A stretch of DNA of 39,002 bases from an uncultured Desulfosporosinus sp. (lineage in GTDB: Bacteria > Bacillota > Desulfitobacteriia > Desulfitobacteriales > Desulfitobacteriaceae), in assembly GCA_927405585.1 (NCBI GenBank), contig CAKMJS010000034.1, forward strand, positions 1 to 39,002, in the 5' to 3' direction. The notes beneath the pieces were generated by a model. That model was not told the origin of the DNA, made no database searches, and saw only the letters and a list, made by a program, of their open reading frames with translations. Below, piece after piece: positions 1 to 39,002 of the stretch. A program made the translations under genes and the position numbers. Each line of letters starts with the position of its first letter. The stretch's first letter is position 1.

Positions 1-109
1 TAAGAATTATGTGAATAACGTCGAGGAGTTTCCGCAGCGTCATACTACATTCATATTGACAAAGTTGCGGAAAATCCGTGTTAGGCGACGGACGCTGTTG
101 TGCGATGGA

Positions 110-880
110 CTACTTCCTGTATGATAAAAACCAATCAAACAATGCTCCTTCTTCATAAACGATGTTGTTTAGGTAGTGTTCCCCTGTTTCATATATTGTT
201 ATATTCACATTAGCTCTAGCTTCTTCTAGTTTCTTCAGAATTCCTACAGTTTTATCAATAGATATTTCATTGTCAAATTTATCATGGAATATCCATATTG
301 GAATACTAATTATATTCTGGATATTATCACTCATGAAAGGTTTATAAATACCGCCACTTATCGGAGCAATTCCAGCAAACCATTGGGGGTAATCCATGGC
401 AAAAGACCAAGTTCCCATGCCTCCCATACTAATCCCAGTTAAATAAATCTTGTCAATATCAATACTTTCTTTATTTGTGACAGTGACTAAAAGTTTATTT
501 AATCTTTTTGTTAAGAATGACCAATAAATGCCATCAGGACACAAGGGTGATATCGTAATAAATTGAGATAATTTATTTTCAAGTGCATATTTCGCAATAC
601 CATTACCTTGTCCTTTATCATTTCTAATGAGTTTTTGTAATTCGTTTCCTCTTTCGGCCATACTGTGAAGAAATAAAATCATAGGATATTTTTTTTCACG
701 GTCATAATCTTTGGGGTAAGTAATCAAATAATTCAGTCTGCTATCTTCACAAAACATGTACTTATATGGAACACCCTGTTCTGATAAGAGAACATGGTTT
801 CCAACATCAGATGTTTTTTTAAAGGAAGCACAAGCAGTGACCATAAAAGTTATAATAGTTAATAAAAATCTCATCATCAT
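110..880 (-). CDS. Lipoprotein alpha/beta-hydrolase (predicted esterase/peptidase)
   Basis: A probable cell-surface serine hydrolase of the dienelactone hydrolase/prolyl-oligopeptidase-like group. The N-terminus is a hydrophobic signal with a lipobox (V-T-A-C, Cys17), so the protein is likely lipid-anchored outside the membrane. The nucleophile elbow G-I-S-M-G-G puts Ser151 as nucleophile; Asp203 (in HDKFDNE) and His235 (in TGEHY) complete a plausible triad. The oxyanion-side LFLHSMAERG motif (about 69-78) is typical of COG4099-type predicted peptidases. Three consecutive ATG codons follow the GAGAGG ribosome site, so the true start may be the second or third. The substrate is unknown. It appears to be a single-gene unit. 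The fold is confident, the substrate is not. Confidence 0.8.
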   Translation of the reverse strand: MMMRFLLTIITFMVTACASFKKTSDVGNHVLLSEQGVPYKYMFCEDSRLNYLITYPKDYDREKKYPMILFLHSMAERGNELQKLIRNDKGQGNGIAKYALENKLSQFITISPLCPDGIYWSFLTKRLNKLLVTVTNKESIDIDKIYLTGISMGGMGTWSFAMDYPQWFAGIAPISGGIYKPFMSDNIQNIISIPIWIFHDKFDNEISIDKTVGILKKLEEARANVNITIYETGEHYLNNIVYEEGALFDWFLSYRK

Positions 881-1069
881 TAGCCTCTCTTTTTATTAGT
901 CTTTCGCACAACTATGGGATTCCCGAACCTGGTGCGGGAATATTTCTTTTATATAAATTAGTTTATACTAACTTATATACCAAATTTATCCAATAACCTT
1001 TTTTATATTAAAGACATTTGAGGGATTCTGTTAGATTTATGACATTAACTTATAAACAAACTAAAGTTC

Positions 1070-1180
1070 CTAAATGGACGCACCAATTCTTGTGATAATC
1101 GCAAGGATGTTGTAGATACTTCCGATTATCCTACTAATGTACAATATTATTAATTCGCCCAGCAATATGTATTTACCCAT
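1070..1180 (-). CDS. Candidate 36-residue hydrophobic small protein
   Basis: A short frame reading MGKYILLGELIILYISRI and onward, ending GASI. It starts with ATG and is preceded by an AAGGA ribosome-binding site 8-9 bases upstream. The whole peptide is hydrophobic with a few basic residues and could be one membrane helix, as in small membrane-active or regulatory peptides. It lies in an otherwise empty 525-base gap, about 70 bases beyond the strong terminator of the upstream gene, so it would need its own promoter; I see no clear one. I do not recognise the family, and the frame could be a chance ORF. Confidence 0.3.
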   Translation of the reverse strand: MGKYILLGELIILYISRIIGSIYNILAIITRIGASI

Positions 1181-1250
1181 TATTTTGTTCCTTGCGTCCT
1201 ATAACTATAACCCACCCTATGATAAGTTAATAGACCACCCAACCCTTAAA

Positions 1251-1286
1251 AAACACTAAAATCAGCAAGAGCTGATTTTAGTGTTT
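1251..1286 (-). terminator. Rho-independent terminator after the 1407-1754 gene
   Basis: A perfect 16-base inverted repeat (1251-1266 with 1271-1286) closes a 4-base loop. Read on the minus strand, the stem runs into six Ts. It lies about 120 bases past the stop of the small membrane protein gene. The T-tract on the plus side is weak, so minus-strand use is favoured. Confidence 0.8.
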
Positions 1287-1406
1287 ACCTTATTGGCATT
1301 TTTCGTGTTTTTTATAAAACTACAATTCCCCGAATACTCGTTTTAGCTCTCATTCTCTGCACCGTCAGAATTGCCAATTATTTACCGTTTTAAGGATTTG
1401 TACGTC

Positions 1407-1754
1407 TCAGGAAGACATCTTTCTTTTCAAATCCATACAGTACTCAGTCTGTGAAAATTGGTCTTTTACCGCTAATAGGCTCGCACGTCTTCTATCTACT
1501 GATCCCCTATCCGCCTTAACTTTAAATTCGATCTCATTTATTCTAATTACTTTAGTAAACGCCTTAAAGTAAAAGATATAAGATCCGATTACGGCTAGAA
1601 AGATTGTTAGTACAAAATACACTGTCGCAAAAGTTACATCAACAGTAAAGTCATAAGTATTTAGATGATCAGAATTAAGGACCGCCATTTTAGAGTATCC
1701 CATTCCATAGAATAATAAAGAGGAAAGATAACAAATCACTGTTTCTTTTGGCAC
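1407..1754 (-). CDS. Hypothetical small membrane protein
   Basis: A 115-residue protein of unrecognised family. Two hydrophobic stretches (about residues 5-25 and 40-65) look like membrane segments. The last 45 residues are basic and polar (for example KADRGSVDRRR) and would face the cytoplasm. The start is GTG, chosen because a full GGAGGTG ribosome site lies five bases upstream. A promoter with TTGATA and TATAAT 17 bases apart lies at 1943-1971, and a strong hairpin terminator at 1251-1286 closes the unit, so it is probably monocistronic apart from a possible leader peptide. No function can be assigned. Confidence 0.6.
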   Translation of the reverse strand: MPKETVICYLSSLLFYGMGYSKMAVLNSDHLNTYDFTVDVTFATVYFVLTIFLAVIGSYIFYFKAFTKVIRINEIEFKVKADRGSVDRRRASLLAVKDQFSQTEYCMDLKRKMSS

Positions 1755-1824
1755 TATAACACCTCCACAATCCTATACATATATACCACTGGCACACTGG
1801 ACACGGGAAATTGCTCATTGGCAA

Positions 1825-1890
1825 TTAACCCGGTTTCGCAAGGCTTTGTACAATAATCTTTCGGTTACATTCAACGAAAACATCTCTCAC
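1825..1890 (-). CDS. Candidate 21-residue leader peptide
   Basis: A tiny frame (MRDVFVECNRKIIVQSLAKPG) with a GTG start and a GAGGGG ribosome site about eight bases upstream. It sits between the 1943-1971 promoter and the small membrane protein gene. A short inverted repeat (1810-1828, arms AATTGC/GCAATT) overlaps its end, which might allow leader-type control, but there is no T-tract. The frame is open further upstream to an ATG inside the promoter, which would not be transcribed from that promoter. Speculative. Confidence 0.2.
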   Translation of the reverse strand: MRDVFVECNRKIIVQSLAKPG

Positions 1891-1942
1891 ATTATCCACC
1901 CCTCGGCACATATATTCTGTATTTAATCGAACTCGTGTTCTT

Positions 1943-1971
1943 ATTATAGCCATTTTCAGTACAAATATCAA
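1943..1971 (-). promoter_or_regulatory. Sigma-A-type promoter for the small membrane protein gene
   Basis: On the minus strand TTGATA (1966-1971) and TATAAT (1943-1948) are separated by exactly 17 bases. Transcription would start near 1936 and give a leader of about 180 bases before the GTG start at 1754. Confidence 0.6.
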
Positions 1972-2104
1972 TGAAAATATTTTACCTATAAATAAGTATA
2001 TCAACCCTCTTAGACAAATCGATGTAAACTAATACTCAAAAACACAAATGAACAGAAGTAACCGCTGCTTACTCAGTTATTGTTCTTGATAGGTCGCTCT
2101 CCTC

Positions 2105-2142
2105 AAAAAAAAGGATTATACACCTACAGATGGGTGTATAAT
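2105..2142 (-). terminator. Terminator of the exporter operon
   Basis: An inverted repeat built on GATTATACACC pairs across a short loop (2113-2142). On the minus strand it is followed by eight Ts (2105-2112). It lies about 50 bases past the stop of the HlyD-type gene, closing the ATPase-permease-adaptor operon. Confidence 0.85.
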
Positions 2143-2188
2143 CTACATTTACATTTGAATGATACTTTAAGGTAACTAGGGCTTTCGA

Positions 2189-3487
2189 TTAGAGCAGGGC
2201 TTTAAGGCGTTTTCCTTCTTTAAGGTCCTTTAAGTTAGGGTCCTGAAGTATGATATCGTCCTTAGCTAATCCTTCCTCAATCATGACATGACTGTCATTT
2301 TCGTGACCTTTCTTCACAGGCTGGATTTTAGCCTTGCCCTCTTGAATCATCCAGACGGCATCCCCTTCTTGATAAGGAAAAAGGGCAGTTTTAGGAATCA
2401 AAAGTTTGTTGGGTTCTTCAAGGGTAGTATATTTGACATCCAGGTTACTCCCCAAAACGACCGCAGAAAATGCCGCCAGAAGAATTGTTACCTTTACGCG
2501 ATTTTCTTTAAGCCCAAGTGGAGATATTCTCTCAATCGCCGAGACGCCAACTGCTTCCACTTTACCCTCAAACAATTGATTACCCGTACTCGTCCTTTGA
2601 ATGAGTTGCACTGTACTCCCCACCTTGATGTCGAGTGAATCACTTGCTAGAACATAGCTTTCTAATTTATAGCCATCGTTTGTAAACACGGTCATAATCT
2701 GCTGCCCCTGTGGGATAACGTTTCCTTCTTTCAACGTAATATCTTTGATGATTCCATCTTGAAGGGCAACAACATTGGCTTTGTTAATTTTATCAACTAA
2801 CTGGTCAATTTGTGCTTGAAGTGCTTTTTTCTGATTACTATAATATAATTCCGTTCCCTGGGAAGCTTTATTCTGTTCATAAATTAATTGTAACCCTAAG
2901 GTTTGTTGTTCTAGAACGTTGTTCGATTTCTCGAAGGATGTCTGAGCCTCTTCATATTGGACTAGAGAAATTGAGCCTGCATCATACAGAGCCTTCATTC
3001 GAGACAAGTTTAACTCCTCTTTGTGAACATCCTTTTCTGCTTGTTCGATCACTAACTTTTGTTGCGCGACCTGCGCATCATTTGGGTTTTTGTAATTCTG
3101 TAAACGTTGTCCTTCCAGACTATGGAATTGCGCTTTCAGTCCATCCAACTGATACTTTAGGTCAACAGTGTTCATCTCAAAAAGCACGTCTCCCTTTTTG
3201 ACGCTGTCTCCATTTTGAACTTTCAGTGATTCCAGTTTCCCCTCAACTGAGTTGAAGATCGACCACTCCTGGGCAGCCATCACTTCCCCTTCCTCAGTAA
3301 AACCCTTGGTGAAGTCTTGGGGATGCACGGTGATAACGTTGACTGGCAGAGGCATGGCACTCGAGACAGCGATATAAATAAGGATCAGGAGTGCAAGCCC
3401 TCCCATAATCAGATACTTGCGTTGTTTGAGTTTGGGCAGTTTAAACATTTTTGGGGCTAACTTTAATTTTGTTTTTTCAATAGCCAT
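2189..3487 (-). CDS. HlyD/MFP-family membrane fusion (adaptor) protein
   Basis: The extracytoplasmic adaptor of an ABC exporter. One membrane segment (about residues 25-47) anchors the N-terminus. Two half-lipoyl segments (near 85-110, with G-D-S-V-K-K-G-D, and near 240-265, with G-N-V-I-P-Q-G-Q) flank a long coiled-coil hairpin rich in Lys, Glu and Gln (about 125-235), followed by a beta-barrel region. The ATG at 3487 is preferred over the ATG at 3493, because the GAGGGGG ribosome site abuts the first but is correctly spaced for the second. It is the last gene of the operon with the MacB-like permease and ATPase. In a single-membrane bacterium such adaptors support export or act on cell-envelope substrates. 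The substrate is unknown. Confidence 0.88.
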   Translation of the reverse strand: MAIEKTKLKLAPKMFKLPKLKQRKYLIMGGLALLILIYIAVSSAMPLPVNVITVHPQDFTKGFTEEGEVMAAQEWSIFNSVEGKLESLKVQNGDSVKKGDVLFEMNTVDLKYQLDGLKAQFHSLEGQRLQNYKNPNDAQVAQQKLVIEQAEKDVHKEELNLSRMKALYDAGSISLVQYEEAQTSFEKSNNVLEQQTLGLQLIYEQNKASQGTELYYSNQKKALQAQIDQLVDKINKANVVALQDGIIKDITLKEGNVIPQGQQIMTVFTNDGYKLESYVLASDSLDIKVGSTVQLIQRTSTGNQLFEGKVEAVGVSAIERISPLGLKENRVKVTILLAAFSAVVLGSNLDVKYTTLEEPNKLLIPKTALFPYQEGDAVWMIQEGKAKIQPVKKGHENDSHVMIEEGLAKDDIILQDPNLKDLKEGKRLKALL

Positions 3488-3533
3488 CTTCATCCCCCTC
3501 TGATAAATAATTTTTTATTCTACAATGCTGTAC

Positions 3534-3601
3534 GGGCAATTCATGAATTGCCCCTACGTATCCTTTTTACTCTGTACCTGCAAGTCATGAATTGCCCCTA
3601 C
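3534..3601. repeat. Two copies of a short palindromic intergenic repeat
   Basis: A perfect 20-base palindrome (3534-3553, arms GGGCAATTCA/TGAATTGCCC) is followed by CCTAC. A second, partial copy lies at about 3580-3601 and shares the run GTCATGAATTGCCCCTAC in near-identical form. Both lie between the permease and adaptor genes inside the operon. This looks like a REP-type extragenic palindrome and may stabilise or attenuate the mRNA. There is no adjoining T-tract. Confidence 0.55.
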
Positions 3602-3609
3602 TTTTACCC

Positions 3610-5988
3610 TTAATCTCTCGTCGCGAGAATCTCTACATAGGGCAGTGATTTTATTTTGTAGTAAGCCCTGCTTTGGGCTACCAGCACAGAAAAAGCAGTT
3701 CCGGCTGCTGCACCCAGCAAAGCCATAAATGGAAGTTCTGCCGGCAGAGAGTACATATCATTGCTCATGGACTGAGCCATGCTCAGATTTAACCCATAAG
3801 CCATCGGTATTCCCAGCAGGATTCCGAAAGCATACAACGTCCATTGTTCCGAGGTGATCACCTTCAGAACTTCTCTCGGTGTCATGCCTAGCACACGGAG
3901 AGATGCCAATTCCCGTTTCCGTTCTGAGAGAGAAATAATACTAGCATTATAGATGAGGGCAAATCCGCAAATCCCACCGAGAATAGCGAGTATCCATACC
4001 GTAAAACCGAAGGATTCCATCATTTTTGCAATCTTATCGCCAGTATCCTTTAAGGATTCGATCGAGGCGACATTACTGGCATTACGAAATTTATTCTTCA
4101 TGGTTCCAATTTCAGCAGGGTCCATCTCGATCAGCATTGAGGTGCTGATTTCTCCTTGCCTCAGAAAATACTGTAATTGTTTTTCCTCCATAAAGGCGTT
4201 AAGGCCCACATACTGCGGAACTATCCCTTTAACGAACAGTTTCGCTCCCTTCTGTCCGATAGTTTCTCTCCGCAAGGGACTTTCGACGTAAATTTCGTCT
4301 CCTACTTTGACATTCAAGGATTTGGCTAAATGTTCAGAAAGCAAAACCCCTTGGTCAGGAACCTCCACCCGTTGGCCTTTTTTATCGAGAATATTATAAA
4401 GAGTTGTCTCTTTAGTAAGACCCATCAGAGCAACTTCTTTTTTTAACCAACCGTTTCTTAAAGAGGCGGGTACTTCCAATAACGGTTCAATTTTAGTTAC
4501 CCCGGGTTCATGGGCGAGGGCTAGTTTTGTAGCGCCTGTGGGCGAAGGTTGGCTTAACTGCATTTTGACATCAAAGGTCTGAACTTTTTCTAGCTGGACT
4601 GTCGTCAATATATCCGTCATATTCTGCATCGACCAAGAAACTGTCATGAGGCTAAAGACGACGGCAATCCCTAGAACGTTAAAGAGACTCCTCGTTGGCG
4701 TGCGAAACACATCTCGAATACCCATCTGGGCTTGAGATGTAAGGCTTCGCCAAAACCAGGTGAATTTCTCAATCAAGGTTTTGGACGCAGTCCCTGGTGC
4801 CGGAGGCCTCATGGCTTCGGCAGGTTCCAAGCGCAATATATCCAGACTTCCTTTGATTCCACTGATAACGCTAAAGATAAGTGCCAGCGCTAGACTAAAA
4901 AAGAGGTATTTAAAGGAGAATTCACTTTTAAGACCTGGAAGATCAAAGAATGCCTTATACATGGTCGTTAAAGGGAATGACAGTGCTACCCCCGATAATC
5001 CTCCCAATAATCCCCCAGTGGTACCAATGACAACGGGGTAGGTCACATAGTGTATGACAATCTCTCGATTTGTAAAACCAAAAGCTTTAAGGGTCCCGAT
5101 CATCGCTCGTTGCAGTTCGATCAGACGCCGTAACATGGTATACAAAATAATGGCTGCCACTCCTAAAAAAACCACCGGCAGAGCTTTGGCCATGGTACGT
5201 AATGATTTAATCTCGCTGGTCATAATGGTGTGACTGGTTTGATCTTTACGAGCAACCATGCTTCGAACTCCATAGGGCTTTAACTCAGCTTCAAGACTGT
5301 CCTTGATTTCTTCAAAACGAACACCCTCCTTGAGGGTAATCACGAGATCGTTGACTTGTCCTTTTTCCTTAACAAGCGCTTTAAGCGTGCTAAAGGAAAC
5401 GTACGCCATCCCAAATTCTTCCGGCGATGGATAAAGGTCTTGGGCATTTCTCATAATGTAAATAAACTCAGGGCTTTGCCCAGTTCCTGTAACCATAAGG
5501 GACACTTGGTTGCCATCAAGATTGACATTTATGCTATCCCCTAAGGACAAATGATTCGCCGCTAAAAATTTGGGATCTACGAGAATTTCGGGTTGGTTTT
5601 CTCTTGGCAGCTGCCCCGTTGTGAGATGAATTTGGTTAATTTGAGGAGTATTCGGACGATTAAGTGTAAGTATTTTCAAATAACGATTAGAGTCTTTCTG
5701 TTGATCAATAATGCGTACCTCTTTGATTATTCGGCCTGCTGCTTGATCAATTCCAGGAATAAACTCTAAGCTGGTTACTTTGTTTTCGGGATAACCCGTT
5801 ACACTGATAAATCCGTCCGCAAAGTTTTTATCTGTATAATACTTCTGCAAGGTCTTATCCATGCTCTCCACAGCGATGGACATAGCCGAATAAATCATCA
5901 GACCTAGGGCGATGACCACAATACAGGCAAAATAGACCCCTTTATTATCTTTGATATCTCTCCAATTCTTTCGTCTTAGCATTACCAT
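3610..5988 (-). CDS. ABC exporter permease, double FtsX-domain (MacB-like)
   Basis: A 792-residue membrane component of an ABC exporter. The N-terminal membrane helix (about 18-38) is followed by a large extracytoplasmic domain (about 45-265), three helices (about 270-385), a fourth helix near 435, a second extracytoplasmic domain (about 460-660) and three final helices. That is two FtsX units in tandem. Cytoplasmic loops with RAMIGTLKAFGFTNREI and KRELASLRVLGMTPREV are the characteristic coupling segments that contact the ATPase. Its ATG overlaps the end of the ATPase gene by seven bases, and a GAGGA ribosome site lies inside that gene, so translation is coupled. It belongs to the type VII (MacB/LolC-like) ABC class, which moves substrates out of the membrane or envelope mechanically. 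The substrate is unknown. Confidence 0.9.
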   Translation of the reverse strand: MVMLRRKNWRDIKDNKGVYFACIVVIALGLMIYSAMSIAVESMDKTLQKYYTDKNFADGFISVTGYPENKVTSLEFIPGIDQAAGRIIKEVRIIDQQKDSNRYLKILTLNRPNTPQINQIHLTTGQLPRENQPEILVDPKFLAANHLSLGDSINVNLDGNQVSLMVTGTGQSPEFIYIMRNAQDLYPSPEEFGMAYVSFSTLKALVKEKGQVNDLVITLKEGVRFEEIKDSLEAELKPYGVRSMVARKDQTSHTIMTSEIKSLRTMAKALPVVFLGVAAIILYTMLRRLIELQRAMIGTLKAFGFTNREIVIHYVTYPVVIGTTGGLLGGLSGVALSFPLTTMYKAFFDLPGLKSEFSFKYLFFSLALALIFSVISGIKGSLDILRLEPAEAMRPPAPGTASKTLIEKFTWFWRSLTSQAQMGIRDVFRTPTRSLFNVLGIAVVFSLMTVSWSMQNMTDILTTVQLEKVQTFDVKMQLSQPSPTGATKLALAHEPGVTKIEPLLEVPASLRNGWLKKEVALMGLTKETTLYNILDKKGQRVEVPDQGVLLSEHLAKSLNVKVGDEIYVESPLRRETIGQKGAKLFVKGIVPQYVGLNAFMEEKQLQYFLRQGEISTSMLIEMDPAEIGTMKNKFRNASNVASIESLKDTGDKIAKMMESFGFTVWILAILGGICGFALIYNASIISLSERKRELASLRVLGMTPREVLKVITSEQWTLYAFGILLGIPMAYGLNLSMAQSMSNDMYSLPAELPFMALLGAAAGTAFSVLVAQSRAYYKIKSLPYVEILATRD

Positions 5989-6686
5989 GAGATATCCTCA
6001 GGATTAAGTGGGTTATCGTTCACTTTGACGCAATCAAGTAGACCGTCCTTCAAATAAAAAACTCGATTGGCCATTTTAGCTATTTCGACATTATGCGTGA
6101 TAATCATCACGGTTTTTTTGTAAACCTGGTTTAACTTCTGTAATGATTTCAAAACCTGTATCCCAGTTTGAATATCTAAAGCTCCCGTAGGTTCATCACA
6201 GAGGAGTAGTTCAGGGTTTTTAGCGATGGCCCGGGCTATAGCAACCCGCTGTTGCTGTCCGCCTGAAAGTTGGGAGGGAAAATGATCTGACCATCCCTCA
6301 AGTCCCACTTCTTTTAGAACGTCAGAGACTGAGAGCGGATTCTCAGCAATTTCTACTGCTAATTTGACATTTTCATAGGTTGTGAGATTTGGCATTAAAT
6401 TATAGTTTTGAAAGACAAACCCCACCTCGTTCCTCCGATAAAGAGTAAGCTGTTGCTCGTCAATCGAATGCAAAGGCTGTCCTTTATAATAAAGCTCACC
6501 CGTTGAAGCCTGGGTCATGCCCCCAATAATATTAAGTAATGTTGTCTTGCCAGATCCACTTTGACCTAGTATTACAATGAATTCTCCTTGGAAGATTTGA
6601 AAGTCAAGTCCCTTTAAAACTTCAATTTCTACTTCACCAGTCCGATAACGCTTGCGGATATCTGTGCCTTCCATAAGAACGTCCAT
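5982..6686 (-). CDS. ABC exporter ATP-binding protein (MacB/LolD-like)
   Basis: The ATPase that drives the FtsX-type permease downstream. It has all nucleotide-binding motifs in order: Walker [10 protein letters not shown] (about 41-49), Q-loop (VFQNYNL), signature LSGGQQQR, Walker [13 protein letters not shown] and the switch histidine in ITHN. The 234-residue length is usual for the family. The ATG has a GGGGGAG ribosome site five bases upstream. It is first in an operon with the permease (seven-base overlap) and the HlyD adaptor, read from the promoter at 6791-6819, which overlaps a candidate TetR operator. Confidence 0.93.
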
Positions 6687-6790
6687 TCCGCTCCCCCATC
6701 CGTTAGTTCTTACCTGAAATTATTTCAACCATACTAATTATACTGCTTTCCCATTAAAAAATACTACCCTTGTCTATTAAACATAAGCGA

Positions 6791-6819
6791 ATTATACCTC
6801 TATCTGACCACTTGGTCAA
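6791..6819 (-). promoter_or_regulatory. Exporter-operon promoter with embedded TetR-type operator
   Basis: On the minus strand TTGACC (6814-6819) and a perfect TATAAT (6791-6796) are 17 bases apart. A palindrome, TGACCA-CT-TGGTCA (6805-6818), overlaps the -35 box and spacer. TetR-family operators are often short palindromes of this kind, and a tetR gene is divergently transcribed 200 bases away, so repression of the exporter by that regulator is likely. This is inferred, not shown. Confidence 0.7.
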
Positions 6820-6950
6820 TGGTGCAAAGTTTAAATTTCCTGTCTTGTCATCAAGGTCACTTCGAATCTGAAAGTCCAATAAATAATTAACCTCACACCA
6901 TTAAAGAATTGACTTCTAGTGAAATAATCTCGCGTTCCCTTAAATAACTA

Positions 6951-6979
6951 TTGACTCTAAAATCAGATTGTGATTTAAT
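6951..6979 (+). promoter_or_regulatory. Promoter of the tetR gene with a second inverted repeat
   Basis: TTGACT (6951-6956) and TTTAAT (6974-6979) are 17 bases apart, about 50 bases before the tetR start. The spacer holds an imperfect palindrome, TAAAATCA-gattg-TGATTTAA (6958-6978), which could be an operator. It does not resemble the TGACCA/TGGTCA palindrome at the exporter promoter, so autorepression by the same protein through it is uncertain. Confidence 0.5.
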
Positions 6980-7030
6980 GGGTAAACAGTGTTCAATATA
7001 ATTACATAGTTCAGCAATGGAGGATAACTA

Positions 7031-7651
7031 ATGGGTATTAAAGAGCGTAAAGAACGAGAACGAGAAGAAATGCGCGACTTAATTTTGCATGCTGCTAGCG
7101 AAATAATCCGAACAGAAGGACTTACGAAGCTTTCTATCCGAAAAATTGCTCTCAAAATCGACTATTCCCCTGCGATTATATACCACTACTTTCGAGATAA
7201 GGATGACTTAATTAGCGAGCACATGAAAACAAGTTACCAGAAAATAATTGGATCACTGGCCTCTGCACTCGTCTCAACCTCTGATCCTCATCAAAAGATG
7301 CGGGCTATGGCACGAAACTACATCGATATGGCCTTACAAATGCCTGACGAGTACATGAGTATCATGCTTAACCAATCACCGCAGATTCTAGAGCATACAT
7401 CTGTACTGATGGAAGGTGCATCAAGCAAGAGACAAGCCATCGGACTACTGAGCAAATGTTTAAAAGAAACACCTTCTCCCATTAAAGATGATTTACTAGA
7501 GCTCACTGCCCAGGCCATATGGACCGCCACTTTCGGGCTTATCATAAGGCTGATCATCGAAAAGGACCTTATCTCGGATGAACAAAAGGAAAAACATATT
7601 GAACATCATCTTAGATATGTTATGGATGGAGTAGATTCATTCAAGCAATGA
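7031..7651 (+). CDS. TetR/AcrR-family transcriptional regulator
   Basis: A 206-residue one-component repressor. The N-terminal helix-turn-helix (about residues 12-60) carries the family hallmark LSIRKIALKIDYSPAIIYHYF followed by RDKDDLI; the remainder is the all-helical ligand-binding domain. The ATG has a GGAGGA site six bases upstream. It diverges from the ATPase-permease-adaptor operon, whose promoter holds a TGACCA/TGGTCA palindrome. It is followed after about 55 bases by two same-strand genes for a membrane protein and a DUF6544-like protein, which may share its control. By position it likely represses the exporter until an inducer, perhaps an export substrate, binds. Confidence 0.9.
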   Translation: MGIKERKEREREEMRDLILHAASEIIRTEGLTKLSIRKIALKIDYSPAIIYHYFRDKDDLISEHMKTSYQKIIGSLASALVSTSDPHQKMRAMARNYIDMALQMPDEYMSIMLNQSPQILEHTSVLMEGASSKRQAIGLLSKCLKETPSPIKDDLLELTAQAIWTATFGLIIRLIIEKDLISDEQKEKHIEHHLRYVMDGVDSFKQ

Positions 7652-7708
7652 TGCATATCCATTAAATAACCTCAGAAATCTTCCATAAACATTTAGAGGG
7701 GGGTAATT

Positions 7709-8536
7709 ATTATCAATATCTTAAGAAGTCGCCTGACTGCCATCATAACACTCATCCTATCTCTCTTGGCCTTATTTGCTTCGCTACTGGGAGTGTTGGA
7801 TAAACAACTCTACACGGACGTGTTCTTAGCAGGCACAATATCAAAGTTCTTAGTTGCTGGTTCAATTGCCCAGGATATTATATCTATTCCTGTAGGACTG
7901 CTCTTGGCCTTGCTATCAGTGCTATTTCTGAAACATCCCAGTCCTAAACGCTTTATCATTATTCTTGGCTTGACTGGGTATTTCTTTTATGGTTACGGTC
8001 TCTATGCAATGCAAGGACAATACACGTCCATCTACCTCATTTACTTAATCATTTTCGGGTTATCCTTATACAGCCTAATCTTTGGGCTTCTAAGTTTCGA
8101 ACCCGAAGCAGTGAACTCTTACCAGTTACCAGGAGGATTACGTAAATCTATTGTAATATTTCTCATCGTGATACTAGTAGTGCTCGTTCCCCTCTGGATA
8201 CTCTTTTTGTCGATTGATATCGCTAATCACGTAGCTAGGGATACTTATGGGGTGTTTGTTTTGGACTTATGCGTGGTTTTCCCTGCCTTAGGTTTAATCG
8301 TTTCTCAACTGCTAAGGAACAAGCCATTTGGCAATATCTTAGCTGGAGTTGCACTCTTAAAAACAGTTACATTATGCCTTTCTGTGGCCTTCGGAGAATG
8401 GTTTGGACCACTTTACGGTGGCTTTCAGCCAAATATTATTAATATTACAATTTTCAGTATCTTAACCGTAGTCAGCCTTTTGTTAAGTATTTTATACTTA
8501 ATAAATCTAAAAAAGGATGTGTCGATCAATGGATAA
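7709..8536 (+). CDS. Multi-spanning membrane protein, probable ATT/ATC start
   Basis: A very hydrophobic protein of about 275 residues with roughly eight membrane segments; family not recognised. The nearest conventional start (TTG at 7766) falls in the middle of the first membrane helix and has no ribosome site. A strong GAGGGGGG site at 7697-7704 instead precedes in-frame ATT (7709) and ATC (7712), which would give I-I-N-I-L-R-S-R-L-T-A-I-I-T, a natural cytoplasmic start plus helix. An in-frame TAG at 7694 excludes anything further upstream. The last 20-odd bases overlap the next gene's region, which implies coupling. It may act with the tetR-controlled exporter, but that is only positional. 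Confidence 0.65.
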   Translation: MINILRSRLTAIITLILSLLALFASLLGVLDKQLYTDVFLAGTISKFLVAGSIAQDIISIPVGLLLALLSVLFLKHPSPKRFIIILGLTGYFFYGYGLYAMQGQYTSIYLIYLIIFGLSLYSLIFGLLSFEPEAVNSYQLPGGLRKSIVIFLIVILVVLVPLWILFLSIDIANHVARDTYGVFVLDLCVVFPALGLIVSQLLRNKPFGNILAGVALLKTVTLCLSVAFGEWFGPLYGGFQPNIINITIFSILTVVSLLLSILYLINLKKDVSING

Positions 8537-9380
8537 GAAATATATCCTCCTGATTCTCATCTTTATTGTCCTCTTAGGGCTATCTCTGATATTTTATAAG
8601 TCCCAAGACCTGCAAAGGACCTATAAAGCAGAAGTATTGGAGGGGATAAGTCGTGACAAGTCGTCAGGAAACCCCATCATAAGTCAAAATGATATTAAAC
8701 ATTTGCCAACACCCGTTCAAAAGTATCTTACTTATGTTGGCGTCATGGGTAAGCAAAAAGTACATAATTTCAAAATCACCTTTGATGGCCAAATGAAAAT
8801 GGATCAAAAAAAGGGTTGGATTAACGTGAATACTGAGCAACATAACTTCGTTGCTAATCCTACCCGGATGTTTTATATTGAAGGCAATATGTTAGGTATT
8901 CCTATGCTTGGCTTGGATTCCTACAAGAATGGAAAAGGAAACATGCTGATAAAATTGGGCGGTTTATTCACAGTGGCTAATGCTTTAGGGCCGGAAATGG
9001 ATAGCGGCGCAGCGGTTACTTTGTTTAATGACATGTGTTTGATGGCACCCTCCACCCTTATCGATCCAAGAATTCAATGGGAAAGTGTTGATGCCTTAAC
9101 AGCTAAAGCTTCCTTTAATGACAACGGGTGTATAGTATCTGCGGTCTTATATTTTAATACTCTAGGAGAATTAACTAATTTCAGTACAGACGATCGATAT
9201 ATGACAGTTGGCAAAACATATCAAAAGGTGCGCTGGTCAACCCCTGTCAGAGATTACAAAGATTATAACGGCTTGAAGCTTCCATCCTATGGAGAGGGAG
9301 TTTGGCATCTACCAGAAGGTGATTTTTGTTATGCACAATTCAAGGTTAAGGAAATCGAGTATAATTGCAAAGGCTTGTAG
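8529..9380 (+). CDS. DUF6544-like membrane-anchored protein
   Basis: A 283-residue protein with one N-terminal membrane anchor (about residues 4-22) and a soluble domain outside. The segment LPTPVQKYLTYVG and the later YGEGVWHLPEGDFCYAQF pattern resemble the DUF6544 family of unknown function; the family name is from memory and should be checked. The ATG at 8529 is chosen over the ATG at 8517 because the AAAGGA site abuts the earlier codon. The start overlaps the end of the preceding membrane-protein gene by eight bases, so the two are very likely made together and may form a complex. Confidence 0.65.
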   Translation: MDKKYILLILIFIVLLGLSLIFYKSQDLQRTYKAEVLEGISRDKSSGNPIISQNDIKHLPTPVQKYLTYVGVMGKQKVHNFKITFDGQMKMDQKKGWINVNTEQHNFVANPTRMFYIEGNMLGIPMLGLDSYKNGKGNMLIKLGGLFTVANALGPEMDSGAAVTLFNDMCLMAPSTLIDPRIQWESVDALTAKASFNDNGCIVSAVLYFNTLGELTNFSTDDRYMTVGKTYQKVRWSTPVRDYKDYNGLKLPSYGEGVWHLPEGDFCYAQFKVKEIEYNCKGL

Positions 9381-9503
9381 TTCGTTGATCAATGGATAAC
9401 CCCCTCAATCATATAAAAATAAATATATATTGTATTCTCAAAACTTTTTACTAGATGCCGTGTATTACTAATTAAGTGAAAGATTTAATAAGGGGTCAGA
9501 TCT

Positions 9504-10073
9504 TTGGATGTTTCAGACGCTGGTTTCCATAAAATATATAAAAAGAATAAGCATCAAGGCTTAGAAATTCTTTATGATCGGTATAAAAAATACGTTTATA
9601 CCCTTGCTTATCGCTATGCCGGTAACAAAGAAGATGCTATGGATCTAACCCAAGAAGTCTTTGTGTCAATTTTTAAATCCCTGGATAATTTCAAGGAGGA
9701 GCTATCAATCCTTCCTTGGGTCAAAAGGATAACTGTCAATAAGTGCCTTAATTTCCTTCGAGACAGAAAGGAAGCCATATCTCTTAACCAAACTATTGAC
9801 GGTGACTTGGAGATTCAGGACCTGATTTGTTCTCCTGAAACCACAGAGAGCAAGGTTCAATACTTTGATACTAAACAAGCCCTCGATGCTGCAATCCATA
9901 AACTTTCCTCAGAAGAACGTATGGCAGTCATTTTAAGGCATATGAAGGGTATGAAATATGAGGACATCGCTAGAACTATGGATGTACCCCTCGGCACATT
10001 AAAAACACTTCTACATAGAGGCAGAAAAACCATCAAGGAAAGCATGGTCAAAGACGGAATATGGGAGGTTTAA
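9504..10073 (+). CDS. ECF-type RNA polymerase sigma factor (sigma-70 family)
   Basis: A 189-residue alternative sigma factor. Region 2 (about residues 20-85, with YAGNKEDAMDLTQEVFVSIF) recognises the -10 element. Region 4 (about 125-180, with MKYEDIARTMDVPLGTLKTLL) is the -35-binding helix-turn-helix. The start is TTG, set by an AAGGGG site eight bases upstream; the nearby ATG is out of frame. Four bases separate its stop from the anti-sigma gene, the usual arrangement for a sigma/anti-sigma pair. Which promoters it serves is unknown. A weak AAAAC/CGTGTA pair upstream (9440-9464) resembles an ECF promoter but its spacing is short. Confidence 0.92.
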   Translation: MDVSDAGFHKIYKKNKHQGLEILYDRYKKYVYTLAYRYAGNKEDAMDLTQEVFVSIFKSLDNFKEELSILPWVKRITVNKCLNFLRDRKEAISLNQTIDGDLEIQDLICSPETTESKVQYFDTKQALDAAIHKLSSEERMAVILRHMKGMKYEDIARTMDVPLGTLKTLLHRGRKTIKESMVKDGIWEV

Positions 10074-10077
10074 AATC

Positions 10078-10509
10078 ATGAACTGCAAACTTGATAAGTT
10101 TTTACTCCAAGACCTACTGGAAGGGGTTATTGATCCGCTTGAACAACTGTTTGTCGAGGAACATTTGAAGAGCTGTACGGAATGCCGAAAAGAGTTAACT
10201 GAGTTGAAACTTCTTTTTTGGGATCTTAATGATAAATCCAATTATGATATTGCACTTCCTGCCGAACTAGACGTTTTGAAAGGCACCATACTGGAGAAAG
10301 TTGTAGGGACGGTTAGTAAAAGTCCTGCCGAAGTCGTTATCGATATCCAACGCAAAAATGTCAGTGCTTTAGGAACGTTCCTTAACCTTGTACCCGGTGT
10401 CAAAGCCAGCAATAAGCTTGTCAAAGACGGGGTGAAAGCCGCGCCCTCGGCGATCGGAAAAGTATCCAAAAGCTTAGTAAGAGGTACAAAATTCCTTCTG
10501 GCACAATAA
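10078..10509 (+). CDS. Zinc-binding anti-sigma factor
   Basis: The partner inhibitor of the ECF sigma factor immediately upstream. The N-terminal 55 residues form a ZAS domain with the H-x3-C-x2-C motif (HLKSCTEC) and an upstream Cys3. Unlike many relatives it shows no clear membrane helix; the C-terminal 60 residues are mildly hydrophobic and rich in Lys, Val and Ala (NLVPGVKASNKLVKDGVK), perhaps an amphipathic or peripheral membrane element. Release of the sigma factor could therefore respond to redox or zinc rather than to transmembrane proteolysis, which is inference. A GGGAGG ribosome site precedes the ATG. Confidence 0.85.
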   Translation: MNCKLDKFLLQDLLEGVIDPLEQLFVEEHLKSCTECRKELTELKLLFWDLNDKSNYDIALPAELDVLKGTILEKVVGTVSKSPAEVVIDIQRKNVSALGTFLNLVPGVKASNKLVKDGVKAAPSAIGKVSKSLVRGTKFLLAQ

Positions 10510-10551
10510 TGACTTAACTACTTTACTACAATTACTACTTTCTACTCAGTA

Positions 10552-10587
10552 CTTTAACTGCTTTAACTGCTTTAACTGCTTTAACTG
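10552..10587. repeat. Four tandem copies of a 9-base repeat
   Basis: The unit CTTTAACTG occurs four times without interruption between the anti-sigma gene and the ytfI-like gene, flanked by related degenerate CTACTTT/ACTAC copies. Such short tandem arrays change length by slippage. Being in a 131-base spacer, a length change would alter operon spacing rather than a protein. Confidence 0.9.
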
Positions 10588-10640
10588 CTTAAATAATTTT
10601 ACTACTTTAGCAACCGCGATTCTGGGCTAAGGAGGCCGAC

Positions 10641-11315
10641 ATGATAGTTCTGACAGTCTTAGGTTATATTTTACTAGGGATTGGGATTCTTTTGGCAGTA
10701 ATCATACTGATACCTTACGATTATTGTATTGCCGGAGAAAAGATCGACGAATCAGAAGTCAACGTCCTAATCTCCTGGCTCTTTGGGGGGATAAAGTTAA
10801 ATTTTCGCAAACGCTCTCACTTAAAAGCTGAACTGGTACTTACCCTCCTCGGTCTCAAAAGGAAGATCGAAACTAGGTCGAAATCAAAATCATCAAACGT
10901 CTCTAAAAAGGCTGCAGACTCAATTAACTATGCCAAGTCTGTTAAAGATAAAGATAAAGATAAACATAAATCATACTTTCGCAAATACTTAAAGAAGGAA
11001 ATCATTATAAAAATTCTATCAGTGGTTCGGAAAATTATTAAACATTGCCTACCACGTAAACTATCGGTGAACGGGAAATATGGCTTTGATGATCCATCGT
11101 ATACTGGCTTAATGTGTGCTATTACCCATCAATTCTGTTGGTTGTTTGATAAATATGATATCGACATACACCCAGTATTTGACGAGGAAATGCTTGAAGG
11201 ACGTTTTTTAATTAGCGGGAGAATCTGGTTGCCCTATCTAATACTAGTTATGATCGGCTTCCTGATTACCCAGCCAATTAGGAATATAGTAATTACTCAA
11301 CTAAATTCAAAATAA
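10641..11315 (+). CDS. ytfI: DUF2953 membrane protein (YtfI-like)
   Basis: A 224-residue protein of the DUF2953 family, named for Bacillus subtilis YtfI. An N-terminal membrane helix (about 3-23) is followed by a short beta-rich part (EVNVLISWLFGGIKLNF), a Lys/Ser-rich linker (about 75-115) and the conserved YGFDDPSYTGLMCAITHQF segment, then a C-terminal membrane helix (about 190-212). It precedes a YtfJ/GerW-type gene by 15 bases, exactly as in other spore formers, which supports the call. Function in sporulation is presumed from the partner. A GGAGG site precedes the ATG. Confidence 0.82.
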   Translation: MIVLTVLGYILLGIGILLAVIILIPYDYCIAGEKIDESEVNVLISWLFGGIKLNFRKRSHLKAELVLTLLGLKRKIETRSKSKSSNVSKKAADSINYAKSVKDKDKDKHKSYFRKYLKKEIIIKILSVVRKIIKHCLPRKLSVNGKYGFDDPSYTGLMCAITHQFCWLFDKYDIDIHPVFDEEMLEGRFLISGRIWLPYLILVMIGFLITQPIRNIVITQLNSK

Positions 11316-11330
11316 AAGGAGGTCTTCAAT

Positions 11331-11693
11331 ATGTCAGATAATTTTAGTATTAGTGAAAACATCAATAACATCTTTGAAAAACTGGAAAGCTTTGTGAAAA
11401 CCAATACCGTCGTTGGTGAACCTATGAACGTCGGTGACACAACCATTATCCCTTTCATCGATATTTGCTTTGGTCTCGGTACCGGCGGCGGCGGCGGAAC
11501 AGATGACAAAGGCAGCAAAGGAACTGGGGGTGGCGCAGGTAGCGGTGCAAAAATTTCTCCAACTGCTATCCTCGTCATTAAGGGCGACCGCATAGAGATT
11601 CTGCCGATTAAGAAAGCCGGCAGCTTAGAAAAACTCATTGATATGGTTCCTGATCTTGTGAAAAAAGTAAAAGAACAAAAGAACGACGAGTAA
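11331..11693 (+). CDS. ytfJ: YtfJ/GerW-family sporulation protein
   Basis: A 120-residue protein of the GerW (YtfJ) family, which is needed in Bacillus for normal spore germination responses. It shows the conserved sequence of an N-terminal helix, the VVGEPMNVGDTTIIPFIDI strand segment, a glycine-rich loop (about 50-75), and SPTAILVIKGDRIEILPI. An AGGAGG site precedes the ATG and the gene follows the DUF2953 gene by 15 bases. A clear terminator lies at 11762-11797. Expression from the upstream sigma/anti-sigma unit is possible because no terminator separates them. Confidence 0.9.
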   Translation: MSDNFSISENINNIFEKLESFVKTNTVVGEPMNVGDTTIIPFIDICFGLGTGGGGGTDDKGSKGTGGGAGSGAKISPTAILVIKGDRIEILPIKKAGSLEKLIDMVPDLVKKVKEQKNDE

Positions 11694-11761
11694 ACGACAC
11701 TCGTTAAAAACTGCCTTTAGATACTAAACTAAGTTTATACCAAAAGAGTATCTTCATCTTT

Positions 11762-11797
11762 AAAACAGTCTTTTTAAAAGAAAGAGGCTGTTTTTTT
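11762..11797 (+). terminator. Terminator after ytfJ
   Basis: Arms AAACAGTCTTT and AAAGAGGCTGTTT form a hairpin that runs into seven Ts. It lies about 70 bases past the ytfJ stop. Confidence 0.85.
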
Positions 11798-11829
11798 GTG
11801 TATCATAGACTCTCCCCTTCCAAATTATT

Positions 11830-11892
11830 AATTGGATGCTTTTAATAATCATCCAATTGGATGTTGCACACTGGTTATCTCCCCCCTATAAT
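11830..11892 (+). promoter_or_regulatory. Aminotransferase promoter with AATTGGATG repeats
   Basis: TTGCAC (11864-11869) and a perfect TATAAT (11887-11892) are 17 bases apart. Immediately upstream the perfect palindrome CATCCAATTGGATG (11850-11863) abuts the -35 box. A second AATTGGATG at 11830-11838 lies 25 bases before the one in the palindrome (11855-11863), in the same orientation. MocR regulators commonly bind such repeated half-sites, and a MocR gene lies downstream, so this is its most likely target. Confidence 0.65.
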
Positions 11893-11924
11893 TAGCTAAA
11901 ACCATCTGAGAGGAGCAAGCTATA

Positions 11925-13097
11925 ATGCATATCTATGCAGATCGGGTTAAACATATGGAGAATTCGGCGATTCGGGAGATCTTGAAAGTGACTGAACAAC
12001 CGGGTGTCATCACTTTTGCTGGTGGTCTTCCAGCCCCAGAATTATTCCCACTTTCTGATATTCGGGAGTCTTATGATCGGGTGCTTGGTGCCAAAGATCC
12101 CTCTGTCCTCCAATATGGAAGCACCGAAGGATATTTACCTTTACGCGAGGAGATAGCCGCTCAGATGTGCGCTAAAGGGATCAAAGCGGAAGCTGATAAC
12201 ATTTTTCTAACGAATGGATCACAGCAAGGACTGGATCTGTTGGCTAAACTATTCCTGAATCCAGGGGACATTGTTCTTCTACAAAATCCTAGTTATCTTG
12301 GTGCCATCCAAACCTTTCGAAGTTACCAGGCCAATTTCAGGGCTATACTAACAAATGATGCAGGAATCGACCTCAAAGACCTCGAATTCTCTCTAAAACA
12401 TCACCATCCCAAGCTTATTTATCTCGCGCCAACATATCAGAACCCGACTGGTACCACTCTCCCTGTTGAAGAACGGCAAGCAATTGCTCGCCTTGCGGGT
12501 CAGTATGGAATTCCCACAATTGAAGATGATCCCTACAGCGAACTGCGCTACGAGGGTCCAGTTACACCAACGATCAAGTCTTTCGCCGCTGACGACGAAG
12601 TGATTTACCTCGGTACCTTTTCTAAAACTCTTGCCCCCGGGCTCAGGCTTGGATGGATCGTCGGTGACCGAAAACTAATTGCCAAGCTGATCGTCGCCAA
12701 ACAAGGGACCGATTTGCACACCAGTACTCTCTTACAGCAGGCTACTCACTATTATTTGACCCATTTTAACACGTCCGAACACGTTGAGAGGATTCGACAG
12801 ACCTATAAAATGCGACGAGATCTGATGCTACAAGAACTCAAGGTGTCCTTCCCCACGCAGGTCAGTTGGACCCAACCGACTGGAGGCATGTTTATATGGC
12901 TGACCCTACCTGATGGCTTTGATACCGATAAACTCTTACCCCGTGCAGCGGCAGCCCAAGTAGCCTATGTGCCGGGTATTCATTTCTATGCGCACAATGG
13001 CAGCCACTGTAGCATGAGACTCAACTTTTCAAATCCCACACCTCAACAGATAAAACAAGGAATTAATCGTCTGGCAGAAATCCTAAAGGTTAACTAG
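11925..13097 (+). CDS. PLP-dependent class I aminotransferase (2-aminoadipate/aromatic type)
   Basis: A 390-residue fold-type I aminotransferase of the LysN/2-aminoadipate transaminase-like group. Visible motifs are FAGGLPAPELFP (substrate arm), LTNGSQQGLDLLAK (cofactor phosphate site), YLAPTYQNPTG (Asn contacting PLP), EDDPYSELRYEG (Asp to the pyridine nitrogen) and GTFSKTLAPGLRLGW with the PLP lysine (about residue 235). C-terminal SMRLNFSNP holds the carboxylate-binding Arg. The substrate cannot be fixed from sequence. It has its own promoter at 11864-11892 and is followed by a MocR regulator whose enzyme-like half is closely related to it, suggesting a duplication origin. Confidence 0.9.
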   Translation: MHIYADRVKHMENSAIREILKVTEQPGVITFAGGLPAPELFPLSDIRESYDRVLGAKDPSVLQYGSTEGYLPLREEIAAQMCAKGIKAEADNIFLTNGSQQGLDLLAKLFLNPGDIVLLQNPSYLGAIQTFRSYQANFRAILTNDAGIDLKDLEFSLKHHHPKLIYLAPTYQNPTGTTLPVEERQAIARLAGQYGIPTIEDDPYSELRYEGPVTPTIKSFAADDEVIYLGTFSKTLAPGLRLGWIVGDRKLIAKLIVAKQGTDLHTSTLLQQATHYYLTHFNTSEHVERIRQTYKMRRDLMLQELKVSFPTQVSWTQPTGGMFIWLTLPDGFDTDKLLPRAAAAQVAYVPGIHFYAHNGSHCSMRLNFSNPTPQQIKQGINRLAEILKVN

Positions 13098-13223
13098 CGA
13101 CGCCTTTGAAAGATGTCGTTTGTGGTTCGTGTTCGTTGGTCATTTGTCGTGATTCGTTGTTCTAATTGATACGACGAGGTCCAAGTATCTATTATTGCAC
13201 ATTGAAAAAGTGGAGGTTCGACC

Positions 13224-14774
13224 ATGGAACTGCATTTAGACCGTTCCCTTAAGACACCGCTATATTTGCAGATCAGAAGCCAAATCCGTCAGCTCATTTT
13301 ATCCAACGCTCTCCCTCCGGGTTTTCGACTTCCCCCGGAGAGAAAACTTGCCGTCTCTTTAGGGGTAAATCGCACAACAATAGTCAACGCTTACCATGAA
13401 CTTGAAGCTGATGGCTTGATTCAGTCGCATGTCGGCAAAGGAACCATTGTAAATTCACACTCCGAACACGACTCGATTAGCCCTTTAATCATTGACAGCA
13501 ATTCCGGGTTACAACATTCTCCCGTTCAACCTATGTCCTGGCAAAATTTTTATACTAGGCAGTCAGAGCGTATGTATAATCCTGTCCTAGCGTCAATTCT
13601 TACTGAAATCGGTGAAGAAGACCAAATATCGTTTGCCTTGGGATCTCCCGCTGGCGAGTACTACCCACTAGAAGAATTTAGTCGAATTGGCCATAAAGTA
13701 ATGAGCTCAGGCAATTGGCTGGCCTTTGAATATGGACCTACAATTGGACATTACCCACTACGACAATATTTAGCGGAATGGTTGAGCCAGCGTGGAATCC
13801 AGACCCAGGCAGAAAAGGTTATGATTTTATCGGGTTCCCAACAGGGACTTGATCTACTTGCCAAGATATTTTTAGAGCCGGGGGACTACATTGTGATGGA
13901 GGAACCTTCATTCCTGGGCGCGATTGGGGTTTTCAAGGCTGCTGGTGCCCGAATTCTAACGGTACCCACGGATCAAGAAGGCATAAGAACTGACTTGATG
14001 GAACAGATTCTTTCACGCCATCGCCCTAAATTCATCTACACCATACCAACCTTCCAAAATCCGTCTGGATATAAAATGAGTCTACCTCGCCGCCAGGAGC
14101 TCCTCAAATTGGCATATCAATATCATATACCAATCGTGGAAGATGATCCCTACAGTGAACTGTATTACGAGGGTGAGCTTTCTCCCTCTCTGAGATCCTT
14201 GGATAAGCACGGGCATGTCATATATCTTGGTACGTTTTCCAAAATACTGCTTCCGGGTCTTCGCCTAGGCTGGTGTGTAGCACCTCCTTCGGTGCTGGAG
14301 CATTTGAGCCTTGCAAAACAACATGTCGACCTGCATACGAGTACCACGACTCAGTGGATGATGACAGAATTCTGTTGCCAGGGACTATTGAACCCTCACC
14401 TTCAGAAAGTCAGAAATCATTACAGGATAAAGAGAGACACCATGGTTTCCGCATTAACGAAGTTTGCGCCACCCGGACTAACCTGGTCAGTACCCGAGGG
14501 GGGTTATTACTTATGGTGCGAATTGCCACCTGGCATGAAAGCTTCGGCACTCCTTACCAAAGCTGCCGTGAAGAAAGTTACCTTCGTGCCTGGCAATGCC
14601 TTTTACGCCAACTCAGGGGGCACAGACCGAATCAGACTCTGTTTCACTCGTCATCCAGAAGCAACAATCCTAGAAGGAATTCGACGTCTTTGCGAGGCTA
14701 TTACCGAGATGTTAATTCAAACCCACCCAGAAGGCACAATTAACCGACCTCGCTTTAGTGAACCCTTGTCATGA
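13224..14774 (+). CDS. MocR-family regulator (GntR HTH fused to aminotransferase)
   Basis: A 516-residue transcription factor of the MocR/PdxR/GabR type. An N-terminal GntR winged helix (about residues 8-75, with LPPERKLAVSLGVNRTTIVNAY) is joined by a 45-residue linker to a full aminotransferase-like domain (about 120-500). That domain keeps NPSG, EDDPYSELYYEG and GTFSKILLPGLRLGW with the PLP lysine, so it probably binds PLP or a PLP adduct as effector. The domain parallels the aminotransferase 126 bases upstream motif for motif. It likely controls that gene through the AATTGGATG repeats. A GGAGG site precedes the ATG, and a hairpin follows at 14779-14809. Confidence 0.92.
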   Translation: MELHLDRSLKTPLYLQIRSQIRQLILSNALPPGFRLPPERKLAVSLGVNRTTIVNAYHELEADGLIQSHVGKGTIVNSHSEHDSISPLIIDSNSGLQHSPVQPMSWQNFYTRQSERMYNPVLASILTEIGEEDQISFALGSPAGEYYPLEEFSRIGHKVMSSGNWLAFEYGPTIGHYPLRQYLAEWLSQRGIQTQAEKVMILSGSQQGLDLLAKIFLEPGDYIVMEEPSFLGAIGVFKAAGARILTVPTDQEGIRTDLMEQILSRHRPKFIYTIPTFQNPSGYKMSLPRRQELLKLAYQYHIPIVEDDPYSELYYEGELSPSLRSLDKHGHVIYLGTFSKILLPGLRLGWCVAPPSVLEHLSLAKQHVDLHTSTTTQWMMTEFCCQGLLNPHLQKVRNHYRIKRDTMVSALTKFAPPGLTWSVPEGGYYLWCELPPGMKASALLTKAAVKKVTFVPGNAFYANSGGTDRIRLCFTRHPEATILEGIRRLCEAITEMLIQTHPEGTINRPRFSEPLS

Positions 14775-14778
14775 ATCA

Positions 14779-14809
14779 AAAGCTACCTCAAATTATTTCT
14801 GAGGTAGCT
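14779..14809 (+). terminator. Terminator after the MocR gene
   Basis: Stem AAAGCTACCTCA / TGAGGTAGCT followed by CTTTG. The core stem sequence is the same as in the terminator at 34584-34621. It stands between convergent genes, so it may serve both strands. Confidence 0.65.
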
Positions 14810-14857
14810 CTTTGAACTTTAGTTGGACCAGTTCATGCTTTTTTTGGCCGTCCGTAG

Positions 14858-15835
14858 TTAACGCTTCAGGCTATAAGTGTAAACTCCACCCATTAAAGAG
14901 ACTTCTAATTCACCCTTATACATTGAGTAAACGAGGTGTGCCAAGGTTTCAGCCATCGCGAAACGCAACTCGTGAACGCTAAGGTCTTGCCGAAAAACCT
15001 GCTGACAGACTTGATAAGCTGTGGCACCGCTGCCAGCACAATTCTTGATCAATTCCAAGCGTTCTTGGTGATGATTTTCAAGTTGACTGATTCTCTCCTC
15101 AATGTTGCTGAACGGTTTCCCGTGAGCAGGTAAAGCACATTGACAATTTAAGCTTCGGATGCTGTGAATGGCTCTCAGGAAATTCTCTAACGGGTTGGAA
15201 TCTGCACCCGGTTGTGGCCAAAGACTAACATTAGAAGAAATATCAGGCAGCAGGTGATCTCCAGACAAGAGAACACCGTGCTCCTTATTAAAGAAACAGA
15301 TATGACCGTCCGTATGCCCAGGAGTCAAAATCACCTGGTACACATGATCCCCTAATTCAATAATCTGTCCAGATTGCAAGGTGGTCAGCTCAGCGTGAGG
15401 AGATGTATAAGGGATTAAATTGTCGATTGAATCAACAACCTTTACTAAAATATCGTCTGGCATTCCGTTTTCTTTAAATAAGACCCTCATAGCCTTCAGA
15501 ATATAATTTTCATCTTTCCAGTAACGATTAATTCGATCAGCATCAATTTCCCCAATGTAAACTGGCGCACCCTCTGAATAGCTCTGAAGCCATCCCGAAC
15601 ATCCATAATGGTCCGGATGAAAATGGGTCAGGTAGATTCCTAAGATATCTGTAGGTGCTATGGCCTGCTCCTCGAAGAATTGCATCCATCCCTCCCTAGT
15701 AGCCTCTCTGCTCAGTCCCGCATCCACTAACCACCAACCACTTTTTCCTTTTATAGCGTAACAATTGACATGATTTAATCTGAATGGCAAGGGTAATCGA
15801 ACCTTATATATCCCCAGTTGTTCATGAACCATCAT
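14858..15835 (-). CDS. Metallo-beta-lactamase-fold hydrolase
   Basis: A 325-residue MBL-fold enzyme with an intact dinuclear metal site: LTHFHPDHYG (HxHxDH, about residues 90-99), the PGHTDGH histidine, the SGDHLL aspartate and a later PAHGKPF histidine. The C-terminal 90 residues add a helical domain seen in YflN-like and related hydrolases. Thioesters, lactones or glyoxalase-like substrates are possible and none can be chosen. An AAGGAG site lies ten bases before the first of two ATGs. No operon partner is evident. Confidence 0.85.
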   Translation of the reverse strand: MMVHEQLGIYKVRLPLPFRLNHVNCYAIKGKSGWWLVDAGLSREATREGWMQFFEEQAIAPTDILGIYLTHFHPDHYGCSGWLQSYSEGAPVYIGEIDADRINRYWKDENYILKAMRVLFKENGMPDDILVKVVDSIDNLIPYTSPHAELTTLQSGQIIELGDHVYQVILTPGHTDGHICFFNKEHGVLLSGDHLLPDISSNVSLWPQPGADSNPLENFLRAIHSIRSLNCQCALPAHGKPFSNIEERISQLENHHQERLELIKNCAGSGATAYQVCQQVFRQDLSVHELRFAMAETLAHLVYSMYKGELEVSLMGGVYTYSLKR

Positions 15836-15930
15836 ATAATTTTTTCTCCTTCATAAGAATTATGAATAATAATTCACTCTTTAAATCTTATTTCTTCACG
15901 CTTAGTAGAAGTTCCTGCCTTTTTACGGAG

Positions 15931-15966
15931 AAGCCCTTCACGTTTTCGAAATAACATGAAGGGCTT
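15931..15966. terminator. Weak hairpin between decayed regulator and MBL gene
   Basis: A 10-base perfect inverted repeat (AAGCCCTTCA/TGAAGGGCTT) closes a 16-base loop. Neither side has a proper T-tract, so terminator function is uncertain. It would close the remnant gene at 15996 if transcribed. Confidence 0.35.
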
Positions 15967-15995
15967 TAGATAGCCACCGAGCCTAAGCATTAAAT

Positions 15996-16130
15996 CTATC
16001 CTGCTCCCCATAAGGTTTCAATAAAGTCCGGATTCGATGGATCCTTTTCAATCTTTTTCCTAATTTTCTGGACATGAACCGCTACAGTTGCAGTATCGCC
16101 TAGAGGTTCGATACGCCCTTGCGTTGGCGC
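15996..16130 (-). pseudogene. C-terminal remnant of an OmpR-type response regulator
   Basis: The frame reads GDTATVAVHVQKIRKKIEKD and on through PSNPDFIETLWGAG before TAG. This is the recognition helix and wing of an OmpR/PhoB winged-helix domain, whose relatives continue GYR at the point where the stop occurs. No receiver domain or first half of the DNA-binding domain is present; the sequence upstream runs directly into the terminator hairpin of the HIT gene. I read it as a decayed tail of a deleted two-component regulator. Confidence 0.7.
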
Positions 16131-16132
16131 AC

Positions 16133-16170
16133 AACAAAAAGCAGTCGGCCTCAGCCAACTGCTTTTTGTT
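16133..16170 (-). terminator. Terminator after the HIT gene
   Basis: A long inverted repeat, AACAAAAAGCAGT...ACTGCTTTTTGTT, extended by GGC/GCC with one mismatch, closes a 4-base loop. It lies about 80 bases beyond the HIT stop. T-rich ends on both strands make it potentially bidirectional. Confidence 0.75.
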
Positions 16171-16247
16171 GAAATTTCATGAGTAGTATGTTCAAACCTC
16201 TCTATATTCCAGAGTATCAAAGGATTATTGCATTGTCGAAATTGATA

Positions 16248-16589
16248 TTATGCGTGCCACCGTACTGATCCTGCATCACCACGATAACGTGGAATCACGT
16301 GTACATGCCAGTGAAAAATCGTCTGCCCAGCGACGGCTCCGACATTTACTCCAATGTTGTAACCATCTGGGTGAAACCGCTCGTCTAGTAGTTCTTTCAC
16401 TTTATTAAGAAGTGTTCCAATACTCATCATTTCTTCCGGGGTCGCATCAAAAAAATTAGCCGTGTGCCGTTTAGGCACAATTAGAACATGTCCTTCACAT
16501 ACGGGGTACTTGTCAAAAAAGGCCCGAGCTAGTTCGTCCTCAACAAGGATCTCTGTGCCCTGTAGTGTACAAAATACGCAATCGTTCAT
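16248..16589 (-). CDS. HIT-family nucleotide hydrolase/transferase
   Basis: A 113-residue histidine-triad protein. It has the N-terminal CVFC pair, GHVLIVPKRH and the catalytic HWHVHVIPR triad near the C-terminus; the middle His is the nucleophile on nucleoside phosphoramidates or dinucleotides. It is about 20-25 residues shorter at the C-terminus than many bacterial HIT proteins but the active site is complete. An AGGAGG-type site precedes the ATG. It follows the second chromate transporter by 59 bases and may be cotranscribed. Confidence 0.88.
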   Translation of the reverse strand: MNDCVFCTLQGTEILVEDELARAFFDKYPVCEGHVLIVPKRHTANFFDATPEEMMSIGTLLNKVKELLDERFHPDGYNIGVNVGAVAGQTIFHWHVHVIPRYRGDAGSVRWHA

Positions 16590-16648
16590 TTTTTTCCCTC
16601 CTCAAGTAACATTATTCACCCAAACTATTTATCTTTATTTAAACGAGT

Positions 16649-17197
16649 TTACTTGGTTTCTTTCTTCATTCGTCCGTACACAACCCAACCAAACAACATA
16701 GAGGTTACAATAATATATGCCGGGTGAATATTGGCTAGGTAGAGCAACGCCACGGTCACAACTGCGATACCCCATGAACTACCGGCAGGGAAGGATATCT
16801 TGCCCATATCATACGCTGTTTGTGCTACAAGGACAACCACTACGGGTCGAACTGCCTGAAGCATTGCTTTAAGTTCTGGTGAGTCAGAGTACTTCATTAT
16901 TAGACTACCTAATAATACCACAGCGATGACAGTAGGCGCGACTGTTCCCATGATTGCAACGAATGCGCCAAGCCACCCTGCAATTTTATAACCGATATAA
17001 GCAGCCATTTTAGTGGCGATTGGTCCTGGTAGGGCATTGCAGATGGCTAAGGAATCCGCAAACTCTTGATTATCCATCCACTGATATCGGTCCACTGCTT
17101 CCGCTTTCACCAGCGGAATTAATGCTGGTCCTCCACCAAATCCTAGGTTTGAAGCGCGGGTAAAGGCTATAAATAAGTCCCATAGTTTTGTAAGCAT
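16649..17197 (-). CDS. Short-chain chromate transporter (CHR family), copy 2
   Basis: A 182-residue single-domain CHR protein with about six membrane segments and the family motifs FGGGPALIPL and NALPGPIATKMAAYIGY near the N-terminus. Two short CHR proteins normally pair to make a working chromate efflux unit. It aligns without gaps to the protein encoded 93 bases upstream (17291-17818), and many blocks are identical (for example the first 25 residues apart from three). So this is a recent duplication rather than the usual diverged pair. An AAGGGG site precedes the ATG. Substrate could be chromate or sulfate. Confidence 0.85.
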   Translation of the reverse strand: MLTKLWDLFIAFTRASNLGFGGGPALIPLVKAEAVDRYQWMDNQEFADSLAICNALPGPIATKMAAYIGYKIAGWLGAFVAIMGTVAPTVIAVVLLGSLIMKYSDSPELKAMLQAVRPVVVVLVAQTAYDMGKISFPAGSSWGIAVVTVALLYLANIHPAYIIVTSMLFGWVVYGRMKKETK

Positions 17198-17290
17198 AAG
17201 ACCATCCCCTTAAACTATATTGAACGAAAAGTATCTCGGAAGTCTACTCTGTCGAATTATTCACATACCGTTCAAAAACAATCTATAATA

Positions 17291-17818
17291 TCAGCGAAAA
17301 ACCAATAATCCGAAGGCCATCGAAATTACAATAATTAGTGCGGGATGTAACTTCAACCAGTACAAAGAAACCACCGTCGCCAAAGCGATACCCCATGTCG
17401 TTAGGTTTGGGAAAGACCCTTTTCCCATGTCGAAAGCGGTCTGAGCAATTAAAACAACAACGACCGGTCGCACGCCCTTAAGCATGCCTTTTAAGACTGG
17501 GGAGTTCGAATACTTCATGAGAAAACTCGCTAGTAGGATAACCGCGAGAACTGTCGGTAAAATTACCCCAATATTTGCTACTATGGCACCTAGCCATCCT
17601 GCTTGTTGATAACCGACATAACCTGCTAATTTTGTTGCGATTGGGCCTGGCAATGCATTTCCAACGGCGAGTGCATCGGTGAACTCAGTGTTCGTTAGCC
17701 ATTGGTAGCGCTCCACTACTTCAATTTGAATGAGAGGAACGACTGCTGGACCACCACCGAAGCCGAGGTTACTAGCCCTTGTAAAAGCAATAAACAGATC
17801 CCAGAGTTGTGTTAACAT
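17291..17818 (-). CDS. Short-chain chromate transporter (CHR family), copy 1
   Basis: A 175-residue single-domain CHR protein, first of a tandem pair. It has the same FGGGPAVVPL and NALPGPIATKLAGYVGY motifs, a run VRPVVVVLIAQTAFDMGK shared almost exactly with copy 2, and about six membrane segments. A GGAG site lies upstream of the ATG. The pair is probably one transcription unit and may assemble as a dimer that exports chromate. Specificity is not visible in the sequence. Confidence 0.85.
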   Translation of the reverse strand: MLTQLWDLFIAFTRASNLGFGGGPAVVPLIQIEVVERYQWLTNTEFTDALAVGNALPGPIATKLAGYVGYQQAGWLGAIVANIGVILPTVLAVILLASFLMKYSNSPVLKGMLKGVRPVVVVLIAQTAFDMGKGSFPNLTTWGIALATVVSLYWLKLHPALIIVISMAFGLLVFR

Positions 17819-17921
17819 TAGGTTTCATCTCCTGCTTTTAGGTTTATATCATTTGTCAATATTAATACATTATCCTTCAAAAAGGAATACCCCCAGGCAA
17901 TGTACTCTGTATTTCAGTGAA

Positions 17922-17947
17922 AGGGGTAGTTCCTAGGAACTACCCCT
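17922..17947. terminator. Perfect 26-base palindrome between nitroreductase and chromate genes
   Basis: AGGGGTAGTTCCT and its exact complement form an uninterrupted palindrome. It lies 40 bases past the nitroreductase stop and upstream of the chromate pair. Short C/T-rich flanks give only a modest T-tract, so it is a probable but not certain terminator. Confidence 0.55.
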
Positions 17948-17987
17948 CTTCTGATATTAATCGTTGTTCTGCTAAACGTATGCCAAA

Positions 17988-18515
17988 TCATTCGAATTTT
18001 GACCCATACATGTTTAAGTGGATCTTCTCAAACTTTAAATCTTGATCAGAATATGGTGGCTTGGACTGATCTGGATAGCCCATGGAAATAATTGATGCCA
18101 CCTTAAGGTTCTCTGGAATCCCCAAAATCCTACGTACGTATTCTTCACACGATTCGGTTTCTAAGTAGCGTTCTCTGATTTGAATCCAGCACGATCCCAA
18201 TCCCAATGATTCTGCCGTTAAATGAAGAATCGTTGCAGCAATGGCAGCGTCCTCCACCCAAACGTCACTCGTTGCTGGGTCTGCCAGGATTACAATTCCC
18301 AAGGCAGCATTCTTAATAAATCCTGAGCCCTTTTTAGCCAGTGCCAATTGATCTAATAGTTCAGTGTCTTCAACTACTATAAATTGCCAAGGTTGAAACC
18401 CTCTAGACGATGGGCTTAATAATGCTGCTTTGAGAAGTTGCTGAACGGTTGCAGTGTCTAACTTCTGTGGTTTATACTTCCGAATGCTTCGACGCCTATA
18501 AAGAATATTTAACAT
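17988..18515 (-). CDS. Nitroreductase-family FMN oxidoreductase
   Basis: A 175-residue flavin enzyme of the nitroreductase fold. RRSIRKYKP at the N-terminus is the FMN-phosphate-binding start, SPSSRGFQPWQFIVV is the second FMN contact, and ESLGLGSCWIQIR is the conserved central helix and loop. It would use NAD(P)H to reduce nitro compounds, quinones or similar electron acceptors. A GGGGGGAAG site precedes the ATG. Next to the chromate transporters a role in oxidant or metal stress is possible, but that is positional inference only. Confidence 0.87.
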   Translation of the reverse strand: MLNILYRRRSIRKYKPQKLDTATVQQLLKAALLSPSSRGFQPWQFIVVEDTELLDQLALAKKGSGFIKNAALGIVILADPATSDVWVEDAAIAATILHLTAESLGLGSCWIQIRERYLETESCEEYVRRILGIPENLKVASIISMGYPDQSKPPYSDQDLKFEKIHLNMYGSKFE

Positions 18516-18693
18516 GTTCTTCCCCCCAGTCTATTCATCTACATTGCACTTTTTCAAAATTACGTCGGAATTAACAGAACTACCATACGTGTATTATAAG
18601 CCCCTTTAGAAAAATAAACTATCCGAAAGTGCTTGTTTATAAAATGCTAGTTCTCCCCTATAAGGTTAGCCATAACCAAAAGATTGCCTGAAT

Positions 18694-18701
18694 CATATAA
18701 T
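18694..18701 (+). promoter_or_regulatory. Possible mother-cell sigma (E/K) -10 element
   Basis: CATATAAT matches the CATANNNT -10 pattern of sporulation sigma factors E and K. It lies about 38 bases before the CotJC-like gene and sits in the loop of a CCTGAAT/ATTCAGG inverted repeat. A CCATAAC about 16 bases upstream could be a poor sigma-E -35. Tentative. Confidence 0.3.
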
Positions 18702-18738
18702 GAATTCAGGAATTCTAATCTCGTAAGGAGGGCTAGTC

Positions 18739-19290
18739 ATGTTTAGTTATAGCAAGCCACTATTTTATCCGGTTAACGTTCAGCTACATGACCCAGTTTT
18801 TGGCCAAGTATTGCTTGAACACTATGGTGGAAAAGACAGTGAGTATTCAGCGGCCTCCCAGTACCTAAATCATCGCTCTAATATGCGTAACCACTACCTT
18901 CGTGACCTCCTAGGCCTCATCGCTGCCGAGGAAATGGGTCATATGGAAATGATTGCAGTGGCAATTAATAAACTAGGTGGCCCCCCGCTCTGTTATGTCA
19001 ATTCGCAGGGGGTTCCCTGGAATATGAGCTATGTTGATCAAAGCTTAGACCCCATTGCGATGCTACAAGCCGACGTTGAAGCAGAAGTTCGAGCTCGAGT
19101 TTTGTACAATCATCATTTTACAATGACTAATGACCCCGGTCTTAAAAAGATGATTAGTTTCTTAGGAAGCAGAGAAGATGTGCATAAACACTTATTCCAA
19201 AAAGCCCAAACGTTGATTCTGCACTCTGCCTCACCCGAGCAATTCAATGAATTAATTGTATCCTATAAAGCAAGTCTGCAAAACATTTGA
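18739..19290 (+). CDS. CotJC-like spore coat manganese catalase
   Basis: A 183-residue protein of the CotJC/manganese catalase family, a ferritin-like four-helix bundle found in spore coats. Dimanganese ligands are recognisable as Glu35 (GGKDSEYSA), Glu65 and His68 (AAEEMGHMEM), a Glu at 114 or 116, and His149 (REDVHKH). Length matches CotJC (about 189). Its partners CotJA and CotJB are not adjacent, so it stands alone here. A GGAGGG site precedes the ATG. It likely detoxifies peroxide at the spore surface. The family call is confident; coat location is by homology. Confidence 0.85.
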   Translation: MFSYSKPLFYPVNVQLHDPVFGQVLLEHYGGKDSEYSAASQYLNHRSNMRNHYLRDLLGLIAAEEMGHMEMIAVAINKLGGPPLCYVNSQGVPWNMSYVDQSLDPIAMLQADVEAEVRARVLYNHHFTMTNDPGLKKMISFLGSREDVHKHLFQKAQTLILHSASPEQFNELIVSYKASLQNI

Positions 19291-19318
19291 TCATCAAATT
19301 AAAGATTTTCTATATCTG

Positions 19319-19354
19319 TATAAGTCCTTCAGGTTTATAATAATGAAGGACTTA
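19319..19354 (+). terminator. Terminator after the CotJC-like gene
   Basis: ATAAGTCCTTCA pairs with TGAAGGACTTAT across an 11-base loop, followed by T-rich ATTTGTTCTT. It lies 30 bases beyond the stop. Confidence 0.7.
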
Positions 19355-19417
19355 TATTTGTTCTTATAATTTTATTTATCATAAGACCGCAATATCTTCT
19401 TATAGGAGGGAAATCTT

Positions 19418-20920
19418 TTGCCTAAAAAAAATAAATTATCGGCTCATGGCGAATTTAAAATTCTAGAGACTAGTATTCAAGTTATTCAAAAAGGTCTCAC
19501 GGACGGGAAGTTGACCTCTGAGGACCTTGTGAAGTTTTACTTAGCGAGGATTGATAAGTACGACCAACAAGGACCAAAACTAAATTGCATCATTACTATT
19601 AACCCAAACGCTTTGAAAGAAGCAATAGTTCTTGATCAGGAAAGAAAAACCAAAGCCCCCAGAGGACCGCTTCACGGTATTCCTATCGTTTTAAAAGATA
19701 ACTTTGATACGTTTGATTTACCGACAACCGGTGGTAATAAAGCCATGGCAAAAAGTCAGCCTTCCAAGGATGCTTTTCTCACCAAGAAGTTACGTGCTGC
19801 AGGCGCCATTCTGATCGCCAAAGTGAATTTACATGAATTGGCTAGGGCTGGCACCACGATGAGTTCTTTAACTGGACAAACCTTGAACGCCTATGACCTA
19901 ACTCGTACGCCAGGCGGTTCTAGCGGTGGTACCGCTTCGGCGGTGGCCGCTAACTTTGCTTTAGCAGGTATGGGGACGGATACGGTTAACTCTGTGCGTT
20001 CTCCAGCCTCAGCAGAAAGCCTTGTCGGTTTCAGACCGACGTACGGGCTTCTGAGTAGGAGCGGGATTATCCCTGCCGCATTGACCCAGGATATGGCTGG
20101 TCCGATCACTCGTACGGTTGCCGATGCTGCTTTCCTGTTAAACGTATTAGCTGGCATTGACCCAACTGACCCCGTAACTACGGCTGCCACAGGTCATATT
20201 CCAACTGACTACACTACCTACTTAAAAAAAGAAGGCCTTCATGGCAAACGCTTAGGTGTCGTTATGGCGATTGTCGGCAAAGACCCTGAGGTTAGTAAAA
20301 TCTTTAATAAAGCACTTGCGGATCTAACGGCTCTAGGCGCCGAGGTTGTCTATATTGAGGACCCGAACTTTGATACTGTAAAAATCTTAACAGAGTGTGA
20401 CGTACAAGTTTATGAAAGTAATCCAAATCTAGATGACTATCTGAAAACACTTGGACCCAATGCTCCAGTGCATAACTGTATAGAATTAATTGCCTCTGGA
20501 ACATTGGATCAATCCATTCAAAAACTTCTTAACGAATCTCAAGCGCTAAGGCCTAATAACTTAACTGATCCTAATTATAAGTTAACCTTAGACAATGGTG
20601 TTGCACTTAGAGAGCTGGTTACTAAGACATTCTATCATCACAGGCTTGATGCCTTTGTTTATCCGCACCAACAACAACTGGTGGCTAAAATTTCCGACGG
20701 AGGTCAACCTGGACGTAATGGAATCCTCGCTTCGATTGCTCATACTCCTGCCATTACCGTCCCGGGAGGTTTCTCGCCCCCGAATGCAGATGCTGCTCTC
20801 GGAGTTCCTGTTGGAATTGAATTCATGAGCCTTCAATGGAATGAGCCGACGCTTTTTGAAATTGCTTACGCTTATGAGCAAGCAACCAACCATCGTCGAC
20901 CCCCTAATCTTTCGCCTTGA
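19418..20920 (+). CDS. Amidase-signature family amidase
   Basis: A 500-residue amidase with the Ser-cisSer-Lys machinery. LHGIPIVLKDNFDT (about residues 87-100) carries the catalytic Lys, TPGGSSGGTASAVAANFA the cis-Ser, and MGTDTVNSVRSPAS the nucleophile Ser. The usual G-G before that Ser is V-N here, a variation seen in some amidases that are not GatA, so this is not expected to be the tRNA amidotransferase subunit. The start is TTG with an AGGAGGG site eight bases upstream. No signal peptide is visible. The substrate is unknown. It converges on the DAHP synthase gene with only 24 bases between stops. Confidence 0.88.
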   Translation: MPKKNKLSAHGEFKILETSIQVIQKGLTDGKLTSEDLVKFYLARIDKYDQQGPKLNCIITINPNALKEAIVLDQERKTKAPRGPLHGIPIVLKDNFDTFDLPTTGGNKAMAKSQPSKDAFLTKKLRAAGAILIAKVNLHELARAGTTMSSLTGQTLNAYDLTRTPGGSSGGTASAVAANFALAGMGTDTVNSVRSPASAESLVGFRPTYGLLSRSGIIPAALTQDMAGPITRTVADAAFLLNVLAGIDPTDPVTTAATGHIPTDYTTYLKKEGLHGKRLGVVMAIVGKDPEVSKIFNKALADLTALGAEVVYIEDPNFDTVKILTECDVQVYESNPNLDDYLKTLGPNAPVHNCIELIASGTLDQSIQKLLNESQALRPNNLTDPNYKLTLDNGVALRELVTKTFYHHRLDAFVYPHQQQLVAKISDGGQPGRNGILASIAHTPAITVPGGFSPPNADAALGVPVGIEFMSLQWNEPTLFEIAYAYEQATNHRRPPNLSP

Positions 20921-20944
20921 TCTAACTTGAACGGTAATGGTCGT

Positions 20945-22072
20945 TCACTGAATAGAAGCAGGTTCAAGTTCATTATCCTTAGCTAGTTTACTCTTGATCT
21001 GGGTTTGAACTCCAAATTCAAAGATCAAAGGGTATATCTTTTTTACTATTTCAGGGGATAACTGCCGTTCTATAGCGAGGTGCACTAAACGCAGCATCAC
21101 TTCTTTTTCTCGGACTGGATCCTTGACCCGGTCTAAGCGTTTTTGATCCCCTATTTTCCGGACGACTTCCATTCGTTCCGCTAACAATTCAATGATGCTT
21201 TGATCGACTCTGTCAATCTGGGTGCGTAGGGTTTTAAGAGTATCCCCTTTGCCGCCACAAGTGAAACCTCTCTGCACTGCTCCAGCGACCACGCCTAGCT
21301 CCCCCGCTAGTTGGACAAATTGTTCTGGAGTCAATGACTGGGGCCCATCACTGACGGCCTCAGCAGGATTAGGGTGAGTCTCAATGATTAATCCATCTGC
21401 ACCGGCCGCAATGGCTGCCTTCGATAGGGAGGAGATCAAGTCTCTTCTACCTGCTGCATGGCTTGGGTCGACGATGACTGGAAGATGCGAAAGCTCTTTG
21501 GCTACTCCTACAGCACTGAGATCTAACGTGTTTCTCGTACTAGGCTCAAATGTGCGAATTCCTCGTTCACAAAGAATCACTCTGGGGTTACCCGCTGCTA
21601 ATATATATTCAGCGGCCAACAACCACTCCTCAATCGTTGCCGATAACCCTCGTTTGAGGATAATCGGTTTATTGGCTTTTCCTGCTAACTTCAGAAGCTC
21701 AAAATTTTGCATATTCCGGGCACCAATTTGAAGAAGATCGACCTTCTCGACCACTAGCTCCAGACTCGCCGCGTCAATCACTTCCGTGACACAGAGAAGG
21801 TTCTGTGCTCTGGCAGCTTGAACTAGATAATCAAGCCCCTCCAGCCCCAGTCCCTGGAAACTATAGGGAGAGGTACGCGGTTTAAAAACTCCACCACGCA
21901 AAATCTTTCCTCCCGCTAGTTTGACTGTTTCGGCGATCTGGCTCATTTGAAGACTTGATTCTACGGCACAGGGTCCACCCATCAGGATAATCTCTTTTCC
22001 TCCTATGCTTACCCCGTTGACCTCGATGATACTTCGTGTAGCATTTCGTCCTGCTAATTTTAGATCTTTCAT
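20945..22072 (-). CDS. aroF: DAHP synthase fused to chorismate mutase
   Basis: A bifunctional entry enzyme of aromatic amino acid synthesis. Residues about 15-275 form a type I-beta (KDO8PS-like) DAHP synthase that condenses PEP and erythrose 4-phosphate: GGPCAVES, GGVFKPRTSPYSFQG, IGARNMQNFELLK, CERGIRTF and DPSHAAGRRD metal/substrate motifs are intact. Residues about 280-360 form an AroQ-type chorismate mutase (LRTQIDRVDQSIIELLAERM, then KIGDQKR). C-terminal fusion to AroQ usually makes the synthase sensitive to prephenate or chorismate. The gene is preceded by a leader with one complete T-box and a second antiterminator unit, so it should be induced by uncharged tRNA, most likely tRNA-Phe. 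Confidence 0.93.
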   Translation of the reverse strand: MKDLKLAGRNATRSIIEVNGVSIGGKEIILMGGPCAVESSLQMSQIAETVKLAGGKILRGGVFKPRTSPYSFQGLGLEGLDYLVQAARAQNLLCVTEVIDAASLELVVEKVDLLQIGARNMQNFELLKLAGKANKPIILKRGLSATIEEWLLAAEYILAAGNPRVILCERGIRTFEPSTRNTLDLSAVGVAKELSHLPVIVDPSHAAGRRDLISSLSKAAIAAGADGLIIETHPNPAEAVSDGPQSLTPEQFVQLAGELGVVAGAVQRGFTCGGKGDTLKTLRTQIDRVDQSIIELLAERMEVVRKIGDQKRLDRVKDPVREKEVMLRLVHLAIERQLSPEIVKKIYPLIFEFGVQTQIKSKLAKDNELEPASIQ

Positions 22073-22102
22073 GATAATCTCCTTTCAATCTTAAAATTAT
22101 AA

Positions 22103-22200
22103 AAGTCTACGGCTCATCCCACTTAAGGGACGAAAGCCGTAGACTTCCGCGTTACCACCCATTTTGGCCAACCTTGGCCCTCTCAAAAAAGTACAGCATA
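22103..22200 (-). promoter_or_regulatory. Second, Stem I-less T-box antiterminator/terminator module
   Basis: A hairpin GGCCAAGG/TTGGCC (Stem III-like) is followed by the T-box core GGGTGGTAACGCGG (22147-22160). A long terminator stem follows (22103-22146, AAGTCTACGGCT pairing with AGCCGTAGACTT) with T-rich sequence after it. Only about 40 bases separate it from the first terminator, so there is no room for a Stem I with specifier loop. It lies directly before the aroF start. Confidence 0.85.
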
Positions 22201-22238
22201 TCAAACTCGCATTTGTCCAAGTTTCGTCTAGGTATAAC

Positions 22239-22500
22239 AAAAAACTCCTCATCCCTGAAGGGACGAGAAGCTCTATCTCGCGTTACCACCCGACTTTTGG
22301 CCAAAAGGCCACTCGACAAAGGTACGGGAATGACATCCGATACCTCCTTCCTGTTAACGGGGAAGAACCGTCCTAGCCTACTTGAATTCGTTCAGCCGGC
22401 AGCTCGGGAGGGAACTTCACCTACCACTACGCATAGAAGAGTTTTCAGTCGAGACTCTTCCTCCCTGAAAGGTAATAAATAGCTTACTTTTCTCCGTCTT
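22239..22500 (-). promoter_or_regulatory. T-box riboswitch controlling aroF
   Basis: The full element contains a Stem I region (about 22384-22480, GGGAGG pairing with CCTCCC and TTCAG with CTGAA), Stem III (TGGCC-tttt-GGCCA), the T-box core GGGTGGTAACGCG (22279-22291) and a terminator hairpin (22245-22270) with six Ts. A GAA-TTC-A sequence just 3' of the upper Stem I helix gives TTC (22384-22386) as specifier, that is phenylalanine. The UGGU bulge would pair with a tRNA ending ACCA, which fits Phe or Tyr but not bacterial Trp (G73). Specifier assignment is by eye. Confidence 0.88.
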
Positions 22501-22533
22501 CGCTTTTAAAGAATGTATTTAGTTATTTATTAT

Positions 22534-22560
22534 ATTATACAACAGATGTTTTTTTGTCAA
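22534..22560 (-). promoter_or_regulatory. Promoter of the aroF leader
   Basis: A perfect TTGACA (22555-22560) and a perfect TATAAT (22534-22539) are 15 bases apart on the minus strand. A shifted TAATAT gives the usual 17. Transcription begins just before the T-box leader. The strong promoter fits control by attenuation rather than by initiation. Confidence 0.75.
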
Positions 22561-22648
22561 CTTTATTAAAACTTTTATTCAATTCTAAGAGAATCCCACT
22601 TCCTTCTATGTAAGACTCCTTCTTCTACAACGGGGGGTAGTAAAGCGA

Positions 22649-22840
22649 CTATTTAATTCTTTTTAGAAAATCGCTTTTGGTGTGCTTCACTAATTCTTGG
22701 TACTCATTTAAAACCTTATCCAGCTTTTGACTTGCCCTAACAACCTCCGGGTCTGAATATCCTTTCGATACTTTCATCTTAACTAATTCTAAGCGTAATT
22801 CTTCAATTTGCATAATTACGTCATCAATTGTAACTGTCAT
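22649..22840 (-). CDS. Spo0E-like aspartyl-phosphate phosphatase
   Basis: A 63-residue helical-hairpin protein of the Spo0E/YnzD family. It has the IEELRLELVKM first helix, the YSDPEVV turn and the ASQKLDKVLNEYQEL helix, which carries the SQELD-type signature of enzymes that dephosphorylate Spo0A~P and delay sporulation. Length is typical. An AGGGG site precedes the ATG. It lies 71 bases downstream of mutY on the same strand and may share its transcript. Which phospho-regulator it acts on here is not visible. Confidence 0.87.
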   Translation of the reverse strand: MTVTIDDVIMQIEELRLELVKMKVSKGYSDPEVVRASQKLDKVLNEYQELVKHTKSDFLKRIK

Positions 22841-22911
22841 TATTCCCCTCCATTGTGACTCATACGATGATTTTTCTCTTCAATTCTCTTTTACGTAGCG
22901 AATTCTCGCTA

Positions 22912-24105
22912 TTAGTGGGTCTGGCACAAATCTTCTACAATGGAAGAAAATGCCACAGGTAAAGCAATCAAACTTAAGTCTGTTAGCGAGGCCCAAGTTC
23001 TATTGTCTAGACTCAGATGAGCTTCTTGAGCATCAACCCGGTACCCCTCGCCGGCTTCTTTCAGCAAGGACTTGTCCACTGTTTTGAGTTCAAAGGGAGC
23101 TGCTGGTAGATCAATGATAACCCAGATGATTTTCCATTGACGGTGGCTAAAAGTGTACCAAACAGGACCCTTCATTGAAACGCCCTGCTCGAATTTTTCT
23201 CTCACTTGCCTGTCAAACTCTCGCTCGGGTACGGCCTTTTGAAAATGGTTAAACCACTCACCATCCGTAACCTTGGGAAGACTATCCTTTGGCGCATTAT
23301 CCTGAGGTAACTCAACACCTGGAAATTCCCACAGATCGGCCAATAACCCCTGAGAGGGACGTTTTTGTAAGAATACTCGTCCCCCTCTGCGCAAGACAAA
23401 AGTCAAACGGGTCACTACTTGCCGCTCTGCTTTGGGCTTTTTCACAGGATAGAAGAGGACGTCATTTTGTCGGTAGCCCTCACAATGTTGATTGATCGGA
23501 CAACTTTCACAGTTCGGTTTCGAGGGCGTACAAATCATAGCCCCAAGCTCCATTAACGCCTGATTGAAGTCCCCCGGCTGAAGAGCAGGTTGCCATTCCG
23601 TCAAGTGCTGGCAAAAGTGGCGATGACTACGCGCCGTTTCCACCGGCTCAGGCCAAGCCAAGAGGCGCGCCACCACTCGCAATACATTACCATCAATCGC
23701 TAGGACCCTCTGCCCGAATGCAATACTGGCTATGGCTCCTGCTGTATACTTTCCGATCCCTGGAACCTGTAATAGGGCATCATAGTCCTCGGGCATTGTC
23801 CCTCCCCTTTGATCAAGCAGGTAATTGGCACCTTCCCACATTCGACGAGCTCTAGAATAGTATCCTAGCCCACGCCATTCAGTTAAGACATCCTCAAGAC
23901 TTGCTCTACCTAATTGTTCGAGGCCGGGAAAACGATGCAGGAAGCGTTCATAATAGGGAATAACCGTCTTCACTTGGGTCTGTTGAAGCATAACTTCAGA
24001 GACCCAAATCGCATAAGGATTACCCGTCCTTCGCCAGGGCAGATCCCTTTTTTCTTTTGTATACCAAGCTAATAACAGCACCGTAATATTGTTTGATAAA
24101 TCCAT
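22912..24105 (-). CDS. mutY: A/G-specific adenine DNA glycosylase
   Basis: MutY removes adenine mispaired with 8-oxoguanine. The N-terminal catalytic half contains SEVMLQQTQVKTV (catalytic Glu), the helix-hairpin-helix VPGIGKYTAGAIASIAF, the catalytic Asp in LAIDGNVLRVVARLL, and a 4Fe-4S cluster loop C-x6-C-x2-C-x5-C (CTPSKPNCESCPINQHC). The C-terminal NUDIX-like domain (about 230-390) recognises 8-oxoG; RGGRVFLQKRPSQGLLADLWEFPG is its conserved strand segment. The length of 397 is slightly above the norm. It lies 28 bases after a small EamA-type transporter gene, so the two are probably cotranscribed. Confidence 0.93.
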   Translation of the reverse strand: MDLSNNITVLLLAWYTKEKRDLPWRRTGNPYAIWVSEVMLQQTQVKTVIPYYERFLHRFPGLEQLGRASLEDVLTEWRGLGYYSRARRMWEGANYLLDQRGGTMPEDYDALLQVPGIGKYTAGAIASIAFGQRVLAIDGNVLRVVARLLAWPEPVETARSHRHFCQHLTEWQPALQPGDFNQALMELGAMICTPSKPNCESCPINQHCEGYRQNDVLFYPVKKPKAERQVVTRLTFVLRRGGRVFLQKRPSQGLLADLWEFPGVELPQDNAPKDSLPKVTDGEWFNHFQKAVPEREFDRQVREKFEQGVSMKGPVWYTFSHRQWKIIWVIIDLPAAPFELKTVDKSLLKEAGEGYRVDAQEAHLSLDNRTWASLTDLSLIALPVAFSSIVEDLCQTH

Positions 24106-24133
24106 TATAAAACGTTCTCCGTTCTTATGTCTT

Positions 24134-24559
24134 CTATGTATTAATGAGGATCAATCCAACCATACAAAACGCGACTCCAACTATCTGGGTAAACGCAAAC
24201 CCCTCATTGTAGAATAGTATCCCTATTGGGATAAGCAATAGCGCCAGAATACTATTGGCAACTAAAGACCCCAGGCTGATGTTCCAGCCTGCCCTGAAGG
24301 CAAGCAGATATCCCAATTCAAGACCAACAATCGCACCTCCCAGTGCCACGCTCGTCCAGTTCAACTCGCTAAACGAATGGAAATACCCTTTCTCACTTCT
24401 ATAAAACAAAGAGGCTATTAAGGTTAACAAGGCTGCGGTCAAATAAGTAATAAGCAACGCCGAAAATGGATTTGCATTCGGAGGGGTTGACTTTTGACAC
24501 ACATTATACACAATATTTGACACAACAATCAGTACAATCGAAAAAACATAAATACCCAT
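24134..24559 (-). CDS. Small EamA/DMT-superfamily membrane protein
   Basis: A 141-residue protein with four to five membrane helices, equal to one half of a 10-helix EamA transporter. The C-terminal SLVANSILALLLIPIGILFY and VGVAFCMVGLILI segments are typical of the repeat unit. Half-length members work as homo- or heterodimers, as in small multidrug resistance proteins. No second half is encoded nearby. The ATG has a GAGG-type site. It is upstream of mutY by 28 bases. Substrate unknown. Confidence 0.75.
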   Translation of the reverse strand: MGIYVFSIVLIVVSNIVYNVCQKSTPPNANPFSALLITYLTAALLTLIASLFYRSEKGYFHSFSELNWTSVALGGAIVGLELGYLLAFRAGWNISLGSLVANSILALLLIPIGILFYNEGFAFTQIVGVAFCMVGLILINT

Positions 24560-24682
24560 GCCTCAACCTCATTCATTTACAATTCGCGCTCTAGAAACCT
24601 CTTCTATTAAACCATAAAAACTAGCGCTAAGCATAGTGCCTAACGCCTATTTTAGAGATCCGTCTCTGTGGCTGTGAGGTAA

Positions 24683-24744
24683 GTGAGGCAGGGGGACGGT
24701 TCTGTTGCGTCACTCTGAAACAACAGAACCGCTCCGTGCCTCAC
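24683..24744. repeat. REP-like imperfect hairpin overlapping the helicase stop codon
   Basis: Arms of about 25 bases (24683-24707 and 24721-24744), reading GTGAGGCAGGGGGACGGTTC and its near-complement, flank a 13-base loop with only a few mismatches. The sequence GGGGACGGTTCT is the sort found in dispersed REP palindromes linked to RAYT/IS200-like transposases in Firmicutes. The TGA stop of the nuclease-helicase gene (24741-24743) lies inside the right arm. It may also terminate transcription. Confidence 0.7.
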
Positions 24745-27152
24745 TCGTACGGGTTAGCCCAGAAGTTGCCGATTGTATTACGGATACTCTCGGTATTTGA
24801 AACATAATGAACCTTTTTCCATTCTTCTGGATGCAATTTCTTATAGGAAGGAAGCGAGAACCTTTGATCAATGAGTAATACGACCCCTCGGTCCTCTTCC
24901 GTACGAATGACTCGTCCGACTGCCTGCAATACCTTGTTGAAGCCTGGGTACATATAGGCAAATTCATAGCCCTGCTGACTTGTTCTATCATAATATGCAC
25001 GAATAATATCCCGTTCGATGCCGATTTGGGGCAACCCCACTCCAACCACGATGACACCAGAGAGGCGATCACCAATGAGGTCGATTCCTTCGCCAAAGAT
25101 CCCACCCATCAAGGCAAATCCTACCAACGTGTGCTCTGGATTGGTGTCAAAGCTTGCTAAAAAGCCTTCTCTATCCTCTTCGTCCATACCTGGCGTTTGG
25201 CAGATCACATTGATCAGTTGATTTTGTGCTCTAAACTGATTATAGACCTGCTGCAGGTAATCATAGGATGGGAAATAGACGAGATAGTTTCCTTCTTTGT
25301 GACAAACGGTTGCGGATATCGCTTCTGCAACAAGGTCGTAGGTCGAGGCACGTTGTTTGAACTTTGTCGAGATGCGATCATTAATAAGTAGACACAGATT
25401 TTCCGAGGGAAACGGAGACGACAGCTTCAGCTTGTAACTCGCCTCCTCCCCACCTAAGACGTTCATAAAATAGTCCATCGGACTTAAGGTGGCTGAAAAT
25501 AGGATCGCGGCCCGTCCTCTCCCCAAGGCTTCCTTGAGCCGAACGGAGGGATCAAGGCAGAAAAGTTTAACCCGGAAATCGTCCCGAGTAGGGTGCAGAA
25601 AAGTGACATAGCGTTCATCATAACTGTCCGCTGTCCTGATAAAGCTTAACGCTAGGAAATAATGCTCAACCAGTTGTTCTCGCCAAGCGACCAGTTGATC
25701 CGTCTTTTTAAGGAAACACTCTGCTTCTTTGACAAAGTTATGGAGTGCCTGGTTTAGCTTAGCTGGAAGCTCTTTTTCCACGATTTCTCCGCTTCCTCCA
25801 ATTTCAGCACAACGTTTCTTCTCTTTAACCAAGACTGAGTTCACTTTCGTCACGCTTTTGGTCAGCCTCGGTTCGTCCCCTTTGGTGAGACGTTTTAACC
25901 TAAGCCAAGACTCCTTACCTAGCTCGGCCGAAAACATCTCTCGAGCCCGATCCACTAGGTTGTGAGCTTCATCGATCAAAAAGGTGTACTCTCCTCCGTC
26001 GAGGAAAAATCGCCGTAAGTAAACCCGAGGATCAAATACATAATTATAATCACAGATCACGACATCCGCCCAATTGGCCATTTCTAACGCGAATTCAAAG
26101 GGACAAATGGTATGCTTATGGGCGTAGGCCTCGATCACCTGACGAGTCCAAGCTTCCTCTCCGAACATATCCTCCACCGCCGCCCGCATCCGGTCGTAAT
26201 ACCCTCGAGCAAACGGACAATCTTCAGGTTGGCAGGTCGACTCAGGCAGAAAGCAAAGCTTTCGTTTAGCCGTTAAGGTCAGTCGTTTAATAGCTAACCC
26301 TTGCTTTTGTAAATCTGTTAAAGTTTTTTCTGCAACCGTTCGCGTAATTGTTTTTGCTGTGAGATAAAAAATCTGAACTGTCAACCCTTCAGCCATAGCC
26401 TTTAGCGCGGGAAACAAGGTGCCCAACGTCTTGCCAATACCCGTAGGGGCCTGTGCAAATAGCTTTTGACTCTGTTTAACCGTTTGGTATACCGCTACCG
26501 CCAATTCTCGTTGTCCCGGGCGATACGTTCCAAACGGAAATTGCATCGCTCGAATACTGCCGTCTCTGGTCTCCACCCACGATTGCAGTTTGATCGCCCA
26601 AGTAAGATAACGCTCGGCTAAACTAAAAAAGAACTCCGACAGTTCTGCAAAGGAAAAGAGTCTCGAAAACCTCTTGATCTGAGCAGTATCCAATTGGAAG
26701 TAGGTAAGCTGAGTCTCCACACTTTCTAAGCCTTCTTGCACAGCGTACATGAAAGCATAACACTGAGCTTGAGCCCAGTGCAAATCGCTGAACGTCTCTT
26801 CAATCAAACTTAGCTCCAGAGACGTAGTTTTAATTTCATCAATACAAGGACCTGATTCCTTATGGATAATTCCGTCAGCACGACCCGTTATCTCTAGTCC
26901 GAAGTCCTTACTGAAATCTACCGTAAGGTGTGCTTGAGGACTGACATAGATATACCTCAAGGTTACTTCCGGCATGTACTCAGCGCTAGAACCACTTGTC
27001 TTTTGAACATATTGATGAGCCTTGATGGCGTCTTGAGCCCGTGACGCTCCGATGGAACCCGGTTGCAAATCTCCCTGTTTAAGCACGAACTCGACAAGGG
27101 TACGAACAGATGCTTTAAGCATTTTCACAGTCACTAAATCCTTCCGAGACAA
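24741..27152 (-). CDS. PD-(D/E)XK nuclease fused to DinG/XPD-type helicase
   Basis: An 803-residue DNA repair-type enzyme. The N-terminal domain (about 1-185) has a RecB/Cas4-like nuclease pattern: GRADGII (metal Asp), CIDEIKTT (E-x-K) and a WAQAQCYAFMYA Q-x3-Y motif. The rest is a superfamily 2 helicase of the Rad3/XPD/DinG group: Walker A PTGIGKTLG, four Cys for a 4Fe-4S cluster (KLCF, STCQ, EDCP, TICP), the DEAH box in LIDEAHNLVDRAREM, and C-terminal VGRVIRTEEDRG (motif VI). It would unwind and possibly cut branched or flapped DNA. The start is TTG with an AAAGGG site. Its stop lies in a REP-like hairpin. Confidence 0.88.
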   Translation of the reverse strand: MSRKDLVTVKMLKASVRTLVEFVLKQGDLQPGSIGASRAQDAIKAHQYVQKTSGSSAEYMPEVTLRYIYVSPQAHLTVDFSKDFGLEITGRADGIIHKESGPCIDEIKTTSLELSLIEETFSDLHWAQAQCYAFMYAVQEGLESVETQLTYFQLDTAQIKRFSRLFSFAELSEFFFSLAERYLTWAIKLQSWVETRDGSIRAMQFPFGTYRPGQRELAVAVYQTVKQSQKLFAQAPTGIGKTLGTLFPALKAMAEGLTVQIFYLTAKTITRTVAEKTLTDLQKQGLAIKRLTLTAKRKLCFLPESTCQPEDCPFARGYYDRMRAAVEDMFGEEAWTRQVIEAYAHKHTICPFEFALEMANWADVVICDYNYVFDPRVYLRRFFLDGGEYTFLIDEAHNLVDRAREMFSAELGKESWLRLKRLTKGDEPRLTKSVTKVNSVLVKEKKRCAEIGGSGEIVEKELPAKLNQALHNFVKEAECFLKKTDQLVAWREQLVEHYFLALSFIRTADSYDERYVTFLHPTRDDFRVKLFCLDPSVRLKEALGRGRAAILFSATLSPMDYFMNVLGGEEASYKLKLSSPFPSENLCLLINDRISTKFKQRASTYDLVAEAISATVCHKEGNYLVYFPSYDYLQQVYNQFRAQNQLINVICQTPGMDEEDREGFLASFDTNPEHTLVGFALMGGIFGEGIDLIGDRLSGVIVVGVGLPQIGIERDIIRAYYDRTSQQGYEFAYMYPGFNKVLQAVGRVIRTEEDRGVVLLIDQRFSLPSYKKLHPEEWKKVHYVSNTESIRNTIGNFWANPYE

Positions 27153-27222
27153 AGTTACCCTTTCATTATAGCTGATATTTCATCCTATCGCGAGAATCCA
27201 CTTCGCCCTCTTCACAGCTTTT

Positions 27223-28680
27223 CTAGAAGTTGCTGTGATACTCCCTATTCTGTTCCCAGGGTTTATCCAATACCTGCTCAACGAAGGTTCTCGCCATTTC
27301 AGGATCGAATTGTATACCTGCGTTCTTGCGAATTTCATTTAAAGCAATTTCTTCATGTAAAGCCTTTCGGTAGGGTCGTTCGTTGGTCATCGCATCGTAA
27401 CTATCTGCCAACGCAATGATCCTAGAAATCCTCGGAATTCCTTCACCTATTAGACCCTTAGGATAGCCTGTACCATCCCACTTTTCGTGATGCGCGAGTA
27501 TATATTCTGCAAGTTCTTGCATTTCGTGAGATGAACTTAATATTCTGTAGCCTATCTCCGGATGGCGCTTTATTTCATTCCATTCCTGGTCTGTAAGCTT
27601 CTCTCGTTTATTCAGGATACCTTCTTCGATAGCAATTTTGCCAATATCATGAAGAAGCCCGCCTACTTTGAGCATTCTGATTTCCAGTTCAGATAAACCG
27701 ATTTCCTTTCCTATCTCTACGCACAGTTCACTGACTCTTTTGGAATGCATTTCTTCCCTTGGACTTTTTTCATGCAGTGTATTAATAATTGTATTGATCA
27801 TTTGGCTCCGAACGCTTTCATTCTCACAGGTCTTATTGCGATACATATCATCTTCGGCATTCTTAAATACTTTGGTTATCTCTTCTTCCATCGCTTGCTT
27901 AGTATCCCAACCAAAGGATATGCTGACTTGTATTCCATTAACCTGTTCCTCAGAATAGAACTGTTTTATTCGCTGAACAACTTCTTCAGCTTCTTCCTTT
28001 TTCGTCTTTGGCAGGAGAATGATAAACTCATCCCCTCCCCAGCGAGCTACTATATCATCTATTCGACATGCACTCTGAATGCATGCTGCAGCTTTCTTTA
28101 ATAAATTATCCCCTTCATCATGACCAAACGTATCGTTGATAAGCTTTAAGCCATTAATATCGCCGACAATTATGGAAATAGGAAGGTTTCTTGTAGTATC
28201 TAAGCGTTTAATTTCTTCCTCACAGAATCTTCGATTATAGAGCTCGGTCAAAAAATCGTGATAGCTTAAATAGGATATTTCAATATTTCTTTTCATCAAT
28301 TCTATAGCATTTTTGACCTTTAGCGGTAACGATGTTTTAATGGCTTCTTCACTTAATGGCTTAGAAAAATAATCATAGGCACCAAGCGTTAATGCCTTTT
28401 CGATCGCCAGTTTATCATCAATCCCTGTGCAAACAATAACTGGTATGTCCATGACACAGGGATCCTGCTTCATATCCGTTAATACTTGGAAGCCATCCTT
28501 AAACGGCATCATGATATCCAGAATACACATGTCTATCTTATTTGAGACAAGTTTTTCATTAAGATCTATCCCATCTTCGGCTTGAAATACATTAATATTT
28601 TGGAGTCTCTGTTCTAGAATCTGCCTTAAAAATTTGCTATCCAGCGGAGAGTCATCAATAATCATAATATTTCTTGTCAT
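27223..28680 (-). CDS. Response regulator with GGDEF and HD-GYP domains
   Basis: A phosphorylation-controlled cyclic di-GMP enzyme. Residues about 1-120 are a receiver (phospho-acceptor Asp in CILDIMMPFKDG, switch Lys in YFSKPL). About 140-290 is a diguanylate cyclase with intact WGGDEF and an RxxD inhibitory site five residues before it (RIDD). About 305-470 is an HD-GYP phosphodiesterase with LLHDIGKIAI and HHEKWDGTGYPKGL intact. Both synthesis and breakdown sites look usable. The ATG at 28680 is chosen because GGGAGGG lies about 11 bases upstream, and it is four bases past the kinase stop. It is the output of the phosphorelay encoded upstream. Confidence 0.92.
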   Translation of the reverse strand: MTRNIMIIDDSPLDSKFLRQILEQRLQNINVFQAEDGIDLNEKLVSNKIDMCILDIMMPFKDGFQVLTDMKQDPCVMDIPVIVCTGIDDKLAIEKALTLGAYDYFSKPLSEEAIKTSLPLKVKNAIELMKRNIEISYLSYHDFLTELYNRRFCEEEIKRLDTTRNLPISIIVGDINGLKLINDTFGHDEGDNLLKKAAACIQSACRIDDIVARWGGDEFIILLPKTKKEEAEEVVQRIKQFYSEEQVNGIQVSISFGWDTKQAMEEEITKVFKNAEDDMYRNKTCENESVRSQMINTIINTLHEKSPREEMHSKRVSELCVEIGKEIGLSELEIRMLKVGGLLHDIGKIAIEEGILNKREKLTDQEWNEIKRHPEIGYRILSSSHEMQELAEYILAHHEKWDGTGYPKGLIGEGIPRISRIIALADSYDAMTNERPYRKALHEEIALNEIRKNAGIQFDPEMARTFVEQVLDKPWEQNREYHSNF

Positions 28681-28684
28681 TATC

Positions 28685-31537
28685 TCATTTGCCCTCCCTA
28701 GCATTCATTAATGCTTGTAGTACCATCTCGATCTTCAGAAGCGAACTATCAAGCATTTTATAATCCCTCAACTGCATTGCTTCTTCAGCCGTTAAGGCTT
28801 GCTTATATATATCATTGACCCTAACATTTCCCGCGGAACCTTTTAACTGATGTAAGAGTAAGCCTGCGCCTGAAAGATTATTTTCAGAGATATTTTCTCT
28901 TATACCTATTAATAATCCTGTGGCATGCTCTTGAAAATCATTTAATAACGTTTCACTCGTCTGCTTATCAAAACCCGTAGCATCCATCAGGGCAAGAATA
29001 GTCTCAGCAAAGAAGGTGGTGTTTTCCTGCTCCTGCCGCTCAACCGTATCACTTAAGACATACTTATCGATGATCTCCATTACTTGACTGATATCAATGG
29101 GCTTACTAAGATAATCATCCATACCTGCTGCCAAGCATTTTTCTCGGTCTCCCTGTAAGGCATACGCTGTCATCGCTACGATCGGTGTATGTAAACCCAG
29201 TTTCTGTTCTCTGATCCTTATTTGGACCGTAGCAGAGAATCCATCTAAATAAGGCATATTAACATCCATAAAAATTAGATCGAATATTTCTTTTTCACAA
29301 GCGGAAACTGCTTCTTGACCGTTTTCTACTGCAACAACCTTAAACCCTTTTTTCTTTAAGATGATCGCGATAATATTCCTACTGACTAAATCATCTTCAG
29401 CAAGCAACACTATTTTGGATTCTTGGCATGTACACGAAATACTATTAGGGCTATTTATTATCTCTAATTGATCCTGCTTTTCTTGAAGTCCGAATACAGC
29501 CGTAAAAAAGAATCGGCTTCCTTTTCCCTCTTTGCTTTCTACTCCCATCCCTCCATCCATCAGTTCGATCAAGGTCTTTGAAATTGCAAGCCCAAGCCCT
29601 GTCCCTCCAAATTGCCTGGTATTCGAGTCATCTACCTGACTAAATCGTTTAAATAATATATCAATTTTGTGTTCTGCAATTCCAATGCCTGTGTCAGAGA
29701 CACTGAACTCTAATTCTACTTGTTTTTCGTCCTGCCTTTTGAGGTCAACTCTAATCTTGATTCCACCTTGAGCAGTAAATTTTATGCCATTGCCCAATAA
29801 GTTTGAAAGCACTTGTCGTAATCGGACTGAATCGCCACGAATTATGGTTGGTATTCTATCATCAATATCCAATTTTATAGATAGTCCCTTTTGTTGGGCT
29901 CCAATATCGAACAAATTAACCACTTCATTGATGAGATTTATAAAGTTAAAGGGATTATTTTTTATGATGACCTTACCTGCCTCAATTTTAGAGTAGTCCA
30001 AAATATCATTTAAGACGCTCATTAATGCACCAGTTGAGGATTTCACAATCGTAAGATATTTTCTCTGCTCCTCTTTCAGATCCGTCAACAACGTCAAATC
30101 AGTCATGCCAATGATTCCATTCATGGGAGTTCGAATCTCATGACTCATGTTGGCAAGGAATTGGCCTTTAACGTTGTTAGCATATTCTGCCTCGTTTTTT
30201 GCCATAGTTAATTCTTCTAATGCCTTGCGCAACTGACTTTCACTGTCTCTTAATACCTCTTCGGCTTTCTGTCGTTCTGAAATCTCCTCCTCGAGAGAGG
30301 AATTAATCTCTTCAAGTTGATAGGTACGAGTCACGACCTTGTTTTCCAGGTCACTATTTAATCGTTGAATTTCTTCTTCGTTTTTTTGGCGTTCATAGAT
30401 TTCTTCTTCTAGTATGGCATTCGTTTCCTCAAGTTGGGACGTTCTCTTCAGAACCTTTTCTTCTAACTCAACATTTAATAATTGAATCCTTGCTTCACGT
30501 TCAGCAACACTTTCTTTCATTATGTCGAAATAACCCGATAACTCAACAAATTCTTTATAGCCTTTGTACTTCGTCTCCGAACCTGTCCGATAATCACCTT
30601 TGGAAATAAGTTTGGTTTTATCGATAAGTTTATCCAACGCTAGGGTTATGTTAAGAATATTTCTGGTAGAAAGCACGAAACTAATCATTATAAATATCAC
30701 TAATCCAAAACCAATCAATTTCAACCGAGTCACTGGCTCAAATATTTTATCTGATCTCAGCGCAATCACTGAGTACCAGCCTGTAGCATTCATTCTTGAT
30801 GTAAATACCATGAGTTTTTCGTTATTTTCAAGCACGTCAAGTGGCTTTCCCAGAGTGATGCTCGTCTTAATTTCATTAAAATTCGTATGCAGTCTTCTTT
30901 GACTGACATTGTCTTGATTATCATCGACAAGATACATACCCTTTGCATCAAGAACGGATATTTGAGCGACCACATCCAAACGAGTACCTTCAGTAATCTT
31001 CGATATTTTAGATAGGTTCAATTCTCCGATCAGTGTATTCCCATTCATAGCCAGAGAAATTGCAATGGTCGGTTCATTCGTTTGTTCTGAAATAAATACT
31101 CTAGACCATACGGGCTTACCCGCTGTGTCAATGTCGCCAAAATACTCTTGATGGATCATACTCGTTCCAATTTGGTCTGGATTAAACGGTGCAACATTCT
31201 TTACGATGCCGTTTTGATCAAGGATTTGAATTTTATCAATATACGGGTAAATATTTGCAACAGTATTCAAGTAAGTATCAATTTCGCTCTGCTCAATAAC
31301 CCCATCACTCAATAATCTTGCTCTTATTTCCTGCATCATATTGATTGGAGTCAAAATGATACTTTCAATTTGTTTATCGATATAGGTTGCGATTATCTTA
31401 GTTTGAGATTGAACGTTTTCTTCAATTCTTTGCGTGAAAAGCGAAATAACTATGAATATGAATATGAAAAAAGGGATTACAAAAATTACCATATTATTTA
31501 TGATTAATTTAGACTTCAAACTTGAGTTTTTCTCCAT
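28685..31537 (-). CDS. Hybrid sensor histidine kinase with receiver and HPt domains
   Basis: A membrane kinase of about 950 residues. Two membrane helices (about 10-30 and 270-290) bracket an extracytoplasmic dCache-like sensor. Then come a linker, a coiled coil in which a 39-residue unit is repeated twice (E-R-Q-K near the end of each), HisKA ([15 protein letters not shown]), HATPase_c ([26 protein letters not shown]), a receiver ([13 protein letters not shown]) and a C-terminal HPt ([11 protein letters not shown]). This is a complete internal phosphorelay. The start is uncertain: ATG 31537 is 14 bases from AAAGGAG, ATG 31567 overlaps the upstream gene by 26 bases without a ribosome site. 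It is translationally coupled to the binding-protein gene and followed by its likely target regulator. Confidence 0.92.
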
Positions 31538-31541
31538 TACT

Positions 31542-32672
31542 TTAATCAACTCTCCTTTGTTGTCCATTATATATTCTGAAGATCATATACTTTCTGATAT
31601 TGTCTCCGAATTTATCAATTTGGAAATTACCATTGAGCCCTTGGTAATCACCAATTGATATAATATTGTTTTTAAGGGTAGATGGCTTTAAATCAGGCCC
31701 CATTTTCATTGCCTTAAATAAGCTAGTGGTGGCTTCATAAGAAAAGACAGCAGAAAATGTGATATTTTCTCCATATTTATCAAAAAATTTCTGTTTTAAT
31801 CTCACAAAGTCTGGTGCATCTCCATTAGTATCAATCGCACCGACAATCAACATCCCTTCAATTGCCGCTCCCCCTTTAATCATTAAGTCCACCGTGTTTG
31901 ACCATAAGGGGGCATAGATTTGTGCCTTGTTTCCATTTTTCCATAATTGCTGGGTGATCTGGGCATTATCTGCAGCACCAGCGATTAATAATACAGCGTC
32001 TGCTTTGGCTACTTCCAGTTCCTTAGAAAGACTTGAATAGTTTATATCATCGATTGATGGGTATATTTTCTTCAGAATTACTTCCCCATGGTCCTCCTCC
32101 AATAGTTTTTTGAAATTAGTAAAAAAGGCATCATTAAAGCCAGTGTTTTCTAAATTATAGATCACAGCAAATCGTTTGTGATTATTTTTAGAAGCCGTAT
32201 CCGCTATAATACTTGTCTGTTCGAAAGTCGTTCCAATGTACCGAATAAAATTATCATCGATACCCAGCAATGAATCTGCGCTCATTGTCGGAGACAAAAA
32301 TAAAATATCCTTTTTTTTGAGATACTCGAAGGAATCAACCATCATGCCACTTGTATAATGTCCAATGACAACTGGTATCTTTTCCTCGATAAACTCTTTA
32401 TCGACCTGCAAAGCGATTGCTGCATCATACTTGTCATCCTTGACCACCAATTCAATCTTTCTGCCGCCTAAGCCTCCAGCATCGTTAAACTCTTCGACTG
32501 CAAGCTCCACGCCCCTCCGACCTGAAACTGATAAGTCAGAATTCATTCCTGTCATTGTCCCTACTACACCGATTTTGATGACTTCCTGCTTTTGGTTGCA
32601 CCCCGGCAAGAAAAAAATACTGCTAATAAAAATTGCACCAATTATAAGTAGAATAGGCTTACTATAATTCAA
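31542..32672 (-). CDS. LivJ-like substrate-binding lipoprotein (sensor partner)
   Basis: A 376-residue periplasmic-binding-protein type 1 fold (Peripl_BP_6, branched-chain amino acid-like). The signal peptide ends in a lipobox (FLPGC), followed by [11 protein letters not shown], the ligand-site [19 protein letters not shown] and [12 protein letters not shown] typical of the family. The start is TTG, fixed by a GGAGGTGAT site five bases away. No ABC permease or ATPase genes accompany it. Instead its end overlaps the region of a hybrid kinase start. It is therefore more likely to present a bound ligand to the kinase sensor domain than to serve in uptake. The ligand is unknown. Confidence 0.88.
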
Positions 32673-32740
32673 GCTAAATCACCTCCATAAGCTTGGGGGA
32701 TTTATACGAATTTTACATAAGAATTATTTAAATATTAAGA

Positions 32741-32817
32741 TTCGACACTTTACCGAAATCTTCCTTCAATAACTACTACATATTACCAAAAATTAATATA
32801 ATTTGGTGTTTGTCGAT
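32741..32817. promoter_or_regulatory. Divergent control region with possible Spo0A boxes
   Basis: Between the minus-strand sensor operon and the plus-strand kinase, TGTCGAA is present on the minus strand (32741-32747) and TTTGTCGAT on the plus strand (32809-32817). Both resemble the Spo0A box TTTGTCRAA/TGTCGAA. Nearby TACCA/TGGTA inverted repeats (about 32783-32806 and 32836-32849) could bind another regulator. I could not place confident -35/-10 boxes in this AT-rich stretch. Confidence 0.4.
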
Positions 32818-32925
32818 TTTTATATATAAAAAAATACCATATTTGGTAATATACATGAAGGATAAATCATATTTATCCAGAATACTCTCTTTATTCTTAA
32901 GTGTAATTGTTGTGTGGAGGGTGTT

Positions 32926-34605
32926 ATGAGAGACGAAGATAAAACTATGGAATTATTACTCTTTGAATTAAATGAATATCGTAATCAATATAATCAAATA
33001 CAAGGACAGCTTTCGTTTGCTAGGGCCCTAAATCATATTGCCGAAACAATTATTAGCAATCAGGACACCACTACTATTTTTGAATCAATGGCAGAAATTA
33101 TAGGTACGACCCTGCAACTCGATCGCTGTTTAATCTATGATATAGATTTTACCAAACACCAACTAATAGGTCTATGCGAATGGCTTAACCCCAACACATC
33201 AGGTCTCATCCCCTCCAAGGCTACCTACAGTTTAGATGTATTTATTGATGCGAGCTTGCATATGAAAAAGTCCCACCAATGGCAAGAAAGTCATGCGGAT
33301 GCCTACAACCCGCACGCCAACCGAGATGGCTCAGGAGACCTTCTTCACAAGGTAATGCAAATTGCAAGCGGCCTCTGGTATCCTTTTTCCTTTCGTGAGC
33401 AAGGATACTATTGCTTAACGTTTAACCAAGTTACTCATCGGCGTGTTTGGAGGAACGAGGAAATCGGATTTATTGCCAGTGCCGCTCATTTAGTAGAAAT
33501 CGCGATCCAGAAGATCAACTTTCTCACTGAACAAAAACAACAGGAAGAAGCCTTACGCTTATCGGAAGAACGCTTTTATAAAATTTTTCATTACAGTCCG
33601 ATTTCATTGACAATTACTTCCTTAGCTAGTGGGAACTATATCGACGCCAACGAGTGTTGTGTCAAATTACATGGTTATAGTAGAGACGAGTTTATAGGGC
33701 GCACAGCACTAGATCTAAATTTATGGGTAGATCTTGAGAAACGTGCAAAATATTACAAAGAACTCACAGAAAACGGATTTGCACTCAATCATGAAATTGA
33801 AAGCTATAAAAAATCAGGGGAGATGTTTGAGGCTTTATTTTCCGGAGTTGTGATTGACATTCACGGAGAACAATGTGTTTTAGGCTCAAAGACGGATATC
33901 ACTGAACTCAGGCAGTATCAAAGAGAAATATCTCGTTTGTGTAGTTTAAATCTGATAGGTGAAATGGCTGCAAGCATCGCCCATGAAATCAGAAACCCTA
34001 TGACGACAGTCCGAGGGTTTTTAGAGTTGCTAGGTGAGAAAGAGGAATGCTTACGCCATAAAGATTTCTTTACGCTCATGGTAAGTGAACTTGATAGGGC
34101 AAATTCATTAATCACAGAATTTCTTTCCTTAGTAAAAAATAAACCGATCGAATTGAAAAGCCAAGACTTAAATCTTATCATCGAAAGTCTGTTTCCATTA
34201 ATACAAGCTGATGCTCTGATAGCTGACAAGGACGTGATCCTGGAATTAGACACGCTTGAGAATTTATTAATTGATGCTAAAGAAATACGACAACTTATTC
34301 TCAACCTCGTTCGAAATGGACTGGAGTCAATGTCTCCTGGTCGAAATTTAACGATTAAAACCCACATGAAAAATGATTTAGTAGTTTTAATTGTTAAGGA
34401 TCAAGGTAAAGGGATGGATTCGAGAGTAATTAATAAAGTTGGGACTCCCTTCTTCACTACCAAAGACAATGGTACAGGCTTAGGCTTAGCAACTTGTTAT
34501 AGCATTGCTGCCCGGCACAATGCTACTATTAACTTCGATACTGGACCATCTGGTACTACCTTTTATGCAAGTTTTAATGCAGTAAGAAAGCTACCTCAGA
34601 ATTAA
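32926..34605 (+). CDS. Soluble GAF-PAS sensor histidine kinase (sporulation-kinase type)
   Basis: A 559-residue cytoplasmic kinase with no membrane helix. A GAF-like domain (about 35-195) is followed by a PAS domain (about 205-325, with EERFYKIFHYSPISLTI and NECCVKLHGYSRDEFIG), HisKA (LIGEMAASIAHEIRNPM) and HATPase_c (NLVRNGLESM, DQGKGM, GTGLGLATC). The HisKA sequence resembles KinA/KinE sporulation kinases and NtrB-like enzymes that phosphorylate Spo0F or Spo0A. The ATG at 32926 is preferred over GTG at 32914 because GGAGG lies five bases upstream of it. No response regulator is adjacent on this strand, so it is an orphan. Its last codons form one arm of the terminator at 34584-34621. Confidence 0.9.
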   Translation: MRDEDKTMELLLFELNEYRNQYNQIQGQLSFARALNHIAETIISNQDTTTIFESMAEIIGTTLQLDRCLIYDIDFTKHQLIGLCEWLNPNTSGLIPSKATYSLDVFIDASLHMKKSHQWQESHADAYNPHANRDGSGDLLHKVMQIASGLWYPFSFREQGYYCLTFNQVTHRRVWRNEEIGFIASAAHLVEIAIQKINFLTEQKQQEEALRLSEERFYKIFHYSPISLTITSLASGNYIDANECCVKLHGYSRDEFIGRTALDLNLWVDLEKRAKYYKELTENGFALNHEIESYKKSGEMFEALFSGVVIDIHGEQCVLGSKTDITELRQYQREISRLCSLNLIGEMAASIAHEIRNPMTTVRGFLELLGEKEECLRHKDFFTLMVSELDRANSLITEFLSLVKNKPIELKSQDLNLIIESLFPLIQADALIADKDVILELDTLENLLIDAKEIRQLILNLVRNGLESMSPGRNLTIKTHMKNDLVVLIVKDQGKGMDSRVINKVGTPFFTTKDNGTGLGLATCYSIAARHNATINFDTGPSGTTFYASFNAVRKLPQN

Positions 34606-34621
34606 TTGAGGTAGCTTTCTT
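34584..34621 (+). terminator. Terminator overlapping the end of the GAF-PAS kinase gene
   Basis: AAGAAAGCTACCTCA (34584-34598) pairs exactly with TGAGGTAGCTTTCTT (34607-34621). The TAA stop (34603-34605) lies in the loop. The stem core matches the hairpin after the MocR gene. Confidence 0.75.
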
Positions 34622-34631
34622 ATGCACTACT

Positions 34632-34781
34632 CTATAACCTCGGATCGACTGGTTCTGTCTCTAAGGCCAAGGTAGCCAAGATTACTTCTACGTCTGTTTC
34701 CGTAAATACAGTATAGGTTAAACGGACGCGATACCCTTTTTCAGCCCGGTCATATAGATTTTGGGGATTCTTAAGAGATTT
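34632..34781 (-). pseudogene. Open 49-codon extension or remnant beyond the VanW stop
   Basis: In the same frame as the VanW gene and directly after its TAG, the sequence stays open for 49 codons. It reads like protein (DRAEKGYRVRLTYTVFTETD, then VEVILATLALETEPVDPRL) before a second TAG. It has no ATG, GTG or TTG and no ribosome site near its beginning, so it cannot be an independent gene as it stands. It may be the tail of a decayed gene, or a C-terminal extension reached only by stop readthrough. Family not recognised. Confidence 0.4.
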
Positions 34782-35594
34782 CTACTCGTCATAATGTGTT
34801 GGCACATACTTTACCTCGGCGAAATTCTTCGCAACTCGCTCCGTCTCTAGTATTTCTCCACTCTTTCTTCGTATAATCTTATTTCTCCAGATTTCATTTT
34901 TTCTATAGTAGTTACCCCCGATCTTAAGAAACTGGTGATTTTTTTCAAAGACGTGATAAGCAAAATCTAGATTTTGGTCGACTCTCAGGTCACCTTCAAG
35001 GCATTTTTGGGAAAGCCAAAGGCGAAGTTGAAAAGTCTGGTCTGTATGATTGGTAAACTGATAGTCAATATAATTGTAAAAGACTGTGGCACCACTCCCA
35101 AACGGCAAAACCCTACGATCATCAGGAAAAGGATCAAAGCTGTGATGATAGCGCTCTACCACTGTTAACGGGCTATGAATCACGAGCCAATGGATGAGAT
35201 TAGCGATCTGACAAAGTCCTCCACCGGTCCCTGCACGAGCTTCTCCCCGTGAGAGTACCATACCTGGCAAATATCCTTTGCGTTGGGTGGCCAAACCGAC
35301 GATTTTCCAGAATGAAAAGGTTTCACCCGGCCTAATCAGGATTCCATCCAATTTTTCTAGGGCGAGAGCAAGGTTAGTTAACTTGTTATACTGAAGCTGC
35401 AGATCACTGTCTCCCAGCTTTCTTATCAAGACGGACTGATGTTTTTTTACCCTATAGGGTAGTTTTTCAGAACTGCGATGTGAAGCAAACTTCTTATTTT
35501 CAAAAATTCCTTTCAGAAATCTTTGAGACCTTCGGGTCCAGACCGACAGAAAATATAAGACTGGATGTATTTCACTCAGTAGTCTCCTTGCCAT
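34782..35594 (-). CDS. VanW-family protein
   Basis: A 270-residue protein of the VanW family, named after a gene in vanB-type glycopeptide resistance clusters but widespread in Firmicutes with unknown function. The hallmark runs are YNKLTNLALALEKLDG, IRPGETFSFWKIVG and RAGTGGGLCQIANLIHWL with the conserved Cys, followed by ERYHHSFDPFPDD and FGSGATVFYNYIDYQ. The ATG at 35594 is chosen because GGAG lies eight bases upstream; an earlier in-frame GTG at 35612 has no site. No other van genes are near, so glycopeptide resistance should not be inferred. The frame continues open after its stop (34632-34781). Confidence 0.88.
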   Translation of the reverse strand: MARRLLSEIHPVLYFLSVWTRRSQRFLKGIFENKKFASHRSSEKLPYRVKKHQSVLIRKLGDSDLQLQYNKLTNLALALEKLDGILIRPGETFSFWKIVGLATQRKGYLPGMVLSRGEARAGTGGGLCQIANLIHWLVIHSPLTVVERYHHSFDPFPDDRRVLPFGSGATVFYNYIDYQFTNHTDQTFQLRLWLSQKCLEGDLRVDQNLDFAYHVFEKNHQFLKIGGNYYRKNEIWRNKIIRRKSGEILETERVAKNFAEVKYVPTHYDE

Positions 35595-35776
35595 TCCATA
35601 ATCTCCATTCACAATGGTTCAATCTTTATCGTCATTTCTTCACGGTATTAGGTCTCTCCTGCCTAACCCTGCGAAAATGTACAATAGCAATGTGTATGTG
35701 TATTATATATAATAGTTAGCTATAGATAGATCTTAATGATCAGAAAAAAAACCGTTGGCAGAAAAGGAGTAAGAAA

Positions 35777-37024
35777 ATGGGGACAGTACTTTTAGAAGAT
35801 ATCATTAAAGCTGGCCAAGTTCTCAAAAGCATCATTAACAAAACCCCACTCCAACGAAATGACATCCTCTCAGAAAAATACAACTGCAATGTTTATTTGA
35901 AGCGTGAGGATTTACAGGTTGTTCGTTCGTTTAAGATCCGAGGTGCTTTTAATCTGATTCAGAGTATTCCCTCTGCAGGATTAAAGAATGGTGTAGTGTG
36001 CGCCAGTGCTGGTAACCATGCCCAGGGTGTTGCTTATTCCTGTAAAAACTTGAGGATTCCCGGGAGAATATACATGCCCATTACCACCCCAAGACAAAAG
36101 GTCTCGCAAGTCAAACGATTTGGTGGAGATTTTGTCGAAGTCATTCTGACAGGAGACACCTTTGATGATGCTTTTAATGAAGCCAAAGTGCATAGTGACG
36201 CAGAACAGAAATACTTCATTCATCCTTTTAATGACCCTCTGGTAATTGCAGGACAGGGTACCATGGCCATCGAAATCCTCAACGCTATGGAGAATGCGGT
36301 GGATTATGTTTTTGGGGCTATTGGCGGGGGTGGAATGATGTCAGGTGTTGGCACCTACATCAAATGTCTAAGTCCTGAGACCCAGATCATCGGAGTAGAA
36401 CCTCAGGGGGCCTGCTGCATGAAGCAATCCCTTGATAATCATGAAATCGTGACCTTGGATCAGATAGATAAGTTCGTTGACGGTGCAGCAGTAAAGCGAG
36501 TTGGAGACCTAACCTTCGAAATTTGCCAGAAAGTCTTAGATGATGTCATTGTCGTCAGTGAGGGGAAAGTCTGCACAACCATTTTGGAGCTGTACAATGA
36601 TAGCGCCATTGTGGCCGAGCCAGCCGGTGCTCTTTCGATCGCTGCCTTAGATTCCTATAAGGATAAGATCGAAGGTAAAAACGTCGTTTGTATAATCAGT
36701 GGTGGGAATAACGATATTGAACGAACTCCTGAAATTAAAGAGCGCTCCCTCCTCGATCAAGGACTTAAACATTATTTCATCATCAACTTCCCTCAGCGCC
36801 CCGGTGCCCTAAAAGAATTCGTGGTTGATATTCTCGGTCCTAACGACGACATTACGCGCTTCGAGTACACTCAAGTAAACAATAAAGAAAAAGGCCCAAC
36901 CCTTGTCGGAATTGAGCTCACCCGAAAAGAAGATTACCAAATTCTAATTGCTAAAATGGACAAAAAGGGGATTCAATATACCGTCATCAATGAAAACCCC
37001 GAATTGTTTGATCTTCTAATTTAA
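35777..37024 (+). CDS. ilvA: Threonine deaminase (biosynthetic, with regulatory domain)
   Basis: A PLP enzyme that converts threonine to 2-oxobutyrate and ammonia, the first step to isoleucine. The catalytic half has YLKREDLQVVRSFKIRGA with the PLP lysine, CASAGNHAQGVA (substrate loop) and GAIGGGGMMSGV (phosphate-binding glycine loop). The C-terminal 80 residues (HYFIINFPQRPGALKEFV onward) form a single ACT-like regulatory domain, as in the 422-residue Bacillus IlvA, so isoleucine feedback is expected. An AAGGAG site precedes the ATG. No other branched-chain genes are adjacent. A strong hairpin follows at 37046-37092. Confidence 0.93.
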   Translation: MGTVLLEDIIKAGQVLKSIINKTPLQRNDILSEKYNCNVYLKREDLQVVRSFKIRGAFNLIQSIPSAGLKNGVVCASAGNHAQGVAYSCKNLRIPGRIYMPITTPRQKVSQVKRFGGDFVEVILTGDTFDDAFNEAKVHSDAEQKYFIHPFNDPLVIAGQGTMAIEILNAMENAVDYVFGAIGGGGMMSGVGTYIKCLSPETQIIGVEPQGACCMKQSLDNHEIVTLDQIDKFVDGAAVKRVGDLTFEICQKVLDDVIVVSEGKVCTTILELYNDSAIVAEPAGALSIAALDSYKDKIEGKNVVCIISGGNNDIERTPEIKERSLLDQGLKHYFIINFPQRPGALKEFVVDILGPNDDITRFEYTQVNNKEKGPTLVGIELTRKEDYQILIAKMDKKGIQYTVINENPELFDLLI

Positions 37025-37045
37025 TCCCATCAGCACCTCTAGTGA

Positions 37046-37092
37046 AAAGTAGCCACCTGCTTACAATAAGACTTGTAGCAGGTGGCTACTTT
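37046..37092. terminator. Bidirectional terminator between ilvA and the permease gene
   Basis: AAAGTAGCCACCTGC pairs exactly with GCAGGTGGCTACTTT (15 bases each). The loop can extend the stem (CAATAAGACTTG). It stands between convergent genes, 20 bases after ilvA and 10 before the permease stop. Confidence 0.8.
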
Positions 37093-37103
37093 CGATGAAC
37101 CTA

Positions 37104-38495
37104 CTATAATAATCCGACCGCTTTAAAAAGAGTCATGATCATAATTAGCACAGTTGATACTATCAGGACATATAATCCGTTCCAGCGAAATCCGACCTGG
37201 ATCGGAGATTGCTCGGTTAATCCTGATATAGCAATAACGTTAGCAGCAGAAGGCGATACCGAAATCCCCATCGCCCAACTGATGGCCAAAATCAAGGCCA
37301 TATACGTTGGGGTCACGCCGTAAGCTGCAGCTTTAACGGTTCCACCTAGAATGGTAACCGTTATTATCGGATGAACCCCTAATAACGATAGTGTAAGACT
37401 CCCGAAAATTATAAATACGGTAAGCAAGAAAGTATTGCTGCCCACAATTAAGTGTAGAAAAAGCGGTACGTAATCCCCAAGGTGAGAGTATGAGATACTG
37501 GTTGCAAATAATCCCGCTCCGACAAAAAGAACAATTTCACTTTTCAATCTAGGCAGCTTTTCTGTGAAGTAGTCTCCCTTGAACTCTCTGATTAGAACTG
37601 GCAAACGTCTGATCAGGGCTAGCCAGATGACAGGGAAAACCAACGAAACCAGGGAAACGACGATAATCGTGGATATTTGGGTTATCAGTGATACAATGGC
37701 TATCAGAGCGATTAAAGCAATTCCAAAAACGGTTAACTCTATAACTTTCCGCAAATTAATTTCTGCTACTGGCTTAAGCTTTTCGGCTGTAGCAACCACC
37801 TTAACAAAACTAGTCTCTACTCTTCTTGCTTCGAACTTCATCAAGATGAATCCGATTAAACCGGCTATGACAGCGAATAAGATGCCAAAAGGAAAAAACG
37901 TGGGCCATTTGGCTCCAGTTAATTGTATTACCAAGGCTATGGTTGCCGTCGTTGGCGCCCAAAACATGGATGTGGTAAACCCCCTGCTTATGGCCACACT
38001 GAGCAACTTTTTATTGGAACTTTTATCGCTGGCTAAGCTAATCTGATGCACGAGCGGCACAACCGCCATATTAACCAGAGCGCCGATAAACGCAGAAATA
38101 AAACTTACTAGCAAGTAAAAACGGCTGTTGGAATGAACATAGCGTTTAAATACACCTTGTAAGGACTCGAAGTATCCCCCATATTGAATAGGGATACTTA
38201 ACAAGGGTACTAGCGTAAACATAACTACCATGTAGAGGTTTACTTGCAAAGCTTGCTTCCATATACTTAACGGGGCATGATATAAAATTAATAGACTGAT
38301 GCTTAACGCACAGGATACATAACTAATCACCTTCACAGAACCAGTGACAACCGTTAAGCTTAGTGAGAGAACAATGACCAGAAGAATTAGAGTAAGGTCC
38401 CCTATCAAATCCGATTTGATATACAGATTACTTAAAAATATTATCGCCAGACAAAAAGTAATTACGCTGCGAATACGGGTAGTTAATACAACCAT
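37104..38495 (-). CDS. Ion-transporter (IT) superfamily-like permease
   Basis: A 463-residue integral membrane protein with about 11-13 helices. Two similar halves are suggested by NMAVVPLVHQISLASDKSS with ISRGFTTSMFWAPTTATIAL in the first half and LGVHPIITVTILGG with AISWAMGISVSPSAANVIAI in the second. Such paired re-entrant loops occur in DcuC/CitM/ArsB-like carriers. The substrate is not evident; an organic acid is a reasonable guess. The ATG at 38495 is set by an AAGGAG site six bases upstream; the frame is open further but without a better site. A short ORF overlaps its start. Confidence 0.75.
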   Translation of the reverse strand: MVVLTTRIRSVITFCLAIIFLSNLYIKSDLIGDLTLILLVIVLSLSLTVVTGSVKVISYVSCALSISLLILYHAPLSIWKQALQVNLYMVVMFTLVPLLSIPIQYGGYFESLQGVFKRYVHSNSRFYLLVSFISAFIGALVNMAVVPLVHQISLASDKSSNKKLLSVAISRGFTTSMFWAPTTATIALVIQLTGAKWPTFFPFGILFAVIAGLIGFILMKFEARRVETSFVKVVATAEKLKPVAEINLRKVIELTVFGIALIALIAIVSLITQISTIIVVSLVSLVFPVIWLALIRRLPVLIREFKGDYFTEKLPRLKSEIVLFVGAGLFATSISYSHLGDYVPLFLHLIVGSNTFLLTVFIIFGSLTLSLLGVHPIITVTILGGTVKAAAYGVTPTYMALILAISWAMGISVSPSAANVIAISGLTEQSPIQVGFRWNGLYVLIVSTVLIMIMTLFKAVGLL

Positions 38496-38587
38496 GTCAA
38501 ACTCCTTATATAAGTGGGTACCCAAGAAGGGATGGTTCTTAGTTCCATCGGAGCTTTCCATATCAGCTCTGCACCTTGTTCAATCAC
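38483..38587 (-). CDS. Candidate 34-residue upstream ORF overlapping the permease start
   Basis: A GTG-initiated frame (IEQGAELIWKAPMELRTIPS, then WVPTYIRSLTWLY) has an AGGGAG site nine bases upstream. It runs through the permease ribosome site and stops 13 bases inside the permease gene in another frame. Translation of it would cover or open the permease start region, as in coupled leader peptides. It is not a recognised family and could be chance. Confidence 0.25.
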   Translation of the reverse strand: MIEQGAELIWKAPMELRTIPSWVPTYIRSLTWLY

Positions 38588-38652
38588 TTGAGCCAACTCC
38601 CTAATGAGAAATCAATTGCCTATCATTATAGACTATTTAACCCCACTGTCCT

Positions 38653-38843
38653 AGTGGAAGTTTTCCTCCAAGCCTGCAAGGTGGACGCTTGCATGCCATG
38701 AGCCAGCCCACCAACAGCAGCCTGCGTGACGGCTTCGCGAGATTGCTCAATTGATGCAGCAGAACCAGCAAGCCATGAGCCGGTACGCCGCCAAGCAGGG
38801 CAAGCCGGCGCCCCAGGTGCTGGCTTACGAATCGGCGGCGTGA
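38653..38843 (+). pseudogene. High-GC foreign-looking coding fragments
   Basis: Two short plus-strand frames with strongly GC-rich third positions. The first ends LRDGFARLLN at TGA (38752-38754). The second begins at an overlapping ATG (TGATG) and reads MQQNQQAMSRYAAKQGKPAP to a TGA at 38841-38843. Composition and codon use differ from every other gene in the window and resemble a high-GC proteobacterial genome, perhaps an integrative-conjugative element. Neither frame has a full gene or a ribosome site. It could be a transferred fragment or an assembly join. Family identity is not established. Confidence 0.4.
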
Positions 38844-38962
38844 CGCTGACCACCTTGGCGATATCCAGCTTCATGCCATACTCATACAGCTGTAAATCCG
38901 AACTGTTGGACTTGCCATATTTGGCAAAAGGACACCACGAAATGAGAATAAACAGAAGGCGG
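38827..38962 (-). pseudogene. Second high-GC fragment near the window end
   Basis: On the minus strand a frame open from about 38962 reads WCPFAKYGKSNSSDLQLYEY, then GMKLDIAKVVSVTPPIRK, and continues into the region where the plus-strand fragment is also protein-like. GC-rich third positions occur in the MKLDIAKVVS part. The two strands cannot both be coding over the overlap, so a junction near 38,845 is suspected. No function is assigned; it may belong to a larger gene beyond the window. Confidence 0.3.
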
Positions 38963-39002
38963 TTTTTAAGAAAGAGCGTCTACTACCTGGTAGGGGGTGA
39001 GG

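Follow-up and report, generated by a model that had tools for sequence, protein, structure and literature searches.

One tRNA-reading domain before two terminators in an aroF leader of Desulfosporosinus: a strand-exchange model for partially tandem Phe T-boxes

How can a single tRNA-reading domain govern two terminators? The question is raised by the leader of aroF in a contig of an uncultured Desulfosporosinus sp. (CAKMJS010000034.1), of which we analysed a stretch of 39,002 nucleotides, hereafter the window. T-boxes with duplicated terminator-antiterminator elements were reportedly described by Vitreschak et al. in 2008 (RNA 14:717), and the earlier note on this DNA, made from the sequence alone, had mentioned such a class in a general way. 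The class also appears in a 2020 review, under the name of 'partially tandem T-boxes', with a mode of action given there as unknown (PMC7583486). The window leader likewise has one Stem I and two serial antiterminator/terminator units. It differs from the class, as described, in that the repeat takes in one strand, the 3' strand, of a connecting helix, the 5' strand of which occurs only once, and covariation supports an exchange of strands.

In the present study, we examined the anatomy of this leader, its occurrence in relatives, and the pairing of the shared strand. We propose, with a probability of about 0.63, that the leader is a Phe-specific, transcription-terminating T-box in which one sensor would serve two successive modules by exchange of a helix strand.

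Anatomy and specificity of the leader

The aroF leader occupies positions 22509-22101 of the minus strand and contains the tRNA-reading part once and the stop/go decision point twice (Table 1). A search with Rfam RF00230 found a single full T-box at 22509-22256 (103.4 bits, gathering score 93, model positions 1-219), and the search of the whole genome returned the same match. The stretch 22260-22123, searched alone, gave a 5'-truncated T-box match of 32.3 bits that was confidently aligned over Stem III and the antiterminator only; thus, a second Stem I is absent. The two cores and two terminators that the earlier note had placed in series were located, each T-box sequence being followed by a terminator-like hairpin with a U-tract, and the single Stem I with a duplicated antiterminator/terminator was borne out by the covariance search. 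The note had also argued that the second unit left too little room for a specifier stem, giving about 40 bases; we count 58 between the first U-tract and the second Stem III. The segment 22256-22073 folded better than shuffled sequences (z -5.15; 0/200 as good). A further model, R1, which covers the 3' strand together with Stem III and the antiterminator and was trained on 21 tandem-type segments with both window copies included, matched 22197-22127 at 79.2 bits, a sequence that belongs to its own training set. The regulated gene is the DAHP synthase-chorismate mutase fusion that the note had named.

Table 1. Positions of the leader elements and of the regulated gene in the window
Feature	Position	Strand	Basis
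Stem I of the sole complete T-box (tRNA-reading domain)	22402-22503	-	limits from the RF00230 structure line
Specifier UUC (Phe) within GAA-G-UUC-C	22412-22414	-	Rfam alignment position; invariant across 26 aligned leaders; 67/67 by regular expression
Stem II and Stem IIA/B	22347-22399	-	Rfam alignment and alignment inspection; CGG/CCG and CUUC/GAAG pseudoknot by eye
Shared 5' strand AGGUAUCGGAUGUCA, single occurrence	22331-22345	-
Copy 1 3' strand UUCCCGUACCU	22320-22330	-	pairs with the 5' strand, P 0.998, in transcripts ending before copy 2
Copy 1 Stem III	22299-22310	-	Rfam alignment
T-box sequence 1 (22291-22279) and antiterminator 1	22260-22291	-	sequence and Rfam
Terminator 1 with U-tract	22239-22270	-	sequence, fold
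Copy 2 3' strand UUGAUAUGCUGUACUU, predicted displacer of 3' strand 1 from the shared 5' strand	22189-22204	-	duplex -11.9 kcal/mol; P of pairing 0.996; forced states -106.1 vs -103.0
Copy 2 Stem III, with GAGAGG just before it	22166-22180	-
T-box sequence 2 (22160-22148) and antiterminator 2	22127-22160	-	sequence; truncated Rfam match; R1 match
Terminator 2 with U-tract	22101-22144	-	fold
Regulated gene, DAHP synthase-chorismate mutase fusion, 375 aa	20945-22072	-	Pfam DAHP_synth_1 8.2e-79, CM_2 3.7e-17

The leader belongs to RF00230 with the specifier UUC and with UGGU in both copies, and a tRNA-Phe gene of the genome has the anticodon GAA and the discriminator base A, which fits UGGU of copies 1 and 2. 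The position of UUC agrees with the frame preferred by TBDB, 2-4 bases ahead of the end of the specifier bulge (PMC7778990). The specifier type GAA-G(G)-UUC was found by regular expression in all 67 tandem leaders analysed. Phenylalanine tRNA as the ligand, which the earlier note had proposed, is therefore supported by the specifier together with the anticodon and discriminator base, and its reading of the UGGU bulges is consistent with them. The GAA-TTC-A motif on which it had also relied has to be given up, since that motif sits at 22389-22383 in Stem II, varies among relatives, and is separate from the specifier.

The architecture was compared with other serial systems. Two complete Stem I units, which define a fully tandem T-box, were not found in the window leader by the covariance search. 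Fully tandem T-boxes, described for trp operons in PMC12452182, also place two serial decision points on one leader; there, unlike here, each unit has its own Stem I. Our leader L161 is of this kind, with two full-length Rfam T-boxes of 108.5 and 116.5 bits, and G003:C1:1528640/1528948 is a further example. In the pseudo-cooperative tandem riboswitches, as presented in PMC9481103, the same ligand is read twice before expression, as we propose here, but by complete independent sensors; the window leader has one sensor for two expression platforms, and a second sensor domain was not found in it.

Occurrence among relatives

An AroF relative is encoded in 59 of the 60 genomes searched, the genome of the window included. 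Among 50 upstream regions of such genes (the window and 49 fetched regions), 27 had two T-box cores in series by regular expression, and L134 is a 28th tandem region with an altered first core; the tandem is thus not a chance arrangement. Within the genus, 23 of the 28 relatives searched have the tandem leader, as does the window genome (24 leaders in all), and it recurs in other families of the phylum. One aroF leader, L138 in genome G034, has a discriminator and a terminator ahead of the gene, with neither Stem I nor Stem II seen by eye and no Rfam match at the gathering score; it is apparently a decayed tandem leader.

The window genome also has a paralogous aroF, encoding a 91% identical protein, that is preceded by a single T-box instead. 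By eye, the specifier is UGG (Trp) in 16 of the 17 aligned leaders of this paralog. These leaders (L094 and 16 others, group B) have a conserved element after the terminator, GGAACGUGCAGAG...CCCGCAAAUU...AAUUUGAGGGAGG, with GUGCAGAG in 16/17. Pairing of CAAAUU with AAUUUG in this element could mask the Shine-Dalgarno sequence, possibly as a second layer of control.

With R1, more tandem pairs were found in the class (75 genomes) and in the phylum (398 genomes), among the matches listed. This survey is biased to Phe leaders because R1 was built from Phe leaders and includes the letters of the 3' strand. In 12 genomes, chosen since most had already shown tandem pairs in the class survey, at least 15 partial tandems with modules less than 260 bases apart were found, one of them a triple. 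Tests of 15 proteins encoded behind partial tandems gave DAHP synthases, prephenate dehydratases, substrate-binding proteins and one each of chorismate mutase, sodium:solute symporter and M24 peptidase. Tandem Phe T-boxes occur in many families of the phylum; a search of the plasmid collection gave no match.

In L145 and L199 (G013:C246, reverse strand), which precede an M24 peptidase gene, three serial discriminators share a single Stem I and a single 5' strand. The third discriminator has a T-box sequence, shows no evident terminator, and reaches the Shine-Dalgarno region (by eye). A weaker pairing of the copy 3 strand with the 5' strand is possible as well (-5.1 kcal/mol).

We had considered that partially tandem T-boxes might be confined to Phe leaders. 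This idea was dropped on account of L189 (G034:C1:2971253-2971542), upstream of an aminotransferase class V gene (serC-like by eye). There, downstream of a T-box whose specifier by eye is Ser, stand another discriminator, degenerate in part, and another terminator. As L189 is without the shared 5' strand, strand exchange is not the only way in which partially tandem leaders function.

The shared strand and its two partners

A hairpin, 5'-GGUAUCGG...CCCGUACC-3', separates Stem IIA/B from the first Stem III. In tandem leaders, the 3' strand of this hairpin alone recurs, as CNGUACY, before the second Stem III, and this copy 2 strand is complementary to the single 5' strand together with its loop. 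In 44 of 47 leaders, no site in the leader's own linker was as good a partner for 3' strand 2 as the 5' strand. A local 5' partner in the linker was considered and rejected, as it surpassed 95% of shuffled linkers in only 2/47, which is the chance level. The copy 2 helix was at least as stable as the copy 1 hairpin in 37/47 leaders and in 20/20 leaders of the hold-out set described below. The spacing between the 3' strand and the purines that precede Stem III is alike in both copies, with a median of 5 in copy 1 (65 leaders) and 4 in copy 2 (66 leaders).

The letters of the hairpin were absent, by eye, from the eight other T-boxes of the window genome whose cores were compared, and the Trp T-box (L009) has a different hairpin at that place (by eye). 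Some single T-boxes of the same class have the hairpin with letters that differ and compensate each other, such as GGAUAUCGG..CCCGUAUCC in L174 (by eye). Three transcriptional T-boxes with a Phe specifier by eye (L185, L200 and L202) have, as here, a GGUAUAAGG..GUACC hairpin before Stem III; each gave one module match, against two in the window leader.

The linker has features of its own. Most same-genus leaders contain a hairpin, AAYUCG[ACAAAYR]CGAGUU with a conserved 7-base loop (22224-22203, minus strand, in the window), which inspection by eye did not show in L136 and L137. For this reason, and because no specifier loop is evident and the T-box model is not confidently aligned there, the idea that the linker holds a reduced second Stem I was rejected. 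A leader peptide rich in aromatic codons (ATG CTG TAC TTT TTT ... TGG TAA in the window) was also rejected, as the ATG and the frame are missing in many same-genus leaders (by eye). In five Phe T-boxes of periplasmic-binding-protein genes (L151, L152, L153, L157 and L158), the linkers contain GGCCAYGGAUGGCC-like palindromes, some of them repeated (by eye).

The complementarity was examined by a swap test, in which the 5' strand with its loop was paired with the second 3' strand of its own leader or of other leaders (5000 swaps, one leader per clade). The 47 leaders were placed by our own grouping in 19 clades: the 24 same-genus leaders formed one, the five periplasmic-binding-protein leaders another, L154 and L155 a third, and 16 were taken singly. 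Some of the singly taken clades share a family, for example L147 and L148, and swap tests correct for relatedness only in part. The leader table was made automatically and set by hand for seven leaders (L087, L134, L145, L146, L150, L152 and L159). Leaders left out of the 47 were L087 (copy 2 degenerate, 25 bits), L149 and L141 (the same leaders as L014 and L018, respectively), L135 (the contig begins inside terminator 1), the fully tandem L161, L189, and six that by eye were decayed, deleted or recombined (L138, L139, L140, L143, L160 and L162). By eye, L160 without the T-box sequence of copy 1 and L140 without terminator 1 are apparent natural deletions, and L143, close to the end of a contig, may have arisen by recombination between copies.

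In the 47 leaders, the full strands gave -13.44 with their own partners and -11.38 with swapped ones, and 0/5000 swaps were as good. With the cores removed and one G-C pair left, the values were -4.39 and -2.57 (z -4.27; 0/5000). The controls gave z -0.17 (2117/5000) for the 21 nt upstream, z +0.63 (3638/5000) for Stem III-2 and z -1.70 (307/5000) for the reversed strand. Within the genus of the window (24 leaders), the covariation was not significant (own -3.21 vs swapped -3.10; 1293/5000 as good); the upstream control there even looked stronger than the own pairing (112/5000) and the reversed control gave 289/5000. Either the strands hardly vary within the genus, or the exchange is weaker there.

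As the idea of strand exchange had arisen from the discovery set, a hold-out set was made, consisting of 20 leaders from 11 families. The loci were picked for two module matches, and the rule was set before they were read. Each has one full-length Rfam match (E up to 1e-5), and the gathering score was exceeded in 14/20. The 5' core was sought 14-90 nt upstream (20-90 in the preset rule). The rule chose the wrong site in L226 and L228 and missed by a few bases in L216; all three leaders were kept in the 20-leader test and re-anchored on RTATCGG afterwards. With the core removed, own partners gave -6.43 and swapped partners -3.44 (z -6.04; 0/5000), and the controls gave z +1.84 (4849/5000) upstream, z +0.52 (3456/5000) for Stem III-2 and z -0.03 (2385/5000) reversed. 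With one leader per family (11), 9/5000 swaps were as good, and 0/5000 when the 5' strand was anchored on RTATCGG.

Among individual leaders, the contiguous pairs past the internal mismatch number 12 in L221-L223 and 10 in L209. Within the core, GGAUA in the 5' strand of two leaders from different families is met by UAUCC in both copies, and GAGUA in three leaders of one family is met by U at the matching site in both copies; mismatches to the core occur in 3/67 copy 2 strands and 8/67 copy 1 strands (CACCT, CACTC and TGCCT). The copy 2 extension is no closer to the 3' side of its own copy 1 than to that of others (between 1423 and 2748 of 5000 as good); the complementarity is thus not a relic of recent duplication. 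The anatomy, the single Stem I, the Phe specifier and a conserved, covarying alternative pairing are shown computationally.

The predicted order of folding was then calculated for the RNA itself, without tRNA, Stem I-II, tertiary structure or kinetics. In transcripts ending before the copy 2 strand, hairpin 1 had P >0.5 in 59/67 leaders and was not dominant in 8/67; in transcripts ending just past that strand, the exchanged helix had P >0.5 in 65/67, the window included. In the window, P is 0.998 for hairpin 1 before copy 2 and 0.996 for the exchange after it, and the forced states are -103.0 (hairpin 1) and -106.1 kcal/mol (exchange). Of the exceptions, L133 is predicted to retain hairpin 1 and L134 is clear for neither state; L147 has a local GGUAC/GUACC alternative (by eye). 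In 33 of the 67 leaders, the 21-base extension alone was shuffled; the median P of exchange, 0.996 before, was then 0.409, and the window value was 0.23. When the core of copy 2 was reversed, hairpin 1 regained P >0.5 in only 6/33 leaders (0.837 in the window), so other structure also competes with hairpin 1. In L160, where one core is left, the 3' strand that remains is the partner of the 5' strand (-23.6 kcal/mol).

The strand-exchange model and its alternatives

In the model that we propose, the sensor comprises Stem I, Stem II and Stem IIA/B, and two modules follow, each of which would sense aminoacylation and carry a terminator. The helix right after Stem IIA/B, with its 5' strand present once and a 3' strand before each Stem III, would link the sensor to the active module. 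The 3' strand of copy 1 would pair first, and the choice between antiterminator 1 and terminator 1 would be made. If the polymerase passes, the 3' strand of copy 2 would emerge, pair with the 5' strand and its loop, and expel the 3' strand of copy 1. The first module would then be looped out, and the second Stem III and antiterminator would come to the same place relative to the tRNA held on Stem I, which would be read a second time. As the spacing of the second Stem III matches that of copy 1, the second discriminator would take the place of the first beside Stem IIA/B. Transcription of the gene would require that uncharged tRNA-Phe be read at each of the two points; leakage should thereby fall and the response become sharper. 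An antiterminator 1 with bound tRNA might resist the exchange.

In general terms, each new module would bring a fresh 3' strand that captures the only 5' strand of the sensor, and the sensor would be moved along the transcript. That a single tRNA held on Stem I is thereby queried twice (three times, perhaps, in L145) seems to us an even chance. We infer the exchange in the cell, the handing on of the same tRNA and the effect on the response. The earlier note had left it between one domain serving both decisions and two tRNAs acting; the predicted pairing and the swap tests favour one domain.

If the exchange is real, it might instead free the first tRNA, and the same Stem I would take up a new tRNA for the second reading. 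The structural evidence is the same for this reading, and our computations do not separate one tRNA from two in turn; we nevertheless consider it rather unlikely, since the re-binding must fit into the time in which 23-182 bases of linker are transcribed. The tight hold of long Stem I T-boxes on their tRNA also counts against a reset of this kind.

Alternatively, the first tRNA could stay on Stem I and antiterminator 1 while a second uncharged tRNA binds discriminator 2 through its NCCA end alone. The absence of a second Stem I, together with an intact T-box sequence and Stem III purines in discriminator 2, would suit such binding. UGGU, however, suits any tRNA with discriminator base A, so that specificity would be lost, and the action of two tRNAs would leave unexplained why 3' strand 2 has a conserved and covarying pairing with the 5' strand. 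We judge this explanation unlikely.

Copy 2 could also be a second terminator that merely lowers the background, read without tRNA, with the exchange incidental. Terminator 2 is strong by folding, but the T-box sequence, Stem III and flanking purines of copy 2 are, by eye, conserved at least as well as those of copy 1, and a plain terminator needs none of these; we regard this as very improbable. That 3' strand 2 resembles 3' strand 1 by descent from a duplication only, without pairing to the 5' strand, is scarcely credible to us: the CNGUACY core common to both copies and the lack of significant covariation in the genus of the window would agree with it, but the complementarity runs past the core, is leader-specific and was replicated in the hold-out set, and the extension of copy 2 is unlike that of its own copy 1.

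The strand-exchange model would explain how one tRNA-reading domain governs two terminators, and it names the exact bases involved. The architecture class is known; our results suggest that the shared 5' strand with a repeated 3' strand, and with it a testable exchange mechanism, is new. Among the matches listed in a search of titles and the beginnings of abstracts in the open-licence literature, none concerned a shared strand or strand exchange in T-boxes. If true, the model would add a new principle of switching and would account for the working of many partially tandem T-boxes, and the arrangement would be a natural design for one RNA sensor reused with several outputs. The Phe tandem recurs upstream of genes for DAHP synthases, prephenate dehydratases and transporters, and may therefore be a main point at which aromatic amino acid synthesis is controlled in the phylum.
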